DNA of 64,000 bases from an uncultured Prevotella sp. (GTDB lineage Bacteria > Bacteroidota > Bacteroidia > Bacteroidales > Bacteroidaceae), in assembly GCA_900314995.1 (NCBI GenBank), contig OMXK01000010.1, positions 57,832 to 121,831 on the forward strand, read 5' to 3'. This document shows positions 1 to 64,000 of this stretch, one piece after another. The number at the start of each line of letters is the position of its first letter. The first letter of the stretch is position 1. The notes under the pieces were generated by a model that did no database searches, had not been told where the DNA came from, and saw nothing but the letters and a program-made list of their open reading frames with translations. The translations under genes were made by a program, and so were the position numbers.

Positions 1-1398
1 CAGTTGGTAGAGGCTGATCGCTCTAAACTGGTGGCTGGCTATTCTGGTCAGACAGCAATCAAGACCAATCAGCTTGTTGATCAGGCATTGGGTGGCATCC
101 TCTTTATTGATGAAGCCTATACCCTCAAGTCGAGTGATGGTGATTCCTTTGGCGCCGAGGCAATTGATACATTGTTGAAGCGCTTGGAGGACGACCGCGG
201 CAAGTTCATTTGTATCGTGGCGGGCTATACGAATCAGATGCACGATTTCATTGATTCGAACCCGGGATTGAAGAGCCGCTTTACCCAGACCATTCATTTC
301 GACGACTATACACCAGACGAACTGACGGAGATCTTCTTGAATCTGGCTAAGAAAAAGAACTTCACTGTCGATGAGTCAACTCGCGATGCGATACACCGTC
401 AGTTTGAACAGCTCTATTTGCGCCGGGACAAGAATTTCGGCAATGCCCGAGAAGCTCGCAAGATATTTGATGAGGCCGTCGAGCGCCAGAGCCAGCGTCT
501 TGTTAAGCTGATGAACGATCCTGGATTCCAGGAGAGCGACATGTATAGTCTGAAGGCAGAGGATCTTCCGATGGCACAATCTGAAGCTGCACGTCCGCTC
601 GATGAGGTTCTGAATGAACTTGATGAGTTTGTCGGCATGCGTACAGTCAAGAATTCTATCCGTCGACTGGCTGTTCAGAGTATGTTCATGAAACAGCGTG
701 CTGCCATGGGTGCGGGTAGGGTACAGCAGATGGCGATGAATTTCGTGCTGACAGGTAATCCGGGAACAGGTAAGACCTCTATTGCCCGAAAGATGGGTGA
801 GATTCTTCAGGCTATGGAGATTCTGCCGACAAGCCGTGTGCTGGAGGTAAGCCGTGCCACCTTGGTAGGAAAATATATGGGCGAGACGCCGAAGATCGTG
901 AATAATACATGTGATAAAGCTATGGGCGGCATCCTCTTCATCGATGAGGCCTATACCCTCAGTGAGGGAGGAGACCAATATGGCAAAGAGGCGATCGATA
1001 CCCTGATGAAGCGCATGGAAGACGATCGTGGCAAGTTCGTGGTGATCGCTGCAGGCTATAAAGACAAGATGGATGACTTCATGCAGCTGAATCCAGGACT
1101 GGCCAGCCGATTCACCCATAAGCTCCACATCGATGACTATAACGAAGACGAGTTGCTCGCCATCTTTAAGTCAATGGCCCAGAAAGAACAGTATACCCTT
1201 TCTCAGACGGCTGAGTTCAAGGCTCTTGATACGATCTATAAGATGGTATTGGCAAAGGATGAGTCTTGGGGTAATGCCCGGGAGATGCGTAATCTGCTTG
1301 ACGCTACGATTCAGAAGCTGTCGCTCCGCGTATCGCAGATGCCACCTGACCAGGTAACGAAAGAAACATATCAGATTATATTACCAGAAGATATATAG
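1..1398 (+). CDS. CbxX/CfqX-type AAA+ ATPase, 5' end cut off
   Basis: This is the C-terminal part of a tandem AAA+ ATPase; the frame is open to base 1, so the start lies outside the window. The first AAA module keeps only its Walker B (ILFIDEAYTL, near 96-125) and arginine-finger half. The second is complete, with Walker A GNPGTGKT at 754-777 and Walker B at about 930-960. The paired GGILFIDEAYTL motifs and the family's AREARKIF/AREMRNLL helices mark the CbxX/CfqX (EccA-like) family, whose members remodel protein assemblies using ATP. It is followed after two bases by an FHA protein and then a PP2C phosphatase, so it probably belongs to a phospho-regulated module. The client protein is unknown. 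Confidence 0.9.
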   Translation, partial: QLVEADRSKLVAGYSGQTAIKTNQLVDQALGGILFIDEAYTLKSSDGDSFGAEAIDTLLKRLEDDRGKFICIVAGYTNQMHDFIDSNPGLKSRFTQTIHFDDYTPDELTEIFLNLAKKKNFTVDESTRDAIHRQFEQLYLRRDKNFGNAREARKIFDEAVERQSQRLVKLMNDPGFQESDMYSLKAEDLPMAQSEAARPLDEVLNELDEFVGMRTVKNSIRRLAVQSMFMKQRAAMGAGRVQQMAMNFVLTGNPGTGKTSIARKMGEILQAMEILPTSRVLEVSRATLVGKYMGETPKIVNNTCDKAMGGILFIDEAYTLSEGGDQYGKEAIDTLMKRMEDDRGKFVVIAAGYKDKMDDFMQLNPGLASRFTHKLHIDDYNEDELLAIFKSMAQKEQYTLSQTAEFKALDTIYKMVLAKDESWGNAREMRNLLDATIQKLSLRVSQMPPDQVTKETYQIILPEDI

Positions 1399-1400
1399 AA

Positions 1401-1952
1401 ATGATTATTTGTCCAACGTGTAAGGAAGAAATAGAGGACGATTCACGCTATTGTGACCAGTGCGGGCAGGCTCTGCTTTTCTGTAACCAGTGTGGCCGTG
1501 TCGGCATTGGCCGACGCTGTACATACTGCGGTGGCCTGATGGTTGCACCAGGTAACGATGGTAGTTCGTCATCGGCAAGTTCCTCGATGAGCTTTGCCAG
1601 TTTCGGCTCTATTGGTAATCAGGGAATCACCGAGTCGAAAGGCATGAATAGGATTCCGGAACTGACGCTGAAGAACGATAGTCTGAACATTCGTATCGTA
1701 GCGATGAACGGTGCTATCATCGGCCGTCGTCAAGGACCTTATACACAGTTCTTTGCAAATCATGCGTATGTGTCAGGTGTCCATGCTCAATTGAAATTTA
1801 ATCAGGAGACCGGCTGGTGCGTGGTGGATAAGCACTCCTCAAACGGAACAAAACTTAACCAGCATTCTATGCAGCCTGATGTGGAAATGAAATTGAGCAA
1901 TGGAGATATCCTGACGATTGCAAATATCAGTTTGCAAGTTATTATCATATAG
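1401..1952 (+). CDS. Zinc-ribbon plus FHA domain protein
   Basis: A 183-residue protein. Residues 1-45 carry four CxxC knuckles (CPTC, CDQC, CNQC, CTYC), a double zinc ribbon. A Ser/Gly-rich linker follows, then an FHA domain from about residue 95 to the end. The FHA hallmarks are visible: GRRQ, SGVHAQL and SSNGTKLN. FHA domains bind phosphothreonine peptides, so this is a likely reader of Ser/Thr phosphorylation. It sits between an AAA+ ATPase and a PP2C phosphatase with gaps of only 2 and 5 bases, which implies one operon and a shared signalling role. The phosphorylated partner and the kinase are not in the window. Confidence 0.9.
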   Translation: MIICPTCKEEIEDDSRYCDQCGQALLFCNQCGRVGIGRRCTYCGGLMVAPGNDGSSSSASSSMSFASFGSIGNQGITESKGMNRIPELTLKNDSLNIRIVAMNGAIIGRRQGPYTQFFANHAYVSGVHAQLKFNQETGWCVVDKHSSNGTKLNQHSMQPDVEMKLSNGDILTIANISLQVIII

Positions 1953-1957
1953 TAAAA

Positions 1958-2704
1958 ATGATTAGAATAGAGATAACGGCAGCGAGTAGAATAGGCTGTG
2001 TCAGACATCAGAATGAGGATATGATTTTGGTCGACAGCCATTTTATCCGTAATGATGATTATAAGACACTTGTAACATTAAACCATGACGACCGCTTTGT
2101 CGTGGCAGTAGCGGACGGCATGGGAGGCCATAACCGTGGCGATGTTGCCAGTAGCGATACCCTGAGGAGCCTGCAGTTCTATTACCACGATATTCCGACA
2201 GGTCTTAATCCAAGTGATTTTAATGAGGCCATAGTGGGGTGGTTAGACTATATCAACAATTTCATTGCTTCGAAAGGAAGGGCCGACGAGCAGTATAAGG
2301 GTATGGGAACAACGCTTGTGGGCATTGCCTACTACTATGGCGATTTCTATTCCATGAATTGCGGTGATAGTCGCCTGTATCGCTGGCGCGACGGACAATT
2401 GAAACAATTGACAACAGACCATTCTCTGAGTAACATGCTTGGTACAGAGAAGCATACAAGTATCATAACCAACTGCATAGGTGGTGGATGTAATACATCC
2501 TTTATTGATTTGGTGAAGATAACAGACGATATTCAGAGTGGTGACTGTTTCTTGCTTTGCAGTGATGGTTTGACAGATATGATCAGCAACGAGCAGATAG
2601 CAAGTCTGTTGGCCGAAGAGGCTGATGCCAATGCCTTGTGTAATGCTGCCATTACCGAAGGAGGATTTGACAATGTATCGTGTTGTTTGATGCAAATTAA
2701 ATAA
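1958..2704 (+). CDS. PP2C-family Ser/Thr protein phosphatase
   Basis: A 248-residue single-domain PP2C phosphatase of normal length. The metal-binding and catalytic motifs are present: RHQNED near residue 18, ADGMGGH near 50, GMGTT near 115, CGDSRLYR near 135, SDGLTDM near 205 and the terminal FDNVS. Such enzymes remove phosphate from Ser/Thr using two metal ions. As the third gene of the ATPase-FHA-PP2C operon it is the likely counter-enzyme to an unseen kinase upstream of the window. No transmembrane segment is visible, so it is expected in the cytoplasm. Confidence 0.93.
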   Translation: MIRIEITAASRIGCVRHQNEDMILVDSHFIRNDDYKTLVTLNHDDRFVVAVADGMGGHNRGDVASSDTLRSLQFYYHDIPTGLNPSDFNEAIVGWLDYINNFIASKGRADEQYKGMGTTLVGIAYYYGDFYSMNCGDSRLYRWRDGQLKQLTTDHSLSNMLGTEKHTSIITNCIGGGCNTSFIDLVKITDDIQSGDCFLLCSDGLTDMISNEQIASLLAEEADANALCNAAITEGGFDNVSCCLMQIK

Positions 2705-2726
2705 TTTCAATAGAATAGATTAGATA

Positions 2727-3644
2727 ATGCCATTAAGATTACCAGATAGATTACCTGCCATTGATATTCTGAAGAATGAGAATATCTTTGTCATGGACAA
2801 TTCCAGGGCCACTACACAGGATATACGCCCATTACGCATCGCCATCCTTAATCTGATGCCCCTGAAGATAACGACGGAGACCGATTTGATCCGACTGCTT
2901 TCCAATACCCCCTTGCAGTTGCAGATCAGTTTTATGAAACTTCGTAGCCATACATCCAAAAACACCCCGATTGAGCACATGATGATGTTCTATCGTGATT
3001 TCGAGGTGATGAGGCAGGAGAAGTTCGATGGTATGATCATCACAGGTGCCCCTGTGGAGACGCTCGACTTTGAGGAAGTTACCTATTGGGATGAGATCAA
3101 GGAGATCTTTGACTGGGCACGTACTCATGTTACCAGCACCTTGTATATCTGCTGGGCAGCACAGGCAGGATTGTTCTATCATTATGGCATTCCTAAGTAT
3201 CCGTTGAAGAAGAAGATGTTCGGAATCTTCCCCCAGCATCCTCTGGCTACATCGCTTCCTATTTTCCGTGGCTTTGATGATGTGTTTATGATGCCTCATA
3301 GCCGTCATACCGAGATCCACCGTGAAGATATTCTTGCCAACCCTGATCTTACACTGATCGCTGAGTCGCCAGATTGTGGTGTCAGTATGGTGATGGCCCG
3401 CAATGGGCGTGAATTCTATATTACGGGTCACCTTGAGTATGCGCCGAATACATTGGATAATGAATACAAGCGTGACAGGGGAATACGTGATGATGTCGAC
3501 TTGCCGAAGAACTATTATCTGGATGACAATCCCGATAATCCGCCTTTGGTCACTTGGCGCGCTCATGCCAATCTGCTTTATGCCAACTGGATAAACTACT
3601 ACGTTTACCAGGAAACGCCCTATAATATTGACGAAATTAAGTAG
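2727..3644 (+). CDS. metA: MetA-type homoserine O-acyltransferase, predicted acetyl-CoA type
   Basis: A 305-residue protein of the MetA family, which acylates homoserine for methionine synthesis. The catalytic Cys142 (in ICWAAQAG), His235 and Glu237 (in TGHLEY) fall at the same numbers as in E. coli MetA. Residue 111, in the motif GAPVET, is Glu. In characterised members Glu at this position gives acetyl-CoA use and Gly gives succinyl-CoA use, so this is more likely homoserine O-acetyltransferase despite its usual name. It lies 22 bases after the phosphatase. No met regulatory element is seen upstream. Confidence 0.92.
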   Translation: MPLRLPDRLPAIDILKNENIFVMDNSRATTQDIRPLRIAILNLMPLKITTETDLIRLLSNTPLQLQISFMKLRSHTSKNTPIEHMMMFYRDFEVMRQEKFDGMIITGAPVETLDFEEVTYWDEIKEIFDWARTHVTSTLYICWAAQAGLFYHYGIPKYPLKKKMFGIFPQHPLATSLPIFRGFDDVFMMPHSRHTEIHREDILANPDLTLIAESPDCGVSMVMARNGREFYITGHLEYAPNTLDNEYKRDRGIRDDVDLPKNYYLDDNPDNPPLVTWRAHANLLYANWINYYVYQETPYNIDEIK

Positions 3645-3652
3645 TATCTGTT

Positions 3653-5437
3653 TTGACGCCGTTAGAACTGTTAGCTCCTGCCAAGAATCTTGCCTGTGGA
3701 ATGGCCGCCATCGATCATGGGGCTGATGCGGTATATATCGGCGCACCGAAATACGGAGCGCGTGCAGCAGTTGGCAATAGTATCGGTGATATCCGGAAAC
3801 TGTGTGAATATGCGCATCCTTATGGTGTGAAGATCTATGTCACACTCAACACCATCGTCTATGATTCTGAACTGGAAGAGATCCATCGTCTGATAGATCA
3901 ACTGGCAGAGATTGGTGTTGATGCGATATTGGTGCAGGATATGGGACTGTTGCAGTTTCTGCAGGATAAGCCCTTTGAGATACATGCTTCTACGCAGACA
4001 GATAACCGCACAGCAGAAAAAGTCCGGTGGTTGCAGCAGGTGGGCTTCACAAGAGCGGTCTTGGCGCGCGAGTTGTCGGCGGAAGAGATTGCCGGGATTC
4101 ATCGGCAAGTCCCTGATATGGAACTGGAGGTGTTTGTCCACGGAGCTTTGTGCGTCAGCTATTCTGGCATCTGCTATGCCTCGCAGCATTGCTTCCAGCG
4201 TAGTGCCAATCGTGGTGAGTGTGCCCAGTTCTGCCGTATGCGGTTCTCGCTTGTCGATGCCGATGGGGTAGAGGTAGAACGCGAGCGCTACCTGCTTTCA
4301 CTCAAGGATATGAACCAGAGCGATAATCTGGAGAAACTGATCAGTGCCGGCGCTGTGTCGTTTAAGATTGAGGGACGGCTGAAGGATGTGGCATACGTGA
4401 AGAATGTAACTGCTGCTTATAGTGAACGCCTGAACGCCTTTATCCGTAAGCATCCCGAAAACTATTGCCGCGCTTCCAAAGGGCATTGCGAATACACGTT
4501 CTCACCTAATCTGAATCGCACCTTTAATCGTGGCTATACCACCTATTTCGTTAATGGCCGCCAACCAGATATCGCCTCGTTTGATACCCCAAAGGCGGTG
4601 GGTGAGTTTGTGGGTAAGGTGAAGGAGATTCGCAGCGATTCGTTTAATGTAGCCGGAACAGCCAGCTTCGCGAATGGTGATGGCCTTTGTTTTCAGAATG
4701 CCGATCGTCAGTTCGAGGGGCTCCGTGCTAACCGTGTGGTGGGTAATCGCATCTATCCCTATAAGATGCCAGCCGGATTACGTCCGGGAATGGCACTCTA
4801 TCGCAATAATGACCAGGAGTTTGAACGTGTTTTGTCAAAGCCCAGTGCAACCCGGAAGATAGCGATAACCATTGCTTTGCGTGCAGTCGATGATGGCTTT
4901 GAGCTAAGCGCAGGTGATGTCTCTTTGCATTTCGCAGCAGATCATCAGTTGGCGCAGAAATCTCCGCGCGAGAATCTTATTCGTCAGCTTTCCAAACTTG
5001 GCGATACCATTTATGAGTGTAGCGAGGTCGATATTCCTGATGATTTCAATTATTTCATCCCCAACAGCCAGCTGTCTGACATGCGTCGCCAGTTGGTGGA
5101 TGCCCTCAGTATGCCTCGTTGTGAAGTCAAGAAGGCTAGGGTAGGTGTACCGCCAGCTCTTGGGAATCTGAGTTATCTGAATAACATCTCCAACCATCTT
5201 TCGGCTTCCTTTTATGGCGCAGATGAGTTGTCAGCCTTTGAATTGCGAGGTGGTGACGGACCTATCATGCAGTGCCGCCATTGCTTGCGTTATGCACTTG
5301 GCTACTGCGTGAAGCATGGTGGAAGGCGCCCCGAATGGCACGAACCACTTTCTCTCGTCTTAGGCGATGGTCGCCGGTTCCGTCTTGAGTTTGATTGCCA
5401 ACATTGTCAGATGAATGTCTATGCGTCGACTCGTTAG
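3653..5437 (+). CDS. Peptidase U32 family protein (RlhA-like)
   Basis: A 594-residue U32-family protein. It starts MTPLELLAPAKN, the standard N-terminus of the family, from a TTG codon; no in-frame ATG gives the full motif, so TTG is preferred. The core signature lies near residues 165-190, with conserved cysteines in the YASQHCFQRSANRGEC and CRM segments, followed by FKIEGRLKD. A C-terminal region matches the extended DUF3656-type architecture. Large U32 proteins include RlhA, which hydroxylates 23S rRNA cytidine. A CRHC and a CQHC pair at the C-terminus could add a metal site. The role is inferred from family only. It starts 8 bases after metA. Confidence 0.85.
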   Translation: MTPLELLAPAKNLACGMAAIDHGADAVYIGAPKYGARAAVGNSIGDIRKLCEYAHPYGVKIYVTLNTIVYDSELEEIHRLIDQLAEIGVDAILVQDMGLLQFLQDKPFEIHASTQTDNRTAEKVRWLQQVGFTRAVLARELSAEEIAGIHRQVPDMELEVFVHGALCVSYSGICYASQHCFQRSANRGECAQFCRMRFSLVDADGVEVERERYLLSLKDMNQSDNLEKLISAGAVSFKIEGRLKDVAYVKNVTAAYSERLNAFIRKHPENYCRASKGHCEYTFSPNLNRTFNRGYTTYFVNGRQPDIASFDTPKAVGEFVGKVKEIRSDSFNVAGTASFANGDGLCFQNADRQFEGLRANRVVGNRIYPYKMPAGLRPGMALYRNNDQEFERVLSKPSATRKIAITIALRAVDDGFELSAGDVSLHFAADHQLAQKSPRENLIRQLSKLGDTIYECSEVDIPDDFNYFIPNSQLSDMRRQLVDALSMPRCEVKKARVGVPPALGNLSYLNNISNHLSASFYGADELSAFELRGGDGPIMQCRHCLRYALGYCVKHGGRRPEWHEPLSLVLGDGRRFRLEFDCQHCQMNVYASTR

Positions 5438-6365
5438 TTTGCTGTTTCTCGCGTTACTCTTGTGCGGCTGTTATAATCGTGGCCCGATTACGCCTGATGC
5501 CTGGGATCTGACAAGGCAACAGTTGGACTCGATCTCCTTCTATACGACCCATCATTATACACAGAACTTTAATTTTGTGGTCACTGGTGATTCTTTGGTT
5601 GTCGTAGCCCAGCAGCCCGAGGATATGGCCGTACCTGATGTCGTGTCTGTAGAGATACAGACGGAGTCGGGGGAATACCATAAAGACTCCATCACGCTTC
5701 TCCGGAACGAACGTATTGTCGTTGCCGACATCAAGACCGTCCCTTCAGACACCATTGATTCTGTCTGGGTGAAGGTTGCCCGCGACCAGTTGACTTTCGG
5801 GTGGGTACATGAGAGCGAGTTGTTGTCTAAGGTCTCGCCCGATGATCCCATCAGCCAGTTTATCGACTTTTTCTCTGATGCCCATCTGCTGATATTCCTG
5901 GCCTTCTGTGTGGTTGTCGTGGCGGCCTATGGTATCCGTCGTCTGTTGCGTCGTGGAGCAAAGATTGTGCATTTTAATGATATACCATCGTTTTATCCGA
6001 CGGCGTTGTGCCTGTTGGTGGCGTCCTCGGCCGTCCTCTATAGTTCCATCCAGCTTTTCGGAGCCGAGACATGGCGCCATTTCTATTATCATCCTTCGCT
6101 GAATCCTTTTGCCCTTCCGTTCTGGCTTGGCGTCTTCGTCTCTTCTGTGTGGGCGATAGTGATTGTAGCGATCGCAACGGTGGATGATGTGACACGCCAG
6201 CTCCCCTTGGGCGCTTCAATTCTTTATTTAAGTGGCTTGGGGGCTATTTGCGCTGTATGTTATGTCGTATTCAGCATAACAACCTTGTATTATGTAGGAT
6301 ATCCTTTGTTGATAGCCTATTATGTCTTTGCCTTCCGTCGCCTGTCCCTGCAAAATGGCATCTGA
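5415..6365 (+). CDS. Lipoprotein-type membrane protein of unknown function
   Basis: A 316-residue protein whose start overlaps the end of the U32 gene (ATG at 5415 or 5421), suggesting translational coupling. The N-terminus is a lipoprotein signal ending in LLLCGC. A soluble region of about 120 residues follows, with a short SH3-like stretch (VWVKVARDQLTFGWVHESEL). At least four hydrophobic segments are seen from about residue 155 onwards. The gene converges on hemW with 11 bases between stops. The family is not recognised. The layout suggests an envelope protein with an exposed N-terminal domain. Confidence 0.8.
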   Translation: MSMRRLVSLLFLALLLCGCYNRGPITPDAWDLTRQQLDSISFYTTHHYTQNFNFVVTGDSLVVVAQQPEDMAVPDVVSVEIQTESGEYHKDSITLLRNERIVVADIKTVPSDTIDSVWVKVARDQLTFGWVHESELLSKVSPDDPISQFIDFFSDAHLLIFLAFCVVVVAAYGIRRLLRRGAKIVHFNDIPSFYPTALCLLVASSAVLYSSIQLFGAETWRHFYYHPSLNPFALPFWLGVFVSSVWAIVIVAIATVDDVTRQLPLGASILYLSGLGAICAVCYVVFSITTLYYVGYPLLIAYYVFAFRRLSLQNGI

Positions 6366-6376
6366 GAATTGTCTGG

Positions 6377-7492
6377 CTAGGGCAGATAGATCAGATTACT
6401 CATGATCATGTCGCTGACGAAAAGTCCGCGTCGTGTAAGTCTTAGGCGATTGCCCTGGGTGCGTTCCAGCAGACCGTCGTCAAGATAACGTTGGGCATTC
6501 TCCAGACAGTAGGTGCGATGTTTGGGGGATAAAGCCTGCAGATCCAGACCTCTGCTTGTACGGAGTGCCACGGTGATGGCGTCATTGTAGCGCGTGTCGC
6601 AGTCGAGGCGTTCCTCTTCATAGATACGCTGGTTGTTGGCCATGCCTTGTATGTATTGCTTGATGTCGGCAATGTTCCAGCTTCGGCTTTCGATGTCGTA
6701 GGAGTGTGCAGCCGCACCGATGCCGATATAGGGTGTACCGTCCCAATAGCTGCTGTTATGCCGGGAGTGAAAGCCTGGGCGGGCAAAGTTGGACAGTTCG
6801 TATTGCTCATAACCGCCATCCTCCAGGCGATTGATGATTGTCTCATACATCTGCCGTTCCAGTTCTTCTTCTGTCTCTGTGATGTTTCCTTGCTGAAGCA
6901 TCTGCTGGAGCTGTGTATCCTCTTCGATCATCAGACAATAGGTGGAAATATGCTCCACTTGCAGTGAAAGAGCCTTGGCGATGTCGGCCTCGCAGTCTGC
7001 TATCGTCTCTCCCGGAAAACCATACATCAGATCGATGCTGATATTCTTAATGCCTGCGGCTCTGAGTCTGTCGACGGCAGTAGTTACTTGTTCTGCCGTA
7101 TGTCGGCGATGGAGAAATCTGAGGCGTTTGTCGTCAAATGTCTGTACACCCATGCTGATGCGGTTGACGGGCAGCTGGGTAAGGTCGTTGGCAAAACGCT
7201 CTGTCACGTCGTCAGGATTCACCTCGATGGTCACCTCGGCATCCTTTCCCACCTTATTATATATATACGCGCGATGAAGTATCTGCCGCAACTGGTCCGT
7301 CGTGAGCTGAGATGGCGTACCGCCGCCAAGATAAATCGTGCTGATATTCTCAGCTCCCTGGCACCTCATTTTCATCTCCTGACACAGGGCATCGACGTAC
7401 TGTTGGCGAAGATCCAGCATCGTCGTCGAAAAGAAGCCGCAATAGATACAACGGCTCTTACAAAATGGAATATGAATGTATAAACCTTGCAT
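6377..7492 (-). CDS. hemW: HemW-like radical SAM protein
   Basis: The protein starts MQGLYIHIPFCKSRC, the typical HemW opening. The frame is open to a GTG at 7501, but the ATG at 7492 gives the family N-terminus and is chosen. The radical SAM cluster motif is CKSRCIYC, with the extra Cys-Gly-Phe of coproporphyrinogen oxidase-like proteins, then a YLGGGTPS glycine motif. HemW members bind haem and deliver it to respiratory enzymes; they are often misnamed oxygen-independent coproporphyrinogen III oxidase. About 371 residues is normal for HemW and shorter than HemN. The gene is convergent with the membrane protein and divergent from the EF-G paralogue. Confidence 0.9.
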   Translation of the reverse strand: MQGLYIHIPFCKSRCIYCGFFSTTMLDLRQQYVDALCQEMKMRCQGAENISTIYLGGGTPSQLTTDQLRQILHRAYIYNKVGKDAEVTIEVNPDDVTERFANDLTQLPVNRISMGVQTFDDKRLRFLHRRHTAEQVTTAVDRLRAAGIKNISIDLMYGFPGETIADCEADIAKALSLQVEHISTYCLMIEEDTQLQQMLQQGNITETEEELERQMYETIINRLEDGGYEQYELSNFARPGFHSRHNSSYWDGTPYIGIGAAAHSYDIESRSWNIADIKQYIQGMANNQRIYEEERLDCDTRYNDAITVALRTSRGLDLQALSPKHRTYCLENAQRYLDDGLLERTQGNRLRLTRRGLFVSDMIMSNLIYLP

Positions 7493-7607
7493 TTTCGGCA
7501 CAAAAATACTAATTTAGTTTAATATTTGGAAGTTTTTTTTGGTGATTTGTGGGAAAATGTCTAATTTAGTGCCCCAAATGGAAATATTCACCTAAAACTA
7601 GAATGAT

Positions 7608-9767
7608 ATGAAAGTTTATCAGACAAACGAAATCAAGAACATTGCACTGCTTGGCAGTGCGGGTAGCGGCAAGACAACTCTTGCCGAGTCAATGGTCTAC
7701 GAAGCTGGCATCATCAAGCGCCGCGGTACCGTAGAGGGTAAGAACACCATGAGCGATTATTTCCCTGTTGAACAGGAATATGGCTACTCGGTGTTCTCTA
7801 CTGTTTTTCATGTGGAGTGGAATAACAAGAAGCTCAACATCATCGACTGTCCGGGTTCTGACGACTTTGTGGGTGGTGCCATCACTGCCCTGAATGTGAC
7901 AGACCAGGCTGTTCTCCTCATCAACGGCCAGTATGGTCCTGAAGTAGGTACGATGAACGCCTTCCGCAACACGGAGAAACTGAAGAAGCCCGTCATTTTC
8001 CTGGTCAACCAGTTGGATCGCGATAACTGCGACTTCGATCAGATCCTGAACCAGCTGAAGGAGGTTTATGGCCCCAACTGTGTTCCCGTGCAGTATCCTA
8101 TCGCCACAGGTGCCGGCTTCAACAGCGTCATCGACGTGCTGCTGATGAAGAAGTACTCTTGGAAGCCCGAGGGCGGTGCGCCTATCATCGAGGATATTCC
8201 TGCCGATCAGATGGAGAAGGCCAAGGAGTGGAAGGCTGCGCTTGTAGAGGCTGCCGCTGCTGGTGACGACACACTGATGGAGAAGTTCTTCGAGAGCGAG
8301 GATCTCAGCGAGGACGAGATGCGTGAGGGTATCCGTAAGGGTCTTGTTACCCGTTCTATCTTCCCGGTATTCTGCGTGTGCGCAGGTCGTGACATGGGTG
8401 TGCGCCGCCTGATGGAGTTCCTCGGCAATGTGGTTCCTTTCGTCAGCGAGATGCCTGTTGTCAAGAATGCTGCCGGCAAGGATGTGCCTGCAGATGCTTC
8501 TGCGCCGACATCACTTTATTTCTTCAAGACTGGTGTTGAGCCTCATATCGGTGAGGTACAGTACTTTAAGGTGATGAGCGGTATCGTGAAGAGTGGTGAC
8601 GACCTGACAAATGCCGACCGTGGTTCCAAGGAGCGTATCGGTACCTTGTATGCCTGTGCAGGCGCCAACCGTATTCAGGTCGATCAGCTTGTAGCCGGCG
8701 ATATCGGCTGTACCGTGAAACTGAAGGATGTCAAGACGGGTAATACCCTGAATGGCAAGGATGTTGATAATAAGTTCGACTTCATCAAGTATCCTAACTC
8801 CAAGTTCTCTCGTGCCATCAAGGCTGTGAACGAGGCAGAGACTGAGAAGATGATGGCTGCACTGGCCAAGATGCGCCAGGAGGATCCCACATGGGTTGTC
8901 GAGCAGTCAAAGGAACTCCGTCAGATCATTGTTCACGGACAGGGTGAGTTCCACCTGCGTACCTTGAAGTGGCGTATGGAGAACAACGAGAAGATTCAGA
9001 TCGAGTATATCGAACCGAAGATTCCTTATCGTGAGACCATCACGAAGATGGCCCGTGCCGACTATCGTCACAAGAAGCAGTCGGGTGGTGCAGGTCAGTT
9101 TGGTGAGGTTCATCTGATTGTTGAGCCTTATCAGGAAGGCATGGAGGATCCCGTAAGCTTCAAGATCAACGGCCAGGAGTTCAAGATGAACATCAAGGGT
9201 AAGGAAGAGATTGATCTGGAGTGGGGCGGTAAGCTCGTATTCATCAACTCTGTTGTTGGTGGCGCCATCGACCTCCGTTTCATGCCAGCCATCCTGAAGG
9301 GTGTGATGGAGCGTATGGAGCAGGGCCCGCTGACAGGTTCTTATGCCCGCGACGTCCGCGTTATCGTCTACGATGGTAAGATGCACCCGGTAGATTCTAA
9401 CGAGCTCTCGTTCATGCTTGCTGCGCGTAACGCCTTCTCTGCAGCATTCAAGGAGGCAGGTCCAAAGGTGCTTGAGCCGATCTATGACCTGGAGGTGCTC
9501 GTGCCTGGCGACTACATGGGTGATGTGATGTCTGATCTGCAGGGTCGCCGTGCCATCATCATGGGTATGGATTCTGAGGCAGGCTATCAGAAACTGTCAG
9601 CCAAGATTCCGCTCAAGGAACTCTCCAGCTATTCTATCGCTCTGAGCTCTCTGACTGGTGGCCGTGCATCATTCTCTACCAAGTTCGCTTCCTACGAGCT
9701 CGTACCGAATGATATCCAGCAGGCTCTGATCAAGCAGCATGAGGAAGAGATGAAGGAAGAAGATTAA
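7608..9767 (+). CDS. EF-G paralogue (EF-G2-like) lacking the catalytic histidine
   Basis: A 719-residue translation factor with the full EF-G domain order. The P-loop GSAGSGKTT (residues 16-24) is intact and G4 reads NQLD. The G3 motif, normally DTPGHVDF, reads DCPGSDDF (residues 80-87): the histidine that activates water for GTP hydrolysis is Ser84. The switch I signature RGITI is replaced by YGYSV. Bacteroides thetaiotaomicron has a paralogue, EF-G2, reported to support translocation without GTPase activity, and this protein fits that type. Ribosome-contacting domains III-V are present, including GGAGQFGEV. It is monocistronic, ended by the terminator at 9795. Confidence 0.92.
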   Translation: MKVYQTNEIKNIALLGSAGSGKTTLAESMVYEAGIIKRRGTVEGKNTMSDYFPVEQEYGYSVFSTVFHVEWNNKKLNIIDCPGSDDFVGGAITALNVTDQAVLLINGQYGPEVGTMNAFRNTEKLKKPVIFLVNQLDRDNCDFDQILNQLKEVYGPNCVPVQYPIATGAGFNSVIDVLLMKKYSWKPEGGAPIIEDIPADQMEKAKEWKAALVEAAAAGDDTLMEKFFESEDLSEDEMREGIRKGLVTRSIFPVFCVCAGRDMGVRRLMEFLGNVVPFVSEMPVVKNAAGKDVPADASAPTSLYFFKTGVEPHIGEVQYFKVMSGIVKSGDDLTNADRGSKERIGTLYACAGANRIQVDQLVAGDIGCTVKLKDVKTGNTLNGKDVDNKFDFIKYPNSKFSRAIKAVNEAETEKMMAALAKMRQEDPTWVVEQSKELRQIIVHGQGEFHLRTLKWRMENNEKIQIEYIEPKIPYRETITKMARADYRHKKQSGGAGQFGEVHLIVEPYQEGMEDPVSFKINGQEFKMNIKGKEEIDLEWGGKLVFINSVVGGAIDLRFMPAILKGVMERMEQGPLTGSYARDVRVIVYDGKMHPVDSNELSFMLAARNAFSAAFKEAGPKVLEPIYDLEVLVPGDYMGDVMSDLQGRRAIIMGMDSEAGYQKLSAKIPLKELSSYSIALSSLTGGRASFSTKFASYELVPNDIQQALIKQHEEEMKEED

Positions 9768-9794
9768 TCGTTATTCTATATTCCTATTATGCGA

Positions 9795-9832
9795 AAATCC
9801 CCGTTGGCCTTCCGCCTTCGGGGATTTGTTAA
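9795..9832 (+). terminator. Intrinsic terminator after the EF-G paralogue
   Basis: The arms AAATCCCCG (9795-9803) and CGGGGATTT (9819-9827) form a 9-bp stem with a 15-base loop. A T-rich stretch follows. It lies 27 bases after the stop codon. Confidence 0.8.
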
Positions 9833-9907
9833 TTGCTATAAATCAACTAAAATGAAGAATTGTGTTAATTTCTTTAAATCGCCGCAAATTAATTAACATA
9901 AAAGGCC

Positions 9908-9935
9908 TTGGTTTTTAAGAATTGTCTTAACTTTG
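9908..9935 (+). promoter_or_regulatory. Promoter of the histidine kinase gene
   Basis: The -7 box TAACTTTG is at 9928-9935, a perfect match to TAnnTTTG. A partial -33 element (TTG) is at 9908-9910, 17 bases away, shorter than the usual 20 or so. The kinase ATG is at 9957. Confidence 0.65.
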
Positions 9936-9956
9936 CGGCAGATTAGAACAGAGACA

Positions 9957-11519
9957 ATGAAGAAAAGTACGATTTGGTTGATAGCGATTATCATGGGACT
10001 CTCGTTTGTGGGACTTCTCTATCTGCAGATCTCCTATATTGAGGAGATGGCAAAGATGAAGAAGGAACAGTTCGACGAGTCGGTCAACCGTAGTCTTTAT
10101 CAGGCGTCGCGTAATCTGGAGATGAACGAGACGCTACGCTATCTGGAGAAAGATGTGAAGCAGACAGAGCGCAAGGCCTTCCACCAGGATTCTGTGATGG
10201 TCGACGGTCTTGACGGCACGATCAAGCAGAGCCATCAGTTTGCGGTGGCAGCCGACGACGGAACTGTCTATTCGAGCTTTGAGCTGAAAACTTTCGCCAT
10301 CAAGCCTTCCAATGTGCCTAAGGCGATGATTCTCCGTTCCGACAAGAGTTCAATCTCCGAGGCCTCGAAGTCGTTGCAGGAGATTGTGCGCAACCGCTAT
10401 GTTTACCAGAAGGCACTGCTCGACGAGGTGGTGTATAACATCCTGTATACAGCATCCGACAAACCTCTGAAGGAGCGTATCAACTTCAAGATGCTCGACC
10501 GTGACATCAAGGTAGAACTGATGAACAATGGCATCAACATTCCCTATCATTTCCGCGTAGAGACGGCTGATGGACGTGAGATATACCGCTGCCCGGATTA
10601 CGTAGAAGAAGGGCAGGAGTATACCTACAAACAGACGCTCTTCCGCAACGACCCCTCACCGAAGATGGGTGTGGTGAAGATCCACTTCCCCGACATGAAC
10701 TCCTATATTTTCTCCAGCGTCCGCTTCATGATTCCTGCGATGGTGTTTACGGTGGTGCTCCTTATCACCTTCCTCTTCACCATTGTCGTCATCTTCCGCC
10801 AGAAACGCTATAATGAGATCAAGAACGACTTCATCAATAATATGACCCATGAGTTGAAGACGCCTATCTCCAGCATCTCTCTGGCTGCTCAGATGCTCAA
10901 CGACGAGTCGGTAGAAAAGAGTCCTTCGATGATGAAGCATCTGGGTGGTGTCATCAACGACGAGTCAAAACGCCTGCGCTTCCTCGTGGAGAAGGTGCTG
11001 CAGATGTCGATGTTCGACAGAAAGACTGCAACGTTCAAGAAGAAGGAGCTGGATCTCAACGAGTTACTCGAGACGATCTCCGCTAGTTTCTCCCTCCGCG
11101 TGGAGCATACTGGTGGTAAGATCTATACGGAGATCGAAGCGGTTGATTCAGCCATCTATGTCGATGAAGTGCATTTCCAGAATGCGATTACCAACCTGCT
11201 TGATAATGCAGTCAAGTATCGCAAGCCGGAGGAGCCGCTCAACCTGTATATCAAGACCTGGAACGAGAAAGACCGCCTCTGTTTCTCCATCCGTGACACA
11301 GGTCTCGGAATCAAGAAGGAGAACGTCAAGAAGATTTTCGACAAGTTCTACCGCGTGCATACCGGTAATGTCCACGATGTCAAGGGCTTCGGCCTCGGAC
11401 TGGCATACGTGAAGAAGATCATCACCCTCCACGAAGGCGATATCAAGTGCGAGAGCGAGTTGGGCAAGGGTACCACCTTCACCATCACGTTGCCGGTACT
11501 GAAAGAAGATAATTCATAG
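9957..11519 (+). CDS. rprX: Sensor histidine kinase, RprX-like
   Basis: A 520-residue membrane kinase. A first transmembrane helix lies at residues 5-25 and a second near 260-285. They enclose a sensor region of about 230 residues. The phosphoacceptor motif MTHELKTPISS follows, then N, G1 and G2 boxes (NLLDNAVKY, DTGLGI, GFGLGLAYV) of the HATPase domain. The frame extends to a TTG at 9933, but that codon lies inside the promoter -7 box, so the ATG at 9957 is chosen. It is followed after 26 bases by an OmpR-type regulator, the order of RprX/RprY in Bacteroides. The signal sensed is not evident. Confidence 0.88.
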   Translation: MKKSTIWLIAIIMGLSFVGLLYLQISYIEEMAKMKKEQFDESVNRSLYQASRNLEMNETLRYLEKDVKQTERKAFHQDSVMVDGLDGTIKQSHQFAVAADDGTVYSSFELKTFAIKPSNVPKAMILRSDKSSISEASKSLQEIVRNRYVYQKALLDEVVYNILYTASDKPLKERINFKMLDRDIKVELMNNGINIPYHFRVETADGREIYRCPDYVEEGQEYTYKQTLFRNDPSPKMGVVKIHFPDMNSYIFSSVRFMIPAMVFTVVLLITFLFTIVVIFRQKRYNEIKNDFINNMTHELKTPISSISLAAQMLNDESVEKSPSMMKHLGGVINDESKRLRFLVEKVLQMSMFDRKTATFKKKELDLNELLETISASFSLRVEHTGGKIYTEIEAVDSAIYVDEVHFQNAITNLLDNAVKYRKPEEPLNLYIKTWNEKDRLCFSIRDTGLGIKKENVKKIFDKFYRVHTGNVHDVKGFGLGLAYVKKIITLHEGDIKCESELGKGTTFTITLPVLKEDNS

Positions 11520-11545
11520 TATTAACAATTTAAATAGAAACAATT

Positions 11546-12244
11546 ATGGACGACAAACTGAAAATTTTGCTTTGCGAGGACGATGAGAACCTCGGAATGC
11601 TGCTCCGTGAGTATTTGCAGGCTAAAGGCTATATAGCCGAGCTCTGCGCCGATGGCGAGGCTGGCTTCAAGGCTTTCCTGAAGACCAAGTTCGACATCTG
11701 TGTACTCGACGTGATGATGCCCAAGAAAGACGGTTTCACCCTGGCTCAGGAGATCCGCTCAGCCAATGCTGATGTACCTGTCATCTTCCTCACAGCCAAG
11801 ACGTTGAAGGAGGATATCCTTGAGGGCTTTAAGATTGGTGCCGACGATTATATCACCAAACCCTTCTCTATGGAGGAGCTCGTATTCCGTATTGAGGCTA
11901 TTCTGCGTCGTACAAAGGGTAAGAAGACCAAGGAGTCTACCGTCTACCGTATCGGTAAGTTCATCTTCGACACCCAGAAGCAACTGCTCAGCATCGGTGA
12001 GAAGCAGACGAAGCTCACCACCAAGGAGAACGAACTGCTGGCTCTGCTTTGCAGCCACTCAAATGAGATCCTGCAGCGCGACTTTGCCCTGAAGACCATT
12101 TGGATCGACGATAACTATTTCAACGCCCGCTCGATGGATGTGTATATCACCAAGCTGCGTAAGCATCTGAAGGACGATGATCAGATCGAAATCATCAATA
12201 TCCACGGCAAGGGTTACAAACTCATCACTCCAGAGGAGGAGTAA
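11546..12244 (+). CDS. rprY: OmpR-family response regulator, RprY-like
   Basis: A 232-residue response regulator. The receiver domain spans residues 1-120 with the acidic pair CEDDE, the phosphoacceptor Asp in CVLDVMMPKKDG, Thr in FLTAK and Lys in YITKPFS. A winged-helix DNA-binding domain follows at about 135-230, ending with the GKGYKL motif. Its partner kinase is immediately upstream, so both are probably one transcript. The regulated genes cannot be read from this window. Confidence 0.92.
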   Translation: MDDKLKILLCEDDENLGMLLREYLQAKGYIAELCADGEAGFKAFLKTKFDICVLDVMMPKKDGFTLAQEIRSANADVPVIFLTAKTLKEDILEGFKIGADDYITKPFSMEELVFRIEAILRRTKGKKTKESTVYRIGKFIFDTQKQLLSIGEKQTKLTTKENELLALLCSHSNEILQRDFALKTIWIDDNYFNARSMDVYITKLRKHLKDDDQIEIINIHGKGYKLITPEEE

Positions 12245-12277
12245 TTAGTAGAGAGAGGGGAGAGGAGAGAGAATAGT

Positions 12278-12457
12278 ATGAAGGCTCTTGGAAACTATTT
12301 GGGATTGGCGTTAGTTTTGGCTGGCGCCATCCTTTTGATGGTCGCTTATTGGGTTGGTTGGACATCCTCCAACCTCGTGCTGTCGGGTGGCCTCCTGCTT
12401 GTCGTTTTGGGAGCCATTCTTCACATCCGGGCCCAGAAAAAAGGTGAAAAGTATTAA
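12278..12457 (+). CDS. Small two-helix membrane protein (59 residues)
   Basis: An open frame of 59 codons starting MKALGNYLGL at ATG 12278 and ending KKGEKY before TAA 12455-12457. Two hydrophobic segments (about residues 7-26 and 32-50) are joined by a short WVGWTSSN loop. The tail is basic, which predicts an inner-membrane hairpin with the C-terminus in the cytoplasm. It lies between rprY and rpsF on the same strand, after a purine-rich GAGAGAGGGG tract. No family is recognised. The hydrophobic pattern and the clean fit between flanking genes support coding, but a conservation test is needed. Confidence 0.6.
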   Translation: MKALGNYLGLALVLAGAILLMVAYWVGWTSSNLVLSGGLLLVVLGAILHIRAQKKGEKY

Positions 12458-12478
12458 ATATTCTTAAATTACACCTTT

Positions 12479-12507
12479 CTCTCCGCTCTCCGCTCTCCAC
12501 TCTCCGC
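12479..12507. repeat. Four tandem CTCTCCG 7-mers
   Basis: Four copies of CTCTCCG, the third reading CTCTCCA, run head to tail just before the rpsF promoter. A purine-rich tract of GAGAG/GGAGA units at 12250-12271 is roughly complementary to it, so the transcript through the 59-residue gene could pair its two flanks. Confidence 0.7.
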
Positions 12508-12516
12508 TAAAATTAG

Positions 12517-12524
12517 TACCTTTG
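12517..12524 (+). promoter_or_regulatory. Promoter -7 box of the rpsF operon
   Basis: TACCTTTG matches TAnnTTTG exactly and lies 47 bases before the rpsF ATG. No clear TTTG is found 20 bases upstream, where the CTCTCCG repeats lie. Confidence 0.65.
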
Positions 12525-12570
12525 CACCCGCTTTTCGAAGCACATTATTAATTTTTTATTTATTAAAAGT

Positions 12571-12915
12571 ATGAATCAATACGAAACCGTTTTCATTTTA
12601 ACTCCCGTTTTGTCTGATGAACAGATGAAGGAAACGGCCGCAAAATTCAAGAAGGTTCTGACCGATAAGGGTGCAGAGATTCTCAATGAAGAGGCCTGGG
12701 GATTGAAGAAGATGGCTTATGCTATTCAGAAGAAGTCTACAGGTTTCTACTGCCTCGTAGAGTTCAAGGCTGAGCCAGAAGTGATCAAAGTACTGGAGAC
12801 CGCTTTCCGTCGTGACGAGAAGGTGATTCGTTTCCAGACCGTTAAACTTGACAAGTATGCCGTTGAGTACGCCGAGAAGCGTCGCGCAAAGCTTGGTAAA
12901 AAAGAGGAGGCTTAA
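12571..12915 (+). CDS. rpsF: 30S ribosomal protein S6
   Basis: A 114-residue protein matching S6: it starts [14 protein letters not shown] and contains [13 protein letters not shown] and the VIRFQTVKL strand. S6 binds 16S rRNA together with S18. It heads the rpsF-rpsR-rplI operon, with its own -7 box upstream. The lysine-rich tail ([12 protein letters not shown]) is an ordinary feature. Confidence 0.97.
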
Positions 12916-12918
12916 ATT

Positions 12919-13185
12919 ATGGCACAGGAAACAGAAATCCGTTACCTCAACGCTCCTTCTATCGACACGAAGAAGAAGAAGTACTGCCGTTTCAAGAAGA
13001 GCGGTATCAAGTACATCGACTACAAAGATCCCGAGTTCCTGAAGAAGTTCCTGAACGAGCAGGGTAAGATTCTTCCCCGCCGCATCACAGGTACCTCTCT
13101 GAAGTATCAGCGCCGTGTGGCTCAGGCTGTAAAGCGTGCCCGCCAGATTGCCCTGCTGCCTTATGTAACTGATTTGATGAAGTAA
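12919..13185 (+). CDS. rpsR: 30S ribosomal protein S18
   Basis: An 88-residue S18 protein. The family core is clear: [36 protein letters not shown] and [14 protein letters not shown]18 forms a heterodimer with S6 on the small subunit platform. The gene begins three bases after rpsF, giving stoichiometric expression. Confidence 0.97.
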
Positions 13186-13204
13186 TTAAGGAGGACGCAA
13201 GATT

Positions 13205-13792
13205 ATGGAAATTATACTGAAAGAAGATATTATCGGTCTGGGATTTAAGAACGATATTGTAAATGTGAAGTCAGGCTATGGCCGCAACTACCTCATTCCT
13301 CAGGGAAAGGGCGTGATTGCTTCTCCTTCAGCCAAGAAGATTCTCGCAGAGAACCTGAAGCAGCAGGCTCATAAGCTGGCTGCCCTGAAGGCTGCTGCCG
13401 AGGAGAAGGCTGCACAGATCAATGGTGTTGCCCTCGAGATTGCCGCTAAGGTGAGTGCTACCGGTCAGCTCTACGGTTCTGTTGGCGCCGCTCAGGTTGC
13501 TGAGGAGCTCGCAAAGCTCGGTAAGGAGGTTGATCGCAAGATCATCACCATGAAGGATGCCAAGAAGGTTGGCGACTATGTGGCTCTCGTTCACTTCCAC
13601 AAAGAGGTGACTGTTGAGATCCCCGTGAAGGTTGTAGCTGAGAATGCTGCTGAGCTGAAGGCTGCTGCCGAGGCTGAGGCTGCCATCAAGGCTGCTGCCG
13701 ATGCCAAGAAGGCTGCTGCTGAGGCTGCTGAGGCAGAGGCTCCCGCTGAGGAGGCTGAGGCCGCAGAGGAGGAAGCTCCCGCTGAGGCATAA
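13205..13792 (+). CDS. rplI: 50S ribosomal protein L9 with an extended acidic tail
   Basis: Residues 1-150 are a normal L9: MEIILKEDIIGLGFKND, the GYGRNYLIPQGKG motif, a long central helix and a C-terminal 23S-binding domain ending in VEIPVKVV. About 45 extra residues follow, built almost entirely of Ala, Glu and Lys (AAEAEAAIKAAADAKK and similar), so the protein is 195 rather than about 150 residues. An unusually strong Shine-Dalgarno, AAGGAGG at 13187-13193, fixes the start. It is last in the operon, before the terminator at 13870. Confidence 0.95.
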   Translation: MEIILKEDIIGLGFKNDIVNVKSGYGRNYLIPQGKGVIASPSAKKILAENLKQQAHKLAALKAAAEEKAAQINGVALEIAAKVSATGQLYGSVGAAQVAEELAKLGKEVDRKIITMKDAKKVGDYVALVHFHKEVTVEIPVKVVAENAAELKAAAEAEAAIKAAADAKKAAAEAAEAEAPAEEAEAAEEEAPAEA

Positions 13793-13869
13793 TCCTATCG
13801 CATATTTTAAATCAAAACAATTAATAATTAATCACTGCTGTAAGGCATCATTATTTATTACAACGCAGC

Positions 13870-13905
13870 GTCCCGATGATCCTCCACGACCATCGGGACT
13901 TTGTT
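13870..13905 (+). terminator. Intrinsic terminator of the ribosomal operon
   Basis: GTCCCGATG (13870-13878) and CATCGGGAC (13891-13899) form a perfect 9-bp stem followed by TTTGTTTG. Confidence 0.85.
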
Positions 13906-13971
13906 TGTTCAAGATTGTATATTGGTATTTCACGGGTAACCCTCTCGAAGAGAGCCGTGTCATCCGCATCA

Positions 13972-14007
13972 CCTTTCACTGGGGTCATGTCTGACCCCAG
14001 CGAAAGG
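13972..14007. repeat. GGGGTC-type intergenic palindrome
   Basis: The arms CCTTTCACTGGGGTCA and TGACCCCAGCGAAAGG are complementary except for one A/C pair and have a 4-base loop. Its core belongs to the same family as palindromes at 20706, 26376 and 48295. It lies between the rplI terminator and the toxin-antitoxin pair. No long T run follows, so a terminator role is uncertain. Confidence 0.75.
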
Positions 14008-14054
14008 CCCCACCGCAAAATAGACGTCAAGTATGAGTCCCCGTGACTATCATT

Positions 14055-14363
14055 TTAGCCGATTGCCAGAGACTGTGTTACCTCAAAGCGTAAGCCGAGG
14101 GCACTGAGGATGCGGAGAAACATGCCAGCCCCGGGTTCTACACTACCGTTCTCAATGCGAGAGATATATGACTTGTTGGTCCCCACGCGCTGAGCCAGTT
14201 CCTGCTGGGTGACCTTCTCGCGCTTCCTGGCATCGCTGATAATCTGGCCGACACAATAGGCGTAGGCTTCCTTGCGGAATGCTTCGCGCTCTGGTGTTCC
14301 CACCTTTCCGTAGCGTTCATCCATCATGGCGTCAACGCTCATTATGTCATCTCTTTGCTGCAT
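14055..14363 (-). CDS. HigA-like helix-turn-helix antitoxin
   Basis: A 102-residue protein with an Xre-type helix-turn-helix in its second half: VTQQELAQRVGTNKSYISRIENG, followed by LRILSALGLRFEV. The gene follows and overlaps a RelE/HigB-like toxin gene by 17 bases, the toxin-first order of HigBA-type modules. Such antitoxins bind both the toxin and their own promoter. The start at 14363 is the first ATG; a second Met (MMDERYGK) lies a few codons in. The protein resembles chromosomal HigA-type partners. Confidence 0.82.
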   Translation of the reverse strand: MQQRDDIMSVDAMMDERYGKVGTPEREAFRKEAYAYCVGQIISDARKREKVTQQELAQRVGTNKSYISRIENGSVEPGAGMFLRILSALGLRFEVTQSLAIG

Positions 14364-14682
14364 AATATTCCTTTTTTAATTGTATTGCCTTGTTAATCTC
14401 GCTCTGCGGTGTCTTTTGCGACTTCTTCTGAAATCCATTGAATAGCATTACCACATTACCATCGTCGAAGATGAAGAACACCCGGAAGATGTTGCCGCCA
14501 TGTTCTGCCCTCAGCTCGAAAATCTCGTCGCGCAGGTATTTGACGAACTTGGCATTGACTCGTTCCTGTGTCTTCAGCATATCAATAACGTAGAACACTT
14601 TTCTGGCTTCGGCTTCAGCCAGTGAACTGATAAAGTCCCTGAAGTAGTTCTTGTATGCTGATATGGTTCTTTCGGCTTTCAT
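14347..14682 (-). CDS. HigB/Gp49-like RelE-superfamily toxin
   Basis: About 111 residues starting MKAERTISAYKNYF at ATG 14682. The frame is open to a TTG at 14718, but the promoter -7 box lies between, so the inner ATG is chosen. The RelE-fold pattern is visible: YLRDEIFELRAEHGGNIFRVFFIFDDGNVVMLFNGFQKKSQKTP, with the family's basic KKSQKTP motif. Toxins of this Gp49-like group cut mRNA on the ribosome. It overlaps the antitoxin gene downstream. With the -7 box only five bases before the ATG, the mRNA is likely nearly leaderless. Confidence 0.84.
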   Translation of the reverse strand: MKAERTISAYKNYFRDFISSLAEAEARKVFYVIDMLKTQERVNAKFVKYLRDEIFELRAEHGGNIFRVFFIFDDGNVVMLFNGFQKKSQKTPQSEINKAIQLKKEYYAAKR

Positions 14683-14687
14683 GGCTG

Positions 14688-14695
14688 CAAATATA
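14688..14695 (-). promoter_or_regulatory. Promoter -7 box of the toxin-antitoxin pair
   Basis: On the minus strand TATATTTG ends five bases before the toxin ATG. A GTTG lies about 20 bases further upstream (14716-14719). The short distance implies a very short or absent leader. Confidence 0.6.
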
Positions 14696-14840
14696 CAAAA
14701 AGTTTTCAAATCAGGCAACTTTTATATAAGATATTTTTGGTTTACATTCGTTTTTTATGAATAATATGTATCATCTGGCGTTTGAATTCTCCAGTAAGAC
14801 GGATGTGAGAGCGGCTTTTGTTTTATACAAACATAAAAAA

Positions 14841-14864
14841 GAGAGGCTTTCGGCCTCTCTTTTT
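14841..14864. terminator. Bidirectional terminator after the tRNA genes
   Basis: GAGAGGC (14841-14847) and GCCTCTC (14853-14859) form a stem with a 5-base loop, flanked by six A on one side and five T on the other. It can end minus-strand transcription from the two tRNA genes. Confidence 0.82.
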
Positions 14865-14865
14865 G

Positions 14866-14937
14866 TAGTCGATAGGGGAATCGAACCCCTATGCCAAGAT
14901 TGAGAATCTTGTATCCTAACCATTAGATGAATCGACC
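14866..14937 (-). tRNA. tRNA-Glu (anticodon CUC)
   Basis: Read on the minus strand, GGTCGAT pairs with ATCGACT to close the acceptor stem (one G-U pair). The D arm contains CTAATGGTTAGGAT, typical of Glu tRNAs. The anticodon loop TTCTCAA gives CTC, which reads GAG. The T arm is GGGGT-TCGATTC-CCCTA-like. CCA is not encoded. It follows tRNA-Ser and precedes the terminator, so both probably come from the promoter at 15095. Confidence 0.92.
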
Positions 14938-14976
14938 ATCCTGTTAGTGTGCGTTCGCAGAGAAATCCCCTCGGTG

Positions 14977-15063
14977 CGGAAGGAGGGGGATTCGAACCCC
15001 CGGTACGGGAACCCGTACGGCAGTTTAGCAAACTGCTGGTTTCAGCCACTCACTTTAAGCTTC
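14977..15063 (-). tRNA. tRNA-Ser (anticodon GCU) with an abnormal 5' end
   Basis: The 3' two-thirds is a convincing serine tRNA: D loop GAGTGGCTGAA, anticodon arm GCAGT-TTGCTAA-ACTGC (GCT), a long variable arm (GTACGGG/CCCGTAC), T arm GGGGG-TTCGAAT-CCCCC, 3' acceptor strand TCCTTCC and discriminator G. The 5' acceptor strand should read GGAAGGA, but the expected position reads GAAGCTT and position 8 is A instead of the near-universal T. A good promoter lies just upstream. It may be a damaged gene or pseudogene; the interval was set by counting 13 positions back from the D loop. Confidence 0.6.
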
Positions 15064-15094
15064 AACCGTGGGGTTATCTCCTTGATTGCGGGTG

Positions 15095-15126
15095 CAAAGG
15101 TACAAACATTTTTTCGTTCCACCAAA
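15095..15126 (-). promoter_or_regulatory. Promoter of the tRNA-Ser/tRNA-Glu unit
   Basis: On the minus strand TTTG (15126-15123), 20 bases, then TACCTTTG (15102-15095): a full-consensus Bacteroidota promoter about 32 bases before the expected tRNA-Ser 5' end. Confidence 0.75.
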
Positions 15127-15163
15127 TGTTTCGGCATTTTTTTTACGAAATACCGCAAAATTG

Positions 15164-15526
15164 TTACTTGAAGGCCACTATCGAGGCCAATTTCTCATCG
15201 AGATAGAACGTATTCGACAGTGTATCGCCGTCTTTCACATACTGCATGCGCAGGTAGATGAGGTCGCCTTGGGGTATCTCACCATACTTGATGCCCTTCT
15301 TGAATCCCTGGGCTCCGCGCTGGCGCATCACCGTGATCAGTGAGTCGCTGATGTGGCGGGTGGTGCCGATGTCGGCAAAGTCGCGATCCGTGATCTTCTC
15401 CGGCTGCTCCATGTTGTCTTCGACGAAGGCCTTCGCGGTCTGCTCGGCCTTGTATTGCTGTCCGCACGAGGCGAACAGCAACAGACAGGCCACTACACCT
15501 ATTATAATATACGCGCGCGAGTTCAT
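15164..15526 (-). CDS. Small lipoprotein of unknown function
   Basis: A 120-residue protein with a lipoprotein signal: MNSRAYIIIGVVACLL followed by the lipobox FASC, cysteine near residue 21. The mature part, about 100 residues, is hydrophilic and contains DRDFADIGTTRHISDS and a tail VKDGDTLSNTFYLDEK. Its start overlaps the pepD stop by four bases (ATGA), so the two are translated from one message. The family is not recognised; similar small lipoproteins are common in Bacteroidales. Confidence 0.82.
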   Translation of the reverse strand: MNSRAYIIIGVVACLLLFASCGQQYKAEQTAKAFVEDNMEQPEKITDRDFADIGTTRHISDSLITVMRQRGAQGFKKGIKYGEIPQGDLIYLRMQYVKDGDTLSNTFYLDEKLASIVAFK

Positions 15527-16983
15527 TCCTGCGGGATGTTTTTAAGCACGTCGAGCAGATGATCCCATACCATCTGAACAGTCGGGATGAGGAGTCGCTC
15601 GTCGGGGGTGTGAACGAAGCGCAGGGTGGGGCCGAAGCTGACCATGTCGAGCTGCGGATAGCGCTCGGAGAAGAGTCCGCACTCGAGTCCGGCATGTATG
15701 CCGCGCACGACGGGAGCCTTGCCGAAGAGTTTCTTGTAGCTCTCCACCACGATCTCCTGCAGCTTCGAGTCGGCCCGCATCTTCCAGGCAGGATAGCCGT
15801 CGCCGCTGACGGCCTCTGCACCGGCAAGTTCAAAGACAGCCTGGATGGTGGCGCACATATTGTCGAGGTTCGACATCACGTTGCTTCGCTGTGAGGAGAG
15901 GATGTCGATCGTCGTCTCGCTGGTGTGGATGCTGGCGATGTTGCTCGAGGTCTCTACCATACCGCCCAGTGCCTCGTCCTGACAGATGGCATAGATGCCA
16001 TTGTCCACGGCTTGTACGGCCCAGATGAAGTTCTTGGCGACAGCGGGTTCGATGACAGGCTCTGCATCGGTGCTCTCCATGGCAAACACCATCTGCGTGT
16101 CGGTCACGTGGAATTCGTCCTCTACGTCTGCGGCAAACACATTCCAGTCGGCACGGACATTCTCCTTCAGGTCGTTGGGAACAGCGATCACGAAGTAACC
16201 GTCGCGCGGAATGGCGTTGTGCAGCTTGCCGGAGTGGAACTGTGCCAGCTGTACGCCCTCATAGCGCTTCATCGTCTGGAAGAGGAAACGAGCCAGGATC
16301 TTGATGGCGTTGGCGCGCTTCTTGTTGATGTCGTCGCCGGAGTGGCCGCCTACGAGTCCTTTCAGCGAGCCCTTGATGAAGAAACTGCCCGCTGCTGCCG
16401 GCTGACGCTTGAAGTTGAACTTAGCCGTCGTATTACGGCCACCGGCACAGCTGACGAAGATCTCGCCCTCGTCCTCAGAGTCGAGGTTGATCAGGTAGTC
16501 GCCGTTCATAAAGCCGGCCTTCATGCCTTCAGCGCCCGACAGTCCGGTCTCTTCGTCGCGGGTGAACACGCACTCGATTGGGCCGTGCTCGATATCGTCG
16601 CTGGCGAGGATGGCCAGCTCGATGGCACAGCCGATACCGTCGTCGGCACCGAGGGTGGTTCCCTCTGCCGTCAGCCATTCACCGTCGATATAGGTCTTGA
16701 TGGCGTCCTTGTCGAAGTCGAACGTCACGTCTACCAGTTTGTCGCACACCATATCCATATGGCTCTGCAGGATCACCGTCTTGCGGTTCTCCATACCCTT
16801 GGTGGCAGCCTTGCGGATCAGCACGTTGCCCGTCTCGTCAACTTTCGTCTCCAGTCCGTGGCTCTCGCCCCAGTTCTTCAGATACGCAATCATCTTCTCC
16901 TCGCGCTTCGAAGGGCGGGGAATTTCGTTAATCTTCGCAAATTGTTCGAAGACAACAGCAGGTTTTAAATCACTTTTATTCAT
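15523..16983 (-). CDS. pepD: Aminoacyl-histidine dipeptidase (PepD, M20 family)
   Basis: A 486-residue M20-type metallopeptidase matching PepD (peptidase D). Metal-site motifs are present: LQSHMDMVCD near residue 78, GADDGIGCA near 113, the catalytic Glu pair in TRDEETGLSG near 145, and LDSEDEGE. These enzymes release N-terminal residues from Xaa-His and other dipeptides in the cytoplasm. The length is usual for the family. The gene is transcribed divergently from the small membrane protein at 17060 and is coupled to the downstream lipoprotein. Confidence 0.95.
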   Translation of the reverse strand: MNKSDLKPAVVFEQFAKINEIPRPSKREEKMIAYLKNWGESHGLETKVDETGNVLIRKAATKGMENRKTVILQSHMDMVCDKLVDVTFDFDKDAIKTYIDGEWLTAEGTTLGADDGIGCAIELAILASDDIEHGPIECVFTRDEETGLSGAEGMKAGFMNGDYLINLDSEDEGEIFVSCAGGRNTTAKFNFKRQPAAAGSFFIKGSLKGLVGGHSGDDINKKRANAIKILARFLFQTMKRYEGVQLAQFHSGKLHNAIPRDGYFVIAVPNDLKENVRADWNVFAADVEDEFHVTDTQMVFAMESTDAEPVIEPAVAKNFIWAVQAVDNGIYAICQDEALGGMVETSSNIASIHTSETTIDILSSQRSNVMSNLDNMCATIQAVFELAGAEAVSGDGYPAWKMRADSKLQEIVVESYKKLFGKAPVVRGIHAGLECGLFSERYPQLDMVSFGPTLRFVHTPDERLLIPTVQMVWDHLLDVLKNIPQE

Positions 16984-17005
16984 TATTAATGATATTTTTG
17001 ACTGA

Positions 17006-17040
17006 TTTGGTCATAATTCGACATAAAATGCTTAACTTTG
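17006..17040 (+). promoter_or_regulatory. Promoter of the 17060-17910 operon
   Basis: TTTG at 17006-17009 and TAACTTTG at 17033-17040, 23 bases apart. The first ATG follows at 17060. Confidence 0.65.
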
Positions 17041-17059
17041 CAGCGCAAAATTACAAAAA

Positions 17060-17266
17060 ATGATTGAAACTCTGCTCGTAAGTACGTTAATAATTGCTAT
17101 AGGCATGGCATTTATACTGGTAAAAGTGCTTTTTCGCAAGGACGGCACCTTCTCTTCTCAGCATATTCACGACTCTGAGGCGATGAAGGAGCGCGGTATC
17201 CACTGCGTGATGGACCAGGATCGCGAGATGCGTACGGAAAGCAAGTTTGCCGTCAAGGAAAGATAA
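17060..17266 (+). CDS. Small single-pass membrane protein
   Basis: A 68-residue protein. Residues 3-25 form one hydrophobic helix (TLLVSTLIIAIGMAFILVKV), followed by a charged tail with FRKDGTFSSQHIHDSEAMKERG and a DQDREMR segment. It has its own promoter and lies 23 bases before an OmpH-like lipoprotein gene. Small proteins of this form are common in Bacteroidales, but no function is known to me. The topology suggests an inner-membrane anchor with a cytoplasmic tail. Confidence 0.75.
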   Translation: MIETLLVSTLIIAIGMAFILVKVLFRKDGTFSSQHIHDSEAMKERGIHCVMDQDREMRTESKFAVKER

Positions 17267-17289
17267 ACTTAAACATTAAATAATTGGAA

Positions 17290-17910
17290 ATGAAAAAGAA
17301 CATTCTCTGTGCGCTGGCCATCGCTGCTATGATGGTATCGTGCAACAATGCAAGCTCAAAGATGGACGAGCAGCCCTCATCGGGCGACGCTTCAGCATCG
17401 GGTATGAAAATCGCTTATGTTGAGGTCGACTCATTGATGACCCAGTATGACTTTGCAAAGGACTATAGCGTGACGCTTGAGAAGAAGTCGAACAATGCCC
17501 GCAACACGCTGACTCAGAAGGGCAATGCGCTTCAGGCAGCAGTAAACAACTTCCAGCAGAAGATCAACAACAACGGATTCCAGAGCCGTGAGCAGGCCGC
17601 TGGTGTGCAGGCTGCCATCGAGCGCCAGCAGCGCGACCTTCAGGAGCTGCAGGCCCGTCTTGAGAACGAGCTCGCTTCAGAGACCGCCAAGTTCAATGTG
17701 GCGCTTCGCGACTCTCTTCAGAACTTCCTCAATGCCTACAACAAAGACAAGCAGTTTGACCTGATCCTGTCGAAGGCAGGCGACAACATCCTGATGGCCA
17801 ACAAGAAGTATGACATCACCAACGATGTGATCAACGGTCTTAACAAGCGCTACAAGCCGGCAAAGAAGGTTGAAGCAGCCGAAGAAACCAAGAAAGAGGA
17901 GAAGAAGTAA
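17290..17910 (+). CDS. OmpH/Skp-family periplasmic lipoprotein
   Basis: The start is the ATG at 17290 (MKKNILCALAIAAMMVSC); an in-frame TTG six bases earlier is not needed. The lipobox MVSC gives a lipid-anchored protein. The mature protein has IAYVEVDSLMTQYDFAKDY, then a long coiled coil rich in Gln (about residues 60-140), and a C-terminal VDLIL-like segment (FDLILSKAGDNILMANKKYDIT), the OmpH/Skp arrangement. Skp proteins hold unfolded outer-membrane proteins in the periplasm. A lipid anchor is a departure from free Skp. The tail is lysine and glutamate rich. Confidence 0.87.
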   Translation: MKKNILCALAIAAMMVSCNNASSKMDEQPSSGDASASGMKIAYVEVDSLMTQYDFAKDYSVTLEKKSNNARNTLTQKGNALQAAVNNFQQKINNNGFQSREQAAGVQAAIERQQRDLQELQARLENELASETAKFNVALRDSLQNFLNAYNKDKQFDLILSKAGDNILMANKKYDITNDVINGLNKRYKPAKKVEAAEETKKEEKK

Positions 17911-17940
17911 TAATTCTTGTTTTACAATAGTGAATAATAA

Positions 17941-17979
17941 GAGGCGCCCTGAAATAGCTCGGGGCGCCTCGTTCGTTTT
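17941..17979. terminator. Terminator between convergent genes
   Basis: GAGGCGCCC (17941-17949) and GGGCGCCTC (17962-17970) form a 9-bp GC-rich stem followed by GTTCGTTTT. It lies between the OmpH-like gene and the convergent phosphatase gene. Confidence 0.87.
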
Positions 17980-18011
17980 AGTATCTTAGTAATCTAGCAG
18001 TTATTGTCTCT

Positions 18012-20051
18012 TTACCTGGCGACCACCAGCATCGTGATGTCGCTCTTCTGGGGCGTCGCGGCCGTAAATTTGGCGATGGCCTCTTTGATGTTCTGGATGA
18101 AGGGCTTCGGCTGCGGGTTCAGCTTCAGGGCCTGCAGGGCCGAGCCGCGAACCATCTTGGCGCCAAAGGCCTTCCCGTCGCCGTTCTCTGCCGCAGCCAG
18201 TCCGTCGGTAAAGCAGAAGAGCATACTGCCGTTCGCCAGTTCGGTCTCCTGTGTGGTGTAGCTATAGTCAGCATCCACGCCCAGGGGCTTGCACTCGTCC
18301 GTTGCCAGCGTGCCCACCTCGTCTTTCAGCAGTAGCGGAGCGTGGTGCCCTGCGCTGCAATAGGCGAGCTTGCCCGTCTTGAGGTCGAGTGTGCCGATAA
18401 ACAGCGCCACGCCCGCCTTGAGTGCCTCCTGTCCCGTCAGCGCCTTGTTGATGGCCGTGGCCATCTTTCCCGGGTCGGTCTCAAAGGCCGCTACTGCCCG
18501 GAATGTCGCACGGGCAGTCTCTGCAGCGAGTGATGTCAGGATCTCCTGCTCAAGGGCACTGCCGATACAGAACACGAGTTTGTCGTCCTTCAGCAAATAG
18601 TCGCAGAGGTCGCTGCCGATGCCGTTGCCGGGAATCTGCTGAACGTCGATTCCGAGACCTTTGTAGTCGGGTAGGGGCTTGGGCTGCAGGTACTGCTGCA
18701 ACTGGCGGCTGATGCGCACTTCCGTCTCCTTGCGCTCTTTGATGGTGGTATCCTTCTCCAGCTGGTCGTAGTCGGCCTTGAGCTTCATGTGGGCCACCTT
18801 CAACTGATGGTTGGCGAAGCGGCGATACAGGGCATAGCCCAGGAAGCAGAGCACGAGGATGCCGAGTGCTGCCCACAAGCCCATCTGTCGCTGGCGCGTT
18901 TCCTTGGCCTGGTTGGCTATCATCTGTTCCACTTCGCGCACAATGGTGACTTGTTCCTCCTCCTGTATCTGTTTCTCCTGTGCAAGCGCCTTGCCGAGGG
19001 CGTCGCTGATCTGCAGGCTCACGGCGACAGCCGAGTCTCTGCGGCCGGCCATCTGGTTGGCGTGGTATTTCTTCAGCACCAGACTCTCTATGTCGTCCAG
19101 CGTGTAGCTCTTCTGCTTGTCGCCCAGCAGGGCATCCAGGCTGCGGTAGTTGTCGGCAGCCTCTACCCAGCGGTTGGCGGCCGTCAGATAGTCGTTGGCG
19201 GTGATGCGTCCCTCGGGCGTCTTGCTGAATTCGGTCTCCTTATAGTCGTCATACACCTGCTTCGCCTCGTCCTCCTTGCCCATGCCGTTCAGGGCGATGG
19301 CCTTGTAGATGTTGAAGCGTCCCAGCTGCTTGTCCACATAGCCGGGGTCGGTGCCCTGGCGCTGCTGATACTGGCTCAGCAACTCTCCGAACTTGGCAAT
19401 CCAGTCGTTGGCCTCCTTGTATTTCTGAGTGGTGTTGCAGGCATAGACGATGTTGATCAGTCCGGCGATGGCATCCTTGTACGAAGCGTCGGTACGGTTG
19501 TTTTCCACGTTGGCCAGATGCTTCTGGTAGGCACGGTCGAAGCCGTCTTCCGTCGCCTCGCCGTTATTGCCGAGACCAGCCTGACAGCAGCCGATGTAGA
19601 TGAGCAGGTTGATATAGTCGCTCGTCGAGTCGCATTTCATCTCCTCCAATTTGGCAGCGGCAGGCACGGCCGATTCCAGGGCGATCGCATAGTCGCCTCT
19701 CAAGGTCAGCAAGTTTGCCAGGCGACTGGCCGACTTGGCATACACGTCCATATCTCCCTCTCTATCAGCGTTATCTATCGAAGCCTTCCAGTAGAATTCC
19801 GCCATGCGCTTCTTGTCCTGGTGGTCGCTGGCATAGCCCCGCCAGTAGTAAGCCGTTGCAGCTGTCAGGCTCCCTTCCTTCTCCAGACTGTCGGCCAACT
19901 GCATCAACTCATCGTAGTGCCTGGCTTTCTGCGCCGATTCTACGAGCTGGTTCGCTTTCTCACATTGCTCCTTGCTAGCCTTGTTCCCGCAGCCCGTTGC
20001 GAGCACTGCGGTCATCACCGTGGCGAGCAGCCATACTTTTCCTTGTCTCAT
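18012..20051 (-). CDS. TPR lipoprotein with a cytoplasmic SpoIIE/RsbU-type phosphatase domain
   Basis: About 679 residues from ATG 20051; an upstream in-frame start at 20120 lies beyond the promoter and is rejected. The N-terminus (MRQGKVWLLATVM, then ATGC) looks like a lipoprotein or signal anchor. Helical TPR-like repeats fill about residues 25-330. A transmembrane helix (MGLWAALGILVLCFLGYALY) is near residue 395. A coiled coil and a PP2C-type SpoIIE domain follow to the end, with GSDLCDYL, SAGHHAPLLL and FTDGLAAAENGDGKAFG motifs. This predicts an envelope sensor that controls dephosphorylation of a cytoplasmic partner, perhaps an anti-anti-sigma factor; no such partner is adjacent. Confidence 0.87.
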   Translation of the reverse strand: MRQGKVWLLATVMTAVLATGCGNKASKEQCEKANQLVESAQKARHYDELMQLADSLEKEGSLTAATAYYWRGYASDHQDKKRMAEFYWKASIDNADREGDMDVYAKSASRLANLLTLRGDYAIALESAVPAAAKLEEMKCDSTSDYINLLIYIGCCQAGLGNNGEATEDGFDRAYQKHLANVENNRTDASYKDAIAGLINIVYACNTTQKYKEANDWIAKFGELLSQYQQRQGTDPGYVDKQLGRFNIYKAIALNGMGKEDEAKQVYDDYKETEFSKTPEGRITANDYLTAANRWVEAADNYRSLDALLGDKQKSYTLDDIESLVLKKYHANQMAGRRDSAVAVSLQISDALGKALAQEKQIQEEEQVTIVREVEQMIANQAKETRQRQMGLWAALGILVLCFLGYALYRRFANHQLKVAHMKLKADYDQLEKDTTIKERKETEVRISRQLQQYLQPKPLPDYKGLGIDVQQIPGNGIGSDLCDYLLKDDKLVFCIGSALEQEILTSLAAETARATFRAVAAFETDPGKMATAINKALTGQEALKAGVALFIGTLDLKTGKLAYCSAGHHAPLLLKDEVGTLATDECKPLGVDADYSYTTQETELANGSMLFCFTDGLAAAENGDGKAFGAKMVRGSALQALKLNPQPKPFIQNIKEAIAKFTAATPQKSDITMLVVAR

Positions 20052-20078
20052 ATTTATAGCAATAATGGTTTTCTTTTG

Positions 20079-20110
20079 CAAAGTTACGAATAATCGCCGA
20101 ACTATCCAAA
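20079..20110 (-). promoter_or_regulatory. Promoter of the TPR/SpoIIE gene
   Basis: On the minus strand TTTG (20110-20107), 20 bases, then TAACTTTG (20086-20079): full consensus. The ATG is at 20051. Confidence 0.8.
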
Positions 20111-20138
20111 TACTTTCCAATACTTTTCTTCAAAAAAC

Positions 20139-20170
20139 TTTGGCGGAATCAAAAATAATGTCTAACTTTG
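20139..20170 (+). promoter_or_regulatory. Promoter of the three-gene micro-operon
   Basis: TTTG (20139-20142), 20 bases, then TAACTTTG (20163-20170): full consensus, back to back with the promoter on the other strand. The first ATG is at 20209. Confidence 0.78.
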
Positions 20171-20208
20171 CACCATCAACTTTGATTATTTACTTAAATA
20201 TAGTGCTT

Positions 20209-20292
20209 ATGAAAAAGAAAAAAGCAGAAAATTGTGTAAAATCAGGCAAAATGCTTGGTAGTGTCGAACATTTTAATTACTTTTGCCGATGA
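20209..20292 (+). CDS. 27-residue leader or small protein
   Basis: A short frame, MKKKKAENCVKSGKM to FNYFCR, begins 39 bases after the promoter -7 box. Its TGA stop at 20290-20292 overlaps the ATG of the next gene (ATGA), the classic sign of translational coupling. The peptide is basic and has two cysteines but no membrane helix. It may serve mainly to carry ribosomes to the next start. Coding is inferred from position and overlap. Confidence 0.5.
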   Translation: MKKKKAENCVKSGKMLGSVEHFNYFCR

Positions 20293-20570
20293 GTACGAGG
20301 CGTGAACGGGGTAAGTCCCAAAGCGCTCAGCAGAGCAGACTGTCAGGGATGCAAGAAGTCAGAGTTGTCTTCAAGGATACAAAATCCAGAAAAGAGAAAT
20401 TCAGTAACTATTTGATTGACATATCCAAGTATGTGATGACAGGTGTTGTAATTGCCTCTCTCTTTAAAGATCTAACTGACAATAAGGTGTTGATCTATTT
20501 GTTAGGTTTGTTTATTGCCTTTACGTCGTTAGGAGTTGGAATGGTATTAACAAGTAAGAAGAAGGAATAG
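20289..20570 (+). CDS. Small two-helix membrane protein (DUF6722-like)
   Basis: 93 residues from ATG 20289; a TTG six bases earlier is the only longer alternative. The first 45 residues are polar and basic (MSTRRERGKSQSAQQ, KDTKSRKEKFSNY). Two hydrophobic helices follow (KYVMTGVVIASLF and NKVLIYLLGLFIAFTSLGVGMVL) with a KKKE tail. The layout resembles the DUF6722 family of Bacteroidota small membrane proteins, which has no known function; that match is from memory. It is coupled to a 27-residue frame upstream and followed by a 36-residue frame. Confidence 0.7.
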   Translation: MSTRRERGKSQSAQQSRLSGMQEVRVVFKDTKSRKEKFSNYLIDISKYVMTGVVIASLFKDLTDNKVLIYLLGLFIAFTSLGVGMVLTSKKKE

Positions 20571-20573
20571 CGT

Positions 20574-20684
20574 ATGGGAGTTTATTTAGTAGCTTTGACG
20601 GTCGGTGTGCCGTGCTTGATCTTTCTGTTGTATTGTACAACTCCTGCTGGCAGGAGGTGGATGAGACAGAACAACCTTCTATAG
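20574..20684 (+). CDS. 36-residue membrane peptide
   Basis: ATG 20574 to TAG 20682-20684, starting MGVYLVALTVGVPC and ending RRWMRQNNLL. It is one hydrophobic helix with a basic, tryptophan-containing tail (PAGRRWMRQ), three bases after the preceding gene's stop. It is too short for ordinary gene finders. The strong helix-plus-basic-tail pattern and the tight spacing suggest a real small protein, possibly a partner of the two-helix protein. Confidence 0.6.
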   Translation: MGVYLVALTVGVPCLIFLLYCTTPAGRRWMRQNNLL

Positions 20685-20705
20685 TATTTTAAACTCAAAA
20701 GCTTC

Positions 20706-20729
20706 ACCTCGGGGCCTGGCCCCAGAGGT
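20706..20729. repeat. GGGGCC-type intergenic palindrome
   Basis: ACCTC-GGGGCC and GGCCCC-AGAGGT arms are nearly perfect inverted repeats. The core is the same as in the palindromes at 13972, 26376 and 48295. It sits just before a second, stronger hairpin. Confidence 0.7.
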
Positions 20730-20736
20730 AATCAAA

Positions 20737-20775
20737 AAGGGCTGACAGGATTCGATTATCTGTCAGCCCTTAATC
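20737..20775. terminator. Bidirectional terminator between micro-operon and smalltalk gene
   Basis: AAGGGCTGACAG (20737-20748) and CTGTCAGCCCTT (20760-20771) form a perfect 12-bp stem with an 11-base loop. An A run precedes it and TAATCTTT follows. It ends both the micro-operon and the convergent smalltalk/HU transcript. Confidence 0.87.
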
Positions 20776-20776
20776 T

Positions 20777-20890
20777 TTAGATTACGAATGGTCCGTACCC
20801 CATGCAACTCGTGGTCGTGATGGCCGTCAAAAAGGCCGTGAGTGCAGCTACTACAACCTTTACTGCAATCTCAATGATGCGTTTCTTCAT
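20777..20890 (-). CDS. Smalltalk-family peptide (37 residues)
   Basis: Minus-strand frame from ATG 20890 to TAA 20779-20777, starting MKKRIIEIAVKVVVAALTAF, then LTAITTTSC and a short MGYGPFVI tail. A basic start, one hydrophobic helix containing ALTAFLTAI and a TSC end match the Bacteroidota 'smalltalk' family, which is typically found beside HU-type genes, as here. A strong Shine-Dalgarno (AGGGAGGTG) lies just upstream. The TTSC could be a lipobox. No function is established. Confidence 0.85.
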   Translation of the reverse strand: MKKRIIEIAVKVVVAALTAFLTAITTTSCMGYGPFVI

Positions 20891-20910
20891 CTTGGTTCAC
20901 CTCCCTTCGG

Positions 20911-21459
20911 TTAAGGATTCTGCGTCTGCTGCTCGAGGATCCAGTCATCGAGTGGGGTGACCTTCTTGATGTACTTCTTCTTCGAGGGATCGGTCTCTTC
21001 GGGAGTGAGGTCAATCTTCTCCTCGACGCCGTAGGTGGCGAGTGAGCACTGATCCTTGAAGGTGCGCGAAGTGATGTCATCGTCGCTGACGCCTTCGGGA
21101 CGGAAGCGGATGTGCACGCCCTTCACGTAAGTGTTCGCGTTCCACTTACCCTCCAGCAGGGCAGCCCTGGTGATACCCTCCTTGGTGCTCTCTACCGTAG
21201 GCCAGAAGATGCCCAGACCGTCGATCTTGATGGGGTTGCCCTGTGCGATGAGCTCGATCATACAGCTCGCCATCTTGATGAGCACGCCCTCGATGATGTC
21301 GCGCGAGTAGACGCACTGGTGCTCGCTCATGTGCTTGGCCAGACCTCGGAGCGTGATGGTCTCCTTCTCGACCGCCTTGGGGTAATACTTGCCGTAACCG
21401 GGGTTGTTGGCGTTGATGTTCTTACGAATGTTGATTAGAAACTGTGGACTCTGTACCAT
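20911..21459 (-). CDS. HU-HIG family DNA-binding protein
   Basis: A 182-residue protein with an HU-like fold in its first 125 residues: KYYPKAVEKETITLRGLAKHMSEH, then SRDIIEGVLIKMASCMIELIAQG and GLGIFWPTVES. This is the arrangement of the HU-HIG family of Bacteroidota, longer than ordinary HU. A polar, acidic tail follows. GGAGA, 6 bases before the ATG, is a usable Shine-Dalgarno. HU proteins bend and bind DNA. It is followed after 20 bases by a smalltalk gene and lies opposite a DUF4248 gene, the usual company of this family. Confidence 0.88.
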   Translation of the reverse strand: MVQSPQFLINIRKNINANNPGYGKYYPKAVEKETITLRGLAKHMSEHQCVYSRDIIEGVLIKMASCMIELIAQGNPIKIDGLGIFWPTVESTKEGITRAALLEGKWNANTYVKGVHIRFRPEGVSDDDITSRTFKDQCSLATYGVEEKIDLTPEETDPSKKKYIKKVTPLDDWILEQQTQNP

Positions 21460-21481
21460 AATTGATTCTCCTTTTTTTTAA

Positions 21482-21547
21482 TTAAACATAAGCTTTGTAG
21501 TTCTCGTTGTTCATCTTCAGATCATCCGGCCTGCGCACTGCCTTCAT
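21482..21547 (-). CDS. 21-residue upstream frame in the HU-HIG leader
   Basis: Inside the roughly 100-base leader of the HU-HIG message, ATG 21547 opens 21 codons (MKAVRRPDDLKMNNENYKAYV) ending 22 bases before the HU ATG. Basic and acidic residues are mixed and no helix is seen. It may regulate translation of the gene or be chance; the frame is clean and uses common codons. Confidence 0.4.
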   Translation of the reverse strand: MKAVRRPDDLKMNNENYKAYV

Positions 21548-21565
21548 CTCTTCTGAATCACGATA

Positions 21566-21597
21566 CAAAATTAGCCATTTTTCTTGAATTGTGCAAA
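21566..21597 (-). promoter_or_regulatory. Promoter of the HU-HIG/smalltalk operon
   Basis: On the minus strand TTTG (21597-21594), 20 bases, then TAATTTTG (21573-21566), full consensus. The HU ATG is about 107 bases further on. Confidence 0.78.
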
Positions 21598-21699
21598 TAA
21601 TATAATCATACGAAAGTACTTATAGCAACTTAATAGTACTTATGAGTACTTATACTAATTATTTTGCGCTTTTTGTGCCGATTTCTCGCTAATTTTTTG

Positions 21700-21707
21700 T
21701 ATCTTTG
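21700..21707 (+). promoter_or_regulatory. Promoter -7 box of the DUF4248 gene
   Basis: TATCTTTG is a perfect -7 box 34 bases before the ATG at 21742; a TTTTG is at 21671-21675. Confidence 0.65.
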
Positions 21708-21741
21708 CAATGTGAACCAATAACCATCAACCTTGTATAAT

Positions 21742-21942
21742 ATGGCACAGACAGTAAAATCTTTCGGTCGCATGGAGCTTGCGCAGCTTTATTTCCCCTG
21801 CATCCTGCCGCGCTCGGCCTGGCAGAAGTTGAAGTCACTCCTTATGGAAGATCCCGCCCTTCAGCACCTTTCGTCGCTGAAACGCAGGTCGTTCCTGCCG
21901 TCGGAAGTAAACATTATTTACCAACGGCTCGGGCACCCCTGA
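21742..21942 (+). CDS. DUF4248 family protein
   Basis: 66 residues from ATG 21742 (MAQTVKSFGRMELAQLYFPC). The frame could start three codons earlier at a TTG, but the ATG matches the family's usual N-terminus. The pattern GRMELAQLYFP, AWQKLKSLL and a C-terminal FLPSEVNIIYQRLG identifies DUF4248, a small helical Bacteroidota family without known function, often encoded opposite HU-HIG genes. It has its own promoter, divergent from the HU operon. Confidence 0.85.
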   Translation: MAQTVKSFGRMELAQLYFPCILPRSAWQKLKSLLMEDPALQHLSSLKRRSFLPSEVNIIYQRLGHP

Positions 21943-22110
21943 ACCGCCCCGTTTTAGGGACTTTTTGATGATTTCTGCTCAATCGTAATGCGAGCATCGT
22001 TCCGCTTACGGTTGAAGAGGCTTCCGCTTACGAGGGAATTGAAGATTGCTACCAGGGGATTCCGGAAGACAGTTGGTTTGCTTAATATTGTAAGGTAATT
22101 TTATCTATAA

Positions 22111-22269
22111 TGCCAAGTGCCAAAGTGCCAACCCAGATTTTCGTAACTGAATGCCCTAAACCTCTCTATATATCTTTTAATATTATATATATTATAATAT
22201 ATATAATATTAATATAATAGTGCAGCATTGGTGGATATGCAAACGGAAATGGCATTTTGGCACTAGGCA
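22111..22269. repeat. TGCCAA triplets facing each other around an AT palindrome
   Basis: Left: TGCCAA at 22111, 22118 and 22126 (steps of 7 and 8). Right, on the other strand: ATGGCA, TTGGCA and TAGGCA at 22249, 22257 and 22264 (steps of 8 and 7). The two sets are mirror images about the AT palindrome near 22194. A third triplet is at 28230. Regular spacing and mirror symmetry resemble iterons or a clustered protein-binding site. Confidence 0.65.
22177..22212. repeat. Perfect 36-base AT palindrome
   Basis: Every base from 22177 to 22212 is A or T, and the left half is the exact reverse complement of the right half, with the axis between 22194 and 22195. It would extrude or melt easily. The A/T-only content and the flanking triplets argue against an ordinary terminator. 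Confidence 0.85.
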
Positions 22270-22330
22270 CTATTGCCTCGAAAAGCCGGATGGAATTTTG
22301 CTTTACAGCATGTTTGCTTGAAAGAAAATA

Positions 22331-22376
22331 GGGTATCTGTTTGTGGTATTGGGAGATACCCCGCAGAGGGCTCTGC
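22331..22376. repeat. Two adjacent hairpins
   Basis: GGGTATCT (22331-22338) pairs with AGATACCC (22354-22361), and GCAGAG (22363-22368) pairs with CTCTGC (22371-22376). No T run follows on the plus strand (ATTTAAT). The role is unknown; possibly a leader structure or termination of a weak transcript. Confidence 0.5.
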
Positions 22377-22437
22377 ATTTAATATTTATTAGCAGAAAAT
22401 CCTTCGATTTTTATTTCTCCGTTTGGAGATAATTGAC

Positions 22438-22445
22438 TACCTTTG
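22438..22445 (+). promoter_or_regulatory. Promoter -7 box for the 22.5-23.6 kb genes
   Basis: TACCTTTG matches the -7 consensus; no TTTG is found 20 bases upstream (TTTC is at 22415). It could transcribe the frames from 22486 to 23547. Confidence 0.55.
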
Positions 22446-22485
22446 CAACTGTTTTGGTCTAATCAGCCAATTCCCACTTTAAACA

Positions 22486-22788
22486 ATGAAAGTAACCGCT
22501 GCAACATACCGTTCAGTGAGTGCTGTCGAAACCGCACGACGTTGCGGGCGGGCACTCTCGGCTGCTATCCGACCCAGGATGGTGCAGGCGGACACGGTGG
22601 CGGCTAACTGGACTAACCCGGAGGCGACATTCATCGGAAATAAAGGCATCAGGCCGCACTCTCTTTACCTTATTATATTAAAGACTCAATTTCCAACGCT
22701 CCAACCCCGTCGCCCCTATGCAGACCCTCGGCCCCTCATCCCAACCGCTCAACATCACGCAAGCCGACGTGATGCAGATTCTCATTGA
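22486..22788 (+). CDS. Doubtful 100-codon frame, possibly a structured leader
   Basis: ATG 22486 lies 41 bases after the -7 box and opens 100 codons (MKVTAATYRSVSAVETARRC). Against coding: it uses many CGA, CGG and AGG arginine codons unlike its neighbours, its last 70 bases overlap the better gene at 22718, and it ends in a low-complexity Arg/His/Pro stretch. The DNA at 22520-22640 is GC-rich with many complementary GC patches, so a structured leader RNA is an alternative. It is reported because it is the only content between the promoter and 22718. Confidence 0.3.
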   Translation: MKVTAATYRSVSAVETARRCGRALSAAIRPRMVQADTVAANWTNPEATFIGNKGIRPHSLYLIILKTQFPTLQPRRPYADPRPLIPTAQHHASRRDADSH

Positions 22789-23104
22789 CTTGATCGATGT
22801 CGAGGGGTTGGAAGCTGCGCGCCAGGCTTTCAAGAACATGAACGATTACTTCTCGGTTCTGGCGGGATGGTCGGATACCAAGAAGGCGGTGCATGCGCTC
22901 TTTGCCGAGACGCGCCGGAAGGAACAGCGTGAAAAGTTTGCTGAACAACTGGAAGCCCAGCGTGCCGGGGCTCCCTCATTCCTGTTGCTCAATCAGAACC
23001 AGAACCTCAATCAGAACCAGAATGAAACTACCGGCATCGGGAAGGTGGATCAGCTGAATGGCCTGATAGAGGATGGTGCGGAAGTCACACACACTAAATA
23101 TTAA
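22718..23104 (+). CDS. Hypothetical island protein with a Gln/Asn repeat
   Basis: 128 residues from ATG 22718. Residues 10-45 look helical (NITQADVMQILIDLIDVEGLEAARQAF), then a charged helix (KKAVHALFAETRRKEQREKFAEQLEAQ). A Gln/Asn-rich repeat follows (LNQNQNLNQNQNE), encoded by an imperfect DNA repeat at 22990-23025. The family is not recognised. It ends 5 bases before the next gene, implying an operon. The repeat is a plausible source of length variation. Confidence 0.65.
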   Translation: MQTLGPSSQPLNITQADVMQILIDLIDVEGLEAARQAFKNMNDYFSVLAGWSDTKKAVHALFAETRRKEQREKFAEQLEAQRAGAPSFLLLNQNQNLNQNQNETTGIGKVDQLNGLIEDGAEVTHTKY

Positions 23105-23109
23105 TCATT

Positions 23110-23547
23110 ATGGACACAGAAACGAAGAAAGCTCTGCTTGAAGGCATGTCCGGCTTCCTGCAGGGTGCACAGATCGGACAATTCAACATGTTTGTAGAGA
23201 GTGGTGCCAAGGTGGTCTACCTTGAGCAAGAGGTCAGCGAGGAGAAGAAGAAAGTGGATTGCCAGACGCTCGTCAAGTGCGTGGATCAGGTGCGCGAGCT
23301 CTTCTGGGGCGACAGTTCGATGGCAGTCATCTTCTGTGTCTGCCGGGATTGCTTCAAGCATGAAGACAACATGAGTTCGTTCGAGCGTGAATTCAACTGT
23401 TCGGAAGGGCTGATCTCGAATACTTTCAGAAACAATCCCTACATGCGGCTCTCCATTGACAAATGGAAGGAGAACGGCGCAAAGCCGCGCGTGCTGCAGT
23501 TGGCTGGAGCCTATATAAACGCAGTGAATGAGGAACTGAAAAAGTAA
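23110..23547 (+). CDS. Hypothetical island protein
   Basis: 145 residues from ATG 23110 (MDTETKKALLEGMSGFLQ). It has no signal peptide or membrane helix, several cysteines (FCVCRDCF) and a C-terminal helix-turn-helix-like stretch (FNCSEGLISNTFRNNPYMRLSIDKW). The family is not recognised. It is the last gene of the unit started at 22438, closed by direct repeats and a strong terminator. The CVCRDC spacing could bind metal, but this is speculative. Confidence 0.7.
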   Translation: MDTETKKALLEGMSGFLQGAQIGQFNMFVESGAKVVYLEQEVSEEKKKVDCQTLVKCVDQVRELFWGDSSMAVIFCVCRDCFKHEDNMSSFEREFNCSEGLISNTFRNNPYMRLSIDKWKENGAKPRVLQLAGAYINAVNEELKK

Positions 23548-23548
23548 T

Positions 23549-23590
23549 ACCTACAGAAAAACCTACAGAACCTACAGAATTACCTACAGA
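23549..23590. repeat. Four ACCTACAGA direct repeats
   Basis: Copies begin at 23549, 23561, 23570 and 23582, spaced 12, 9 and 12 bases, between the stop of the preceding gene and its terminator. Regular spacing suggests a binding site or replication slippage. Confidence 0.75.
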
Positions 23591-23623
23591 GGTGCATGTA
23601 ACTACTTCATGCACCTCTTTTTT
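23589..23623 (+). terminator. Intrinsic terminator
   Basis: GAGGTGCATG (23589-23598) and CATGCACCTC (23608-23617) form a 10-bp stem followed by six T. It ends the transcript of the two hypothetical genes. Confidence 0.92.
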
Positions 23624-23628
23624 ATGCC

Positions 23629-23636
23629 TAACTTTG
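23629..23636 (+). promoter_or_regulatory. Promoter -7 box of the Rha/ANT gene
   Basis: TAACTTTG, a perfect match, begins 5 bases after the terminator's T run; the ATG is at 23697. No -33 TTTG is seen because the terminator occupies that position. Confidence 0.62.
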
Positions 23637-23696
23637 CCTTGTCAAACAATCAAACGTCGCCCTAAGGAAGCGACACTAAACAAAGAGACAAGGTAT

Positions 23697-24413
23697 ATGA
23701 AACAAGTAACAAGAACGAGAGAAATCAGCCATGAGGCGCCGGGCGAGGAGAAGGTCATCTCTTCGATCGAGATCGCTGCGCTGCTGGGCAAGCCCCACAA
23801 CGACGTGCTGAAGGCTATCCGAAAGATGGAGCCTGCATGGCAGGAAGTACATCAGGGAAAATTTTCCCAGATGCAGATTCAGGAGAAGTTGCCCAACGGC
23901 GGCTACAGGATGAGGCCCTGTTTCGTGCTGACCAAGACCGAGAGTCTGTTCGTGGCCACGAAGTTCAACGATGTGGCGCGTGCGAAGCTGGTGCTGCGCT
24001 GGGAGGAGCTGGAGCTGTCGGCCAGGAAACGCACCGTGAACATCGCCCATCGCGCCCTGCTGGAGACGGAGGCCGAGGTGATCATGCGGAGCGATGAGAT
24101 CATGAAGCGCGAGCTCTCGCAGCTGAACATCGATGCCGTGGGGTGCTACACGATGAAGTCGGTGGCTGCGAGTCTGAGGATGACCTACCGGGATTTGTGC
24201 CAGATGCTGGTGGCCCACGACGTGATGAACGATGTAGACGGAACTTACGAGCTGCTGCCGCCCTATACATACATGGGCTACGAATCCTATCGGCTCCACG
24301 AGCGTTATAGTCTGATGGGCGACCGTCGCCAGCGGCGCTACATGGTGTGGACAGAGGCGGGTCGCAGTTTCGTGATCGACCTGGTGAGAAGAATCAAGAA
24401 GAGTAGTAACTAA
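23697..24413 (+). CDS. Phage-type regulatory protein: Rha domain plus ANT/KilAC domain
   Basis: 238 residues from ATG 23697 (MKQVTRTREISHEA); the frame is open to 23592, but that stretch overlaps the terminator and promoter. Residues 20-110 match the Rha pattern: SSIEIAALLGKPHNDVLKAIRKM, a YRMRPCFVLTKTESL segment and KFNDVARAKLVLRWEELE. Residues 155-235 match the ANT/KilAC antirepressor domain, ending YMVWTEAGRSFVIDLV. Rha and ANT domains occur in temperate phages and satellites as regulators of lysogeny. Its presence is the clearest phage-like mark in the island. Confidence 0.82.
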   Translation: MKQVTRTREISHEAPGEEKVISSIEIAALLGKPHNDVLKAIRKMEPAWQEVHQGKFSQMQIQEKLPNGGYRMRPCFVLTKTESLFVATKFNDVARAKLVLRWEELELSARKRTVNIAHRALLETEAEVIMRSDEIMKRELSQLNIDAVGCYTMKSVAASLRMTYRDLCQMLVAHDVMNDVDGTYELLPPYTYMGYESYRLHERYSLMGDRRQRRYMVWTEAGRSFVIDLVRRIKKSSN

Positions 24414-24428
24414 TTAATTTGGAATATT

Positions 24429-24851
24429 ATGGAAATCAATTTGGAGAATGACTTGCTGAAATTGGCAAAATGTAGCGTAATGGCAAACAGATTAATGAGC
24501 TGCAAAGTGGAGCTGATCTCGTTGGAAACCAATTTCCGAGAGAAACTGTCGTTTAACCAGGACGACTTCGCCTTCCACCCCAACGGCAACTGCGGCTGTA
24601 TCAGAATGGGAGATGACTATATTTTCGGCATCCGCTGTGATCACCTGATGTGGATGGAGGGTAATTGTGAGGGCACCGAGAGCTTCTGGAATGGGAACGA
24701 CCACTTGGCAGCAGAGTCTGCGGACGATATGGACGATGTGTTCTGCACCATCCTCATCACAGCCAATCACAAGGGTATCTTCATGCAGAAGTTGATTGTG
24801 TTTCACGCCATGACTGTAGAGAACTATCTTGTAACGATTAAAAAAATCTAG
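24429..24851 (+). CDS. Hypothetical island protein
   Basis: 140 residues from ATG 24429 (MEINLENDLLKLAKCSVMAN), 15 bases after the Rha/ANT gene. A cysteine-containing centre (HPNGNCGCIRMGDDYIFGIRCD) and acidic ESADDMDDVF stretch are visible; no membrane helix or known motif is recognised. It probably shares the Rha/ANT transcript. Function unknown. Confidence 0.7.
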   Translation: MEINLENDLLKLAKCSVMANRLMSCKVELISLETNFREKLSFNQDDFAFHPNGNCGCIRMGDDYIFGIRCDHLMWMEGNCEGTESFWNGNDHLAAESADDMDDVFCTILITANHKGIFMQKLIVFHAMTVENYLVTIKKI

Positions 24852-24954
24852 TTTTTAACCGAGTCGGAGGAGTGAGCGAGTGGGAAAGTATCCGGATAGA
24901 AATTGAGCTCAACTGAAAAACACTTCGCTTTCCGATGCTCATCAAATTCGACAG

Positions 24955-25245
24955 GTGCTTGAAGCGCTGGCGTCGGGCAAGAGACTGGTAGGTGAACTTT
25001 ACATCGATGAAGTCACGCGTCAACTAACATTCAAGGCTTTCGACCGCAGCGGGAAGAAGCGCAAGAAGGACAAGACCATCCGCCATCTGGAGCATGGCTG
25101 GCTGAAGGAGTCGGCTGCCCGGGTCAAGGTCTTCGAGAGTCTTCCCAAGCACATCGGCACCGCGAGCATAATCGCTGCCCTGGAACGTGAGATGAAGATT
25201 GCCAAGGAGGCCCTTATCGACAGAGAATTAATCAACCGTGTTTAA
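24955..25245 (+). CDS. Hypothetical basic island protein, start uncertain
   Basis: About 96 residues from GTG 24955; the frame is open upstream to 24907 and no ATG is available, so a CTG at 24913 is possible. A GTG with a GGAGG before it at 24872 opens another frame that stops at 24916, so a lost frame cannot be excluded. The visible protein has VGELYIDEVTRQLTFKAF and the very basic DRSGKKRKKDKTIR, suggesting nucleic-acid binding, then a helical C-terminus (IAALEREMKIAKEALI). It precedes the OB-like protein and the primase-helicase. Confidence 0.62.
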   Translation: MLEALASGKRLVGELYIDEVTRQLTFKAFDRSGKKRKKDKTIRHLEHGWLKESAARVKVFESLPKHIGTASIIAALEREMKIAKEALIDRELINRV

Positions 25246-25265
25246 CTAATTAAAAAATCAACAAA

Positions 25266-25553
25266 ATGGAAGCATTAGTAACAATCGTAGCGGTAGGCGC
25301 ATATGCTGAGCGCCAGTATCAGAAGCAGGACGGCAGCACTGAATACTTCAAGAGCCGTGGGGTGACAATGAAGCGTGGTGGAGACATCATCTACGGCGAG
25401 ATGACAGGCGAGCTGGCATCGAAGAACCGAGACACGCAATTCCAGCAAGGGTTGCCTTACATCGTGAAGGGTTTCTGGAAGATGAAGACCTGGGGCGACA
25501 ATCAGGATCGCCATGAGAATATGTTCTATATTACTGACCTTCAAATACTTTAA
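25266..25553 (+). CDS. Small beta-rich protein, possible single-stranded DNA binder
   Basis: 95 residues from ATG 25266 (MEALVTIVAVGAYAERQYQK). The pattern of alternating strands with the core VTMKRGGDIIYGEMTGEL and a terminal GFWKMKTWGDNQDRHENMFYITDLQIL would fit an OB fold, but no signature proves it. It ends 3 bases before the primase-helicase start, so the two are almost certainly co-translated, which fits a replication accessory role. This function is inference from context. Confidence 0.68.
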   Translation: MEALVTIVAVGAYAERQYQKQDGSTEYFKSRGVTMKRGGDIIYGEMTGELASKNRDTQFQQGLPYIVKGFWKMKTWGDNQDRHENMFYITDLQIL

Positions 25554-25556
25554 GCT

Positions 25557-28007
25557 ATGGATATTTGCTATCAGAAGAAGAAACAGATTATCTTTACGGA
25601 GGCCTGCCCTGAGAAAAAACTCAGGGCACTGGCCGCCAGCCCAGAGACTAAACTGCTCACTGACTGTTGCCGTCTGGCCCTGCAATATGCAGAGGAAGAT
25701 CCCGCCACGATGCCCGATTGGTTTTCAAAGCGGTTCATGAAGTACTGCAAGGATATGACCAAGGAACAAGGTCAGGCATTCCTGAAGAAGACCAATAAAC
25801 AGAAGCTGTTGCTGTTTGCGGAGTATGAAAAAGGTGAACATCCTTTTATCAATTTCTGTGCTCGTGGGTATGACGAATCGGAGGTTAAGGACAAGAAGAC
25901 GGGGAAGATGAAAAAGGGGTCCTGGCGCAAGCAGAAGTATGTGCATCTGTCGGGTCTCGTGGCTATTGACATTGACCACTTGGAGAATCCCAATTCCGTC
26001 TTCGAGCGTTGGCAGAAGGAGGTGGATTTCAAGGCTCTGAAGATATACCTTGTCTATGTTACGCCTCGTGGCAAGGGTTTGAGGGTCGTTTTCCGCTGTG
26101 AGTTGTCAAGGGGCAACCTGATTGATAACCAGATGTGGATGTGTGAGAAGTTGGGAGTAGAACCTGATGCCAGCTGTAAGGATGCCAGCCGTGGGTATTT
26201 CCTCACCTCAACAGAGAATTTTTTGTATGACGATTTAAAACAAATGTATGCAGATGAAGCAGATGAAGATTTTATTCAAAAGTATGAGCCTGAGTATCGG
26301 GCTGGGCGTTCAGGAGCCTCCCCCAACCCCCTCCAAAAGGAAGGGGCTATTGGAAGCGGCGGGGACTGCTTGCAAGGGTCAGGCCCCCAAGCAAAGTCGC
26401 AGGCGACTTCACTTTTGGGCCAGACCCCAGAAAGCAGTCAAGCGGCAGCTGAGTTCCCCCTCCCTTTGGAGGGGGATAGGGGGAGGCTCTGCTTTAAGGG
26501 GATTCCTTATAGCTGGATTATCGACGAGTGGTGGAAGCGGAATGGGGGCGTGCCGCAGGAAGGGGAGCGGAATGTGAAGCTTTACCAGTTGGCGGTGAAC
26601 CTGAGGGCGATTTGTGATAATAACAAGGCGTTGTTGCTGCAGGTGATGCCTCGGCTGGGGCTGGATGAACAGGAGATGCAGAGTATCGTGGAATCGGCCT
26701 GCAAGGAGCCGCCGAAGGGAATCTCAAAGGCTTTGCGAGAGATTGTAAGAGCCTCCCCCGAAGCCTCCCCCAACCCCCTCCAAAGGGAGGGGGCTATTGG
26801 ATCCGAGGCAGAGTCCCCCCTCCCTTTGGAGGGGGATAGGGGGAGGCTTCTGGAGTGGGGCGCGGAGATTGAAGGGATGTTCGGGGATTTCCCCATCCTG
26901 AAGGATATCTGCAAGGGGCTGAAGAAGAACCAGTATCCGGCGGCATTGTTCGTGGCTGGGGGATTCCTGATGACGCTGATGACGCGCTGTACTTATCGCT
27001 TCTATCATCGGCCGGAGGAGCTTCGCAGATTGAACAATTCCACATTGGTGATTGGCGATCCTGCCAGCGGTAAATCATTCGCAACTCGATTGTATAAACT
27101 ATTGACGGGGCCTATCGTGGCAGCGGACAAGATCGGTAAGGATGCTATCAATGCCTACCGCGAGCAGATGCGCACGAAGGGTGCCAACAAGGAGAAGCCG
27201 AAGAAGCCCAAGGTGGTGGTTCGCATCCACCCGGCCAGAACCTCGAATGCACAGTTCATCCAGGACATGGTGAACTCGGTGGAGGAGGTGGACGGTCAGC
27301 CGATGCAGTTGCACATGCTAACCTTTGATACGGAGCTGGATAATACGGTTACCGTTCAGAAGGGTGGTTCGTGGATTGACAAGCAGTCGCTGGAACTGAA
27401 AGCCTTTCACAACGAAGAGGATGGTCAGGCGTATTCCAATAACGACTCGATCCTGCAGGACTTTATGGTGACTTGGAATTTTATTTACACTGGTACCCCC
27501 ATCGCACTGAAGAAGAAGGTCAACGAACAGAACTTCGGCTCAGGCTTGGCGACCCGACTGACCTGCATCCCGCTGCCCGCCACGAACTTTGAGATGATGG
27601 CGCGCGAAGCGACCGTCGACTACGAGAGCGACAACCGTCTGAAGGAGTGGGCAGAGAAGCTGGATCGCATGAAGGGCGAACTCACCGTTCAGAAACTCGT
27701 GGATGAGCTCTATGAATGGACTTCGCGCCGCATGGCCGATGCCAAGGAGAACGACTCGAAGGCCGACGAGATGCTGCTGAAGCGCTGCGCCTACCACGGC
27801 CTGAACTTCGCTGCGCCGTTCATCGTGATGCGCCACTGGGACAAAATGCATCAGGAGGGCAACTACTGGTGTGGCGCGTTCGAGACCGACGAAGTGGACT
27901 GGAAGCTCGCCGAATTGATTGTCAATATCCAGTATGCCTGTCAGCGTCATTATTTTGGTGCGATGGCTGAGAATTATTTTGACAACAAGAACCGTGACGC
28001 ATCTTGA
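25557..28007 (+). CDS. BT4734/VirE-like N-terminal plus DUF3987 primase-helicase-like protein with in-frame repeat insertions
   Basis: 816 residues. The N-terminal third contains VAIDIDHLENP (about residues 136-146) and TPRGKGLRVVFRC (about 169-181), the acidic and glycine motifs expected of an archaeo-eukaryotic-type primase fold (BT4734-like). A DUF3987 ATPase region follows, with Walker A GDPASGKS at about 500-507 and a later FDTELDN. Two stretches, about residues 253-312 and 398-432, are translated palindromic repeats (SPNPLQ and PLPLEGDRGRL in both) and separate these domains. The stop overlaps a 73-codon frame in the -1 frame that looks like the usual C-terminus of the family. It probably acts in replication of the island. 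Confidence 0.85.
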   Translation: MDICYQKKKQIIFTEACPEKKLRALAASPETKLLTDCCRLALQYAEEDPATMPDWFSKRFMKYCKDMTKEQGQAFLKKTNKQKLLLFAEYEKGEHPFINFCARGYDESEVKDKKTGKMKKGSWRKQKYVHLSGLVAIDIDHLENPNSVFERWQKEVDFKALKIYLVYVTPRGKGLRVVFRCELSRGNLIDNQMWMCEKLGVEPDASCKDASRGYFLTSTENFLYDDLKQMYADEADEDFIQKYEPEYRAGRSGASPNPLQKEGAIGSGGDCLQGSGPQAKSQATSLLGQTPESSQAAAEFPLPLEGDRGRLCFKGIPYSWIIDEWWKRNGGVPQEGERNVKLYQLAVNLRAICDNNKALLLQVMPRLGLDEQEMQSIVESACKEPPKGISKALREIVRASPEASPNPLQREGAIGSEAESPLPLEGDRGRLLEWGAEIEGMFGDFPILKDICKGLKKNQYPAALFVAGGFLMTLMTRCTYRFYHRPEELRRLNNSTLVIGDPASGKSFATRLYKLLTGPIVAADKIGKDAINAYREQMRTKGANKEKPKKPKVVVRIHPARTSNAQFIQDMVNSVEEVDGQPMQLHMLTFDTELDNTVTVQKGGSWIDKQSLELKAFHNEEDGQAYSNNDSILQDFMVTWNFIYTGTPIALKKKVNEQNFGSGLATRLTCIPLPATNFEMMAREATVDYESDNRLKEWAEKLDRMKGELTVQKLVDELYEWTSRRMADAKENDSKADEMLLKRCAYHGLNFAAPFIVMRHWDKMHQEGNYWCGAFETDEVDWKLAELIVNIQYACQRHYFGAMAENYFDNKNRDAS
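26314..26489. repeat. In-frame palindromic repeat, copy 1 (GCCTCCCCC type)
   Basis: The left arm (26314-26348, GAGCCTCCCCCAAC onward) is the near-exact inverse of the right arm (26456-26489, ending GATAGGGGGAGGCTC). Each arm contains a smaller inner palindrome around CCAAAAGG or TTTGG. The 176 bases keep the reading frame and encode SPNPLQKEG and PLPLEGDRG peptides. About 100 bases between the arms contain a second, different palindrome at 26376. This resembles the in-gene palindromic elements known from Rickettsia. Confidence 0.85.
26376..26428. repeat. GGGTC-type palindrome nested in copy 1
   Basis: The left arm (26376-26400, GGGTCAGGCCCCCAAG...GTCGC) and right arm (26403-26428, GCGAC...GGGCCAGACCCC) are inverted repeats with small mismatches. 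The core is the same as in the intergenic palindromes at 13972, 20706 and 48295, here found inside a gene and inside another repeat. Confidence 0.75.
26749..26850. repeat. In-frame palindromic repeat, copy 2 (GCCTCCCCC type)
   Basis: The arms at 26762-26795 and 26815-26848 are inverted repeats of the same type as copy 1, separated by about 20 bases. An extra GCCTCCCCC at 26750-26758 duplicates the left end. The element stays in frame and encodes SPNPLQREG and PLPLEGDRGRL. Copy 2 lacks the nested palindrome, so it shows the simple form. Confidence 0.85.
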
Positions 28008-28225
28008 ATGTGCGCCGTCAGCAGAAGACCATCGAGGCCTTCAACCGTCTGCCGGAAACGTTCACCAATGAAGATGTGATGCGCTGCTTCAATCTGTCAA
28101 GTGAAGGTGCTGTTCACAGCAAGACCCGCCGACTGATGGACGATCATCTGATTGTGAAGGTCAATGATAGCAGAACGAACGGGGGCAAGACACTCTATCG
28201 AAAGACCGGTTCCATCATCGTTTGA
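28004..28225 (+). CDS. 73-residue winged-helix-like protein, possibly the split C-terminus of the primase-helicase
   Basis: The frame starts at TTG 28004 (or GTG 28010), overlapping the preceding stop in the -1 frame. The content (QQKTIEAFNRLPETFTNEDVMRCF, then EGAVHSKTRRLMDDHLIVKV) reads as a small winged helix. Similar segments, as I remember them, end longer DUF3987 proteins, so either a -1 frameshift separated the two or they are coupled genes. A TTG start directly on the stop favours a recent split or programmed shift. Its transcript ends at the terminator at 28285. Confidence 0.65.
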   Translation: MNVRRQQKTIEAFNRLPETFTNEDVMRCFNLSSEGAVHSKTRRLMDDHLIVKVNDSRTNGGKTLYRKTGSIIV

Positions 28226-28229
28226 ATAG

Positions 28230-28250
28230 TGCCATAGTGCCAAATGCCAA
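28230..28250. repeat. Third TGCCAA triplet at the island's right end
   Basis: TGCCAT at 28230, TGCCAA at 28238 and TGCCAA at 28245, steps of 8 and 7. It matches the triplets near 22.1-22.3 kb, so the primase-helicase block is bracketed by the same motif. Confidence 0.65.
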
Positions 28251-28284
28251 ATTCTGTAAATTTGGTATGTATTTCAAGAAATTA

Positions 28285-28316
28285 GGGGGAAATGTTCAAT
28301 TTCTCCCTTTTTTTTT
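28285..28316 (+). terminator. Intrinsic terminator at the island's right end
   Basis: GGGGGAAAT (28285-28293) pairs with ATTTCTCCC (28299-28307) with one G-U pair; nine T follow. Confidence 0.88.
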
Positions 28317-28345
28317 GCACAAATGGGGAAAAATGTGTAACTTTG
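28314..28345 (+). promoter_or_regulatory. Promoter of the aryl-polyene-like cluster
   Basis: TTTG (28314-28317, inside the terminator's T run), 20 bases, then TAACTTTG (28338-28345): full consensus. The first gene of the cluster starts at 28395. No other strong promoter is seen until 44090, so most of the cluster may be one transcript. Confidence 0.78.
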
Positions 28346-28394
28346 CGCCTTAATTATAAATAATTAAACGATAAACAACAAAAATATAAGCATA

Positions 28395-29492
28395 ATGAAC
28401 TTATCTCCTACATTAGAGAAGGCTTACACGAAGGAGCATTTGTCGGCCCGCGAGGCTCAGGCAAGGGCAGAGTGGATAGCCTGGGGTCCCATTGTGTTTC
28501 AGGCCTCTCGCCTGATGCTGAAATTCGGGATTCTCGATATGTTGCGCGACAGCGACAAGGGCATGACCATCCAGGAGGTGGCCAGTGAGACGGGGCTGTC
28601 GGTCTATGCGGTGAAGGTGCTGATGGAGGCTTCGCTGTGCATCGGTACAGTAATCGTAGACAAGGACACGGAGCGTTTCGAACTGGCCAAGACGGGCTGG
28701 TTCCTGATCAACGATCCTGCCACGCGTGTGAACTTAGACTTTAATCACGACGTGAACTACGAAGGCTGGTTCCATCTGGAGGAAGCCCTGAAGGAGGGGA
28801 AGCCCGCCGGTCTGAAGCATTTCGGCGACTGGCCCACGATCTACGAAGGTCTCTCGTCGCTGCCCGAGCAGGTGCAGAAGAGTTGGTTTGGCTTCGATCA
28901 TTTCTATAGCGACAGTTCGTTCCAGCAGGCATTGGAGGTGGTGTTCTCCAACAAGCCCCGTACGCTGCTCGACGTTGGCGGCAACACAGGCCGTTGGGCG
29001 ATGCAGTGCGTCGGCTACGATCCCGATGTGTTCGTGACGGTGATGGATCTGCCGCAGCAGGTGGAGATGATGGAGCAGCAGACGGCCGGCAAGCCCGGTG
29101 CCGAGCGTATCGATGCCTTTGCCACTGACTTGCTGAACCGCTCTAACTCGTTCCCGACGAACAAGCACTACGATGCCATCTGGATGAGTCAGTTCCTCGA
29201 CTGTTTCGGTGAGGACGAGATCCTGAGCATTCTGGAGCGTGCGGCGAAGATCATGGACAAAGACAGCCGCGTATATATCATGGAGACGCTCTGGGATCGC
29301 CAGCGATTCGAGCCTGCAGCCTTCTGTCTGACGATGACCAGCCTGTATTTCACGGCGCTGGCCAACGGCAACTCCAAGATGTACAACACCGACGATATGG
29401 TTCGCCTGATCGGCGAGGCAGGTCTTGAGGTGGAGACGATCCACGACAATCTGGGTCAGGGGCACTCCATCATCGTTTGCAAAAAGAAGTAA
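28395..29492 (+). CDS. SAM-dependent O-methyltransferase-like protein
   Basis: 365 residues. An N-terminal winged-helix dimerisation part (MLRDSDKGMTIQEVASETGLSVYAVKVLMEA) precedes a class I SAM fold with the motif LLDVGGNTGRWA near residue 197 and VMDLPQQ near 220. This is the layout of O-methyltransferases that cap aromatic or polyketide products. It is the first gene of the lipid cluster and fits the position of the methyltransferase of aryl polyene clusters, which methylates the aryl head. The substrate is not known. Confidence 0.82.
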   Translation: MNLSPTLEKAYTKEHLSAREAQARAEWIAWGPIVFQASRLMLKFGILDMLRDSDKGMTIQEVASETGLSVYAVKVLMEASLCIGTVIVDKDTERFELAKTGWFLINDPATRVNLDFNHDVNYEGWFHLEEALKEGKPAGLKHFGDWPTIYEGLSSLPEQVQKSWFGFDHFYSDSSFQQALEVVFSNKPRTLLDVGGNTGRWAMQCVGYDPDVFVTVMDLPQQVEMMEQQTAGKPGAERIDAFATDLLNRSNSFPTNKHYDAIWMSQFLDCFGEDEILSILERAAKIMDKDSRVYIMETLWDRQRFEPAAFCLTMTSLYFTALANGNSKMYNTDDMVRLIGEAGLEVETIHDNLGQGHSIIVCKKK

Positions 29493-29519
29493 TAATACAC
29501 ATAAAAGTTTTTTAGAACA

Positions 29520-29762
29520 ATGGAAAGAAAAGAAATTGAAGAGAAAGTAAGAGAGTTCCTGATTGAAGACCTCGAGATCGACGAGGAGAAGATTGCCCCG
29601 GAGGCTCTGCTGAAGGAGGATCTGGGCATCGACAGTCTTGACTTCGTGGATATCGTGGTCATCGTAGAGAAGAAGTTCGGTTTCAAGATCAAGCCCGAGG
29701 AGATGACCGAGGTGAAGACCCTGAACCAGTTTAACGACTATATCCAGAGTAAGGTAGGGTAA
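29520..29762 (+). CDS. Acyl carrier protein 1
   Basis: An 80-residue ACP with the phosphopantetheine serine in LGIDSLDFVDIVV (Ser near residue 38) and the usual acidic helix II. Such proteins carry growing acyl chains on a thioester. The gene is followed, with TAATG overlap, by an acyltransferase. A second ACP lies at 31617; aryl polyene clusters also have two. Confidence 0.93.
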   Translation: MERKEIEEKVREFLIEDLEIDEEKIAPEALLKEDLGIDSLDFVDIVVIVEKKFGFKIKPEEMTEVKTLNQFNDYIQSKVG

Positions 29763-30676
29763 TGGCTGAACAGCTGGAACACGAAGCCTGGCGTGGTAAT
29801 ACGGGTGGTAATGCCTGGATGCATCGTACGCTGATCAAATCGTTCGGGTTTATGAACCTGCGGTTTGTCTATCTGGGTATGGCCATCTTTGCGATACCGT
29901 TCTACATGATATTCGCCCATAAGGGCTATATCTCGATGTACCACTATTTCCGCCAGCGTCGTGGGTACGGCGTGTGGAAGTCGTTCCGCTATGTCTATCT
30001 GAACCACTATCGATTCGGGCAGATTGTGCTTGACCGTTTCGCGATGTTCGCCGGGCGGAAATTCCAGATCGACGTCGACGGCAACGACCAGTTCGAGGAT
30101 CTGATGGACGGCGAACAGGGATTTATGGTGCTGAGCAGTCACGTGGGCAACTATGAGTTGGCCGGCTACACCTTCAAGGCCAGGAAGAAGCGTTTCAATG
30201 CGCTGGTATTCTCAGGTGAGGCGCAGGATGTGATGGAGGAGCGCAACAAGCAGTTGTCGAAGAACAACATCCGGCTGGTGCCGGCCAGCAGCGATATGTC
30301 GCACATCTTTGTGATGAACGACGCGCTTGCCAGCGGTGAGATCGTGAGCATCCCCGGCGACCGCATTTTCGGTTCGCCCCGCTATGTGGAGTGCGACTTC
30401 CTGGGCAGCAAGGCGCGGTTCCCCCTGGGGCCGTTTGTGCTGGCGCTGCAGCGGAATGTGCCCACACTGGCCATCTTCGTGATGAAGGCCTCGCCTTACC
30501 GCTATCAGGCTTATGTGAGGCGCATTCAGGCCGACAACCGTAAGTACACTGGTCGCAATGATCGGGCAGCCAACCTGGCTCAGCATTTCGCTAGCGAAAT
30601 CGAGCAGGTGCTGGAGAAGTATCCCGAACAGTGGTTTAATTTTTATGAGTTTTGGAATTATGACACAGAACAATGA
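29762..30676 (+). CDS. LpxL/HtrB-like membrane acyltransferase
   Basis: 304 residues. An N-terminal hydrophobic segment (FVYLGMAIFAIPFYMIF) is followed by SSHVGNYELAGY near residue 125, the HX4E motif of LpxL-type acyltransferases, and FGSPRYVECDFLG. These enzymes move acyl chains from ACP onto lipids at the inner membrane. Its start shares a base with the ACP stop (TAATG), a sign of direct partnership. It likely transfers the cluster's acyl product to a lipid or sugar carrier. Confidence 0.85.
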   Translation: MAEQLEHEAWRGNTGGNAWMHRTLIKSFGFMNLRFVYLGMAIFAIPFYMIFAHKGYISMYHYFRQRRGYGVWKSFRYVYLNHYRFGQIVLDRFAMFAGRKFQIDVDGNDQFEDLMDGEQGFMVLSSHVGNYELAGYTFKARKKRFNALVFSGEAQDVMEERNKQLSKNNIRLVPASSDMSHIFVMNDALASGEIVSIPGDRIFGSPRYVECDFLGSKARFPLGPFVLALQRNVPTLAIFVMKASPYRYQAYVRRIQADNRKYTGRNDRAANLAQHFASEIEQVLEKYPEQWFNFYEFWNYDTEQ

Positions 30677-31112
30677 CCTGGAGAAGATCGACGTGCTGAC
30701 ACTGCTGCCGCAGCGCCCGCCGTTTGTGATGATAGACCAGCTGACCCACTTCGACGAGGTGGTGACCTCCACCCGCTTTGAAGTGCGCGAGGACAACCTC
30801 TTCATGGAGGCCGACGGTCAGTTGAACTCCTGTGCGCTGGTAGAGAACATCGCCCAGACCTGTGCTGCGCGTATGGGCTATATCAACTCTTACATCATCA
30901 AGGACAAGGTGAAGCTGGGATTCATCGGCGCCATCAAGCGACTGGAGATCCTGCGCCCGGCCCGCAAGGGCGAGGTGCTCTCCACCAGTATCGAGGTGAT
31001 GCAGGAGGTGGGTGCCGTGACGATGGTGAACGCCACTGTGAAGGTGGGCGAGGAGACCCTCGTGACAGCCGAGATGAAGATTGCCCTGAGTGATATTGAG
31101 GCCGTGAATTGA
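30660..31112 (+). CDS. Hot-dog fold 3-hydroxyacyl-ACP dehydratase-like protein
   Basis: About 150 residues from ATG 30660 (MTQNNDLEKIDVLTLLPQRPPFVMID); the frame is open from 30558, but that part overlaps the upstream gene. The start LLPQRPPFVMIDQL and the centre ALVENIAQTCAARMG match ApeP-like dehydratases of aryl polyene clusters, which have QT in the SQT-like helix. The catalytic His motif is not the FabZ HFPG type, so this may have a partner or altered function. It overlaps the next gene by 4 bases. Confidence 0.8.
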   Translation: MTQNNDLEKIDVLTLLPQRPPFVMIDQLTHFDEVVTSTRFEVREDNLFMEADGQLNSCALVENIAQTCAARMGYINSYIIKDKVKLGFIGAIKRLEILRPARKGEVLSTSIEVMQEVGAVTMVNATVKVGEETLVTAEMKIALSDIEAVN

Positions 31113-31558
31113 TGGAAAAGCAAGGAAAGAAGAAAGTGCTGAAAGCCTCGAAGGTGCTCGACATCCGTTTCAGCGAGGTCGACTCGATGAATGTGGTGTG
31201 GCACGGCTCGTACATGCTCTATTTCGAGGATGCCCGTGAGGAGTTCGGCCGACAGTATCAGTTGGAGTATCTGCGCATCGCCGACTTCGGCTACTATGCC
31301 CCGCTGGTGGACATGCAGTTCCACTACCGCAAGCCCATCACCTACGGCATGCGTCCGCGCATCGATATCATCTACCGCCCGACGCTCTCGGCGAAGATTG
31401 TCTTCGACTACGAGATCCACGACCCTGAGACCGAAGAACTGATGGCCAGCGGCACATCGGTGCAGGTGTTTATGGACAAGAACTACCAGTTGGTGTGGTC
31501 GAGTCCTGAATTCTACGAGAAGTGGAAGCAGATGTGGGGAGTAGGGGAGGAAATTTGA
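31109..31558 (+). CDS. 4-hydroxybenzoyl-CoA thioesterase-fold protein
   Basis: 149 residues. The motif RFSEVDSMNVVWHGSYMLYFEDARE matches the active-site segment of YbgC/4HBT thioesterases (Asp near residue 25, HGSYMLYFE). Thioesterases of this type release acyl chains from carrier proteins. The position after the dehydratase mirrors ApeK in aryl polyene clusters. The start overlaps the dehydratase stop (ATGA). Confidence 0.85.
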   Translation: MMEKQGKKKVLKASKVLDIRFSEVDSMNVVWHGSYMLYFEDAREEFGRQYQLEYLRIADFGYYAPLVDMQFHYRKPITYGMRPRIDIIYRPTLSAKIVFDYEIHDPETEELMASGTSVQVFMDKNYQLVWSSPEFYEKWKQMWGVGEEI

Positions 31559-31605
31559 AATGTAAAAATGTAACAATTTAAAAATGTAAAAATTTAATAA
31601 TAATT
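31557..31605. repeat. AT-rich AATGTAAAA repeats
   Basis: Three imperfect AATGTAAAA units lie in the only sizeable gap (58 bases) in the first half of the lipid cluster, before ACP 2. An internal promoter cannot be excluded; no TAnnTTTG is present. Confidence 0.55.
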
Positions 31606-31616
31606 ATAGACACACT

Positions 31617-31874
31617 ATGGAAGAATTGGTATTAGAACTGAAGAAACAGATTATTGAGGTGTTGAACCTGGAAGATGTTCAGCCTGAGGATATTGACAAT
31701 GATGCCCCTCTGTTTGGCGAGGGTCTGGGTCTCGACTCTATCGACGCCCTTGAGCTCATCGTGATGATGGAGAAGAGCTATGGCATCAAGATCAAGGATC
31801 CCGCAGCCGGCAAGGAGATCTTCAAGTCGATCAACACCATGGCAGCCTTTGTCGAGGCTAACCGTACGAAGTAA
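31617..31874 (+). CDS. Acyl carrier protein 2
   Basis: 85 residues with LGLDSIDALELIVMME, the phosphopantetheine serine near residue 41, and LNLEDVQPEDIDNDAPLFGEG. This form resembles the ACPs of aryl polyene and flexirubin clusters. The gene touches the ketosynthase start (TAAGTGGCTGAC, no gap), so the two are probably translated together. Confidence 0.93.
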   Translation: MEELVLELKKQIIEVLNLEDVQPEDIDNDAPLFGEGLGLDSIDALELIVMMEKSYGIKIKDPAAGKEIFKSINTMAAFVEANRTK

Positions 31875-33080
31875 GTGGCTGACATGACGAAGCCAATCAT
31901 GATAACGGGTGTGGGCATCGTGTCGGCCATCGGCAACGGTAAGGCTGAGACGCTGCAAGCCCTGCGCGACGAGTGTACGGGCATTGCCCCCCTGCACTAT
32001 CTGAAGACCAGTCATCGGGAGTTTCCCGTCGGTGAGGTGAAGCTGAGCGACGAGGAGATGAAACAGCAGCTGGGCATCACGAGCGAGCCTACGACGCGCA
32101 CGGCGCTGATGGGTATGCTGGCGATGCAGGAGGCGCTGGAGGAAGCCCGGCTGACTACGGCCGAAGGGCTGCAGGTGGCGCTGGTATCCGGAACGACGGT
32201 GGGCGGTATGGACAAGAGCGAACAGTTCTATCTGGACTATCTGGCGAACGATTCGCAGAATGCCTATATCAAGACCCACGACTGTGGTGCCACCACCGAA
32301 ATGATAGCCGACCGCTTCGGCATCTTCTCGATGGCTACGAGCATCTCGACGGCCTGCTCGTCGGCAGCCAATGCCATCATCCTCGGAGCCAACCTGATTC
32401 GTGCCGGACTGACGGAGATAGCTGTCGTAGGCGGTTCGGAGTGTATCACGAAATTCCACCTCAACGGTTTCAACTCGCTGATGATCCTCGACCATGAGCA
32501 GTGCCGGCCATTCGACGCTACGCGTGCCGGACTGAACCTCGGAGAAGGAGCCTCGTATCTCGTGCTGGAAACGGCCGAGTCGGCTCAGCGCCGAGGGGCA
32601 ACGGTGATCGGTGAACTCAGCGGCTATGGCAATGCCTGTGACGCCTTCCACCAGACCGCTTCGAGCGACGACGGTGAGGGTGCCTTCCTGGCGATGAAAA
32701 AAGCACTCGCAATGGCAGGGCTTGAACCTGCGTCCATCGACTATGTGAATGCCCACGGCACGGGTACACCCAACAACGATGTGAGCGAGAGTACGGCCCT
32801 GAAGCGGCTCTTCGGTGAGTCGATGCCATTCATCTCATCGACGAAGGGCATGACAGGCCATACCACCAGTGCATCCGGATCCGTAGAGGCTACCATCTGC
32901 CTGCTCGCCATCCAGAACGGCATCGTGCCGTCGAACTATGGTTGGGCCAACCAGATGGAGGACGGCATCACGCCGGTAGCCCATTGTCTCAGCGGACAGC
33001 AGCTGCACCATGTGATGTGTAACTCGTTCGGCTTCGGCGGCAACGACTCAAGTATCATCCTCTCAAGACACGAAGCATGA
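31875..33080 (+). CDS. Beta-ketoacyl-ACP synthase (KS), catalytically complete
   Basis: 401 residues. It begins at GTG 31875 (MADMTKPIMITGVGIVS); ATG 31884 is an alternative. The Cys-His-His triad is intact: Cys in SISTACSSAANA, His in VNAHGTGTP and His in MTGHTTSASG. It condenses malonyl-ACP with the growing chain. The following gene is KS-like without the cysteine, so the pair forms a KS/chain-length-factor heterodimer as in ApeO/ApeC and type II polyketide synthases. Confidence 0.93.
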   Translation: MADMTKPIMITGVGIVSAIGNGKAETLQALRDECTGIAPLHYLKTSHREFPVGEVKLSDEEMKQQLGITSEPTTRTALMGMLAMQEALEEARLTTAEGLQVALVSGTTVGGMDKSEQFYLDYLANDSQNAYIKTHDCGATTEMIADRFGIFSMATSISTACSSAANAIILGANLIRAGLTEIAVVGGSECITKFHLNGFNSLMILDHEQCRPFDATRAGLNLGEGASYLVLETAESAQRRGATVIGELSGYGNACDAFHQTASSDDGEGAFLAMKKALAMAGLEPASIDYVNAHGTGTPNNDVSESTALKRLFGESMPFISSTKGMTGHTTSASGSVEATICLLAIQNGIVPSNYGWANQMEDGITPVAHCLSGQQLHHVMCNSFGFGGNDSSIILSRHEA

Positions 33081-34090
33081 CAGACCAGAAGATCTATATC
33101 AAGGCTGCGACGCAGATATCCATGCAGCAGCCGCTATCGGAAGCGTGGCTGACTGCGCCCGAGAGGCCCGATGTGCCTTATCAGCGGAGTCAGGATCCCA
33201 ATTTCCGCGACTGGCTGAATCCCCTGGAGTCGCGCCGCATGGGTAAGCTCATGAAGCGTGCGCTGGTGACGGCCCAGAAGGTGATGAAGGAAACGGGAAT
33301 CAGTCAGCCTGAGGCCATCATCACAGGCACAGGTCTGGGATGTATCGAGAACACCGAACTGTTTCTCGACAAGTTGTGCCGTGAGGGTGAGGAGATGCTG
33401 AAACCCACCTATTTCATGCAGTCGACGCACAACACCATCAGTTCGCTGATTGCCATCCAGTGTAAGTGTCATGGCTACAACACGACCTACAGTCATAAGA
33501 GCGTATCGTTCGACAGTGCCCTGCTCGATGCCTTCGTGCAGATGCGGCTGGGAGATATAAGGACGGCGCTGGTGACAGGCAACGACGAGATGACACCCTC
33601 TTATTTCAGTATCCTGCAGCGCACAGGCTATATCGGTCAGGCGGGGCAGGTGACAGCCGGCGAGGCCAGTGTGGCGATGATGCTGACGGTGGAGAAGGAT
33701 GAGGTGCTGTGTGAGATTGAGGATGCCCGGCTTTTATATCATAGTGGTGGGCTGGGGGATGGAGCCCTCAGTATCCCCTCATGGCCGGAACCGATCGATG
33801 CGGTGATGTTCGGCGTAAATGGCAATCCTGAGAACGATGCCTTCTACGAGCAGTTGGGGCAGCAGCTTGCGGGGGTGCCTCAGTTGCGTTACAAGCATCT
33901 CTTCGGCGAGTGCTACACGGCCTCCGGACTGGGTGTGTATGCGGCAGCCCATCTGCTGAAACAGGGTGAGGTGCCTGCCTTCATGCGCTGCGACGGTGGC
34001 AGTGAGGCATTGAAGGTGAATCGAATGCTGTTCGTCAATCACAGCGACGGACAGAATGTCTCTTATATCGTATTAAAAAGAGTGGAATGA
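33077..34090 (+). CDS. KS-like chain-length factor lacking the active cysteine
   Basis: 337 residues, shorter than a KS. Where the KS has TACSSA this protein has SVSFDSA, with Ser replacing the nucleophilic Cys. Retained features are a conserved TGLGCIENTE loop, GECYTASGLGVYAAAH and a final MLFVNHSDGQNVSYIVL. It overlaps the KS gene by 4 bases. The substitution and the adjacency identify it as a chain-length factor, which sets product length in the heterodimer. Confidence 0.85.
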   Translation: MTDQKIYIKAATQISMQQPLSEAWLTAPERPDVPYQRSQDPNFRDWLNPLESRRMGKLMKRALVTAQKVMKETGISQPEAIITGTGLGCIENTELFLDKLCREGEEMLKPTYFMQSTHNTISSLIAIQCKCHGYNTTYSHKSVSFDSALLDAFVQMRLGDIRTALVTGNDEMTPSYFSILQRTGYIGQAGQVTAGEASVAMMLTVEKDEVLCEIEDARLLYHSGGLGDGALSIPSWPEPIDAVMFGVNGNPENDAFYEQLGQQLAGVPQLRYKHLFGECYTASGLGVYAAAHLLKQGEVPAFMRCDGGSEALKVNRMLFVNHSDGQNVSYIVLKRVE

Positions 34091-34437
34091 GAATACTGTT
34101 GATTGCTGTTGTACAGTCGGTGCTGCTCTGCAGCGGACAGGTACTGCTGAAGTTTGCCCTGCAGCGGATGGGAGCCTTCTCCTGGACGCTCGAGTTCCTG
34201 ACGCGCAACCTGACCAACTGGTGGCTGCTGGCCTGTGGCATCTGCTACGGTGTGGCTACGCTGCTGTGGTTCTATATCATCAAGAACTTCCCGTTCTCGA
34301 TGGCCTATCCGATGATCTCGCTGAGCTATGTGTTCGGCATGTTCGCGGCAATCGTCTTCTTCCACGAACAGATACCGCTGACCCGCTGGATCGGGGTTTT
34401 CCTGATCATGACGGGTTGTGTGTTAATCGCTAAATAG
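34087..34437 (+). CDS. Four-helix SMR/EamA-type transporter
   Basis: 116 residues with four hydrophobic helices; motifs SGQVLLKFALQRMGA and WFYIIKNFPFSMAYPMISLSYVFG match the small EamA/SMR group (like ArnE/ArnF lipid flippases). A single copy would act as a dimer. It could flip a lipid intermediate across the inner membrane. It stands where aryl polyene clusters often encode an MMPL exporter, which is missing here. Overlaps the preceding gene by 4 bases. Confidence 0.82.
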   Translation: MRILLIAVVQSVLLCSGQVLLKFALQRMGAFSWTLEFLTRNLTNWWLLACGICYGVATLLWFYIIKNFPFSMAYPMISLSYVFGMFAAIVFFHEQIPLTRWIGVFLIMTGCVLIAK

Positions 34438-34438
34438 A

Positions 34439-35083
34439 ATGGTGATGAGAAAGCTACTGTTAATGTTATGTATGGCGGTCAGTCTGACGCTGCAGGCTCA
34501 GGCGCCGTTGAAGAAAGCCACTGAGGCGCAAGCTAAGGCGATGGTGGAAAAGATCAATCAGAAAGCGACCTCGATCAAGACGCTGGCCTGTGACTTCACG
34601 CAGGTGAAGACGCTCCGTTTCCTGAACGACAAAATGACCTCGCAGGGCAAGATGTACTTCGACGGTACGGGCAAGCTACGCTGGGAATACACATCGCCCT
34701 ACAGCTACACGTTTATCCTGAACGGCCAGAAAGTGTATATCAAGTCGGGCAAGAGCAGTCATACGATCGACATCCGCCAGAGCAAGCTCTTCCAGAGCAT
34801 TGCCCAGGTGATGATGAACAGCATGACGGGCAAGAGTCTGACGAACAACAGCGAGTTTACTTGTACGATGTACACACAGGGCAACGACTGGGTAGCCGAC
34901 ATGGTGCCCCAGAAGAAAGAGATGAAGAAGATGTTCAAGACGATCCGTCTGCGCTTCGACAGTACCCGCCAGATGGTGTCGCAGGTAGAGATGACCGAGC
35001 AGGGTGGCGACACGACATTGATCACCCTGAAGGACGTGAAACTGAATGGAAAGGTCGATGAGAAGATGTTTGTTGCTCAGTAG
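34439..35083 (+). CDS. LolA-like periplasmic lipid carrier
   Basis: 214 residues with a signal peptide (MRKLLLMLCMAVSLTLQAQA; MVM and MRK starts are close). The body has the LolA-fold pattern CDFTQVKTLRFLNDKMTSQGKMYFD and GKLRWEYTSPYSYTFILNGQKVYI. Outer-membrane lipid carriers of this type are standard in aryl polyene and flexirubin clusters (ApeL), where they may carry the lipid across the periplasm. Confidence 0.87.
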   Translation: MVMRKLLLMLCMAVSLTLQAQAPLKKATEAQAKAMVEKINQKATSIKTLACDFTQVKTLRFLNDKMTSQGKMYFDGTGKLRWEYTSPYSYTFILNGQKVYIKSGKSSHTIDIRQSKLFQSIAQVMMNSMTGKSLTNNSEFTCTMYTQGNDWVADMVPQKKEMKKMFKTIRLRFDSTRQMVSQVEMTEQGGDTTLITLKDVKLNGKVDEKMFVAQ

Positions 35084-35522
35084 CCTGATCTGTCTGGCTA
35101 CGACAGCCCTTGCCGGTGACTATCTGTTGCCGTTGGAGGGTCGCCAGCAGTTCACGGTAGCCATCTCTGCCCGAGGAATGGAGCTGACAGGCGTCTGTAT
35201 CATCAAGACCGACGAGACAGGGAGCCGCGGAGCCATCGTCAATGAGTTTGGCGTGCATGCCCTCGACTTTACGCTGTCCCAGAACCGCAAGAAGGTGAAG
35301 CTCCTGAACGTCATCGACGTGATGAACCGCTGGTATATCAAGAAGGTGGTTCGTGGCGATCTGAAATACTTGTTCCAGGCCACGGCGAGTCCGCAGTCGA
35401 AAGGTCGCCGCACGGTGATGCTGGAGGATGACGGCTCGGTGACGCTGGAGAATACGAAATACAGACTGCGCTACAGTCTGAAGCCTATTAAAAATACACA
35501 AGACGATGAAACTGCAGAATGA
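35058..35522 (+). CDS. Small secreted protein of unknown function, ApeN-position
   Basis: About 154 residues from ATG 35058 (MRRCLLLSSLICLATTALA), which gives a clean signal peptide ending ALA; ATG 35046 is the longer choice. The mature part is mostly beta (YLLPLEGRQQFTVAISARGMELTG and others), with LQ-like strands. It overlaps the LolA-like gene by 26 bases and the next gene by 17. The family is not recognised; its place beside LolA suggests periplasmic delivery. Confidence 0.7.
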   Translation: MRRCLLLSSLICLATTALAGDYLLPLEGRQQFTVAISARGMELTGVCIIKTDETGSRGAIVNEFGVHALDFTLSQNRKKVKLLNVIDVMNRWYIKKVVRGDLKYLFQATASPQSKGRRTVMLEDDGSVTLENTKYRLRYSLKPIKNTQDDETAE

Positions 35523-35859
35523 AATGTTCACCATCGTGGGTGGTGACGCTGATCATGTAAAGATTGCGCTGAATGCCAATCATCAGATTTACCAGGCACA
35601 TTTCCCTGGTAACCCCATCACGCCAGGCGTCTGCATCGTGCAGATAATCGGCGAACTGTTAAGTGGTCGTGTAAACCGTCCGCTGGCATTGAGCAAGATT
35701 ACGAACCTGAAGTTCAATGCCACCATCTCGCCCATCGACAATCCCGAGGTTGAGGTGGTCTTCACATCCGTAGAGGATACAGGTGAGGCCTGTATTGCCA
35801 AGGGGGCGATTATGGACGGCGAGACGGCGATGACGAAATTCTCGCTTGTCTTTATATAA
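35506..35859 (+). CDS. FabZ-like 3-hydroxyacyl-ACP dehydratase
   Basis: 117 residues. The motif AHFPGNPITPGVCIVQIIGE contains the FabZ catalytic His (HFPG) and PGV turn; a long TNLKFNATISP strand follows. It dehydrates the 3-hydroxyacyl chain. With the ApeP-like protein at 30660 the cluster has two dehydratases, as expected for polyene formation. The start overlaps the upstream gene by 17 bases. Confidence 0.9.
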   Translation: MKLQNEMFTIVGGDADHVKIALNANHQIYQAHFPGNPITPGVCIVQIIGELLSGRVNRPLALSKITNLKFNATISPIDNPEVEVVFTSVEDTGEACIAKGAIMDGETAMTKFSLVFI

Positions 35860-35875
35860 TAATAAGGTAGAGAGC

Positions 35876-37363
35876 ATGGATATACGCCAGGAGATGGAAG
35901 CAAGGAAAGTCTGTGTTGTTGTACCAACCTACAACAACGGCAGGACTGTTGCCGATGTCGTGAGGCGTATAGCTGCGATTACCCCCCAGATTATCGTCGT
36001 CATCGACGGATGTACGGATGATACCCGCGAGCAGCTGGCACAGTTGAAGGAGATTCCCCTGACACTGGTCGAGTATGCCCAGAACAAAGGCAAGGGGCAT
36101 GCCCTGGTTGCAGGCTTCAGGAAAGCCAAGGAGATGGGGTACGACTATGCGATCACCATCGACAGCGACGGGCAGCATTTCCCGGAGGATATCCCCCAGT
36201 TTATCGAGGCCCTGCAGCAGCATCCCGGTGCACTGATCATCGGGGCGAGGAACCTGCAGGAGAAGAACATGCCCGGCGGCAATACCTTTGCCAATAAGTT
36301 CTCGAACTTCTGGTTTACGGTGCAGACATTCAAGCGACTGCCCGACACCCAGACAGGCTATCGGCTCTATCCCCTGCATAAGCTCTCAGGCACCCGGCTG
36401 ATCACCTCGCGCTACGAGGCCGAACTCGAACTGCTCGTCTTTGCGGCATGGCGTGGGGTGGAACTGGTATCAGTGCCTGTCAGGGTCTATTATCCGCCAG
36501 AGGGTGAGCGCGTGACACATTTCCGTCCGACGGCAGATTTCGCACGAATCTCGGTGCTGAACACAGTACTCTGTTTCCTGGCAGTCGTCTATGGCTGGCC
36601 CAGGATGCTGTTCCAGCGGCTGAAGCGTTTTACCTATTCGCTTTTCGCACTGTTGTTCTTCCTCGGCGGAATGTATCTGTTCCTGCTGCCTTACACATGG
36701 GTGTACTTTCATCTGTTTAAGGAAACAGAGGAACGTAAGCTAAAGTATCACAAGATGTTACGTGGCGTAGCCGACTTCGTGATCCATCATGTGCCCGGCG
36801 TGAGGTTCCACCTTGACAATAGCGTCGGCGAGACATTTGAAAAGCCCGCAGTTGTCATCAGCAACCATCAGGCGCACCTCGACCTGATGTGCTTGATGAT
36901 GCTGACGCCGAGGATCATCTTCCTCACCAACGACTGGGTGTGGAACAATCCCTTCTATGGGATGGTGATCCACAAGGCAGAGTTCTATCCCGTGAGCGAT
37001 GGCATCGAGAAACATGTGGACCGTCTGCGCGACCTCTATGAGCGCGGCTATTCCATCTGTGTCTTCCCGGAAGGCACACGTTCGGAAGACTGCCGGATCC
37101 TGCGCTTCCACAAGGGTGCGTTCTATCTGGCAGAGCAGTTGCAGGCGGAAATCCTGCCGGTATTCCTGCATGGGGTAGGGCGCGTGTTGCCGAAGCGTGA
37201 GTTCAGGTTGCACAAAGGCGACATCCATGTTGAGGTAGGCGCACGCATTCCACTGGATGATGCGCGGTTCTCTCAGGATCTTCTGGAGCGGACACGCCAG
37301 ATGCGCCACATGTATCAGACGCATTATCATGAGCTGTGTTTACGATATGATACAACGAAATGA
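35876..37363 (+). CDS. Glycosyltransferase 2 / lysophosphatidate-type acyltransferase fusion
   Basis: 495 residues from ATG 35876 (MDIRQEMEARKVCVVVPTYNN). Residues 1-220 form a GT2 domain (VVPTYNNGRTVA, VIDGCTDDT, DSDGQHFPED). A hydrophobic segment (FALLFFLGGMYLFLLPYTWVYFHLF) follows, then an acyltransferase with NHQAHLDLM (HX4D) and FPEGTRSED. Fused GT2-acyltransferases occur in aryl polyene and flexirubin clusters (ApeJ-like), where they attach the product to a sugar-lipid. Confidence 0.9.
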   Translation: MDIRQEMEARKVCVVVPTYNNGRTVADVVRRIAAITPQIIVVIDGCTDDTREQLAQLKEIPLTLVEYAQNKGKGHALVAGFRKAKEMGYDYAITIDSDGQHFPEDIPQFIEALQQHPGALIIGARNLQEKNMPGGNTFANKFSNFWFTVQTFKRLPDTQTGYRLYPLHKLSGTRLITSRYEAELELLVFAAWRGVELVSVPVRVYYPPEGERVTHFRPTADFARISVLNTVLCFLAVVYGWPRMLFQRLKRFTYSLFALLFFLGGMYLFLLPYTWVYFHLFKETEERKLKYHKMLRGVADFVIHHVPGVRFHLDNSVGETFEKPAVVISNHQAHLDLMCLMMLTPRIIFLTNDWVWNNPFYGMVIHKAEFYPVSDGIEKHVDRLRDLYERGYSICVFPEGTRSEDCRILRFHKGAFYLAEQLQAEILPVFLHGVGRVLPKREFRLHKGDIHVEVGARIPLDDARFSQDLLERTRQMRHMYQTHYHELCLRYDTTK

Positions 37364-37366
37364 ACG

Positions 37367-38866
37367 ATGAGCAAACAGAAAATAGTCATCATAGGTAGTG
37401 GCCTCGGCGGCCTGTCGTGCGGACTGATCCTCAGCCGTAACGGTTACGATGTGACCATACTCGAGCAGGGTGCGCAGGTGGGTGGCTGTCTGCAGTGCTT
37501 CACCCGTCAGGGCACGAAGTTCGAGACGGGCATGCACTTCGTGGGCAGTGCCGACGAAGGTCAGGTGCTGAACCGTCTGCTGCGCTATCTGGGTGTGCTC
37601 GACGACATCAGTCTGAGCCGTCTGGATACGGCAGGCTACGATGTGGTGTCGCTCAACGGACAACAGTTTCGTTTTGCCTCTGGTCGTGAGGCATTCATCG
37701 AGACGCTGGCCAAGGATTTCCCGAAGGAACGCGACAATCTGGTGCGCTATTTCGACCTCGTCGAGCGCGTGGCCAGTGCCTCCTCGTTGCATACCCTGCG
37801 TGTGGCCGATTCCGACACCTCGCCCCTCAGTACCGAGTTCCAGTTGCGTAGCATGAACGATGTGCTCAGTGAGGTGATCCATGATGAGTTGCTGTGTAAT
37901 GTGCTGGTGGGCAACCTGCCACTCTATGCGGCAGAGTACGACAAGACACCGTTCTCTACCCATGCCTTTATCACCGACTTCTACAACCAGAGTGCCTTCC
38001 GAGTGGTAGGCGGCAGCGACGGTATTGCCACCTCACTGGTGAAGTCAATCCGTCAGTGTGGCGGTCAGGTGCTCTGTCGGCAGCAGGTGCGCAAGATCGT
38101 GTGCGACGCGCAGAAAGCCATCGGTGTGGAGACCGACGATCATTTCTATCCTGCCGACATTGTCATCGCAGGCATCCATCCTGGTCGTCTTATCGAACTG
38201 TGCGACTCCCCCTTGTTGCGCCCGGCTTATCGGCACCGCATTGCCGAATTGCCTGAGACGGTTGGCGGTTTCTCCGTGTATCTCCGTTTCAAGCCCGAGA
38301 CGCTGCCCTACATGAACTATAACTTCTACGGTTATCGGGAGAACACCCCGTGGAACTGTGAAAAGTACACACTGGAAAACTGGCCGAAAGGCTATCTCTA
38401 TATGCACTTCTGCAACGAAGACCATCAGCGCTGGGCTGAGGGTGGGGTGATCCTCTCCTATATGCAGTACAGCGAAGTGGCCCAGTGGCAGGGTACCCAT
38501 ATCGGACGGCGAGGCGACGACTACAAAGCCATGAAGCAGCGCAGGGCCGAACAGCTGATCGATGTGGTGTGCCGCGATTTCCCCTGTCTGAGGGATGCCA
38601 TTGCCGGCTATGAGACCTCAACGCCCCTGACTTATCAAGACTATACAGGAACGGAAGGCGGTTCGATGTATGGTGTGGCCAAGGATATCAACCTGGGTCC
38701 TGCAGGCCGTGTGCCCCATCGCACGAAGGTGCCCAATCTCCTGTTGACAGGACAGAACATCAATTCGCACGGTATCCTTGGGGTGCTGGTGGGAACGATC
38801 GTCACTTGCTCGGAACTGCTGACATCGGAACATATCTTTCAAGACATCATAAAAGCTAACACATGA
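37367..38866 (+). CDS. CrtI-like FAD-dependent oxidoreductase 1
   Basis: 499 residues. The N-terminus IVIIGSGLGGLSCGLILSRNGYDV is an FAD Rossmann motif of the phytoene desaturase/retinol saturase group, followed by QVGGCLQCFTRQGTKFETGMHFVG. A C-terminal LLLTGQNINSHGILGVLVG segment closes the FAD site. Such enzymes desaturate or isomerise long hydrophobic polyenes. Two neighbouring copies are unusual for an aryl polyene cluster. Confidence 0.87.
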   Translation: MSKQKIVIIGSGLGGLSCGLILSRNGYDVTILEQGAQVGGCLQCFTRQGTKFETGMHFVGSADEGQVLNRLLRYLGVLDDISLSRLDTAGYDVVSLNGQQFRFASGREAFIETLAKDFPKERDNLVRYFDLVERVASASSLHTLRVADSDTSPLSTEFQLRSMNDVLSEVIHDELLCNVLVGNLPLYAAEYDKTPFSTHAFITDFYNQSAFRVVGGSDGIATSLVKSIRQCGGQVLCRQQVRKIVCDAQKAIGVETDDHFYPADIVIAGIHPGRLIELCDSPLLRPAYRHRIAELPETVGGFSVYLRFKPETLPYMNYNFYGYRENTPWNCEKYTLENWPKGYLYMHFCNEDHQRWAEGGVILSYMQYSEVAQWQGTHIGRRGDDYKAMKQRRAEQLIDVVCRDFPCLRDAIAGYETSTPLTYQDYTGTEGGSMYGVAKDINLGPAGRVPHRTKVPNLLLTGQNINSHGILGVLVGTIVTCSELLTSEHIFQDIIKANT

Positions 38867-40389
38867 ACAGACAGACGGTTGTAATAATAGGTGGCGGACT
38901 GGGCGGCCTCTTTACAGGCGCCCTGCTCACGAAGGAAGGCTACGAGGTGACGGTAGTCGAGAAGAATGCCGTGGCCGGCGGTGGACTGCAGACCTTCTCG
39001 CGGGGTGGTATCACCTTCGAGACGGGCATGCATATCCTCGGTGGTCTGCGCCCTGGCGGTTCGGTCTATAAGATCTGCCGCTATCTGGGTATCTATGACC
39101 AGTTGCAGATGTGTGAGTTGGATCACGACTGCATGGACAGCATCCGCTATCTGGCCGACGGTCGGGAGTTCCGTATCCCAGAGGGTAGGGAGGCGTTTAC
39201 GGATTATTTCATCCGTGAGTTCCCCCATGAGGAGCAGGGTATCCGTGCCTATGTGGAGACGCTCTATCGGATGACCGACGAGGTGGATTTCTTCCATCTG
39301 CGTGAAGGCCGTCCTGACCTGTTCGCCCACAGCGACCAGTTCCTCTGGGCTGCCAGCGACCTGATTGCCGCCTATATCAAGGATTCCCGTCTGAGGGATA
39401 TACTAGCTTATATGAACCCCATGTATGGCGGTGTGCTCGGTCATACCCCTGCCTATATTCATGCGCTGATCAATGTGCTGTATATCGAAGGACCCAACCG
39501 TTTCATCGGTGGCAGTCAGCAAATGGCCGACCTGCTTGCCGGCGTCATCACCGCAGGAGGCGGCCGCATCGTCAGAAACGAACTGGTCACTCAGGTGCAA
39601 GTCAACGAGGAACGCATCGCTACGGCTGTCGTTACCTCAGCCGGTCACTCGTATTCCGGCGATTACTATATCTCGGCCATCCATCCCTCCAGACTTGTGG
39701 AGATGATGGCGCCCCATGCCTTCCCCAAGTCCTATCGTACGAGGGTGGCTTCCATCCCCAATACCTATTCGGCCTTTTCAGTCTATATCAAGTTCAAACC
39801 CGATGCCTTCCCCTATATCAACCATACCTGCTACTGTCAGGACGACTACGGACAGGTGTGGACTCACGGCCTGTATGATGCCGATAACTGGCCCCGGGGC
39901 TTTATGTATATGACCTCTGCCGATCCCGATCAGGGTCCCTTTGCCGCCAAGATGATCGTGAACTGTCTGATGCCGTTCTCGGTGGTGGCTCAGTGGGCGG
40001 ATACAAAAGTCGGACATCGCGGCAAGGACTACGAAGCGTGGAAACAGCATCATGCCGAACTGGTGATTGATAAACTGGAGAAACTGTATCCTGACTTCCG
40101 TCAGACGATCGACCAGTATTGGACATCGAGTCCGTTGACCATCCGCGACTTCTACAATCAGCCCGAAGGTGCGCTCTATGGTGTGCGCAAGGACTGCAAG
40201 GATATCATGCTGTCGCAGTTGCCCATCTGGACGAAGGTGAAGAACCTGCTGCTGACAGGTCAGAACATCAACCTCCACGGCATCTGCGGTGTGCCCCTGA
40301 CGGCTGTCAACACCGTTGAAGCCCTGGTAGGCCAGAACAAACTCATAGAAAAGATAAACCTATATAATGATCAATATGGAAAAGATTAG
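38863..40389 (+). CDS. CrtI-like FAD-dependent oxidoreductase 2
   Basis: 508 residues, paralogue of the preceding enzyme, overlapping it by four bases. It has VVIIGGGLGGLFTGALLTKEGYEV, GGGLQTFSRGGITFETGMHILGG and LLLTGQNINLHGICGVPLTA. The two share the same layout over their full length but differ clearly in sequence, so they are an old duplication and may act as a pair or on different bonds. No membrane helix is evident. Confidence 0.87.
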   Translation: MNRQTVVIIGGGLGGLFTGALLTKEGYEVTVVEKNAVAGGGLQTFSRGGITFETGMHILGGLRPGGSVYKICRYLGIYDQLQMCELDHDCMDSIRYLADGREFRIPEGREAFTDYFIREFPHEEQGIRAYVETLYRMTDEVDFFHLREGRPDLFAHSDQFLWAASDLIAAYIKDSRLRDILAYMNPMYGGVLGHTPAYIHALINVLYIEGPNRFIGGSQQMADLLAGVITAGGGRIVRNELVTQVQVNEERIATAVVTSAGHSYSGDYYISAIHPSRLVEMMAPHAFPKSYRTRVASIPNTYSAFSVYIKFKPDAFPYINHTCYCQDDYGQVWTHGLYDADNWPRGFMYMTSADPDQGPFAAKMIVNCLMPFSVVAQWADTKVGHRGKDYEAWKQHHAELVIDKLEKLYPDFRQTIDQYWTSSPLTIRDFYNQPEGALYGVRKDCKDIMLSQLPIWTKVKNLLLTGQNINLHGICGVPLTAVNTVEALVGQNKLIEKINLYNDQYGKD

Positions 40390-41671
40390 AATGAAACTGA
40401 TCTACCCGAAGTGGAAGAAGCTCCCAGGGCAGACCACATTTAACTTACCGCCTCACGGACCAGTGGCCTTCGCAGGCACACTGCCCGATTACGTCGATGT
40501 GTCGTTTACCGACGAGAACGTAGAGCCTATTGACTTCAATGAGGAATGCGATATCGTAGCACTCTCAATGATGCTCTCCACCCAGGTGAAGCGTGGCTGG
40601 GAGATTGCCGACGAATACCATAAGCGCGGCAAACTGGTGATGGCCGGTGGCATCTCCTCGATGCTGCATGCCGAGGAGATGGTGGACCATGTAGACAGCC
40701 TGTTCCTTGGCGAGAGCGAAGGCCGCATGGAAGCTGTGATGCAGGACTTCGTCCGTGGCGAACTGAAGAAAGTGTATAACTATCTCGGCCAGATGCCGCC
40801 CATCGAGAGTGTAGGCCCCTGTCGCCGCGACCTCTATAAGCGTGAGTTGTATAACCATAAGGGTGTGCAGATGGTCGATCTGTTCCATGCCTCCCGCGGT
40901 TGTCGCTTCAGCTGCTATCCTTGTGCCGTGAGTTATCTGGGAGGCCGCCAGTTCCGTCCCCGTCCCATCGACAAGGTGGTAGAGGACATGGCAGCCATCG
41001 AGAACAACCGACTCTTCATCGTCGACAACTCGCTGGCACAGAACAAAGAGTGGGAGAAGGAACTGTTCAAGGCCATCGCCCCGTTGAAGAAGAAGTGGAT
41101 CAGCCACACCATCGAGGACGATGATGAGGTGCTGCAGCTCGCCTATGATGCCGGTGCCTGGTATGTGTATCAGGCCGTCTACGACACCAGCGACTATATC
41201 AAGGAGCGTGTGAAGCGCTATCACGATCACGGCATCGGGGTTGAGGGTACCATCCTCCTGGGCCTCGACAACCAGACCGAGGACGACTGTAAGCGCTTGA
41301 TTGATTTCCTCGGCGAGATCGATCTCGACCTGGCGGAGTTCACCATCCTGACGCCGTTCCCCCATACGAAGACCTACGACGACCTGCTGCGCCAGGGGCG
41401 TATCTTCGACTTCGACTGGAACCATTACAATGCCGGACAGGTGGTGTTCCAGCCCAAGCACATGACACCCGAGCAGCTGCAGAATGTCTATGAGTATGCC
41501 TGGCAGTCGTTCTACAAGAACGAGACGCAGGAGCAGAAGATGTTCAACCTGTTCTGCAATGTGGCCCTGCGTGAGATGAACGAGGGCACTTATCGGCCGC
41601 GTGACCGAAAGCTGATGAACCAGAGTTTTGGCCATCAGGTAGACCGTTCGAAGCGTAATGTGAATGTATAA
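40367..41671 (+). CDS. Radical SAM enzyme with a B12-type N-terminal domain
   Basis: 434 residues from ATG 40367; ATG 40376 and 40391 (MKLIYPKWKK) are alternatives, the last only one base beyond the preceding stop. The N-terminal domain has the fold pattern of cobalamin-binding proteins (VDVSFTDENVEPIDF, MAGGISSML, LGESEGRM), but the DxHxxG cobalamin-binding motif is not seen. The radical SAM cluster is CRFSCYPC, then the family's VDNSLAQNKEW. Related proteins in BchE-like families modify tetrapyrroles or lipids. The reaction here is unknown. Confidence 0.87.
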   Translation: MINMEKIRMKLIYPKWKKLPGQTTFNLPPHGPVAFAGTLPDYVDVSFTDENVEPIDFNEECDIVALSMMLSTQVKRGWEIADEYHKRGKLVMAGGISSMLHAEEMVDHVDSLFLGESEGRMEAVMQDFVRGELKKVYNYLGQMPPIESVGPCRRDLYKRELYNHKGVQMVDLFHASRGCRFSCYPCAVSYLGGRQFRPRPIDKVVEDMAAIENNRLFIVDNSLAQNKEWEKELFKAIAPLKKKWISHTIEDDDEVLQLAYDAGAWYVYQAVYDTSDYIKERVKRYHDHGIGVEGTILLGLDNQTEDDCKRLIDFLGEIDLDLAEFTILTPFPHTKTYDDLLRQGRIFDFDWNHYNAGQVVFQPKHMTPEQLQNVYEYAWQSFYKNETQEQKMFNLFCNVALREMNEGTYRPRDRKLMNQSFGHQVDRSKRNVNV

Positions 41672-41684
41672 TATATAATAAGGT

Positions 41685-42047
41685 ATGAAAGTTCCTAAGG
41701 AATATTACGACGAGATATTTAATTATCTGGGGCAGTGGGACCAGCCTTGCGCCTGCGGTCTGAAGATACGCCGCCATGAGGGCAAGACCTATGTGGTGGT
41801 CACGGAGTTGTATCAGGAGAATCCCGGTACGAGCATCACCTATGCCGGTCGCAAGCTGGCCGATCAGATCTGTGAGGCAAAAGGTATCGACTTCAACGAT
41901 ATGGTCTATATCGAATGTGCCCCGGATACCAATTCGAAGCTGTCATTCTATGATGAGGAGTATTACGAGGTCGACTTCTCAGCTGATATCCTGCATAAGT
42001 ATCACCAACTCGACCCCAAGAAAGTGAAGGCTATTCTTGACGCATGA
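41685..42047 (+). CDS. Hypothetical cytoplasmic protein of the lipid cluster
   Basis: 120 residues (MKVPKEYYDEIFNYLGQWDQPC). It has a central ENPGTSITYAGRKLADQICEA and a tail YYEVDFSADILHKYHQLD; no signal or helix is seen. The family is not recognised. It sits 13 bases after the radical SAM gene and overlaps the esterase gene by 4 bases, so it is co-transcribed and probably serves the same pathway. Confidence 0.72.
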   Translation: MKVPKEYYDEIFNYLGQWDQPCACGLKIRRHEGKTYVVVTELYQENPGTSITYAGRKLADQICEAKGIDFNDMVYIECAPDTNSKLSFYDEEYYEVDFSADILHKYHQLDPKKVKAILDA

Positions 42048-42874
42048 AGAAACGGCTGACGATCCTATGGCTCTTGTGTGCGTGGCTGAGTGTTTCGGCA
42101 CAGTCGACAGTCCGCATCTGGGAAGGCACCGGCAAAGGCTCCAGTAAGGTGACGCTGGCAGAATACCTGCCTGACACGCCTGCTGAGACCGCTGTCATCG
42201 TGTGTCCTGGCGGCAGCTACTTCTGGCTCGATATAGAGACCGAAGGCGACAGCGTGGCCCGCAGCCTGCGAGCACAGGGGATCGCAGCTTATGTGTTGAA
42301 ATACCGTACGGGTGGTGTCGTGCCTTTTATCACGCACAGCCGTCTGGTGGTTTCGGGCCATCATCACCCGATGCCTCTCGACGATGTGCAGCAGGCCATC
42401 CGCCTTGTACGTCAGAAGCAGTATCGCCGCCTGGGCGTGATGGGATTCTCGGCAGGTGGCCATCTGGCACTCTCCGCAGGTATCTTCGGCAAGGGAGAGC
42501 TGAGGCCCGACTTCATCGTGCCCTGCTATCCTGTGGTGACGATGTCGGAATCGTGTGTCCATAAGCGCTCGCGCCGCGGGTTGCTGGGTGAGTATAAGAA
42601 AGCCTCACCTCGGATGTGCGACAGCCTCTCGCTTGAGAAGCATGTCACGGCCGACTGTCCGCCTGTGTTCCTGATGAACTGCGTAGACGACCCCATCGTC
42701 GACTATCGTAACTCCGTGCTGATGGATCAGGCCCTGACAGCAAAGCATGTGCCCCACCAGTATGTGCAGTATCAGACGGGCGGGCATGGGTTCGGCACCA
42801 CATGGAGCAAGACCTCCGCAGAAGCCAGCGGCTGGTTCGATGCGTTTCTGAAATGGCTAAAGACAATTGAGTAA
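42044..42874 (+). CDS. Secreted alpha/beta-hydrolase esterase
   Basis: 276 residues with a signal peptide (MKKRLTILWLLCAWLSVSAQS). The body has CPGGSYFWLDIETEGDSVA (oxyanion GG), GFSAGGHLALSAG (catalytic Ser in GxSxG), VDDPIVDYRNS (Asp) and GGHGFG (His): a complete acetyl-esterase type hydrolase. It may remove acyl groups from the surface lipid or be a general carbohydrate esterase. It overlaps the preceding gene by 4 bases. Confidence 0.87.
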   Translation: MKKRLTILWLLCAWLSVSAQSTVRIWEGTGKGSSKVTLAEYLPDTPAETAVIVCPGGSYFWLDIETEGDSVARSLRAQGIAAYVLKYRTGGVVPFITHSRLVVSGHHHPMPLDDVQQAIRLVRQKQYRRLGVMGFSAGGHLALSAGIFGKGELRPDFIVPCYPVVTMSESCVHKRSRRGLLGEYKKASPRMCDSLSLEKHVTADCPPVFLMNCVDDPIVDYRNSVLMDQALTAKHVPHQYVQYQTGGHGFGTTWSKTSAEASGWFDAFLKWLKTIE

Positions 42875-42897
42875 TCACAAATTAATCTATAAGCATT

Positions 42898-44061
42898 ATG
42901 AGTAAGTATAATCCACAACAGTTCGACGACATCCGTCCGTATTACGACAGTGAGATTCCTGCCGCGATGGAGCGTATCGTCAACAGCGACTTCTTCGGTC
43001 TGCTCTGTACCTATGTCTATCCCGGTAAGAACCCTGAGGATGTGAAGAAGATGATGCTCTCCTTCCAGACTATCCGCGACTTCCAGCTTGAGGTGATGCG
43101 ATGCGTCAACGAGCAGGTGATCGCCCGTTCCATGACTTCCTTCACGTATAGTGGGGTAGAGAAGCTTGATCCCAACAAGAAGTATCTCTTCATCAGCAAC
43201 CACCGCGATATCATGCTCGATGCCTGTCTGCTGCAGTATATATTATATAGGAACGGGCACGAGACGACGGAGATCACTTTCGGTGCCAATCTGATGTCGT
43301 CGCCCCTGGTGATCGATATCGGCAAGGCCAACAAGATGTTCCGTGTGGAGCGTGGCGGCAACATGAAGGACTTCTATATGTCGTCGAAGAACCTCAGCGA
43401 GTATATCCGCTATGTGCTCACCGAGAAGGGGCAGGGCATGTGGATCGCTCAGCGCAACGGACGTACGAAGGACGGTAAGGACCAGACGGATCAGGGCATC
43501 ATCAAGATGTTCTGCATGAGTGAGCCGACGGATAAGATCAAGGCGCTCTCGGAACTGAACATCATCCCCGTGAGCGTCAGCTATGAGTGGGAGTCGTGCG
43601 ACATCCTGAAGGCGCTCGAACTCTACGAGTCGCGCTACAGCAAGTATATCAAGAAGCCGGGTGAGGATCTGAACAGTATCCTGACGGGTATCGCCCAGCC
43701 GAAGGGTAGGGTGAACTTCACCTTCTGCGACCAGATTACGGAGGCTGATCTCCATCAGTTCGACAACTGCACGAACAACGAGTATCACCGTGCGGTGGCC
43801 CAGCTGATCGACAAGCGTATCATCGAGGCTTACCAGCTGACGCCGAACAACTACATCGCCCACGACCTGCGCTACGGACAGCAGCTCTACCGCGACCATT
43901 ATACCGACGAGGAGCTGAATGCCTTCCAGGCTTTCATGGAGCGCCTGAACACGTTCGACATTGCCGAACCTGACGTGCTGAAGGATCTGTATCTGGGTAT
44001 CTATGCGAACCCGATAGATTCGAAATTGGCACTCAAAGGGAACGAAAATGAAAAAATGTAA
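42898..44061 (+). CDS. Phospholipid/glycerol-type acyltransferase, last gene of the cluster
   Basis: 387 residues. ISNHRDIMLDACL is the HX4D motif near residue 105; then MFRVERGG and WIAQRNGRTKDG, the latter replacing the usual FPEGTRS. This variation is seen in a group of Bacteroidota proteins annotated as glycerol acyltransferases. No transmembrane helix is obvious. It is separated by 23 bases from the esterase and by a promoter from the Phe/Tyr operon that follows. Confidence 0.82.
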   Translation: MSKYNPQQFDDIRPYYDSEIPAAMERIVNSDFFGLLCTYVYPGKNPEDVKKMMLSFQTIRDFQLEVMRCVNEQVIARSMTSFTYSGVEKLDPNKKYLFISNHRDIMLDACLLQYILYRNGHETTEITFGANLMSSPLVIDIGKANKMFRVERGGNMKDFYMSSKNLSEYIRYVLTEKGQGMWIAQRNGRTKDGKDQTDQGIIKMFCMSEPTDKIKALSELNIIPVSVSYEWESCDILKALELYESRYSKYIKKPGEDLNSILTGIAQPKGRVNFTFCDQITEADLHQFDNCTNNEYHRAVAQLIDKRIIEAYQLTPNNYIAHDLRYGQQLYRDHYTDEELNAFQAFMERLNTFDIAEPDVLKDLYLGIYANPIDSKLALKGNENEKM

Positions 44062-44089
44062 GCAGAAACGCGATTTTTCCTGCAAAATA

Positions 44090-44121
44090 TTTGTTTGTTT
44101 CGCAGAAATATGATAATTTTG
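44090..44121 (+). promoter_or_regulatory. Promoter of the Phe/Tyr operon
   Basis: TTTG (44090-44093), 20 bases, then TAATTTTG (44114-44121): full consensus. The leader peptide begins at 44149. Confidence 0.8.
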
Positions 44122-44148
44122 CACCCGATAACGACAAAAAATAGAATT

Positions 44149-44226
44149 ATGTCAATGTTGAACGCTTACTTTTACGGCTATTACTTTTACTTTGCAAGCA
44201 ATTGTGAAGCGGGTGGTCGTAAGTAA
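44149..44226 (+). CDS. pheL: Phe/Tyr-rich leader peptide (25 residues)
   Basis: ATG 44149 (or 44155) to TAA 44224-44226. Codons 7-15 are nearly all Tyr or Phe (YFYGYYFYF, at 44167-44193), the hallmark of an attenuation leader for phenylalanine/tyrosine synthesis. The frame lies between a full-consensus promoter and the prephenate dehydratase gene, with a terminator hairpin between. Ribosome stalling on these codons when charged Phe or Tyr tRNA is short would control the hairpin. The symbol is used by analogy with E. coli pheL. Confidence 0.92.
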   Translation: MSMLNAYFYGYYFYFASNCEAGGRK

Positions 44227-44298
44227 GATTGAAGAATAGAAATATTAAGAAATGAAATAAGGCTCCGCTTCACGAAAAGGTGAAAGCGGAGTTTTTTT
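44204..44298 (+). promoter_or_regulatory. Attenuator: antiterminator and terminator hairpins
   Basis: Terminator: CTCCGCTTCAC (44263-44273) pairs with GTGAAAGCGGAG (44280-44291, one bulged A), followed by seven T. Antiterminator: GTGAAGCGG (44204-44212, within leader codons 19-22) is perfectly complementary to CCGCTTCAC (44265-44273), the terminator's 5' arm. If the ribosome stalls at the Tyr/Phe run, the antiterminator can form. If it reaches the stop codon it covers 44204-44212 and the terminator forms. Confidence 0.87.
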
Positions 44299-44329
44299 AT
44301 AAATCGTCAAATATAAGTGAAATAGGAAT

Positions 44330-45172
44330 ATGAAGAGAATAGCCATTCAGGGACTGATCGGGTCGTTCCACGATATCGCGGCTCACCTGTATTTCGAGGG
44401 GGAACAGATTCAGCTGATTTGCTGCAGCACCTTCGAGCAGGTGTTTGCCAACATCAAGCAGGATCCCACTGCCATCGGTATGCTCGCCATCGAGAATACC
44501 ATTGCGGGGTCGCTGCTGCACAACTACGAACTGTTGCGCGACTCAGGGACGACGATTGTCGGCGAGCATAAGCTCCACATCTCGCATTGCATCTGCTGTC
44601 TGCCTGACGACGACTGGGATACGATTACCGAGGTGCACTCTCACCCTGTGGCCCTGATGCAGTGCCGCGAGTTTCTGGCTCAGCATCCGCAGCTGAAGAA
44701 TGTGGAGGCCGAGGATACGGCTGGTTCGGCGAAGATGATTGCCGAGGGACAGAAGAAAGGGTGGGCGGCCATCTGCCATGCGGAGGCTGCGAAGCTCTAC
44801 GGGCTGAAGGTGCTCGAGAACCATATCGAGGACAACAAGCACAACTTTACCCGTTTCCTCGTGGTGTCGAATCCTAACAAGGCCGATTTGCTGCGCCCGC
44901 TGACGGAGACGAACAAGTCGAGCATCGTGTTCTCGCTGCCGCATGAGGAGGGCTCGCTCTCTCACGTGCTGGCTATCCTCTCGTTCTATCACATCAACTT
45001 GACGAAGATCCAGTCGCTGCCGATTATCGGCCACGAGTGGGAGTATCTGTTCTATGTCGATGTGATGTACGACGACCTCACGCGCTACCGCCAGAGCATC
45101 GATGCCATCATCCCGCTGACGAAGGACTTGAAGATCCTGGGGGAATACAAGGACGGAAAGCAGACGAATTGA
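44330..45172 (+). CDS. pheA: Prephenate dehydratase
   Basis: 280 residues. The catalytic part spans 1-180 with GLIGSFHDIAA, IENTIAGSL and NFTRFLVVS, the last containing the family TRF motif. A regulatory ACT domain follows (SSIVFSLPHEEGSLSHVLAIL, TKIQSLPI), where the usual ESRP is QSLP. It converts prephenate to phenylpyruvate and is normally inhibited by Phe through the ACT domain. No chorismate mutase part is present; that is fused to the DAHP synthase downstream. Confidence 0.93.
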   Translation: MKRIAIQGLIGSFHDIAAHLYFEGEQIQLICCSTFEQVFANIKQDPTAIGMLAIENTIAGSLLHNYELLRDSGTTIVGEHKLHISHCICCLPDDDWDTITEVHSHPVALMQCREFLAQHPQLKNVEAEDTAGSAKMIAEGQKKGWAAICHAEAAKLYGLKVLENHIEDNKHNFTRFLVVSNPNKADLLRPLTETNKSSIVFSLPHEEGSLSHVLAILSFYHINLTKIQSLPIIGHEWEYLFYVDVMYDDLTRYRQSIDAIIPLTKDLKILGEYKDGKQTN

Positions 45173-45189
45173 GTATAAATTGAAGAATT

Positions 45190-46350
45190 ATGATACAAGC
45201 AGCAGACAGATTAAGTTTGGTACAGGAGTACTACTTCAGTCGTAAATTGAAGGAAGTGGCCCAGCTGAATGCAGCGGGGCGCGATATCATCAGCCTTGCC
45301 ATAGGCAGTCCGGATATGCCGCCGTCGGAACAGACCATAGAAAAACTCTGTGAGGTGGCCCATGATCCCAATGCCCATGGCTATCAGATCACGATGGGTA
45401 TCCCCGAGTTGCGCCATGCGATGGCGGGCTTCTACAAGCGCTGGTATGGTGTCGACATCGACGGCAATACGGAGGTGCTGCCGCTCATCGGCTCCAAGGA
45501 GGGTATCCTCCATGTCACCCTCGCCTTCGTGAATCCCGGCGACGAGGTGCTGGTGCCCAATCCCGGTTACCCCACCTATACCTCGCTCTCGAAGATCCTC
45601 GGGGCGAAGATCGTGAACTACAACCTGCGGGAGGACAACGGCTGGCAGCCTGATTTCGAGGAGCTTGAGCAGATGGATCTCTCGAAGGTGAAACTGATGT
45701 GGACCAACTATCCGAATATGCCGACAGGTGGCCGTGCACAGCGAGAGACCTACGAGCGGCTCGTGAAGTTTGCCAAGGATCACGACATCGTGGTGGTGAA
45801 CGACAATCCTTATTCGTTCATCCTGAGTGAGGAGCGTCTGAGCATTCTCCAGGTGCCTGGTGCCAAGGACTGCTGTATCGAGTTCAATTCGATGTCGAAG
45901 AGTCACAATATGCCGGGCTGGCGTGTGGGTATGTGTATCACCAATGCCCAGTTTATCCAGTGGATCATGAAGGTGAAGTCGAACATCGACTCTGGTACCT
46001 TCCGCGGTATCCAACTGGCTGCTGCCGAGGCGCTTAACAATTCTGAGGAGTGGCATCGCACGTATAATATCGAGACCTATGCCCGTCGGCGCCAGTGGGC
46101 TGAGAAGATCATGGATACGCTGGGCTGCACTTACGACAAGCGTCAGGTGGGTATGTTCCTTTGGGGCAAGATTCCCGAGAAGTACGCCGATGTCGAGGAA
46201 CTCACGGAGCGTGTGCTCCACGAAGCCCGTGTGTTTATCACCCCAGGTTTCATCTTCGGCTCCAACGGTGCCCGCTACATCCGCATCTCCCTCTGCGCCA
46301 AAGAGGAAAAGATCCAGCAGGCATTAGAAAGAATCAAGGAAATATTTTAG
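45190..46350 (+). CDS. PLP-dependent aminotransferase of the Phe/Tyr operon
   Basis: 386 residues of class I/II fold. The PLP lysine is in SMSKSHNMPGWRVG, and NYPNMPTGG and the C-terminal YIRISLCA are typical. It resembles the LL-diaminopimelate/aspartate group, but its place between pheA and the DAHP synthase gene suggests it transaminates phenylpyruvate and hydroxyphenylpyruvate, the last step for both Phe and Tyr. Substrate range cannot be read from sequence. Confidence 0.88.
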   Translation: MIQAADRLSLVQEYYFSRKLKEVAQLNAAGRDIISLAIGSPDMPPSEQTIEKLCEVAHDPNAHGYQITMGIPELRHAMAGFYKRWYGVDIDGNTEVLPLIGSKEGILHVTLAFVNPGDEVLVPNPGYPTYTSLSKILGAKIVNYNLREDNGWQPDFEELEQMDLSKVKLMWTNYPNMPTGGRAQRETYERLVKFAKDHDIVVVNDNPYSFILSEERLSILQVPGAKDCCIEFNSMSKSHNMPGWRVGMCITNAQFIQWIMKVKSNIDSGTFRGIQLAAAEALNNSEEWHRTYNIETYARRRQWAEKIMDTLGCTYDKRQVGMFLWGKIPEKYADVEELTERVLHEARVFITPGFIFGSNGARYIRISLCAKEEKIQQALERIKEIF

Positions 46351-46390
46351 GCGTGCCAAATAGGAATAGTAAATCGTAAATACAAAAGAT

Positions 46391-47455
46391 ATGGAACTAG
46401 AATTAGCACCACTGAACTTACCGAGTGACAACGAACGTCCCTTCGTGATTGCAGGCCCTTGCTCTGCCGAGACCGAGGAACAAGTGATGACAACAGCCCG
46501 TGAACTGGCAATGAAAGGCTGCCACAACTTCCGTGCCGGCGTATGGAAGCCCCGCACGAAGCCCGGCGGCTTCGAGGGCCACGGTGAACCCGCCCTCGTG
46601 TGGCTCGCTGAGGTGAAGAAGGAGACCAAGATGCTCGTCTCTACCGAGGTGGCTACCCCCGAGCACGTGGAACTCGCCCTGAAGTATGGCATCGACATCC
46701 TCTGGATTGGTGCCCGCACTTCGGCAAATCCCTTCGCCATGCAGGCCATCGCCGATGCGCTGAAAGGTGCCGATGTGCCCGTGTTCGTGAAGAACCCCGT
46801 CAACCCTGACCTTGAACTGTGGATCGGTGCCCTTGAGCGCATCAATCAGGCTGGCATCAAGCGTCTGGGGGCCATCCATCGCGGCTTCTCCAGCTACGAG
46901 CAGAAAATCTACCGTAATGCTCCGATGTGGCAGATTCCCATCGAGCTGCGCCGTCGCATCCCCGATCTGCCGATCATCAGTGATCCCTCGCATATCGGAG
47001 GTCGCCGCGAACTCATTGCGCCGCTCTGTCAGCAGGCGATGGACCTCGGCTTCGACGGTCTGATCATCGAGAGCCACTGTGATCCTGATAAGGCATGGAG
47101 CGATGCCAAGCAGCAGGTGACGCCCGATGTGCTCGACTACATCCTCTCGCTGCTCGTCATCCGCGATGAGCACACGCAGACGGAGGGCATCACCCAGCTG
47201 CGTAAGCAGATCGATGAGCTCGACAACCAGCTGATGGACTTGCTTGCCAAGCGTATGAAGGTGTGCCGCGAGATCGGTGAGTACAAGAAGCAGCATAACA
47301 TGACGGTGCTGCAGGCCAATCGATACAACGAGATTCTGAACAAGCGTGGAGCCCAAGGTGCCCTCTGTGGCATGGATCCCGAGTTCGTGGCCCACGTCTT
47401 TGAGAACATCCATGAGGAGTCTGTCCGCCAGCAGATTGAGATCATTAATAAGTAA
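46391..47455 (+). CDS. aroF: DAHP synthase - chorismate mutase fusion
   Basis: 354 residues. The first 265 form a DAHP synthase of the KDO8P-like class: GPCSAETEEQ, RAGVWKPRTKPGGFEG, GRRELIAPLCQQAMD and DGLIIESHCDPDKAWSD. The last 85 form an AroQ-type chorismate mutase (QLRKQIDELDNQLMDLLAKRM, KKQHNMTVLQANRYNEI). The fused enzyme catalyses the first step of the shikimate pathway and the branch to prephenate, so this operon supplies the entry step and all steps after chorismate. Confidence 0.94.
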   Translation: MELELAPLNLPSDNERPFVIAGPCSAETEEQVMTTARELAMKGCHNFRAGVWKPRTKPGGFEGHGEPALVWLAEVKKETKMLVSTEVATPEHVELALKYGIDILWIGARTSANPFAMQAIADALKGADVPVFVKNPVNPDLELWIGALERINQAGIKRLGAIHRGFSSYEQKIYRNAPMWQIPIELRRRIPDLPIISDPSHIGGRRELIAPLCQQAMDLGFDGLIIESHCDPDKAWSDAKQQVTPDVLDYILSLLVIRDEHTQTEGITQLRKQIDELDNQLMDLLAKRMKVCREIGEYKKQHNMTVLQANRYNEILNKRGAQGALCGMDPEFVAHVFENIHEESVRQQIEIINK

Positions 47456-47473
47456 AAGCCCCCTGCTTATTCT

Positions 47474-48268
47474 ATGAAAATATTAGTAATGGGTGCAGGC
47501 AAGATGGGATCATTCTTCATCGACCTGCTGAGTTTCGACCACGAGGTGGCAGTTTTCGAGCGCGACCCCAAGCGCATGCGTTTCACCTACAACTGTCAGC
47601 GCTTTACCTCATACGAGGAGATCCAGGCGTTCAAGCCTGAACTGATGATCAACGCCGTCACGCTGAAATACACCATCCCCGTCTTCAAGGAGGTGATTCC
47701 CTATCTCCCCAAGGAGTGCATCATCAGCGACATCGCCAGTGTGAAGACCGACTTGAAAGAGTTTTACGAATCAACGGGTATGCGCTACGTCTCTACCCAC
47801 CCGATGTTCGGCCCGACATTCGCCAACCTGCAGCAGCTCTCTGAGGAGAATGCCATCATCATCAGCGAGGGCGACTACATGGGACGCATCTTCTTCAAGG
47901 ACCTCTACCAGAAACTGGGACTTAACATCTATGAGTACACCTTCGAGGAGCATGATAAGACTGTAGCTTACTCATTGTCAATACCTTTTGTGTCGACGTT
48001 CGTGTTTGCTGCCGTTATGAAACACCAGGATGCCCCTGGTACCACCTTCAAGCGCCACATGCGCATCGCCAAGGGTGTGCTCAACGAAGACGACTATCTC
48101 CTGCAGGAAATTCTCTTCAACCCCTACACCCACGATCAGGTGTCTCAGATCCGTACTGAACTGAAGGAACTGCTTGAAATTATCGATACCAAAAATGCTG
48201 ACGGCATGAAGGCTTATCTTACGAAGATCCGTAATAACGTCAAGCGCGATATCGAGATTAAAAGGTAA
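47474..48268 (+). CDS. tyrA: Prephenate dehydrogenase
   Basis: 264 residues with the NAD motif MKILVMGAGKMGSFF, then SDIASVKTDLKEFYE, STHPMFGPTF and EEHDKTVAYSLSIPF. It oxidises prephenate to 4-hydroxyphenylpyruvate. No ACT domain follows, so tyrosine control is probably through the attenuator or the DAHP synthase. It is the last gene of the operon, ending before the terminator at 48295. Confidence 0.92.
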   Translation: MKILVMGAGKMGSFFIDLLSFDHEVAVFERDPKRMRFTYNCQRFTSYEEIQAFKPELMINAVTLKYTIPVFKEVIPYLPKECIISDIASVKTDLKEFYESTGMRYVSTHPMFGPTFANLQQLSEENAIIISEGDYMGRIFFKDLYQKLGLNIYEYTFEEHDKTVAYSLSIPFVSTFVFAAVMKHQDAPGTTFKRHMRIAKGVLNEDDYLLQEILFNPYTHDQVSQIRTELKELLEIIDTKNADGMKAYLTKIRNNVKRDIEIKR

Positions 48269-48294
48269 TCCACTTATAAAACGTTTCTCCGCCA

Positions 48295-48333
48295 AAACTT
48301 CATCTTGGGGCCTGACCCCAGGGTGAAGTTTTT
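48295..48333 (+). terminator. Terminator of the Phe/Tyr operon (GGGGCC-type palindrome)
   Basis: AAACTTCATCTTGGGG pairs with CCCCAGGGTGAAGTTT, with CTGA-like loop, followed by TTT. The core repeats that of the palindromes at 13972, 20706 and 26376, here clearly in terminator position. Confidence 0.82.
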
Positions 48334-48779
48334 AATCAATATATTTTACAATACACCTCGCGAGAATCCCGTATTTTCAGCGCATGAAAAACTGACTGTG
48401 AATACGGGAGTTATGATGGTTTTACAATTTACTGATACTGAATCTATTATGAAATTTAGTTGCGTTTTTGCGCTAAATTGCAGCCTTAAATCCACCAGAA
48501 ACATACCATATAACCGCTAATTACCCGTAAGCAAACGGATAGTCCGCTTACGAGAAACGACCAGTTAGGTACCGAGAAACTTAGAATCCGAAAGAATCTG
48601 TCAGATATTTTCTTAAAACAGAGCGAATTCTCCTTGACTTTTTTCCAGATTGAATAATTTTGCATACGTATTTGATGGTAACTTTTATTTACATTATGTC
48701 ATAAAGTGCAAGCCAAATTGCGAGTCATTGCTAGCAAGTCGAAAAAGTCGGCCTCCCCGTCGGCAGTATTCATAAGGAA

Positions 48780-48862
48780 GTCAGGGGGGGAGTGTACCCT
48801 CTATATAGGCCCCCCTTATATAAAGGGGGCCATAGTAGAGGTACACGTACTCCCCCCCTGAC
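48780..48862. repeat. Long G-tract hairpin
   Basis: CAGGGGGGGAGT (48782-48793) is the exact inverse of ACTCCCCCCCTG (48849-48860). The inner part continues with TACCCTCTA against TAGAGGTA and GGCCCCC against GGGGGCC, giving an imperfect stem over 83 bases. It stands about 180 bases before the surface-protein genes. Confidence 0.85.
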
Positions 48863-48983
48863 GTCTTATAGAAGACTGCACTCTGGGGAACAACGGCGAA
48901 CCACCGCGAAAAGTGGCGAAAATTGTCCTTTTTGAGGCTTTTTATTACCCTTTTATAGGGTAAATATGAAAAAAAGTCTTAAT

Positions 48984-49017
48984 TTTGTCTTTATTTCAGA
49001 CTTTTTTCTTATCTTTG
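48984..49017 (+). promoter_or_regulatory. Promoter of the surface-protein operon
   Basis: TTTG (48984-48987), 22 bases, then TATCTTTG (49010-49017). It lies within the longest open frame, which rules out a start at 48966 and supports the ATG at 49038. Confidence 0.75.
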
Positions 49018-49037
49018 TCCCCCAAATATGCCATAAA

Positions 49038-52000
49038 ATGAGACATCATACTCATATCATCATACGAATTCTGACTGTTATTCTCCTTTTGACCAATGTG
49101 TCGGGTGGGGGAAATCTGGCGTATGCATGGAGTGGAAGTGGAACATCTTCTGATCCGTATCTGATAGGTAGTAAAGCTGATTGGGATGAATTTAGAAAGC
49201 GATTAGGTGCTAGTTTTAGTAATAAATTTTATGGTGAATATTTAAAGTTAACAGCAGATATCAATGTAGAGGGTGATATAACGCCTGCCGGTGATAATGG
49301 TGTTAATAGAGATTTTAAGGGCACCTTTGATGGTAATGGCCATACACTGAATGTCAATTGCTCTGGTACAGGTCGATATATTGCTTTATTTCGAGGCACC
49401 TATGGTGCAACGATAAAAAACTTGAGAGTGGTTGGCTCAATTCATAATACAGCTACTTGGAGCGATAATCGTGATGAGAATAAGTTTACAGCAGGTCTTG
49501 TTGGTAATTGTCAAGCCGGAACAGTCATCCAAAACTGCGTCATCAGTGTTACGATCACTTCTGATATAGTGGGAGACGGTTCTCATGGCGGTATAGTAGG
49601 TTGTGTGACTAGCCCAGAAGAAAAACCAATTAGAATTGTAAACTGTTTGTTTAACGGAAAGTTACTCGGTCCCAATACTAATAATTGTGGTGGTTTTGTG
49701 GGAGCAGGAGCTCAAACTGGTAATCAATATTGTAGCATTGGTAATTGCCTTTTTTCACCGTCAGAGATTACGATGAAAACTCATGTAATTGATGTCAATA
49801 ATAATATTAATTATACCAGTGCTACCTTTTCACGTTGTACAAATAATACTATTACTACTAGTTATTATACAAAAGCCTTTGGAGCAACTCAGGGAACTGA
49901 TGCTTCTACTGACGGGGCAGATGTTATTACCGGCAATTTAAATTGGTCGAATCCCGTGTCAGGGAATACTTGGGAGGTAAACGAGGGTGGAAACGTAGCC
50001 TATTTGTCTACTTTTAACAAAAAAGTTGATGTAACGGGCTGGATATCAGGCTCTACTGCAGGCACATCCTCCTCCAATCCATATTTGGATATTTTTGGTG
50101 GTAATGGAGTGACGTATGAATATAAAGATTACACAGCAGCAGACGGAACCTATACAACAACGGCTCCCACATCTGCCGGCCATTATTATGTGAGAGCAAC
50201 TGATCCTTTTGGCTTTAGAAATATTAAAGATTTCTATGTCTATGACCCTCCAACACCTATCACGTCGCTTATTTATAACGGGACAGACCAGGATCTTTTG
50301 ACGGTACCAAATATTGAGAAGGGGAGTTATATGTTTAAAGTCGATGCGGGTTGGGGGCCATCTACGCCGAAAGGACAGGCTGCTAGAACATATACTATCA
50401 ACTATTATATAAGAAGCTCTGAAATTAATTATAAAGATATCGGTAGTCAGGAATCGCCAATAGGCAGTTTCGAAGTTACTATTGCTCCGAAGTCATTGGG
50501 TTCTGACGCTATTGTGTTGGGAGAATCAACATATATCTACGATGGTACGGAGAAAAAGCCGTCAGTGACGGTAAAAGACGGCAACAATGTAATTCCTCCT
50601 TCTGAGTATTCTGTTTCCTATTCTGACAATAAGAATGCTGGCACGGCAACGGTGACTATTAATGATAATCCCAACGGAAACTACACCGTCAGCGGATCGA
50701 CTACTTTCCACATCGCCAAGGAACAGTTGGTAGTGACGGTAACGGCAAATGATCTGTATTATAACTACGAAGAGCAGGAGTTGGTAACGGGCAGCATAAA
50801 GGGCTCTGGCACCTATAACCCCATTCAATACAGCCTCGACAACGTGACTTATACCACCGATGTTCCCAAGGGGAAAAAGGTGAAGATTTATAAAGTGTAT
50901 TATAAAATCGAAGGAGATGATAACCATATAGGCACAGATGTGGCATGGGTTGAAGCATCCATCAAAAGCAAGAAAGTGGATAATCCCAAGATTGAGATAA
51001 GCCCTTCTGTCTGCACCTATGACGGCAAGCCGAAGACACCCGACGTGAGAGTGTACGACGGCACCACGGAGATCCTATCATCAGAATTCACCGTCAGTTA
51101 TTCGAACAACACGAATGTCGGTACAGCCAAGGTGACGATTAAAGATGTCGAGGGCGGTACTTACATCGTCAACGGAACGGCTACCTTTACCATCCAAGAG
51201 GCAGGTTCCTCTTATACCCCTCCGATAGCCAAGACGGGCCTGACCTATACCGGCAAAGCCCAGGAGTTGGTTACACCTGGTAGCACTACGACTGGTACGA
51301 TGCATTACTATAGCCTCGACGGCAAGAGCTATAGCATTGATATTCCCACGGGTATTGATGCCAAGACTTATACGGTCTACTACAAGGTGGTGGGTGATGA
51401 CAACCACGAAGACAGTCCTGCCGTAGAGCTGTCGGTTACGATCAGTTCGAAGGATGTGACTAATCCGACCATCACGCTCTCACAGTCGAGCTACTTCTAT
51501 GACGGTACGGCGAAGAAACCCTCTGTAACGGTGAAGGACGGGGATACAACGATTGATTCAAAGGAATACACCGTCAGCTATTCCAACAACACCAACATCG
51601 GTTCTGCCACCGTGACCATCAAGGACAAGGAAGGCGGCAACTACATCGTTTCAGGCAAGACCACTTTCTCCATTCTCGATTCAAAGTCCGGATTCACGCC
51701 ACCATCGGCGATATCAGGCCTTGAGTATAACGGCTCTGCCCAGAAGTTGATAGAGGCGGGTAGTGCTCCCGATGATTGTAAGATTGTGTACAGTCTCGAT
51801 GGCAAGAACTACAGCGCCGATATTCCAACAGGCACGGATGCCAAGACCTATACCGTCTACGCCAAGCTGGTTGATAAGGACAATAAGGATAGGCCCAATA
51901 CAGAAGTCTACACGCTGACGGTGACTATCAATCGGAAAAGTGTCTTCATCTCCGTGACATTGACTGATGCAGGGCCTCAAAAGATACCCGTCATCACCGT

Positions 52001-52841
52001 AACCGACTTGGATGGCAACAAGTTGGGGACTAATGCCTTCAGCGTTATCTTTACGAATGCAGAAGGCCAGAACGTGGAACCTGATAAGGGCAATATAGCG
52101 GCAGGAACCTATACGGTGACCGTCAGCCTAACTGGTAATTACACGGGGCCGTCAGTCGCGAAAGGCATCCTGATCTTAAAAGACTATTCGTTTGCCTTCA
52201 CGATGGAATCCGACCTGATTACCATCTGTCTGCCATACGACCGTGAAAAGCCTGCAGGCTACGACGTCTATCGTCTGAATAGCATTGACAATACAGGTTT
52301 CCCAGTCTTCAAACGCCTCAACACAACGACGTTGAGCGCAGGGCAGCCTTATCTGTTCAAATATACCGGATCGTCTACCCGAGGTTCCAGAACGCTCGAC
52401 CTGTCACCTTCGGATTCAAAATCGATTGACACATCAACCAAGCTGCAGACCCAGACTGCCGGCAATCTGATATTTGTAGGAACCTTCCAGGACATGAGCA
52501 ATGAATATGCCACGAAGAATGGTTCTTATATCCTGCAGACTGACGGCACATGGAAGGTGCCCGAGTATGCGAATAACAAAATCTGTCTGGAAGCTTTCCA
52601 TGCCTATCTGCACTACAGGAACCGATCCGTTCATGTATCGCCAATGACGATGACGCTGACGGATAGTGGAAAGGTGGATCCGGAACCTGAACCGGCTGCT
52701 ATCGATGGCGTGATCCTCGAGGAGGAAGACGGCAGCCGTGCATGGTACGACCTTCAGGGCCGTCGCCTCGACGGACCGCAGAAGGGTGTGAACATCCTCC
52801 GCACGAAAGACGGTAAAACGAAAAAAGTGGTTAAGAAATGA
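49038..52841 (+). CDS. Giant repeat surface protein 1
   Basis: 1,267 residues from ATG 49038; the frame opens at 48966, but the promoter lies inside that part. The signal peptide ends near residue 30 (NLAYA). The head (about 31-480) has GSGTSSDPYLIG and a beta-helix-like FKGTFDGNGHTL, GATIKNLRVVG pattern. Then come alternating repeats of two types: YDGT-KKPSVTVKDG-type Ig-like units and YTGKAQELVTPGS-type units, to about 1,040. A conserved tail domain (ITICLPYD, GQPYLFKYTG) and a C-terminal WYDLQGRRLDGPQKGVNI segment end the protein. This end resembles sorting/anchor signals of Bacteroidota surface proteins (type IX-like). Its head DNA is AT-rich. Confidence 0.88.
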   Translation: MRHHTHIIIRILTVILLLTNVSGGGNLAYAWSGSGTSSDPYLIGSKADWDEFRKRLGASFSNKFYGEYLKLTADINVEGDITPAGDNGVNRDFKGTFDGNGHTLNVNCSGTGRYIALFRGTYGATIKNLRVVGSIHNTATWSDNRDENKFTAGLVGNCQAGTVIQNCVISVTITSDIVGDGSHGGIVGCVTSPEEKPIRIVNCLFNGKLLGPNTNNCGGFVGAGAQTGNQYCSIGNCLFSPSEITMKTHVIDVNNNINYTSATFSRCTNNTITTSYYTKAFGATQGTDASTDGADVITGNLNWSNPVSGNTWEVNEGGNVAYLSTFNKKVDVTGWISGSTAGTSSSNPYLDIFGGNGVTYEYKDYTAADGTYTTTAPTSAGHYYVRATDPFGFRNIKDFYVYDPPTPITSLIYNGTDQDLLTVPNIEKGSYMFKVDAGWGPSTPKGQAARTYTINYYIRSSEINYKDIGSQESPIGSFEVTIAPKSLGSDAIVLGESTYIYDGTEKKPSVTVKDGNNVIPPSEYSVSYSDNKNAGTATVTINDNPNGNYTVSGSTTFHIAKEQLVVTVTANDLYYNYEEQELVTGSIKGSGTYNPIQYSLDNVTYTTDVPKGKKVKIYKVYYKIEGDDNHIGTDVAWVEASIKSKKVDNPKIEISPSVCTYDGKPKTPDVRVYDGTTEILSSEFTVSYSNNTNVGTAKVTIKDVEGGTYIVNGTATFTIQEAGSSYTPPIAKTGLTYTGKAQELVTPGSTTTGTMHYYSLDGKSYSIDIPTGIDAKTYTVYYKVVGDDNHEDSPAVELSVTISSKDVTNPTITLSQSSYFYDGTAKKPSVTVKDGDTTIDSKEYTVSYSNNTNIGSATVTIKDKEGGNYIVSGKTTFSILDSKSGFTPPSAISGLEYNGSAQKLIEAGSAPDDCKIVYSLDGKNYSADIPTGTDAKTYTVYAKLVDKDNKDRPNTEVYTLTVTINRKSVFISVTLTDAGPQKIPVITVTDLDGNKLGTNAFSVIFTNAEGQNVEPDKGNIAAGTYTVTVSLTGNYTGPSVAKGILILKDYSFAFTMESDLITICLPYDREKPAGYDVYRLNSIDNTGFPVFKRLNTTTLSAGQPYLFKYTGSSTRGSRTLDLSPSDSKSIDTSTKLQTQTAGNLIFVGTFQDMSNEYATKNGSYILQTDGTWKVPEYANNKICLEAFHAYLHYRNRSVHVSPMTMTLTDSGKVDPEPEPAAIDGVILEEEDGSRAWYDLQGRRLDGPQKGVNILRTKDGKTKKVVKK

Positions 52842-55800
52842 AACATGAAAGAATGAAGATAACTTCGCAACATATCATCAGACTCTTGGCTGTCATCCTT
52901 ATGATGGCAGGTGGTTTCGGTGGGGGCAACCGTGCCTATGCCGATGGAACAAAGCCTCAGGGAGCCGGAACGGAGGAGGATCCGTATCGGATAAGTAATG
53001 CTGATGAATGGAAATATTTTGAAACATCTTATTTAGATAAACATTTTATATTAACTAAAGACATTGTAGTTGAGACAATGTTTTCTGGTTTCGACGACAC
53101 CTCCGGCTATACTTTCAGAGGTACATTTGATGGCATGGGTCATACGCTGACATTTAAAAAGGGATCTGAATCGTCCCCATACGACAAAGATTATTGCGCA
53201 CCGTTTCGTAAAACTGGGTATGCAATTATTAAAAACCTTAAAATTATAGGGACTGTTTATGTTACTGAGAAGATTGTAGGTGAAAAGGTTTATGGAAAGT
53301 TTACAGGTGGAATTGTTGGCGAAGCTGAAACTACAAATATTCAGAATTGTATGTCTTCTCTCAGTATAAAATCTACATTAGGTGGCGATGGTTCCCATGG
53401 AGGAATTGTTGGTTCGGTGTATAAGTCTGCGACTACCATACAAAACTGTATATTTAATGGCGAATTTCAAGGACGTAATACTCATAGTAGCGCTGGTTTT
53501 GTGGGTTGTGGTCTTGACAACAACGCAAAATGTTCTATTTATAATAGTATCTTTGATCCATCTGATGTGAATTATAGTACGACCGGTTGCGCTACATTTT
53601 CCCGCTGTTCAACCTCCCAGACTGAAAGACTCTTTTATAAGAAAACCTTTGGCACGGTACAAGGAACCGATGCACAAGGATGGTCTGATTCCAAGTTGTA
53701 CGATGAAATTAAAGGAGGTAAAGGAAATGATTCTTGGGTACTACATTGCGACACGCTTTACCTGAAGCCATTCCAGCGCTATGTGGATATCACAGGATGG
53801 GCGAGCGGCAGTTCGGCAAATGTCAAATCCCCGTCAGTAGAAGGAACACGTAGCAATAAAACAGTGATCTATTCGTATTATAAATTTGGAGAAACATCGA
53901 CCTTGCCAGACGGTGCCCCAACAGAGAAAGGACATTATACGGTGAAGGCATCAGTAAAAGCAGGAACAGGCAACGACTCACACACATGGCCTGCATGGGA
54001 AAGCACCATGCATTTCTGTGTCTATGACCCGCCGACAAAGGTAGAGCGCGACTATGATGCCAGTAACACAAGTCTACTGACGGATAAAGGTTCCATCGAT
54101 GTGGGTACTTTCTACTATAGATTTAAAAAAGATGGTGGAAGTTACGGGGATTGGTCAAAAGACGTTCCCTCTGCTACGGAGCAAGGAACCTATTATATTG
54201 ACTATTATATTAAGGGTAATGGTACGCATAACGATATCGGCAGCGAGGGTAGTCCTGCAGGTACCATCACCTCAAAGATCAATATCAAATCGGTTGTGGG
54301 GGATGATCTCACCGTTACCTTTGATCCGGCTAGCTATACCTACGACGGTACGGCGAAACAGCCTACCGTGACTGTAAAGAAAGGGAATAACGAAGTCAAT
54401 AGCTCGGAATATAAAGTCGCCTATTCCAATAATACGAATGCGGGTTCGGCGACTGTGACGATTACTGACAATAAAGCTGATGGTAATTATGAGATTGAGG
54501 AGACCACAAAAACGTTCACCATCGAAAAGGAACAGCTGAAGGCAACAGTAACGGCGAAGACGCTGACTTACAGCGGCGAGGCTCAAGAGTTGGTATCAGG
54601 CTCCTTGTCGGGTACTAATACAGCTAACTGCTCTATTAAGTACAGCTCCGACGGCACGAACTATACCTCCACGATTCCGAAAGGAAAAGAGGTTAAGACC
54701 TATACCGTGTATTACAAGGCTGAAGGTGATTCTAACCATAAGGGTACCGATGCTGCAACAGTCGAAGTGACCATCAGTGCCAAGAAGGTGTCGAATCCCA
54801 AGGTTGAGATAACCCCCTCGTCATTCACCTACGATGGCACGGAGAAGAAGCCCGACGTAACGGTATATGACGGAACGACCGAGATTGACAAATCGGAGTA
54901 CACCGTCGGCTATTCGAACAACACGAATGTCGGAACGGCAACGGTGACGATTACGGATGTCGATGGTGGTAACTATACCGTCAGCGGAACAGGCAGTTTT
55001 GCTATCTTGAGTGAGGGCTCTACCTATACGCCCCCGACGGCGAAGACAGGATTGGTGTATAACGGCACTGAGCAGGAACTGCTGACGGCAGGCAGCACGA
55101 CGACTGGCACCATGCAGTACAGTTCCGATGGCAAAACTTACAGCACTGATATTCCCAAGGGCATCAATGCCAAGACCTATACGGTCTATTATAAGGTGGT
55201 GGGCGATGGTAACCACAAAGATAGCTCGCCCGTATCGCTGACTGTGACCATCAGCGAGAAGACGGTGTCGAATCCTGTGATTACTGTATCGCCGTCGAGC
55301 TACTATTATGACGGTACGGTAAAGAAACCCTCCGTGACGGTGAAGGACGGTGAAACGGAGATTTCTTCCTCGGAATATACTGTCAGCTATACCGATAATA
55401 AAAACATCGGCACAGCTACTGTCATCATTTCAGATAATGACAGTGGTAACTATCGCGTTTCCGGAACGGCCAACTTCTCTATTGTAGACCCGGAAAAGGG
55501 TGAAACACCAATGGCGAAATCTGATCTTGTCTATAACGGGGCAGCCCAGGAACTGATAACAAGCGGTAAAGCGACTGAGGGTAATAAGATGGTGTATAGT
55601 CTCGACGGCTCGAACTATTCTTCCAAAATCCCTACCGGTACGAATGCCAGGACCTATACCGTCTATTTCAAAGAGGTTGACGCGAAAAATAAAGACGTAA
55701 CGTCTGCCAGCAGTCTGAAAGCAACCATCAGTCCGAAGACCATATCCATCACCGTGAAAGTTTCCGATAATGGGAACAACAGGCCAATCCTGACGATTAC

Positions 55801-56653
55801 TGACAGTGAGGGAAACAAACTATCTTTGGATGATCTTACCCTGACTTACAGAAATGCAGCCGGCAAGGAGATAGATTCCGGTACAAGTATATTACAACCC
55901 GGTGACTATACGGTTACCATCAAGCCCAAGGGCAACTATACGGGGTCGTCAATCACAAAGTCTTTCCGCATCACAGCTGCTGTTTCATTCGTATTCACGC
56001 TGGAATCCGACGTGATGTCCGTCTGTCTGCCCTATGATTGCAGTGTGCCATCAGACTATCATGTGTACTATTTCGATCGCGTCAACGATAAAGGCTACCC
56101 GGTCTTCAAGCGAATCCTGACGAAGAAGATGGGTGCCGGCAAACCCTATCTGCTGAGATATGCGGGTTCTTCTTCTACGCGCGGCTCCAGAACAGTCGAC
56201 CTCTCGCCGTCGAATCCTGCACTTGTGGATTTCTCTACCTCGATAGAGATGGAGTATAACGACGGTATGCTGTTTAAGGGCACCTTCGAGCAAATTAACA
56301 GCACCAAGGCCCATGCTGATAGCGACTATGTGTTGCAGGCCGACAATACGTGGATTCATCCCGCTGATGAAGGTCAGGATGTCATCAGCCTTAAGCCCTT
56401 CCATGCCTATCTGCGCTATGAGGACCGTTCTACACCTGTGTCGGTGATGGGCATGATTATGATGGCTACTACAGATACAGACCAGATTGATACAACGGAT
56501 CCTAACCATCCGACAGGACTCGACCAGATAGAGTTTGACGATGACACCGAACAATGGTACGACCTGCAAGGACGTCGCCTCGATGGTCCGCAGCGCGGTG
56601 TGAACATCATCCGTAAAAGCGATGGCAGTATCCGGAAAGTTGTAAAGAAATGA
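52838..56653 (+). CDS. Giant repeat surface protein 2
   Basis: 1,271 residues from ATG 52838 (a second ATG at 52853 is closer to the signal peptide MKITSQHIIRLLAVILMMAG). It overlaps the first paralogue by four bases. The order is the same: signal, head with TFDGMGHTL and GGIVGEAETTN, alternating Ig-like and QELVS-type repeats (about 485-1,040), the conserved tail domain and the WYDLQGRRLDGPQRGVNII end. Repeats are closest to those of neighbour 1, showing recent tandem duplication, while the heads are diverged. Confidence 0.88.
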   Translation: MKHERMKITSQHIIRLLAVILMMAGGFGGGNRAYADGTKPQGAGTEEDPYRISNADEWKYFETSYLDKHFILTKDIVVETMFSGFDDTSGYTFRGTFDGMGHTLTFKKGSESSPYDKDYCAPFRKTGYAIIKNLKIIGTVYVTEKIVGEKVYGKFTGGIVGEAETTNIQNCMSSLSIKSTLGGDGSHGGIVGSVYKSATTIQNCIFNGEFQGRNTHSSAGFVGCGLDNNAKCSIYNSIFDPSDVNYSTTGCATFSRCSTSQTERLFYKKTFGTVQGTDAQGWSDSKLYDEIKGGKGNDSWVLHCDTLYLKPFQRYVDITGWASGSSANVKSPSVEGTRSNKTVIYSYYKFGETSTLPDGAPTEKGHYTVKASVKAGTGNDSHTWPAWESTMHFCVYDPPTKVERDYDASNTSLLTDKGSIDVGTFYYRFKKDGGSYGDWSKDVPSATEQGTYYIDYYIKGNGTHNDIGSEGSPAGTITSKINIKSVVGDDLTVTFDPASYTYDGTAKQPTVTVKKGNNEVNSSEYKVAYSNNTNAGSATVTITDNKADGNYEIEETTKTFTIEKEQLKATVTAKTLTYSGEAQELVSGSLSGTNTANCSIKYSSDGTNYTSTIPKGKEVKTYTVYYKAEGDSNHKGTDAATVEVTISAKKVSNPKVEITPSSFTYDGTEKKPDVTVYDGTTEIDKSEYTVGYSNNTNVGTATVTITDVDGGNYTVSGTGSFAILSEGSTYTPPTAKTGLVYNGTEQELLTAGSTTTGTMQYSSDGKTYSTDIPKGINAKTYTVYYKVVGDGNHKDSSPVSLTVTISEKTVSNPVITVSPSSYYYDGTVKKPSVTVKDGETEISSSEYTVSYTDNKNIGTATVIISDNDSGNYRVSGTANFSIVDPEKGETPMAKSDLVYNGAAQELITSGKATEGNKMVYSLDGSNYSSKIPTGTNARTYTVYFKEVDAKNKDVTSASSLKATISPKTISITVKVSDNGNNRPILTITDSEGNKLSLDDLTLTYRNAAGKEIDSGTSILQPGDYTVTIKPKGNYTGSSITKSFRITAAVSFVFTLESDVMSVCLPYDCSVPSDYHVYYFDRVNDKGYPVFKRILTKKMGAGKPYLLRYAGSSSTRGSRTVDLSPSNPALVDFSTSIEMEYNDGMLFKGTFEQINSTKAHADSDYVLQADNTWIHPADEGQDVISLKPFHAYLRYEDRSTPVSVMGMIMMATTDTDQIDTTDPNHPTGLDQIEFDDDTEQWYDLQGRRLDGPQRGVNIIRKSDGSIRKVVKK

Positions 56654-56674
56654 TGGATTTAAGAAATAGATAGA

Positions 56675-59600
56675 ATGAAAATTACTATTCAAAATATCAT
56701 CAGAATCCTGCTTGTTCTCTTGATGATGACTGGCAGTATCCAATGGTGGAGTGTGGCATATGCCCAATCGCTGCCAGGATCAGGAACGGAAGAGGATCCG
56801 TATGTGATAAAAAGTGCAGCTGATTGGTCAACTTTTGTTTCCGATATTAAAAGTCGTTACGATTATAACGGAAAGTTTGTTAAATTGACAAAGAATATTA
56901 GCATCGAGAACAGTGTAAATAAATATTATAATGGAGCTGACTATACATTTAAAGGAACTTTTAATGGTGATGGACATACTATAAAAGATAAGATCGATGT
57001 TAATTATTCGTTATTTGATAAAGTTACAGGTGGAACTATTAAAAACCTCAGGCTCACGGGATCATATGAATTTTATGAAATTGGTGGAATTATCCATTAT
57101 AGTGAAGGAGAAACCACAATCGAAAACTGTATTGTATCTGCTTCTATTACAGCATCGGATTGTGGAGGTTTCGTTTACGATGTTAAGAATAATACTTTAA
57201 CAATCAAAGACTGTCTTTTCCTTGGTAATATAAAGCAAACAAATTCGGATTCTTATTTGGGTGGTTTTGTATGCAAATCTAATGATAACAATTCTAAGAA
57301 TTTTATTAAAAACAGTCTCTTCAGACCAAAAACAGTTTCTGTAAATTCCACAAATGCCAATACTTTTACCAATATTACTAATAATGATTACATCACGAAT
57401 TGCTATTATTTTACGCAGTTGGGCGGTGCTCAGGGCATAAATGCGAATATCACGTCAGACAATGATATTTTAGCTGGCTTGGGTGATAGCTGGAAAAGAA
57501 ACGACGACTTCTTCTATCTAAAGACATGGTGCAAGAATGTTGATATATACGGATGGGCTGAAGGCGCAACAGCAAAAAGTCCTACCCTTGAGAATAATTA
57601 CGAATGCCCTGATGGTGAGAAGAAATACACGTATAAAAAAGTAGGTGACAGCTCCTATGGTGAAACAGTTCCTTCAGCTGCAGGGCATTATACCGTAAAG
57701 GCCAAAATCCTTGACGGCTGGGAGAGTACCAAGAATTTCTGGATTGTGAAAGCCCCGAAGGCTATTGAGAACCTCACCTATAATGGATCAGACCAGACTC
57801 TTCTGTCGGCAGATGGCAATACAACGGATGCAGGTATCTATTATTATAAGCTGGGTAAGGATGGCAGCTGGAGCACCACCATACCGACGGCCAAGGCAGT
57901 AGGAACTTATACCGTCTATTTTTACGTGAAGAGTACGAATCCCAATGATCATCACGACATCGGTAGCGAGAATGAGCCAGCTGGCAGCGTAGATGTGGAG
58001 ATCGGATCTTCTACTGGAGAGGGCTTTACTATCTCTGTCGAAGACTGTACTTACAACGGCTCGATTCAGCAACCAAAAGTAACCGTGAAGTATGGCAATG
58101 AAGTGGTGCCTTCGTCGGAATATACCGTTAGTTATTCCAACAATTTCTATGCGGGAACGGGTAATGTGACGGTGACGGATATAGAAGGTGGTACCTATAC
58201 CGTGAATGGTACAGCCACGTTCACCATCAAACGCAAGGAACTGACGGTGCCAGCCGTCAAGGTGAACCCCACCACCATGACCTATACCGGCTCGGCTCTG
58301 AAACCTCAGGTGACGGTCTATGACAGCGAGGATGAGATAGACGAGTCGGAATATTCGGTGAGCTATTCGGACAATACGAATGTCGGCACGGCTAAGGTGA
58401 CGGTTTCTGATAAGGAAAAAGGTAATTACAGCATCACGACAACGACAGCGACTTTCACGATTAATAAAGCCCAGTTGGGATGTACGGCTCCTAAGGCAAA
58501 GGCACTCACCTATAACGGTGCGGCTCAGGAACTGGTGACGGCTGGCACGATTACCGGTGCAGGCGACACTGGTGGCTGCACTATGCTGTACAGCACTGAC
58601 GGGACGAACTATTCACCAACGCTGCCAACGGGAACGGATGCCAAGACCTATACCGTATATTATAAGGTGACGGGCGGCTCGAACCATAAAGACATATCGG
58701 CTTCATCGATCACGGTGACCATCGGTGCCAAGAAACTCCATACTTCGGCCATCAGCATCTCGCAGACAAGCTTTTCATACGACGGTACGGCAAAAGAGCC
58801 AACGGTAACGGTGAAGGACGGCGATACCGTTGTATCGAGTTCGGAATACACCGTGAGTTATTCAGATAATACGAGTGTCGGCACGGCAACGGTGACGGTG
58901 ACAGATAACCCGGGTGGTAACTATGAGGTGAGCGGCTCGGTGCAGTTTACCATCACTTCGGGCGATGCGACCTATACGCCACCGTCGGCAAAGCAGGGAC
59001 TGACCTATAATAAGAAGGACCAGGAACTGATTAATGCCGGTAGCGCTGCGAATGGCGTTATGAAGTACAGTCTTGACAACAAGACATATTCCTCTACCAT
59101 CCCGACGGGAAAAGACGCCAAGAATTATGTCGTCTATTATAAGGTGACGGGTGATCCGAACCACGCTGATATGGCGGCGCAGAACATCACGGTAACCATC
59201 TCGCCGAAGACGGTAACGGCGCCTCAGATTACCGTCATCCCGTCGTCAGTGATTTACGACGGCTCAGCACAGAAGCCTTCAGTCACCGTGAAGGACGGCA
59301 GAGACGAGATTGACGGATCGGAATATACCGTGGGTTATGCTAATAACACGGCAATTGGTACGGCTGCCATTACCATCACCGATAAGGAAGGCGGCAACTA
59401 TTCAGTCAACGGCTCGGCTACCTTTACGATTGTCGATGCACTGGCATTTGAAGTGAAGCCGGAAGCCAAGTCAGGGCTCACCTATAACGGCAAGCTGCAG
59501 GAACTGGTGACACCAGGTGTGGCACCCGACGGCATGATGCTCTATAGCCTCGACGGCATGAACTACACGATCGACATCCCTTCGAGTCAGGATGCCGGCA

Positions 59601-60589
59601 GTTATGTTGTGTATTATAAGGTGGTTGATGAACACGGTGTCGCGAAGGGTCCGACGTCGACAGTCACCGTTTCCATCTCGCCGAAGAAAGTGGCCTGCAA
59701 CGTCATCGTGACGGGTAGGGGACAGTTCAATGCACCCCTCGTCGAAGTGATTGACGAATACGATCAGGTGCTGGAACCAGATGGTTATAATGTGGTATTC
59801 AAGAACACAGATGGCGTGGAGGTGAAAGCCGATGCCTACGGCCGCATGGAAGCTGGGTTCTACCGCGTGATAGTCACCCCGACGGGCAACTATGCGGGAC
59901 CCTCTGTGTCGACGACATTCCGCATCAGGGGCGAGCTCTCGTTCAAGTTCGAGATGCACAGCGACGTGATAACCATCTGTCTGCCTTTCACCCGCTCGCT
60001 GCCCGGCGATTATGAGGCCTACCGCTTCGATCATATCGATATGGATAATATGCCCGTGTTTGAACAGGTAAAGACGAAGCAACTGCAGGCCGGTGAGCCT
60101 TATGTGCTGAAATATGTAGGTACGAAGTCGTCGACACGAGCCACCACACGCATCCTTGACCTCTCGCCCAGCAGTCCGGCCCTCGTGGATCTCTCCACAC
60201 CGCTCCGCGAACAGCAGAACGGTAACCTGAGCTTCCTGGGAACCTTTGATGACCTGTCGAATCAGAAAGCCCGTACCTTGGGAGCCTATATCCTGCATAG
60301 TAACAATTCGTGGCGCGCCTCGGCCAGCGCGAAAGCCGGCGATGATCACAAGACTTATCTGGAGGCCTTCCATGCCTATATGGTCTATCGTAACCACTCT
60401 ACACCTGAGGAGGAGCTGGAAGTCCTCATCCCAGGCGTCATTGTCGGCATCGATAAGGTCATCCTTGAGGACGAGGCGGGCGAGCAGAGCTGGTATGACC
60501 TCAACGGCCGTCGTATCGACAAGCCCCAGAAGGGTGTGAATATCCTCCGCACAGCATCGGGCAAGACCCGCAAAGTGGTGATTAAGTAA
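56675..60589 (+). CDS. Giant repeat surface protein 3
   Basis: 1,304 residues from ATG 56675 (MKITIQNIIRILLVLLMMTG). It has the same five-part layout as its two neighbours: signal, AT-rich head with TFNGDGHTI, repeats from about 445 to 1,080, tail domain (ITICLPFTRSLPGDYEAYRFD) and a WYDLNGRRIDKPQKGVNILRT end. Repeat DNA here is richer in GC than the head. The head is shorter and has fewer matches to the others. All three are likely exported and displayed on the cell surface; ligand or target unknown. Confidence 0.88.
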   Translation: MKITIQNIIRILLVLLMMTGSIQWWSVAYAQSLPGSGTEEDPYVIKSAADWSTFVSDIKSRYDYNGKFVKLTKNISIENSVNKYYNGADYTFKGTFNGDGHTIKDKIDVNYSLFDKVTGGTIKNLRLTGSYEFYEIGGIIHYSEGETTIENCIVSASITASDCGGFVYDVKNNTLTIKDCLFLGNIKQTNSDSYLGGFVCKSNDNNSKNFIKNSLFRPKTVSVNSTNANTFTNITNNDYITNCYYFTQLGGAQGINANITSDNDILAGLGDSWKRNDDFFYLKTWCKNVDIYGWAEGATAKSPTLENNYECPDGEKKYTYKKVGDSSYGETVPSAAGHYTVKAKILDGWESTKNFWIVKAPKAIENLTYNGSDQTLLSADGNTTDAGIYYYKLGKDGSWSTTIPTAKAVGTYTVYFYVKSTNPNDHHDIGSENEPAGSVDVEIGSSTGEGFTISVEDCTYNGSIQQPKVTVKYGNEVVPSSEYTVSYSNNFYAGTGNVTVTDIEGGTYTVNGTATFTIKRKELTVPAVKVNPTTMTYTGSALKPQVTVYDSEDEIDESEYSVSYSDNTNVGTAKVTVSDKEKGNYSITTTTATFTINKAQLGCTAPKAKALTYNGAAQELVTAGTITGAGDTGGCTMLYSTDGTNYSPTLPTGTDAKTYTVYYKVTGGSNHKDISASSITVTIGAKKLHTSAISISQTSFSYDGTAKEPTVTVKDGDTVVSSSEYTVSYSDNTSVGTATVTVTDNPGGNYEVSGSVQFTITSGDATYTPPSAKQGLTYNKKDQELINAGSAANGVMKYSLDNKTYSSTIPTGKDAKNYVVYYKVTGDPNHADMAAQNITVTISPKTVTAPQITVIPSSVIYDGSAQKPSVTVKDGRDEIDGSEYTVGYANNTAIGTAAITITDKEGGNYSVNGSATFTIVDALAFEVKPEAKSGLTYNGKLQELVTPGVAPDGMMLYSLDGMNYTIDIPSSQDAGSYVVYYKVVDEHGVAKGPTSTVTVSISPKKVACNVIVTGRGQFNAPLVEVIDEYDQVLEPDGYNVVFKNTDGVEVKADAYGRMEAGFYRVIVTPTGNYAGPSVSTTFRIRGELSFKFEMHSDVITICLPFTRSLPGDYEAYRFDHIDMDNMPVFEQVKTKQLQAGEPYVLKYVGTKSSTRATTRILDLSPSSPALVDLSTPLREQQNGNLSFLGTFDDLSNQKARTLGAYILHSNNSWRASASAKAGDDHKTYLEAFHAYMVYRNHSTPEEELEVLIPGVIVGIDKVILEDEAGEQSWYDLNGRRIDKPQKGVNILRTASGKTRKVVIK

Positions 60590-60618
60590 ATCGTAATAAC
60601 TATTATAATTTAAGGTAT

Positions 60619-62148
60619 ATGAGAAAACTCTTATTTGTATGTTTGATGATGGTGTGTGCTTGCCAGACGATGAAGGCGCATACGGATTTTAACGAGCGTC
60701 CGAAACTTGTAGTGGGAATCGTGGTAGACCAGATGCGCTGGGATTATCTCGCCAGGTATTATGACAAGTTTGGTGATGATGGCTTCAAACGGCTTATCGG
60801 CAAGGGCTACAGTTGCGACAACTGTCTGATCAACTATCTGCCTACCATCACGGCCATCGGTCATACGAGTATCTATACAGGTACTACACCGGCTTTGCAC
60901 GGTATCTGTGGTAACGATTTCTATATTGATGATGAAGCCGTGTACTGTACGGGCGACCAAAGCGTTGATCCCGTGGGAACAGACAATCGGAAACGTGGCT
61001 GTATGTCACCACGCAATCTGCTGGCCACAACTATCGGCGATCAGATCCGTCTGCATACCGACTTCAAGTCGAAGGTGGTCGGTATATCCTATAAGGACCG
61101 TGCTTCTATCCTTCCGGCAGGAAGAAGTTCTGATCATGCCTACTGGCTCGATAAAGACAATATCCAGTTTATGACAAGCACCTATTATCGCACCGAGTTG
61201 CCAGATTGGGCGAAAGCCTATAATCAGGAGCTCAAGCAGAACAAGGAAGCCCAGAAACTGGGGAAGAACTTAGGGCTCTCTCCCGTCTGCGGTCATATCA
61301 CGACGGATATGGCTATAGCTGCCCTCAAGGGTGAGCAGTTAGGAAAGGGTGAGGTAACTGACATGCTGTGCGTGAGCTATTCACAGACTGATGTTATCGG
61401 ACATGAATATAGTACCCGTGGCGAACATACCGATGAGGCTTACCTCGAACTCGATAAGGATTTGGCACGACTGTTGATGGCACTCGATGATCAAGTGGGC
61501 GAGGGTAATTATCTGCTGTTCCTGACTGCCGATCACGGTGGTGCCCATAACTTCCAGTTCATGATCGACCATAAACTGGGTGGTGGTGCTTGGAAGGTTT
61601 TTGATGAAGCGCTGACTAGCAAACTGGATACTTACCTGAAGGAGAAGTTCGGCCCTGCTGTCGACCGTTCGATTATCAATGGCATTATGGCTTATCGCGT
61701 CTATCTGAATCATGGAAAGATTAAGGCTCTAGGCCTTGATCTGGCACAGGTGAAGGATGCACTGGTCAGCTATGCCCGTGAGGTTCCCCATGTGCAGTTT
61801 GTGATGGATTTCGAGAAGGTGAACACCTGGAGCGTACCTGATGTGCTCCGTAGCCGTGCGTTGCTGGGCTATCACCCACATCGTTCAGGCGATCTGCTGT
61901 TAGTGCTTGAGCCAGGCTGGTATGAGTTTTCCAAGTCATCGTCGCCCATTGGTACCACTCACGGTGAATGGAATCCCTATGATGCCCATATCCCTCTGCT
62001 GTTCTATGGCTGGAAGATAGAGCATGGCAGCACAAGCCGCGAGGTACATATCACCGACATCGCTCCCACCATCACACAGATGCTACATATCCAGCAGCCT
62101 AACGCTTGTATCGGCGAGGCTATCGACGAGGTCGTTAATCCCAGATAA
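60619..62148 (+). CDS. PafA-like alkaline phosphatase superfamily protein
   Basis: 509 residues with a signal peptide (MRKLLFVCLMMVCACQT). Motifs of the phosphate-irrepressible alkaline phosphatase PafA: VVDQMRWDYLARYYDKFG (metal Asp), LPTITAIGHTSIYTG (Thr nucleophile at 76 or 78), SYKDRASILPAGR (Lys and Arg of the monoesterase site) and TADHGG. The predicted protein hydrolyses phosphate monoesters in the periplasm. It begins 29 bases after the third surface protein, so it may share the transcript, though a clear link is not known. Confidence 0.88.
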   Translation: MRKLLFVCLMMVCACQTMKAHTDFNERPKLVVGIVVDQMRWDYLARYYDKFGDDGFKRLIGKGYSCDNCLINYLPTITAIGHTSIYTGTTPALHGICGNDFYIDDEAVYCTGDQSVDPVGTDNRKRGCMSPRNLLATTIGDQIRLHTDFKSKVVGISYKDRASILPAGRSSDHAYWLDKDNIQFMTSTYYRTELPDWAKAYNQELKQNKEAQKLGKNLGLSPVCGHITTDMAIAALKGEQLGKGEVTDMLCVSYSQTDVIGHEYSTRGEHTDEAYLELDKDLARLLMALDDQVGEGNYLLFLTADHGGAHNFQFMIDHKLGGGAWKVFDEALTSKLDTYLKEKFGPAVDRSIINGIMAYRVYLNHGKIKALGLDLAQVKDALVSYAREVPHVQFVMDFEKVNTWSVPDVLRSRALLGYHPHRSGDLLLVLEPGWYEFSKSSSPIGTTHGEWNPYDAHIPLLFYGWKIEHGSTSREVHITDIAPTITQMLHIQQPNACIGEAIDEVVNPR

Positions 62149-62151
62149 GCT

Positions 62152-62982
62152 ATGGCAGCAGGAAAATGGATCGGTGGCTTTATAGGATGGATGGCAGGAG
62201 GTCCCCTTGGGGCACTGGCTGGCTATCTGGTAGGCTCACTCTTCGACTCGATGCTCGACGGGGTTAACACCCCTGAAAACTCAGGTACCTGGGGCGCAGG
62301 CTCCCAGCGACAGCAGACTTATGAGGCTTACAATGAGGCATACCAGCAGGCTTATCGCCAGCGTATGCAGCAGGGACAGCGCAACAGCTTCCTCTTCTCG
62401 CTGCTTGTGCTTGCTTCGTATATCATCAAGGCCGACGGCAAGGCGATGCACTCCGAGATGGAACTCGTGAGGGAGATGCTCAGGCAAAACTTCGGCAACG
62501 ATGCCGTCAGTCAAGGCAATGAGATACTGAACCGCCTCTTCGACGAACAGAAGCGCGAAGGGTGGCAGCAGTTCAAACAGACCGTGCGCCAATGTTGCGG
62601 TCAGATCAACCAGCAGATGGACTACTCGCAGCGCCTGCAGTTGTTGGATTTCCTCGTGATGGTAGCCAAGGCCGACGGTTCGGTATCTCAGAGTGAGGTC
62701 GCAGCTCTCAAGGAGTGTGCCCAGTGGATGGGGCTCCGCAGCAGCGAGGTCGACTCGATGCTCCACCTCTCAGGCAATACCCTTGAGGATGCCTACAAGG
62801 TGCTGGGTGTCAGTCCTGATGCCACTGACGAGGAAGTGAAGAAAGCCTACCGCAAACTCGCCCTGGAGCATCATCCTGATAAGGTCGCCGCTCTGGGTGA
62901 AGATGTCCGTAAGGCTGCCGAGAAGAAATTCCAGGAGATCAATGCTGCCAAGGAGCGCATCTGGAAAGCTCGAGGACTCTAG
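62152..62982 (+). CDS. TerB-DnaJ (DjlA-like) co-chaperone
   Basis: 276 residues. A glycine-rich hydrophobic N-terminus ([26 protein letters not shown]) precedes a TerB-like helical domain ([20 protein letters not shown] and [13 protein letters not shown] repeats) and a C-terminal J domain with EHHPDKV, the HPD that stimulates Hsp70. This is the DjlA arrangement. It starts three bases after the phosphatase stop. It converges on the M23 gene. Confidence 0.9.
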
Positions 62983-62985
62983 AAG

Positions 62986-63465
62986 TTAGCGTAGCTTACC
63001 ATTGCTGAGGTCGAAATACTTGGCAGGATTCTGGGGCTTTCCGTTGACGCGCGTCTCAAAATGCAGATGAGGTGTCGTGGCGCGGCCCGTCTGGCCTACG
63101 AGGGCTATTACCTGACCGGCTTTGACGTGCTGACCTTTCTTAACCAGATTCTTCGAGTTATGGGCGTAATAGGTCTCAAGACCGTTAGAGTGTCTGATTC
63201 GTATGAGATTGCCATAGCCGGAGAGCTTGTCCGAGTAGACCACTTCTCCAGCAAAAACTGCATAGATCTTATCTTTATCCTTTGTCTTCAGGTCGGCACC
63301 AGTATGCATCCTTCCGCCACGCTGACCGAAGGGACTAATTACTTTGGCACCGGGTAATGGGAAGTGCCAGTTGCGAGTATTGGATACTTCACTCGGATAA
63401 TTGCGATGGGAACATCCGGCGAGCAGTATGCCCAAAAGCAGTAATGGCAGATATTTACGAATCAT
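62986..63465 (-). CDS. M23 (LytM-type) peptidase lipoprotein
   Basis: 159 residues from ATG 63465 (MIRKYLPLLLLGILLAGC); the frame is open further upstream but that part crosses the neighbour's terminator. The lipobox LLAGC anchors the protein. The M23 core is GQRGGRMHTGADL (metal His/Asp), HSNGLETYYAHNSKN and TPHLHFET (HxH). It is a complete metal-site set, so it may cut or bind cell-wall cross-links. It converges with the TerB-DnaJ gene by three bases. Confidence 0.9.
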   Translation of the reverse strand: MIRKYLPLLLLGILLAGCSHRNYPSEVSNTRNWHFPLPGAKVISPFGQRGGRMHTGADLKTKDKDKIYAVFAGEVVYSDKLSGYGNLIRIRHSNGLETYYAHNSKNLVKKGQHVKAGQVIALVGQTGRATTPHLHFETRVNGKPQNPAKYFDLSNGKLR

Positions 63466-63481
63466 AATGCAAAATTCGAAT

Positions 63482-63519
63482 AAAAAGGAGCACCCGACAG
63501 ACGCGGATGCTCTTTTTTT
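63482..63519 (-). terminator. Terminator of the oxidoreductase gene
   Basis: GAGCA-CCCG and CGG-A-TGCTC arms form a hairpin with a 7-base loop, with A and T runs on both sides. On the minus strand it follows the oxidoreductase stop at 63571. Confidence 0.8.
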
Positions 63520-63570
63520 ATGGAAGGTGTTGTCAGCGGGTGAACCGCTGACAAGCACACTTTTTCTGGA

Positions 63571-64000
63571 TTAATCCTCCCAGTTCTCAGCAGCCTTACG
63601 GATGTAAGTCTTGTAGCGGAGCTGAGCCATCTTCTGAGCCTCGGCGAAGAGTTCCTCGGCCTCGTTGGGATAAGCCTTCTTGACTGACAGGTAACGAACC
63701 TCGCCCATGAGGAAGTCGTGGAAGTTAGCCCAGTTAGGCTCCTTAGAGTCGAGTGAGAACGGATTCTTACCTTCATCAGCCAGAGCTGGGTTGTAACGCC
63801 ACAGATGCCAGTAACCGCACTCCACAGCCTTCTTCTCCTCGGCCTGGCTCTTACCCATACCGCCCTTGGCCTTCAGACCGTGGTTGATACAGGGAGCGTA
63901 AGCGATGACGATTGAAGGTCCGTGCCAAGCCTCGGCCTCGCGGATAGCCTTCAGGGTCTGAGCGTGGTCAGCACCCATAGCGATCTGAGCGACATAGACG
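63571..64000 (-). CDS. nifJ: Pyruvate:ferredoxin oxidoreductase, C-terminal fragment
   Basis: The C-terminal 143 residues of a large oxidoreductase; the frame runs off the end of the window (VYVAQIAMGADHAQTLKAIREAE). YAPCINHGLKAKGGMGKSQAEEKKAVECGYWHLWRYNP is the characteristic C-terminal TPP-domain motif of PFOR. The full protein, about 1,190 residues, oxidises pyruvate to acetyl-CoA with ferredoxin and is central to fermentation in anaerobes. The terminator at 63482 follows. Confidence 0.93.
   Translation of the reverse strand, partial: VYVAQIAMGADHAQTLKAIREAEAWHGPSIVIAYAPCINHGLKAKGGMGKSQAEEKKAVECGYWHLWRYNPALADEGKNPFSLDSKEPNWANFHDFLMGEVRYLSVKKAYPNEAEELFAEAQKMAQLRYKTYIRKAAENWED

Follow-up and report, generated by a model that had tools for sequence, protein, structure and literature searches.

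The window (the whole stretch of DNA analysed here, 64,000 nucleotides from an uncultured Prevotella) contains on its forward strand, at positions 25557..28007, an open reading frame (ORF) of 816 amino acids for a BT4734-like primase-helicase that carries two inserts. PF08800 (BT4734-like, N-terminal domain, E-value 3.2e-9) was the only Pfam match of this gene, and the profiles of NCBIfam and PHROGs gave no match; by its family naming it would be of the DUF3987 (VirE-like) type. A paralogous gene was found at about 15 further places of the same genome. Comparison with the longest ORFs of fifteen of these paralogue loci (L018-L032) delineated three modules, all on the forward strand: an N module (25557..26312, residues 1-252), a middle module (26490..26753, residues 312-399) and a C module (26853..28004, residues 433-816) with a P-loop (GDPASGKS) recognized by eye. 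The N module was nearest to L018 and L019 (47% over 142 and 49% over 141 amino acids), the middle module was closest to L026 (71% over 87 amino acids) and had no match in L018-L022, and the C module matched L018 and L019 at 90% over 384 amino acids, with a dN of 0.07-0.08 and a dS of about 2 (near saturation), a history that may be older than the inserts. Judged from these comparisons the gene is a mosaic with its joins located at the inserts, and the inserts lie between the modules and not within them, as the first-pass annotation had proposed for the predicted functional motifs.

Using tblastn with two paralogues, we found that the homology to L018 and L019 continues on the forward strand in a second frame for the last ~73 amino acids (28004..28222, the end being approximate), and that the 816-residue protein lacks about 73 C-terminal residues present in these paralogues. 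The proposed length of 816 residues stands for the ORF but probably not for a complete protein. The frame change near 28004 may mean that the gene was truncated by a frameshift, or may be due to a sequence error or misassembly; truncation is probable from what the sequence suggests, so that tolerance of the inserts by this particular protein is unproven.

The inserts are two in-frame palindromic repeats on the forward strand, copy 1 at 26314..26489 and copy 2 at 26749..26850, which had been annotated at these positions and were confirmed by the sequence, the repeat analysis and the ORF. Both are built from a basic unit of ~35 nt (below: REP) in which the tag GCCTCCCCC precedes the hairpin CCCCCTCC-AAAG-GGAGGGGG, with an 8-bp stem and an AAAG loop. 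Copy 1 contains two inverted units with arms (26314-26346 and 26457-26489) 110 nt apart, a REPIN-like layout that is translated: a left unit with tag GCCTCCCCC and hairpin at 2 mismatches (26314..26350, forward strand), a nested second hairpin family (26356..26440, forward strand) and a right unit (26454..26489, reverse strand). In copy 2 the two units are again inverted, with 22 nt between their arms (26767-26793 and 26816-26842), and an additional half tag (26749-26760) stands in front of them. As an arrangement, both copies thus show the two inverted REP units of a REPIN. The copies share direct repeats of 41 nt (26448-26488 and 26808-26848) and 40 nt (26315-26354 and 26762-26801), each at 95%, and both are read through by the ORF, yielding the peptides GASPNPLQKEG...EFPLPLEGDRGRL and ASPEASPNPLQREG...SPLPLEGDRGRL. 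The predicted RNA fold of copy 2 had an energy of -74.1 kcal/mol (z = -5.8), and the nested palindrome of copy 1, folded alone, had z = -4.3. This nested palindrome, also noted in the first-pass annotation, represents a separate hairpin family with 14 other places in the same genome, 13 of which lie outside ATG-started ORFs of at least 110 amino acids, the remaining one sharing 9 nt with such an ORF. The earlier statement that at least two elements have entered the gene therefore holds, there being two palindromic elements plus the nested second family.

Several paralogues bear on the history of these inserts. Neither peptide is present in the homologues L018 and L019, whose C module is 90% identical, in line with what the first-pass annotation had suggested checking. 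In the paralogue on contig C79 (L020) an insert at the same place between the N and middle modules was 97% identical to copy 1 over 137 nt, spanning the nested hairpin and the right REP, with divergent flanks on either side, and in L028 units were found at the same inter-module place. Doubled tags are present in copy 2, L020 and L028, which suggests that a unit may insert into one already in place.

At a maximum of 3 mismatches, the 20-nt hairpin occurred 16 times in the 3.48-Mb genome of the window and the reversed pattern 0 times, indicating that the copies are not due to chance. For 14 of the 16 the hairpin lies in frame in coding sequence, as read from open frames and not from protein data; genic in-frame copies elsewhere had been set beforehand as a check, and the outcome is far from copies lying all outside genes. 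Four hairpins belong to the window gene and three to the paralogues on C79 and at C29:39.6k together, one each lies in ArgS, UvrA, IlvD, RNase HII and an RlmD-like methyltransferase, one in the signal-peptide region of an outer-membrane efflux protein and one in the linker joining a DUF559 and an RNase H domain. The remaining two are intergenic (the gap between argS and a DUF559 gene, and the gap between ORFs that by eye resemble argG and argC). The UvrA and IlvD inserts are common to this genome (G000) and a close relative (G318) and absent in 7 other aligned UvrA and 6 other aligned IlvD sequences, and the RlmD-like insert was found in neither G318 nor any of the remaining aligned sequences. 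The sites in RNase HII and ArgS are variable linkers among relatives; the argS REP sits in a hypervariable linker with no clear net gain in length, and G318 argS contains an apparent decayed remnant of a REP. For argS and five other genes neither a target-site duplication nor a clean empty site was obtained, the relatives being too divergent or the linker variable. The unit is open in all six frames, and each of these frames is in use among the genic units (32 listed, related copies included), which argues that no single peptide is selected.

The unit was also found in other genomes. An exact-pattern search over species genomes, which may omit records close to the genome of the window, returned 29 stretches, 27 of them from Bacteroidota (mostly Prevotella or Prevotellaceae, several from ruminant forestomachs) and the others from one Oscillospiraceae MAG and one Betaproteobacterium. 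For 13 of the 29 stretches the REP lies inside an ORF matched by a Pfam profile (IspD in two cases, PrmC, Tex, a P-type ATPase, an FGGY kinase, TrpE, a U32 peptidase, a GH97 protein, an S9-like protein, a PD40 protein and a DUF559-RNase H protein in two cases). The Pfam scan covered 15 of the 29 stretches, namely these 13 and two DbpA loci (L137 and L148) that were not counted as genic copies, because the REP precedes the first Met. Among the 14 others, L151 and L153 resemble copies of L129 and L143. In a family-wide sample of 301 genomes, 24 had the hairpin with no more than 2 mismatches, and most copies were in the window's own genome.

Another important finding was that this repeat family is physically associated with a gene for a DUF559 protein. 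The genome of the window has one strong DUF559 match (contig C49) and one weak match in a long ORF (C68). The full-length DUF559 gene (C49:92155-92680) is bounded by two REPs of the same family as those in the window gene. It lies outside the window. These REPs agreed with both ends of copy 2 and the right end of copy 1 in 94-100% of the 32-36 bases aligned, and with the left end of copy 1 at 28/32 and 30/32; over all the ends compared the agreement ranged from 28/32 up to 34/34 bases, so that the window copies share their ends with the DUF559 unit, as expected of a MITE. The DUF559 protein appears to be a small nuclease-like protein, as far as can be told from the sequence. For instance, a 290-residue ORF (L033) matched PF04480 (DUF559) with an E-value of 6.7e-30, 14 columns (including E19, D48, E59, D61 and D74) were invariant in 58 of 58 DUF559 domains, and the domain of L130 matched the solved structures 3hrl (an endonuclease-like protein, 8.3e-21) and, at 3.8e-5, 3r3p ('mobile intron protein'), the latter of which we take to be I-Bth0305I, a homing endonuclease with a Vsr-type fold and an EDxHD motif.

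The Pfam domain DUF559 was present in 71 of 120 genomes of the genus, and we analysed 70 loci: 30 loci, 39 top-ranked further places and the strong match of the genome itself (one place near a contig end was skipped, and well over fifty weaker-ranked places lie outside this sample). Hairpins at these loci numbered 2.86 per kb up to 100 bp from the domain and 0.05-0.10 per kb farther than 500 bp away. When the left flank was aligned to the reverse complement of the right flank, the inverted match scored at least 20 in 50 of 70 loci and at least 16 in 58 of 70 (20 and 12 loci, respectively, fell below these cut-offs). Control flanks shifted 700 bp outward reached 16 in 0 of 68 cases (two flanks were too short), the highest score being 11.5, and left flanks set against the right flanks of other loci scored at least 20 in 24 of 300 cases. 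In the nine genomes that contributed several units to the sample, the unit's own partner flank was the best match in 27 of 30 units (L221 by a tie; L164, L172 and L197 had a better partner elsewhere in their genome), including all five units of the single-contig genome G413, and cross pairs scored at least 16 in 15 of 82 cases. Across the 58 loci with a match, DUF559 distance and repeat distance were correlated (Mantel r 0.495, reached in 0 of 5000 permutations). The flank control gave an r of 0.122 that was itself equalled by only 2 of 2000 permutations, indicating that relatedness accounts for part of the correlation. At the level of the phylum, 12 of the 30 top-ranked DUF559 loci scored at least 16, and controls did so in 0 of 26 cases.

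One repeat type taken from a DUF559 unit was found in 10 of the 120 genus genomes, all 10 of which are DUF559-positive (P 0.004); it occurs at 66 places in G346, the genome in which unit L173 bears it. Only 1 of 21 distinct hairpins of this type (17 stretches) lay in an ORF of at least 150 amino acids, so that residence in genes is not a rule but a trait of some types. The idea that such repeats always sit in genes was accordingly rejected.

We also found DUF559 units within host proteins. The cleanest case of a whole unit in a gene is L206, from a single-contig genome, where a complete repeat-DUF559-repeat unit lies in frame within a DegT-family aminotransferase: the solved relative 2po3 aligns on either side, and its residues 184 and 187 (the two between them unaligned) flank 178 extra residues of the query, which consist of DUF559 and, at both ends, proline- and glycine-rich peptides coded by the repeats. 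Similarly, in the leucyl-tRNA synthetase (LeuRS) of L224 an insert of 161 extra residues with DUF559 lies between residues 236 and 237 of 1h3n, and among L214, L224 and L302 DUF559 occupies two different positions in the middle of LeuRS. Other mid-protein locations were in MetH (L322 and L328), an ABC-F-like ATPase (L172), an AAA-domain protein (L175) and HsdR-like proteins (L306 and L308); in L200 the domain follows an epimerase. N-terminal fusions were seen with IspF (five loci), guanylate kinase (four loci), an amino acid kinase (L179) and a SpoU methylase (L163), DUF559-RNase H fusions were seen as well, and in L189 and L208 DUF559 was the only domain shown. The survey covered 28 of 33 long DUF559 ORFs by Pfam scan, and in these 28 no splicing domain was found at an E-value of 1e-6. 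Some of the fusions may instead reflect common nuclease architectures and carry less weight, most notably those that involve restriction-modification proteins.

Taken as a whole, we consider it likely that the palindromes in the window gene are non-autonomous (REPIN- or MITE-like) copies of a mobile element of which the full form in the genus is REP - DUF559 gene - REP, with DUF559 as the putative mobiliser. The DUF559 protein would recognise the hairpin-bearing ends and drive the copying of REP-bounded DNA to new places via cutting or nicking followed by repair, and the REPs of the window would be deleted derivatives of such a unit. Insertions in genes would survive only where both the frame and the fold hold, that is in linkers, at domain joins and in signal peptides, with the frame being retained by selection after the insertion. 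The REPs in the window gene may further have served as, or mark, recombination junctions between paralogues, giving rise to the mosaic. We note that the linkage of REP and DUF559 is compatible with a DUF559 that does not move the REPs; we infer the role of mover. For a more general reading we see about even chances, namely that these units represent a class of elements, each a DUF559-family nuclease gene with its own hairpin pair, of which both complete units and repeat-only derivatives insert in frame and are translated unspliced in host proteins, even in essential enzymes like LeuRS, the repeats acting also as joints for module shuffling. Such a class was not found in the open-access literature searched, DUF559-related terms included.

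It is conceivable, though unlikely, that the repeats are ordinary REPs moved by a RAYT (TnpA-REP, the HuH Y1 transposase) and that the DUF559 genes merely lie between them. Hairpins that flank a nuclease gene in inverted pairs indeed have the layout of a REPtron, and the subclasses described in PMC6006769 include two from Bacteroidetes that are relevant here (2.4, with REPs within its own gene and the frame intact, and 2.6, with atypical hairpins without the usual tag). The genome of the window also has one Y1_Tnp gene, but no such REP was found within about 2.7 kb on either side of it, only one unrelated hairpin; a RAYT as partner in this genome was rejected, the Y1_Tnp locus (a 6-kb stretch) being without the repeat. 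Moreover, the unit has no GTAG or CGTC tag, and most DUF559 genes are flanked by a matched repeat pair of their own, which co-varies with the protein. If the insertion were old and the window copies had then passed from one DUF3987 paralogue to another through recombination or gene conversion, and not by transposition, this could account for the 97% identity over 137 nt between copy 1 and the C79 insert at the same inter-module place with divergent flanks, and for a mosaic gene with joins at the inserts. The copies in argS, uvrA, ilvD, rnhB and the gene for the efflux protein, however, are in unrelated genes and cannot be derived from recombination between DUF3987 paralogues, and we regard this explanation as quite improbable. 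As regards the window copies, it is compatible with the mobile-element reading that we favour.

Two further possibilities raised by the first-pass annotation fared less well, and we give each of them very little credence. A role of the peptides as linkers under selection, functional in the protein, would agree with inserts at module joins that keep the frame, and with UvrA and IlvD inserts common to G000 and G318. Against it, the genic copies use all six frames and hence encode differing peptides, relatives have unrelated linkers of varied length at the same sites, and the RlmD-like insert is absent in G318. An element acting at the level of RNA (an intron, a ribozyme, a regulatory hairpin or, as had been suggested, a mobile RNA-like element) would fit the very stable folds of the palindromes, but no Rfam family reached its gathering score, nine of the ten sub-threshold matches being to microRNA hairpin families, and no sign of splicing was seen.

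To our knowledge, the way in which protein-coding palindromes spread has been an open question since their discovery in Rickettsia. Now that a family of such palindromes is seen to be physically tied to a nuclease-like gene, the question can be put to experiments with purified protein and short DNA. The finding also provides a candidate role for DUF559, a Pfam domain of unknown function, and shows conserved enzymes that, in their open reading frames, carry a whole extra domain. If the repeats also act as recombination joints, they would offer a route to new domain combinations.

The parallel with the in-gene palindromes of Rickettsia that was drawn in the first-pass annotation is apt. We know of no partner enzyme for the Rickettsia palindromic elements (RPE), and the window family differs from them in that its repeats bound, and are linked to, a nuclease-like gene. 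RPE, which occur in Rickettsia and Wolbachia, were described in PMC2229807 as dispersed palindromes in frame in conserved proteins that are tolerated and not required. The window family is likewise dispersed and, as known from open frames, translated in frame in conserved genes (14 of the 16 hairpins in its own genome and 13 of the 29 stretches), but its unit is shorter (about 35 nt alone and 87-176 nt when paired; RPE measure 105-146 bp) and its hosts are Bacteroidota. Compared with a MITE and its autonomous partner, copy 2 resembles two ends of a DUF559 unit with the middle lost, the difference being that the ends are hairpins and not simple terminal inverted repeats. The nuclease domain of DUF559 is homologous to that of the mobile-intron homing endonuclease (3r3p), from which the units differ in that the scanned DUF559 fusions have no splicing domain, are bounded by hairpins and occupy many unrelated sites. 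With the REP/REPIN/RAYT systems the family shares short hairpin units that flank an enzyme gene in inverted pairs. REPs are defined in PMC3733652 by a hairpin whose foot bears the tetranucleotide GTAG or CGTC, and the same paper reports REPs within genes in several species. The window unit differs in that it is without such a tag, that the central gene encodes DUF559 and not a HuH Y1 transposase, and that a whole DUF559 unit can be translated within an unrelated enzyme. What the family lacks of the REP/RAYT systems is the tag and, in the genome of the window, a Y1 transposase gene at the repeats, and on the sequences compared here the family is RPE-like at the level of the protein and REP/RAYT-like in its layout.

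Divergent paralogues of the BT4734-like primase-helicase gene were found at about 15 other places within the single genome to which the window belongs, and these paralogues are modular as well. Comparison with two of them showed that the homology carries on, in a different frame, over window positions 28004-28222; given this change of frame, the gene in the window is probably truncated or affected by a sequence error.

Nested in copy 1 of the palindromic inserts (window 26356-26440) we found a second long-hairpin repeat family, which recurs at 14 further places (loci L019, L020, L021 and L085-L095), most of them not in ORFs. Several of these hairpins lie close to contig ends or 3' of DUF3987 paralogues.

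The REP-bounded DUF559 gene of the same genome (contig C49:92155-92680; loci L226 and L033) forms an in-frame fusion with an RNase H segment, which lacks the usual N-terminal portion and matches positions 74-211 only of NF046109, below the model cut-off. Differing repeat-like peptides were also seen in the signal-peptide region of outer-membrane efflux lipoproteins (locus L034, and L295 and L299, two genes that both belong to another genome, G320).

Upstream of the primase-helicase gene lies a Rha/KilAC antirepressor-like gene (window 23592-24413), which suggests a small mobile or phage-derived cassette. Inspection of the ORF list by eye further showed, at window 28395-33080, consecutive ORFs that we take to be methyltransferase-, acyl carrier protein-, acyltransferase- and ketosynthase-like, a row that reads like an aryl polyene-type cluster.
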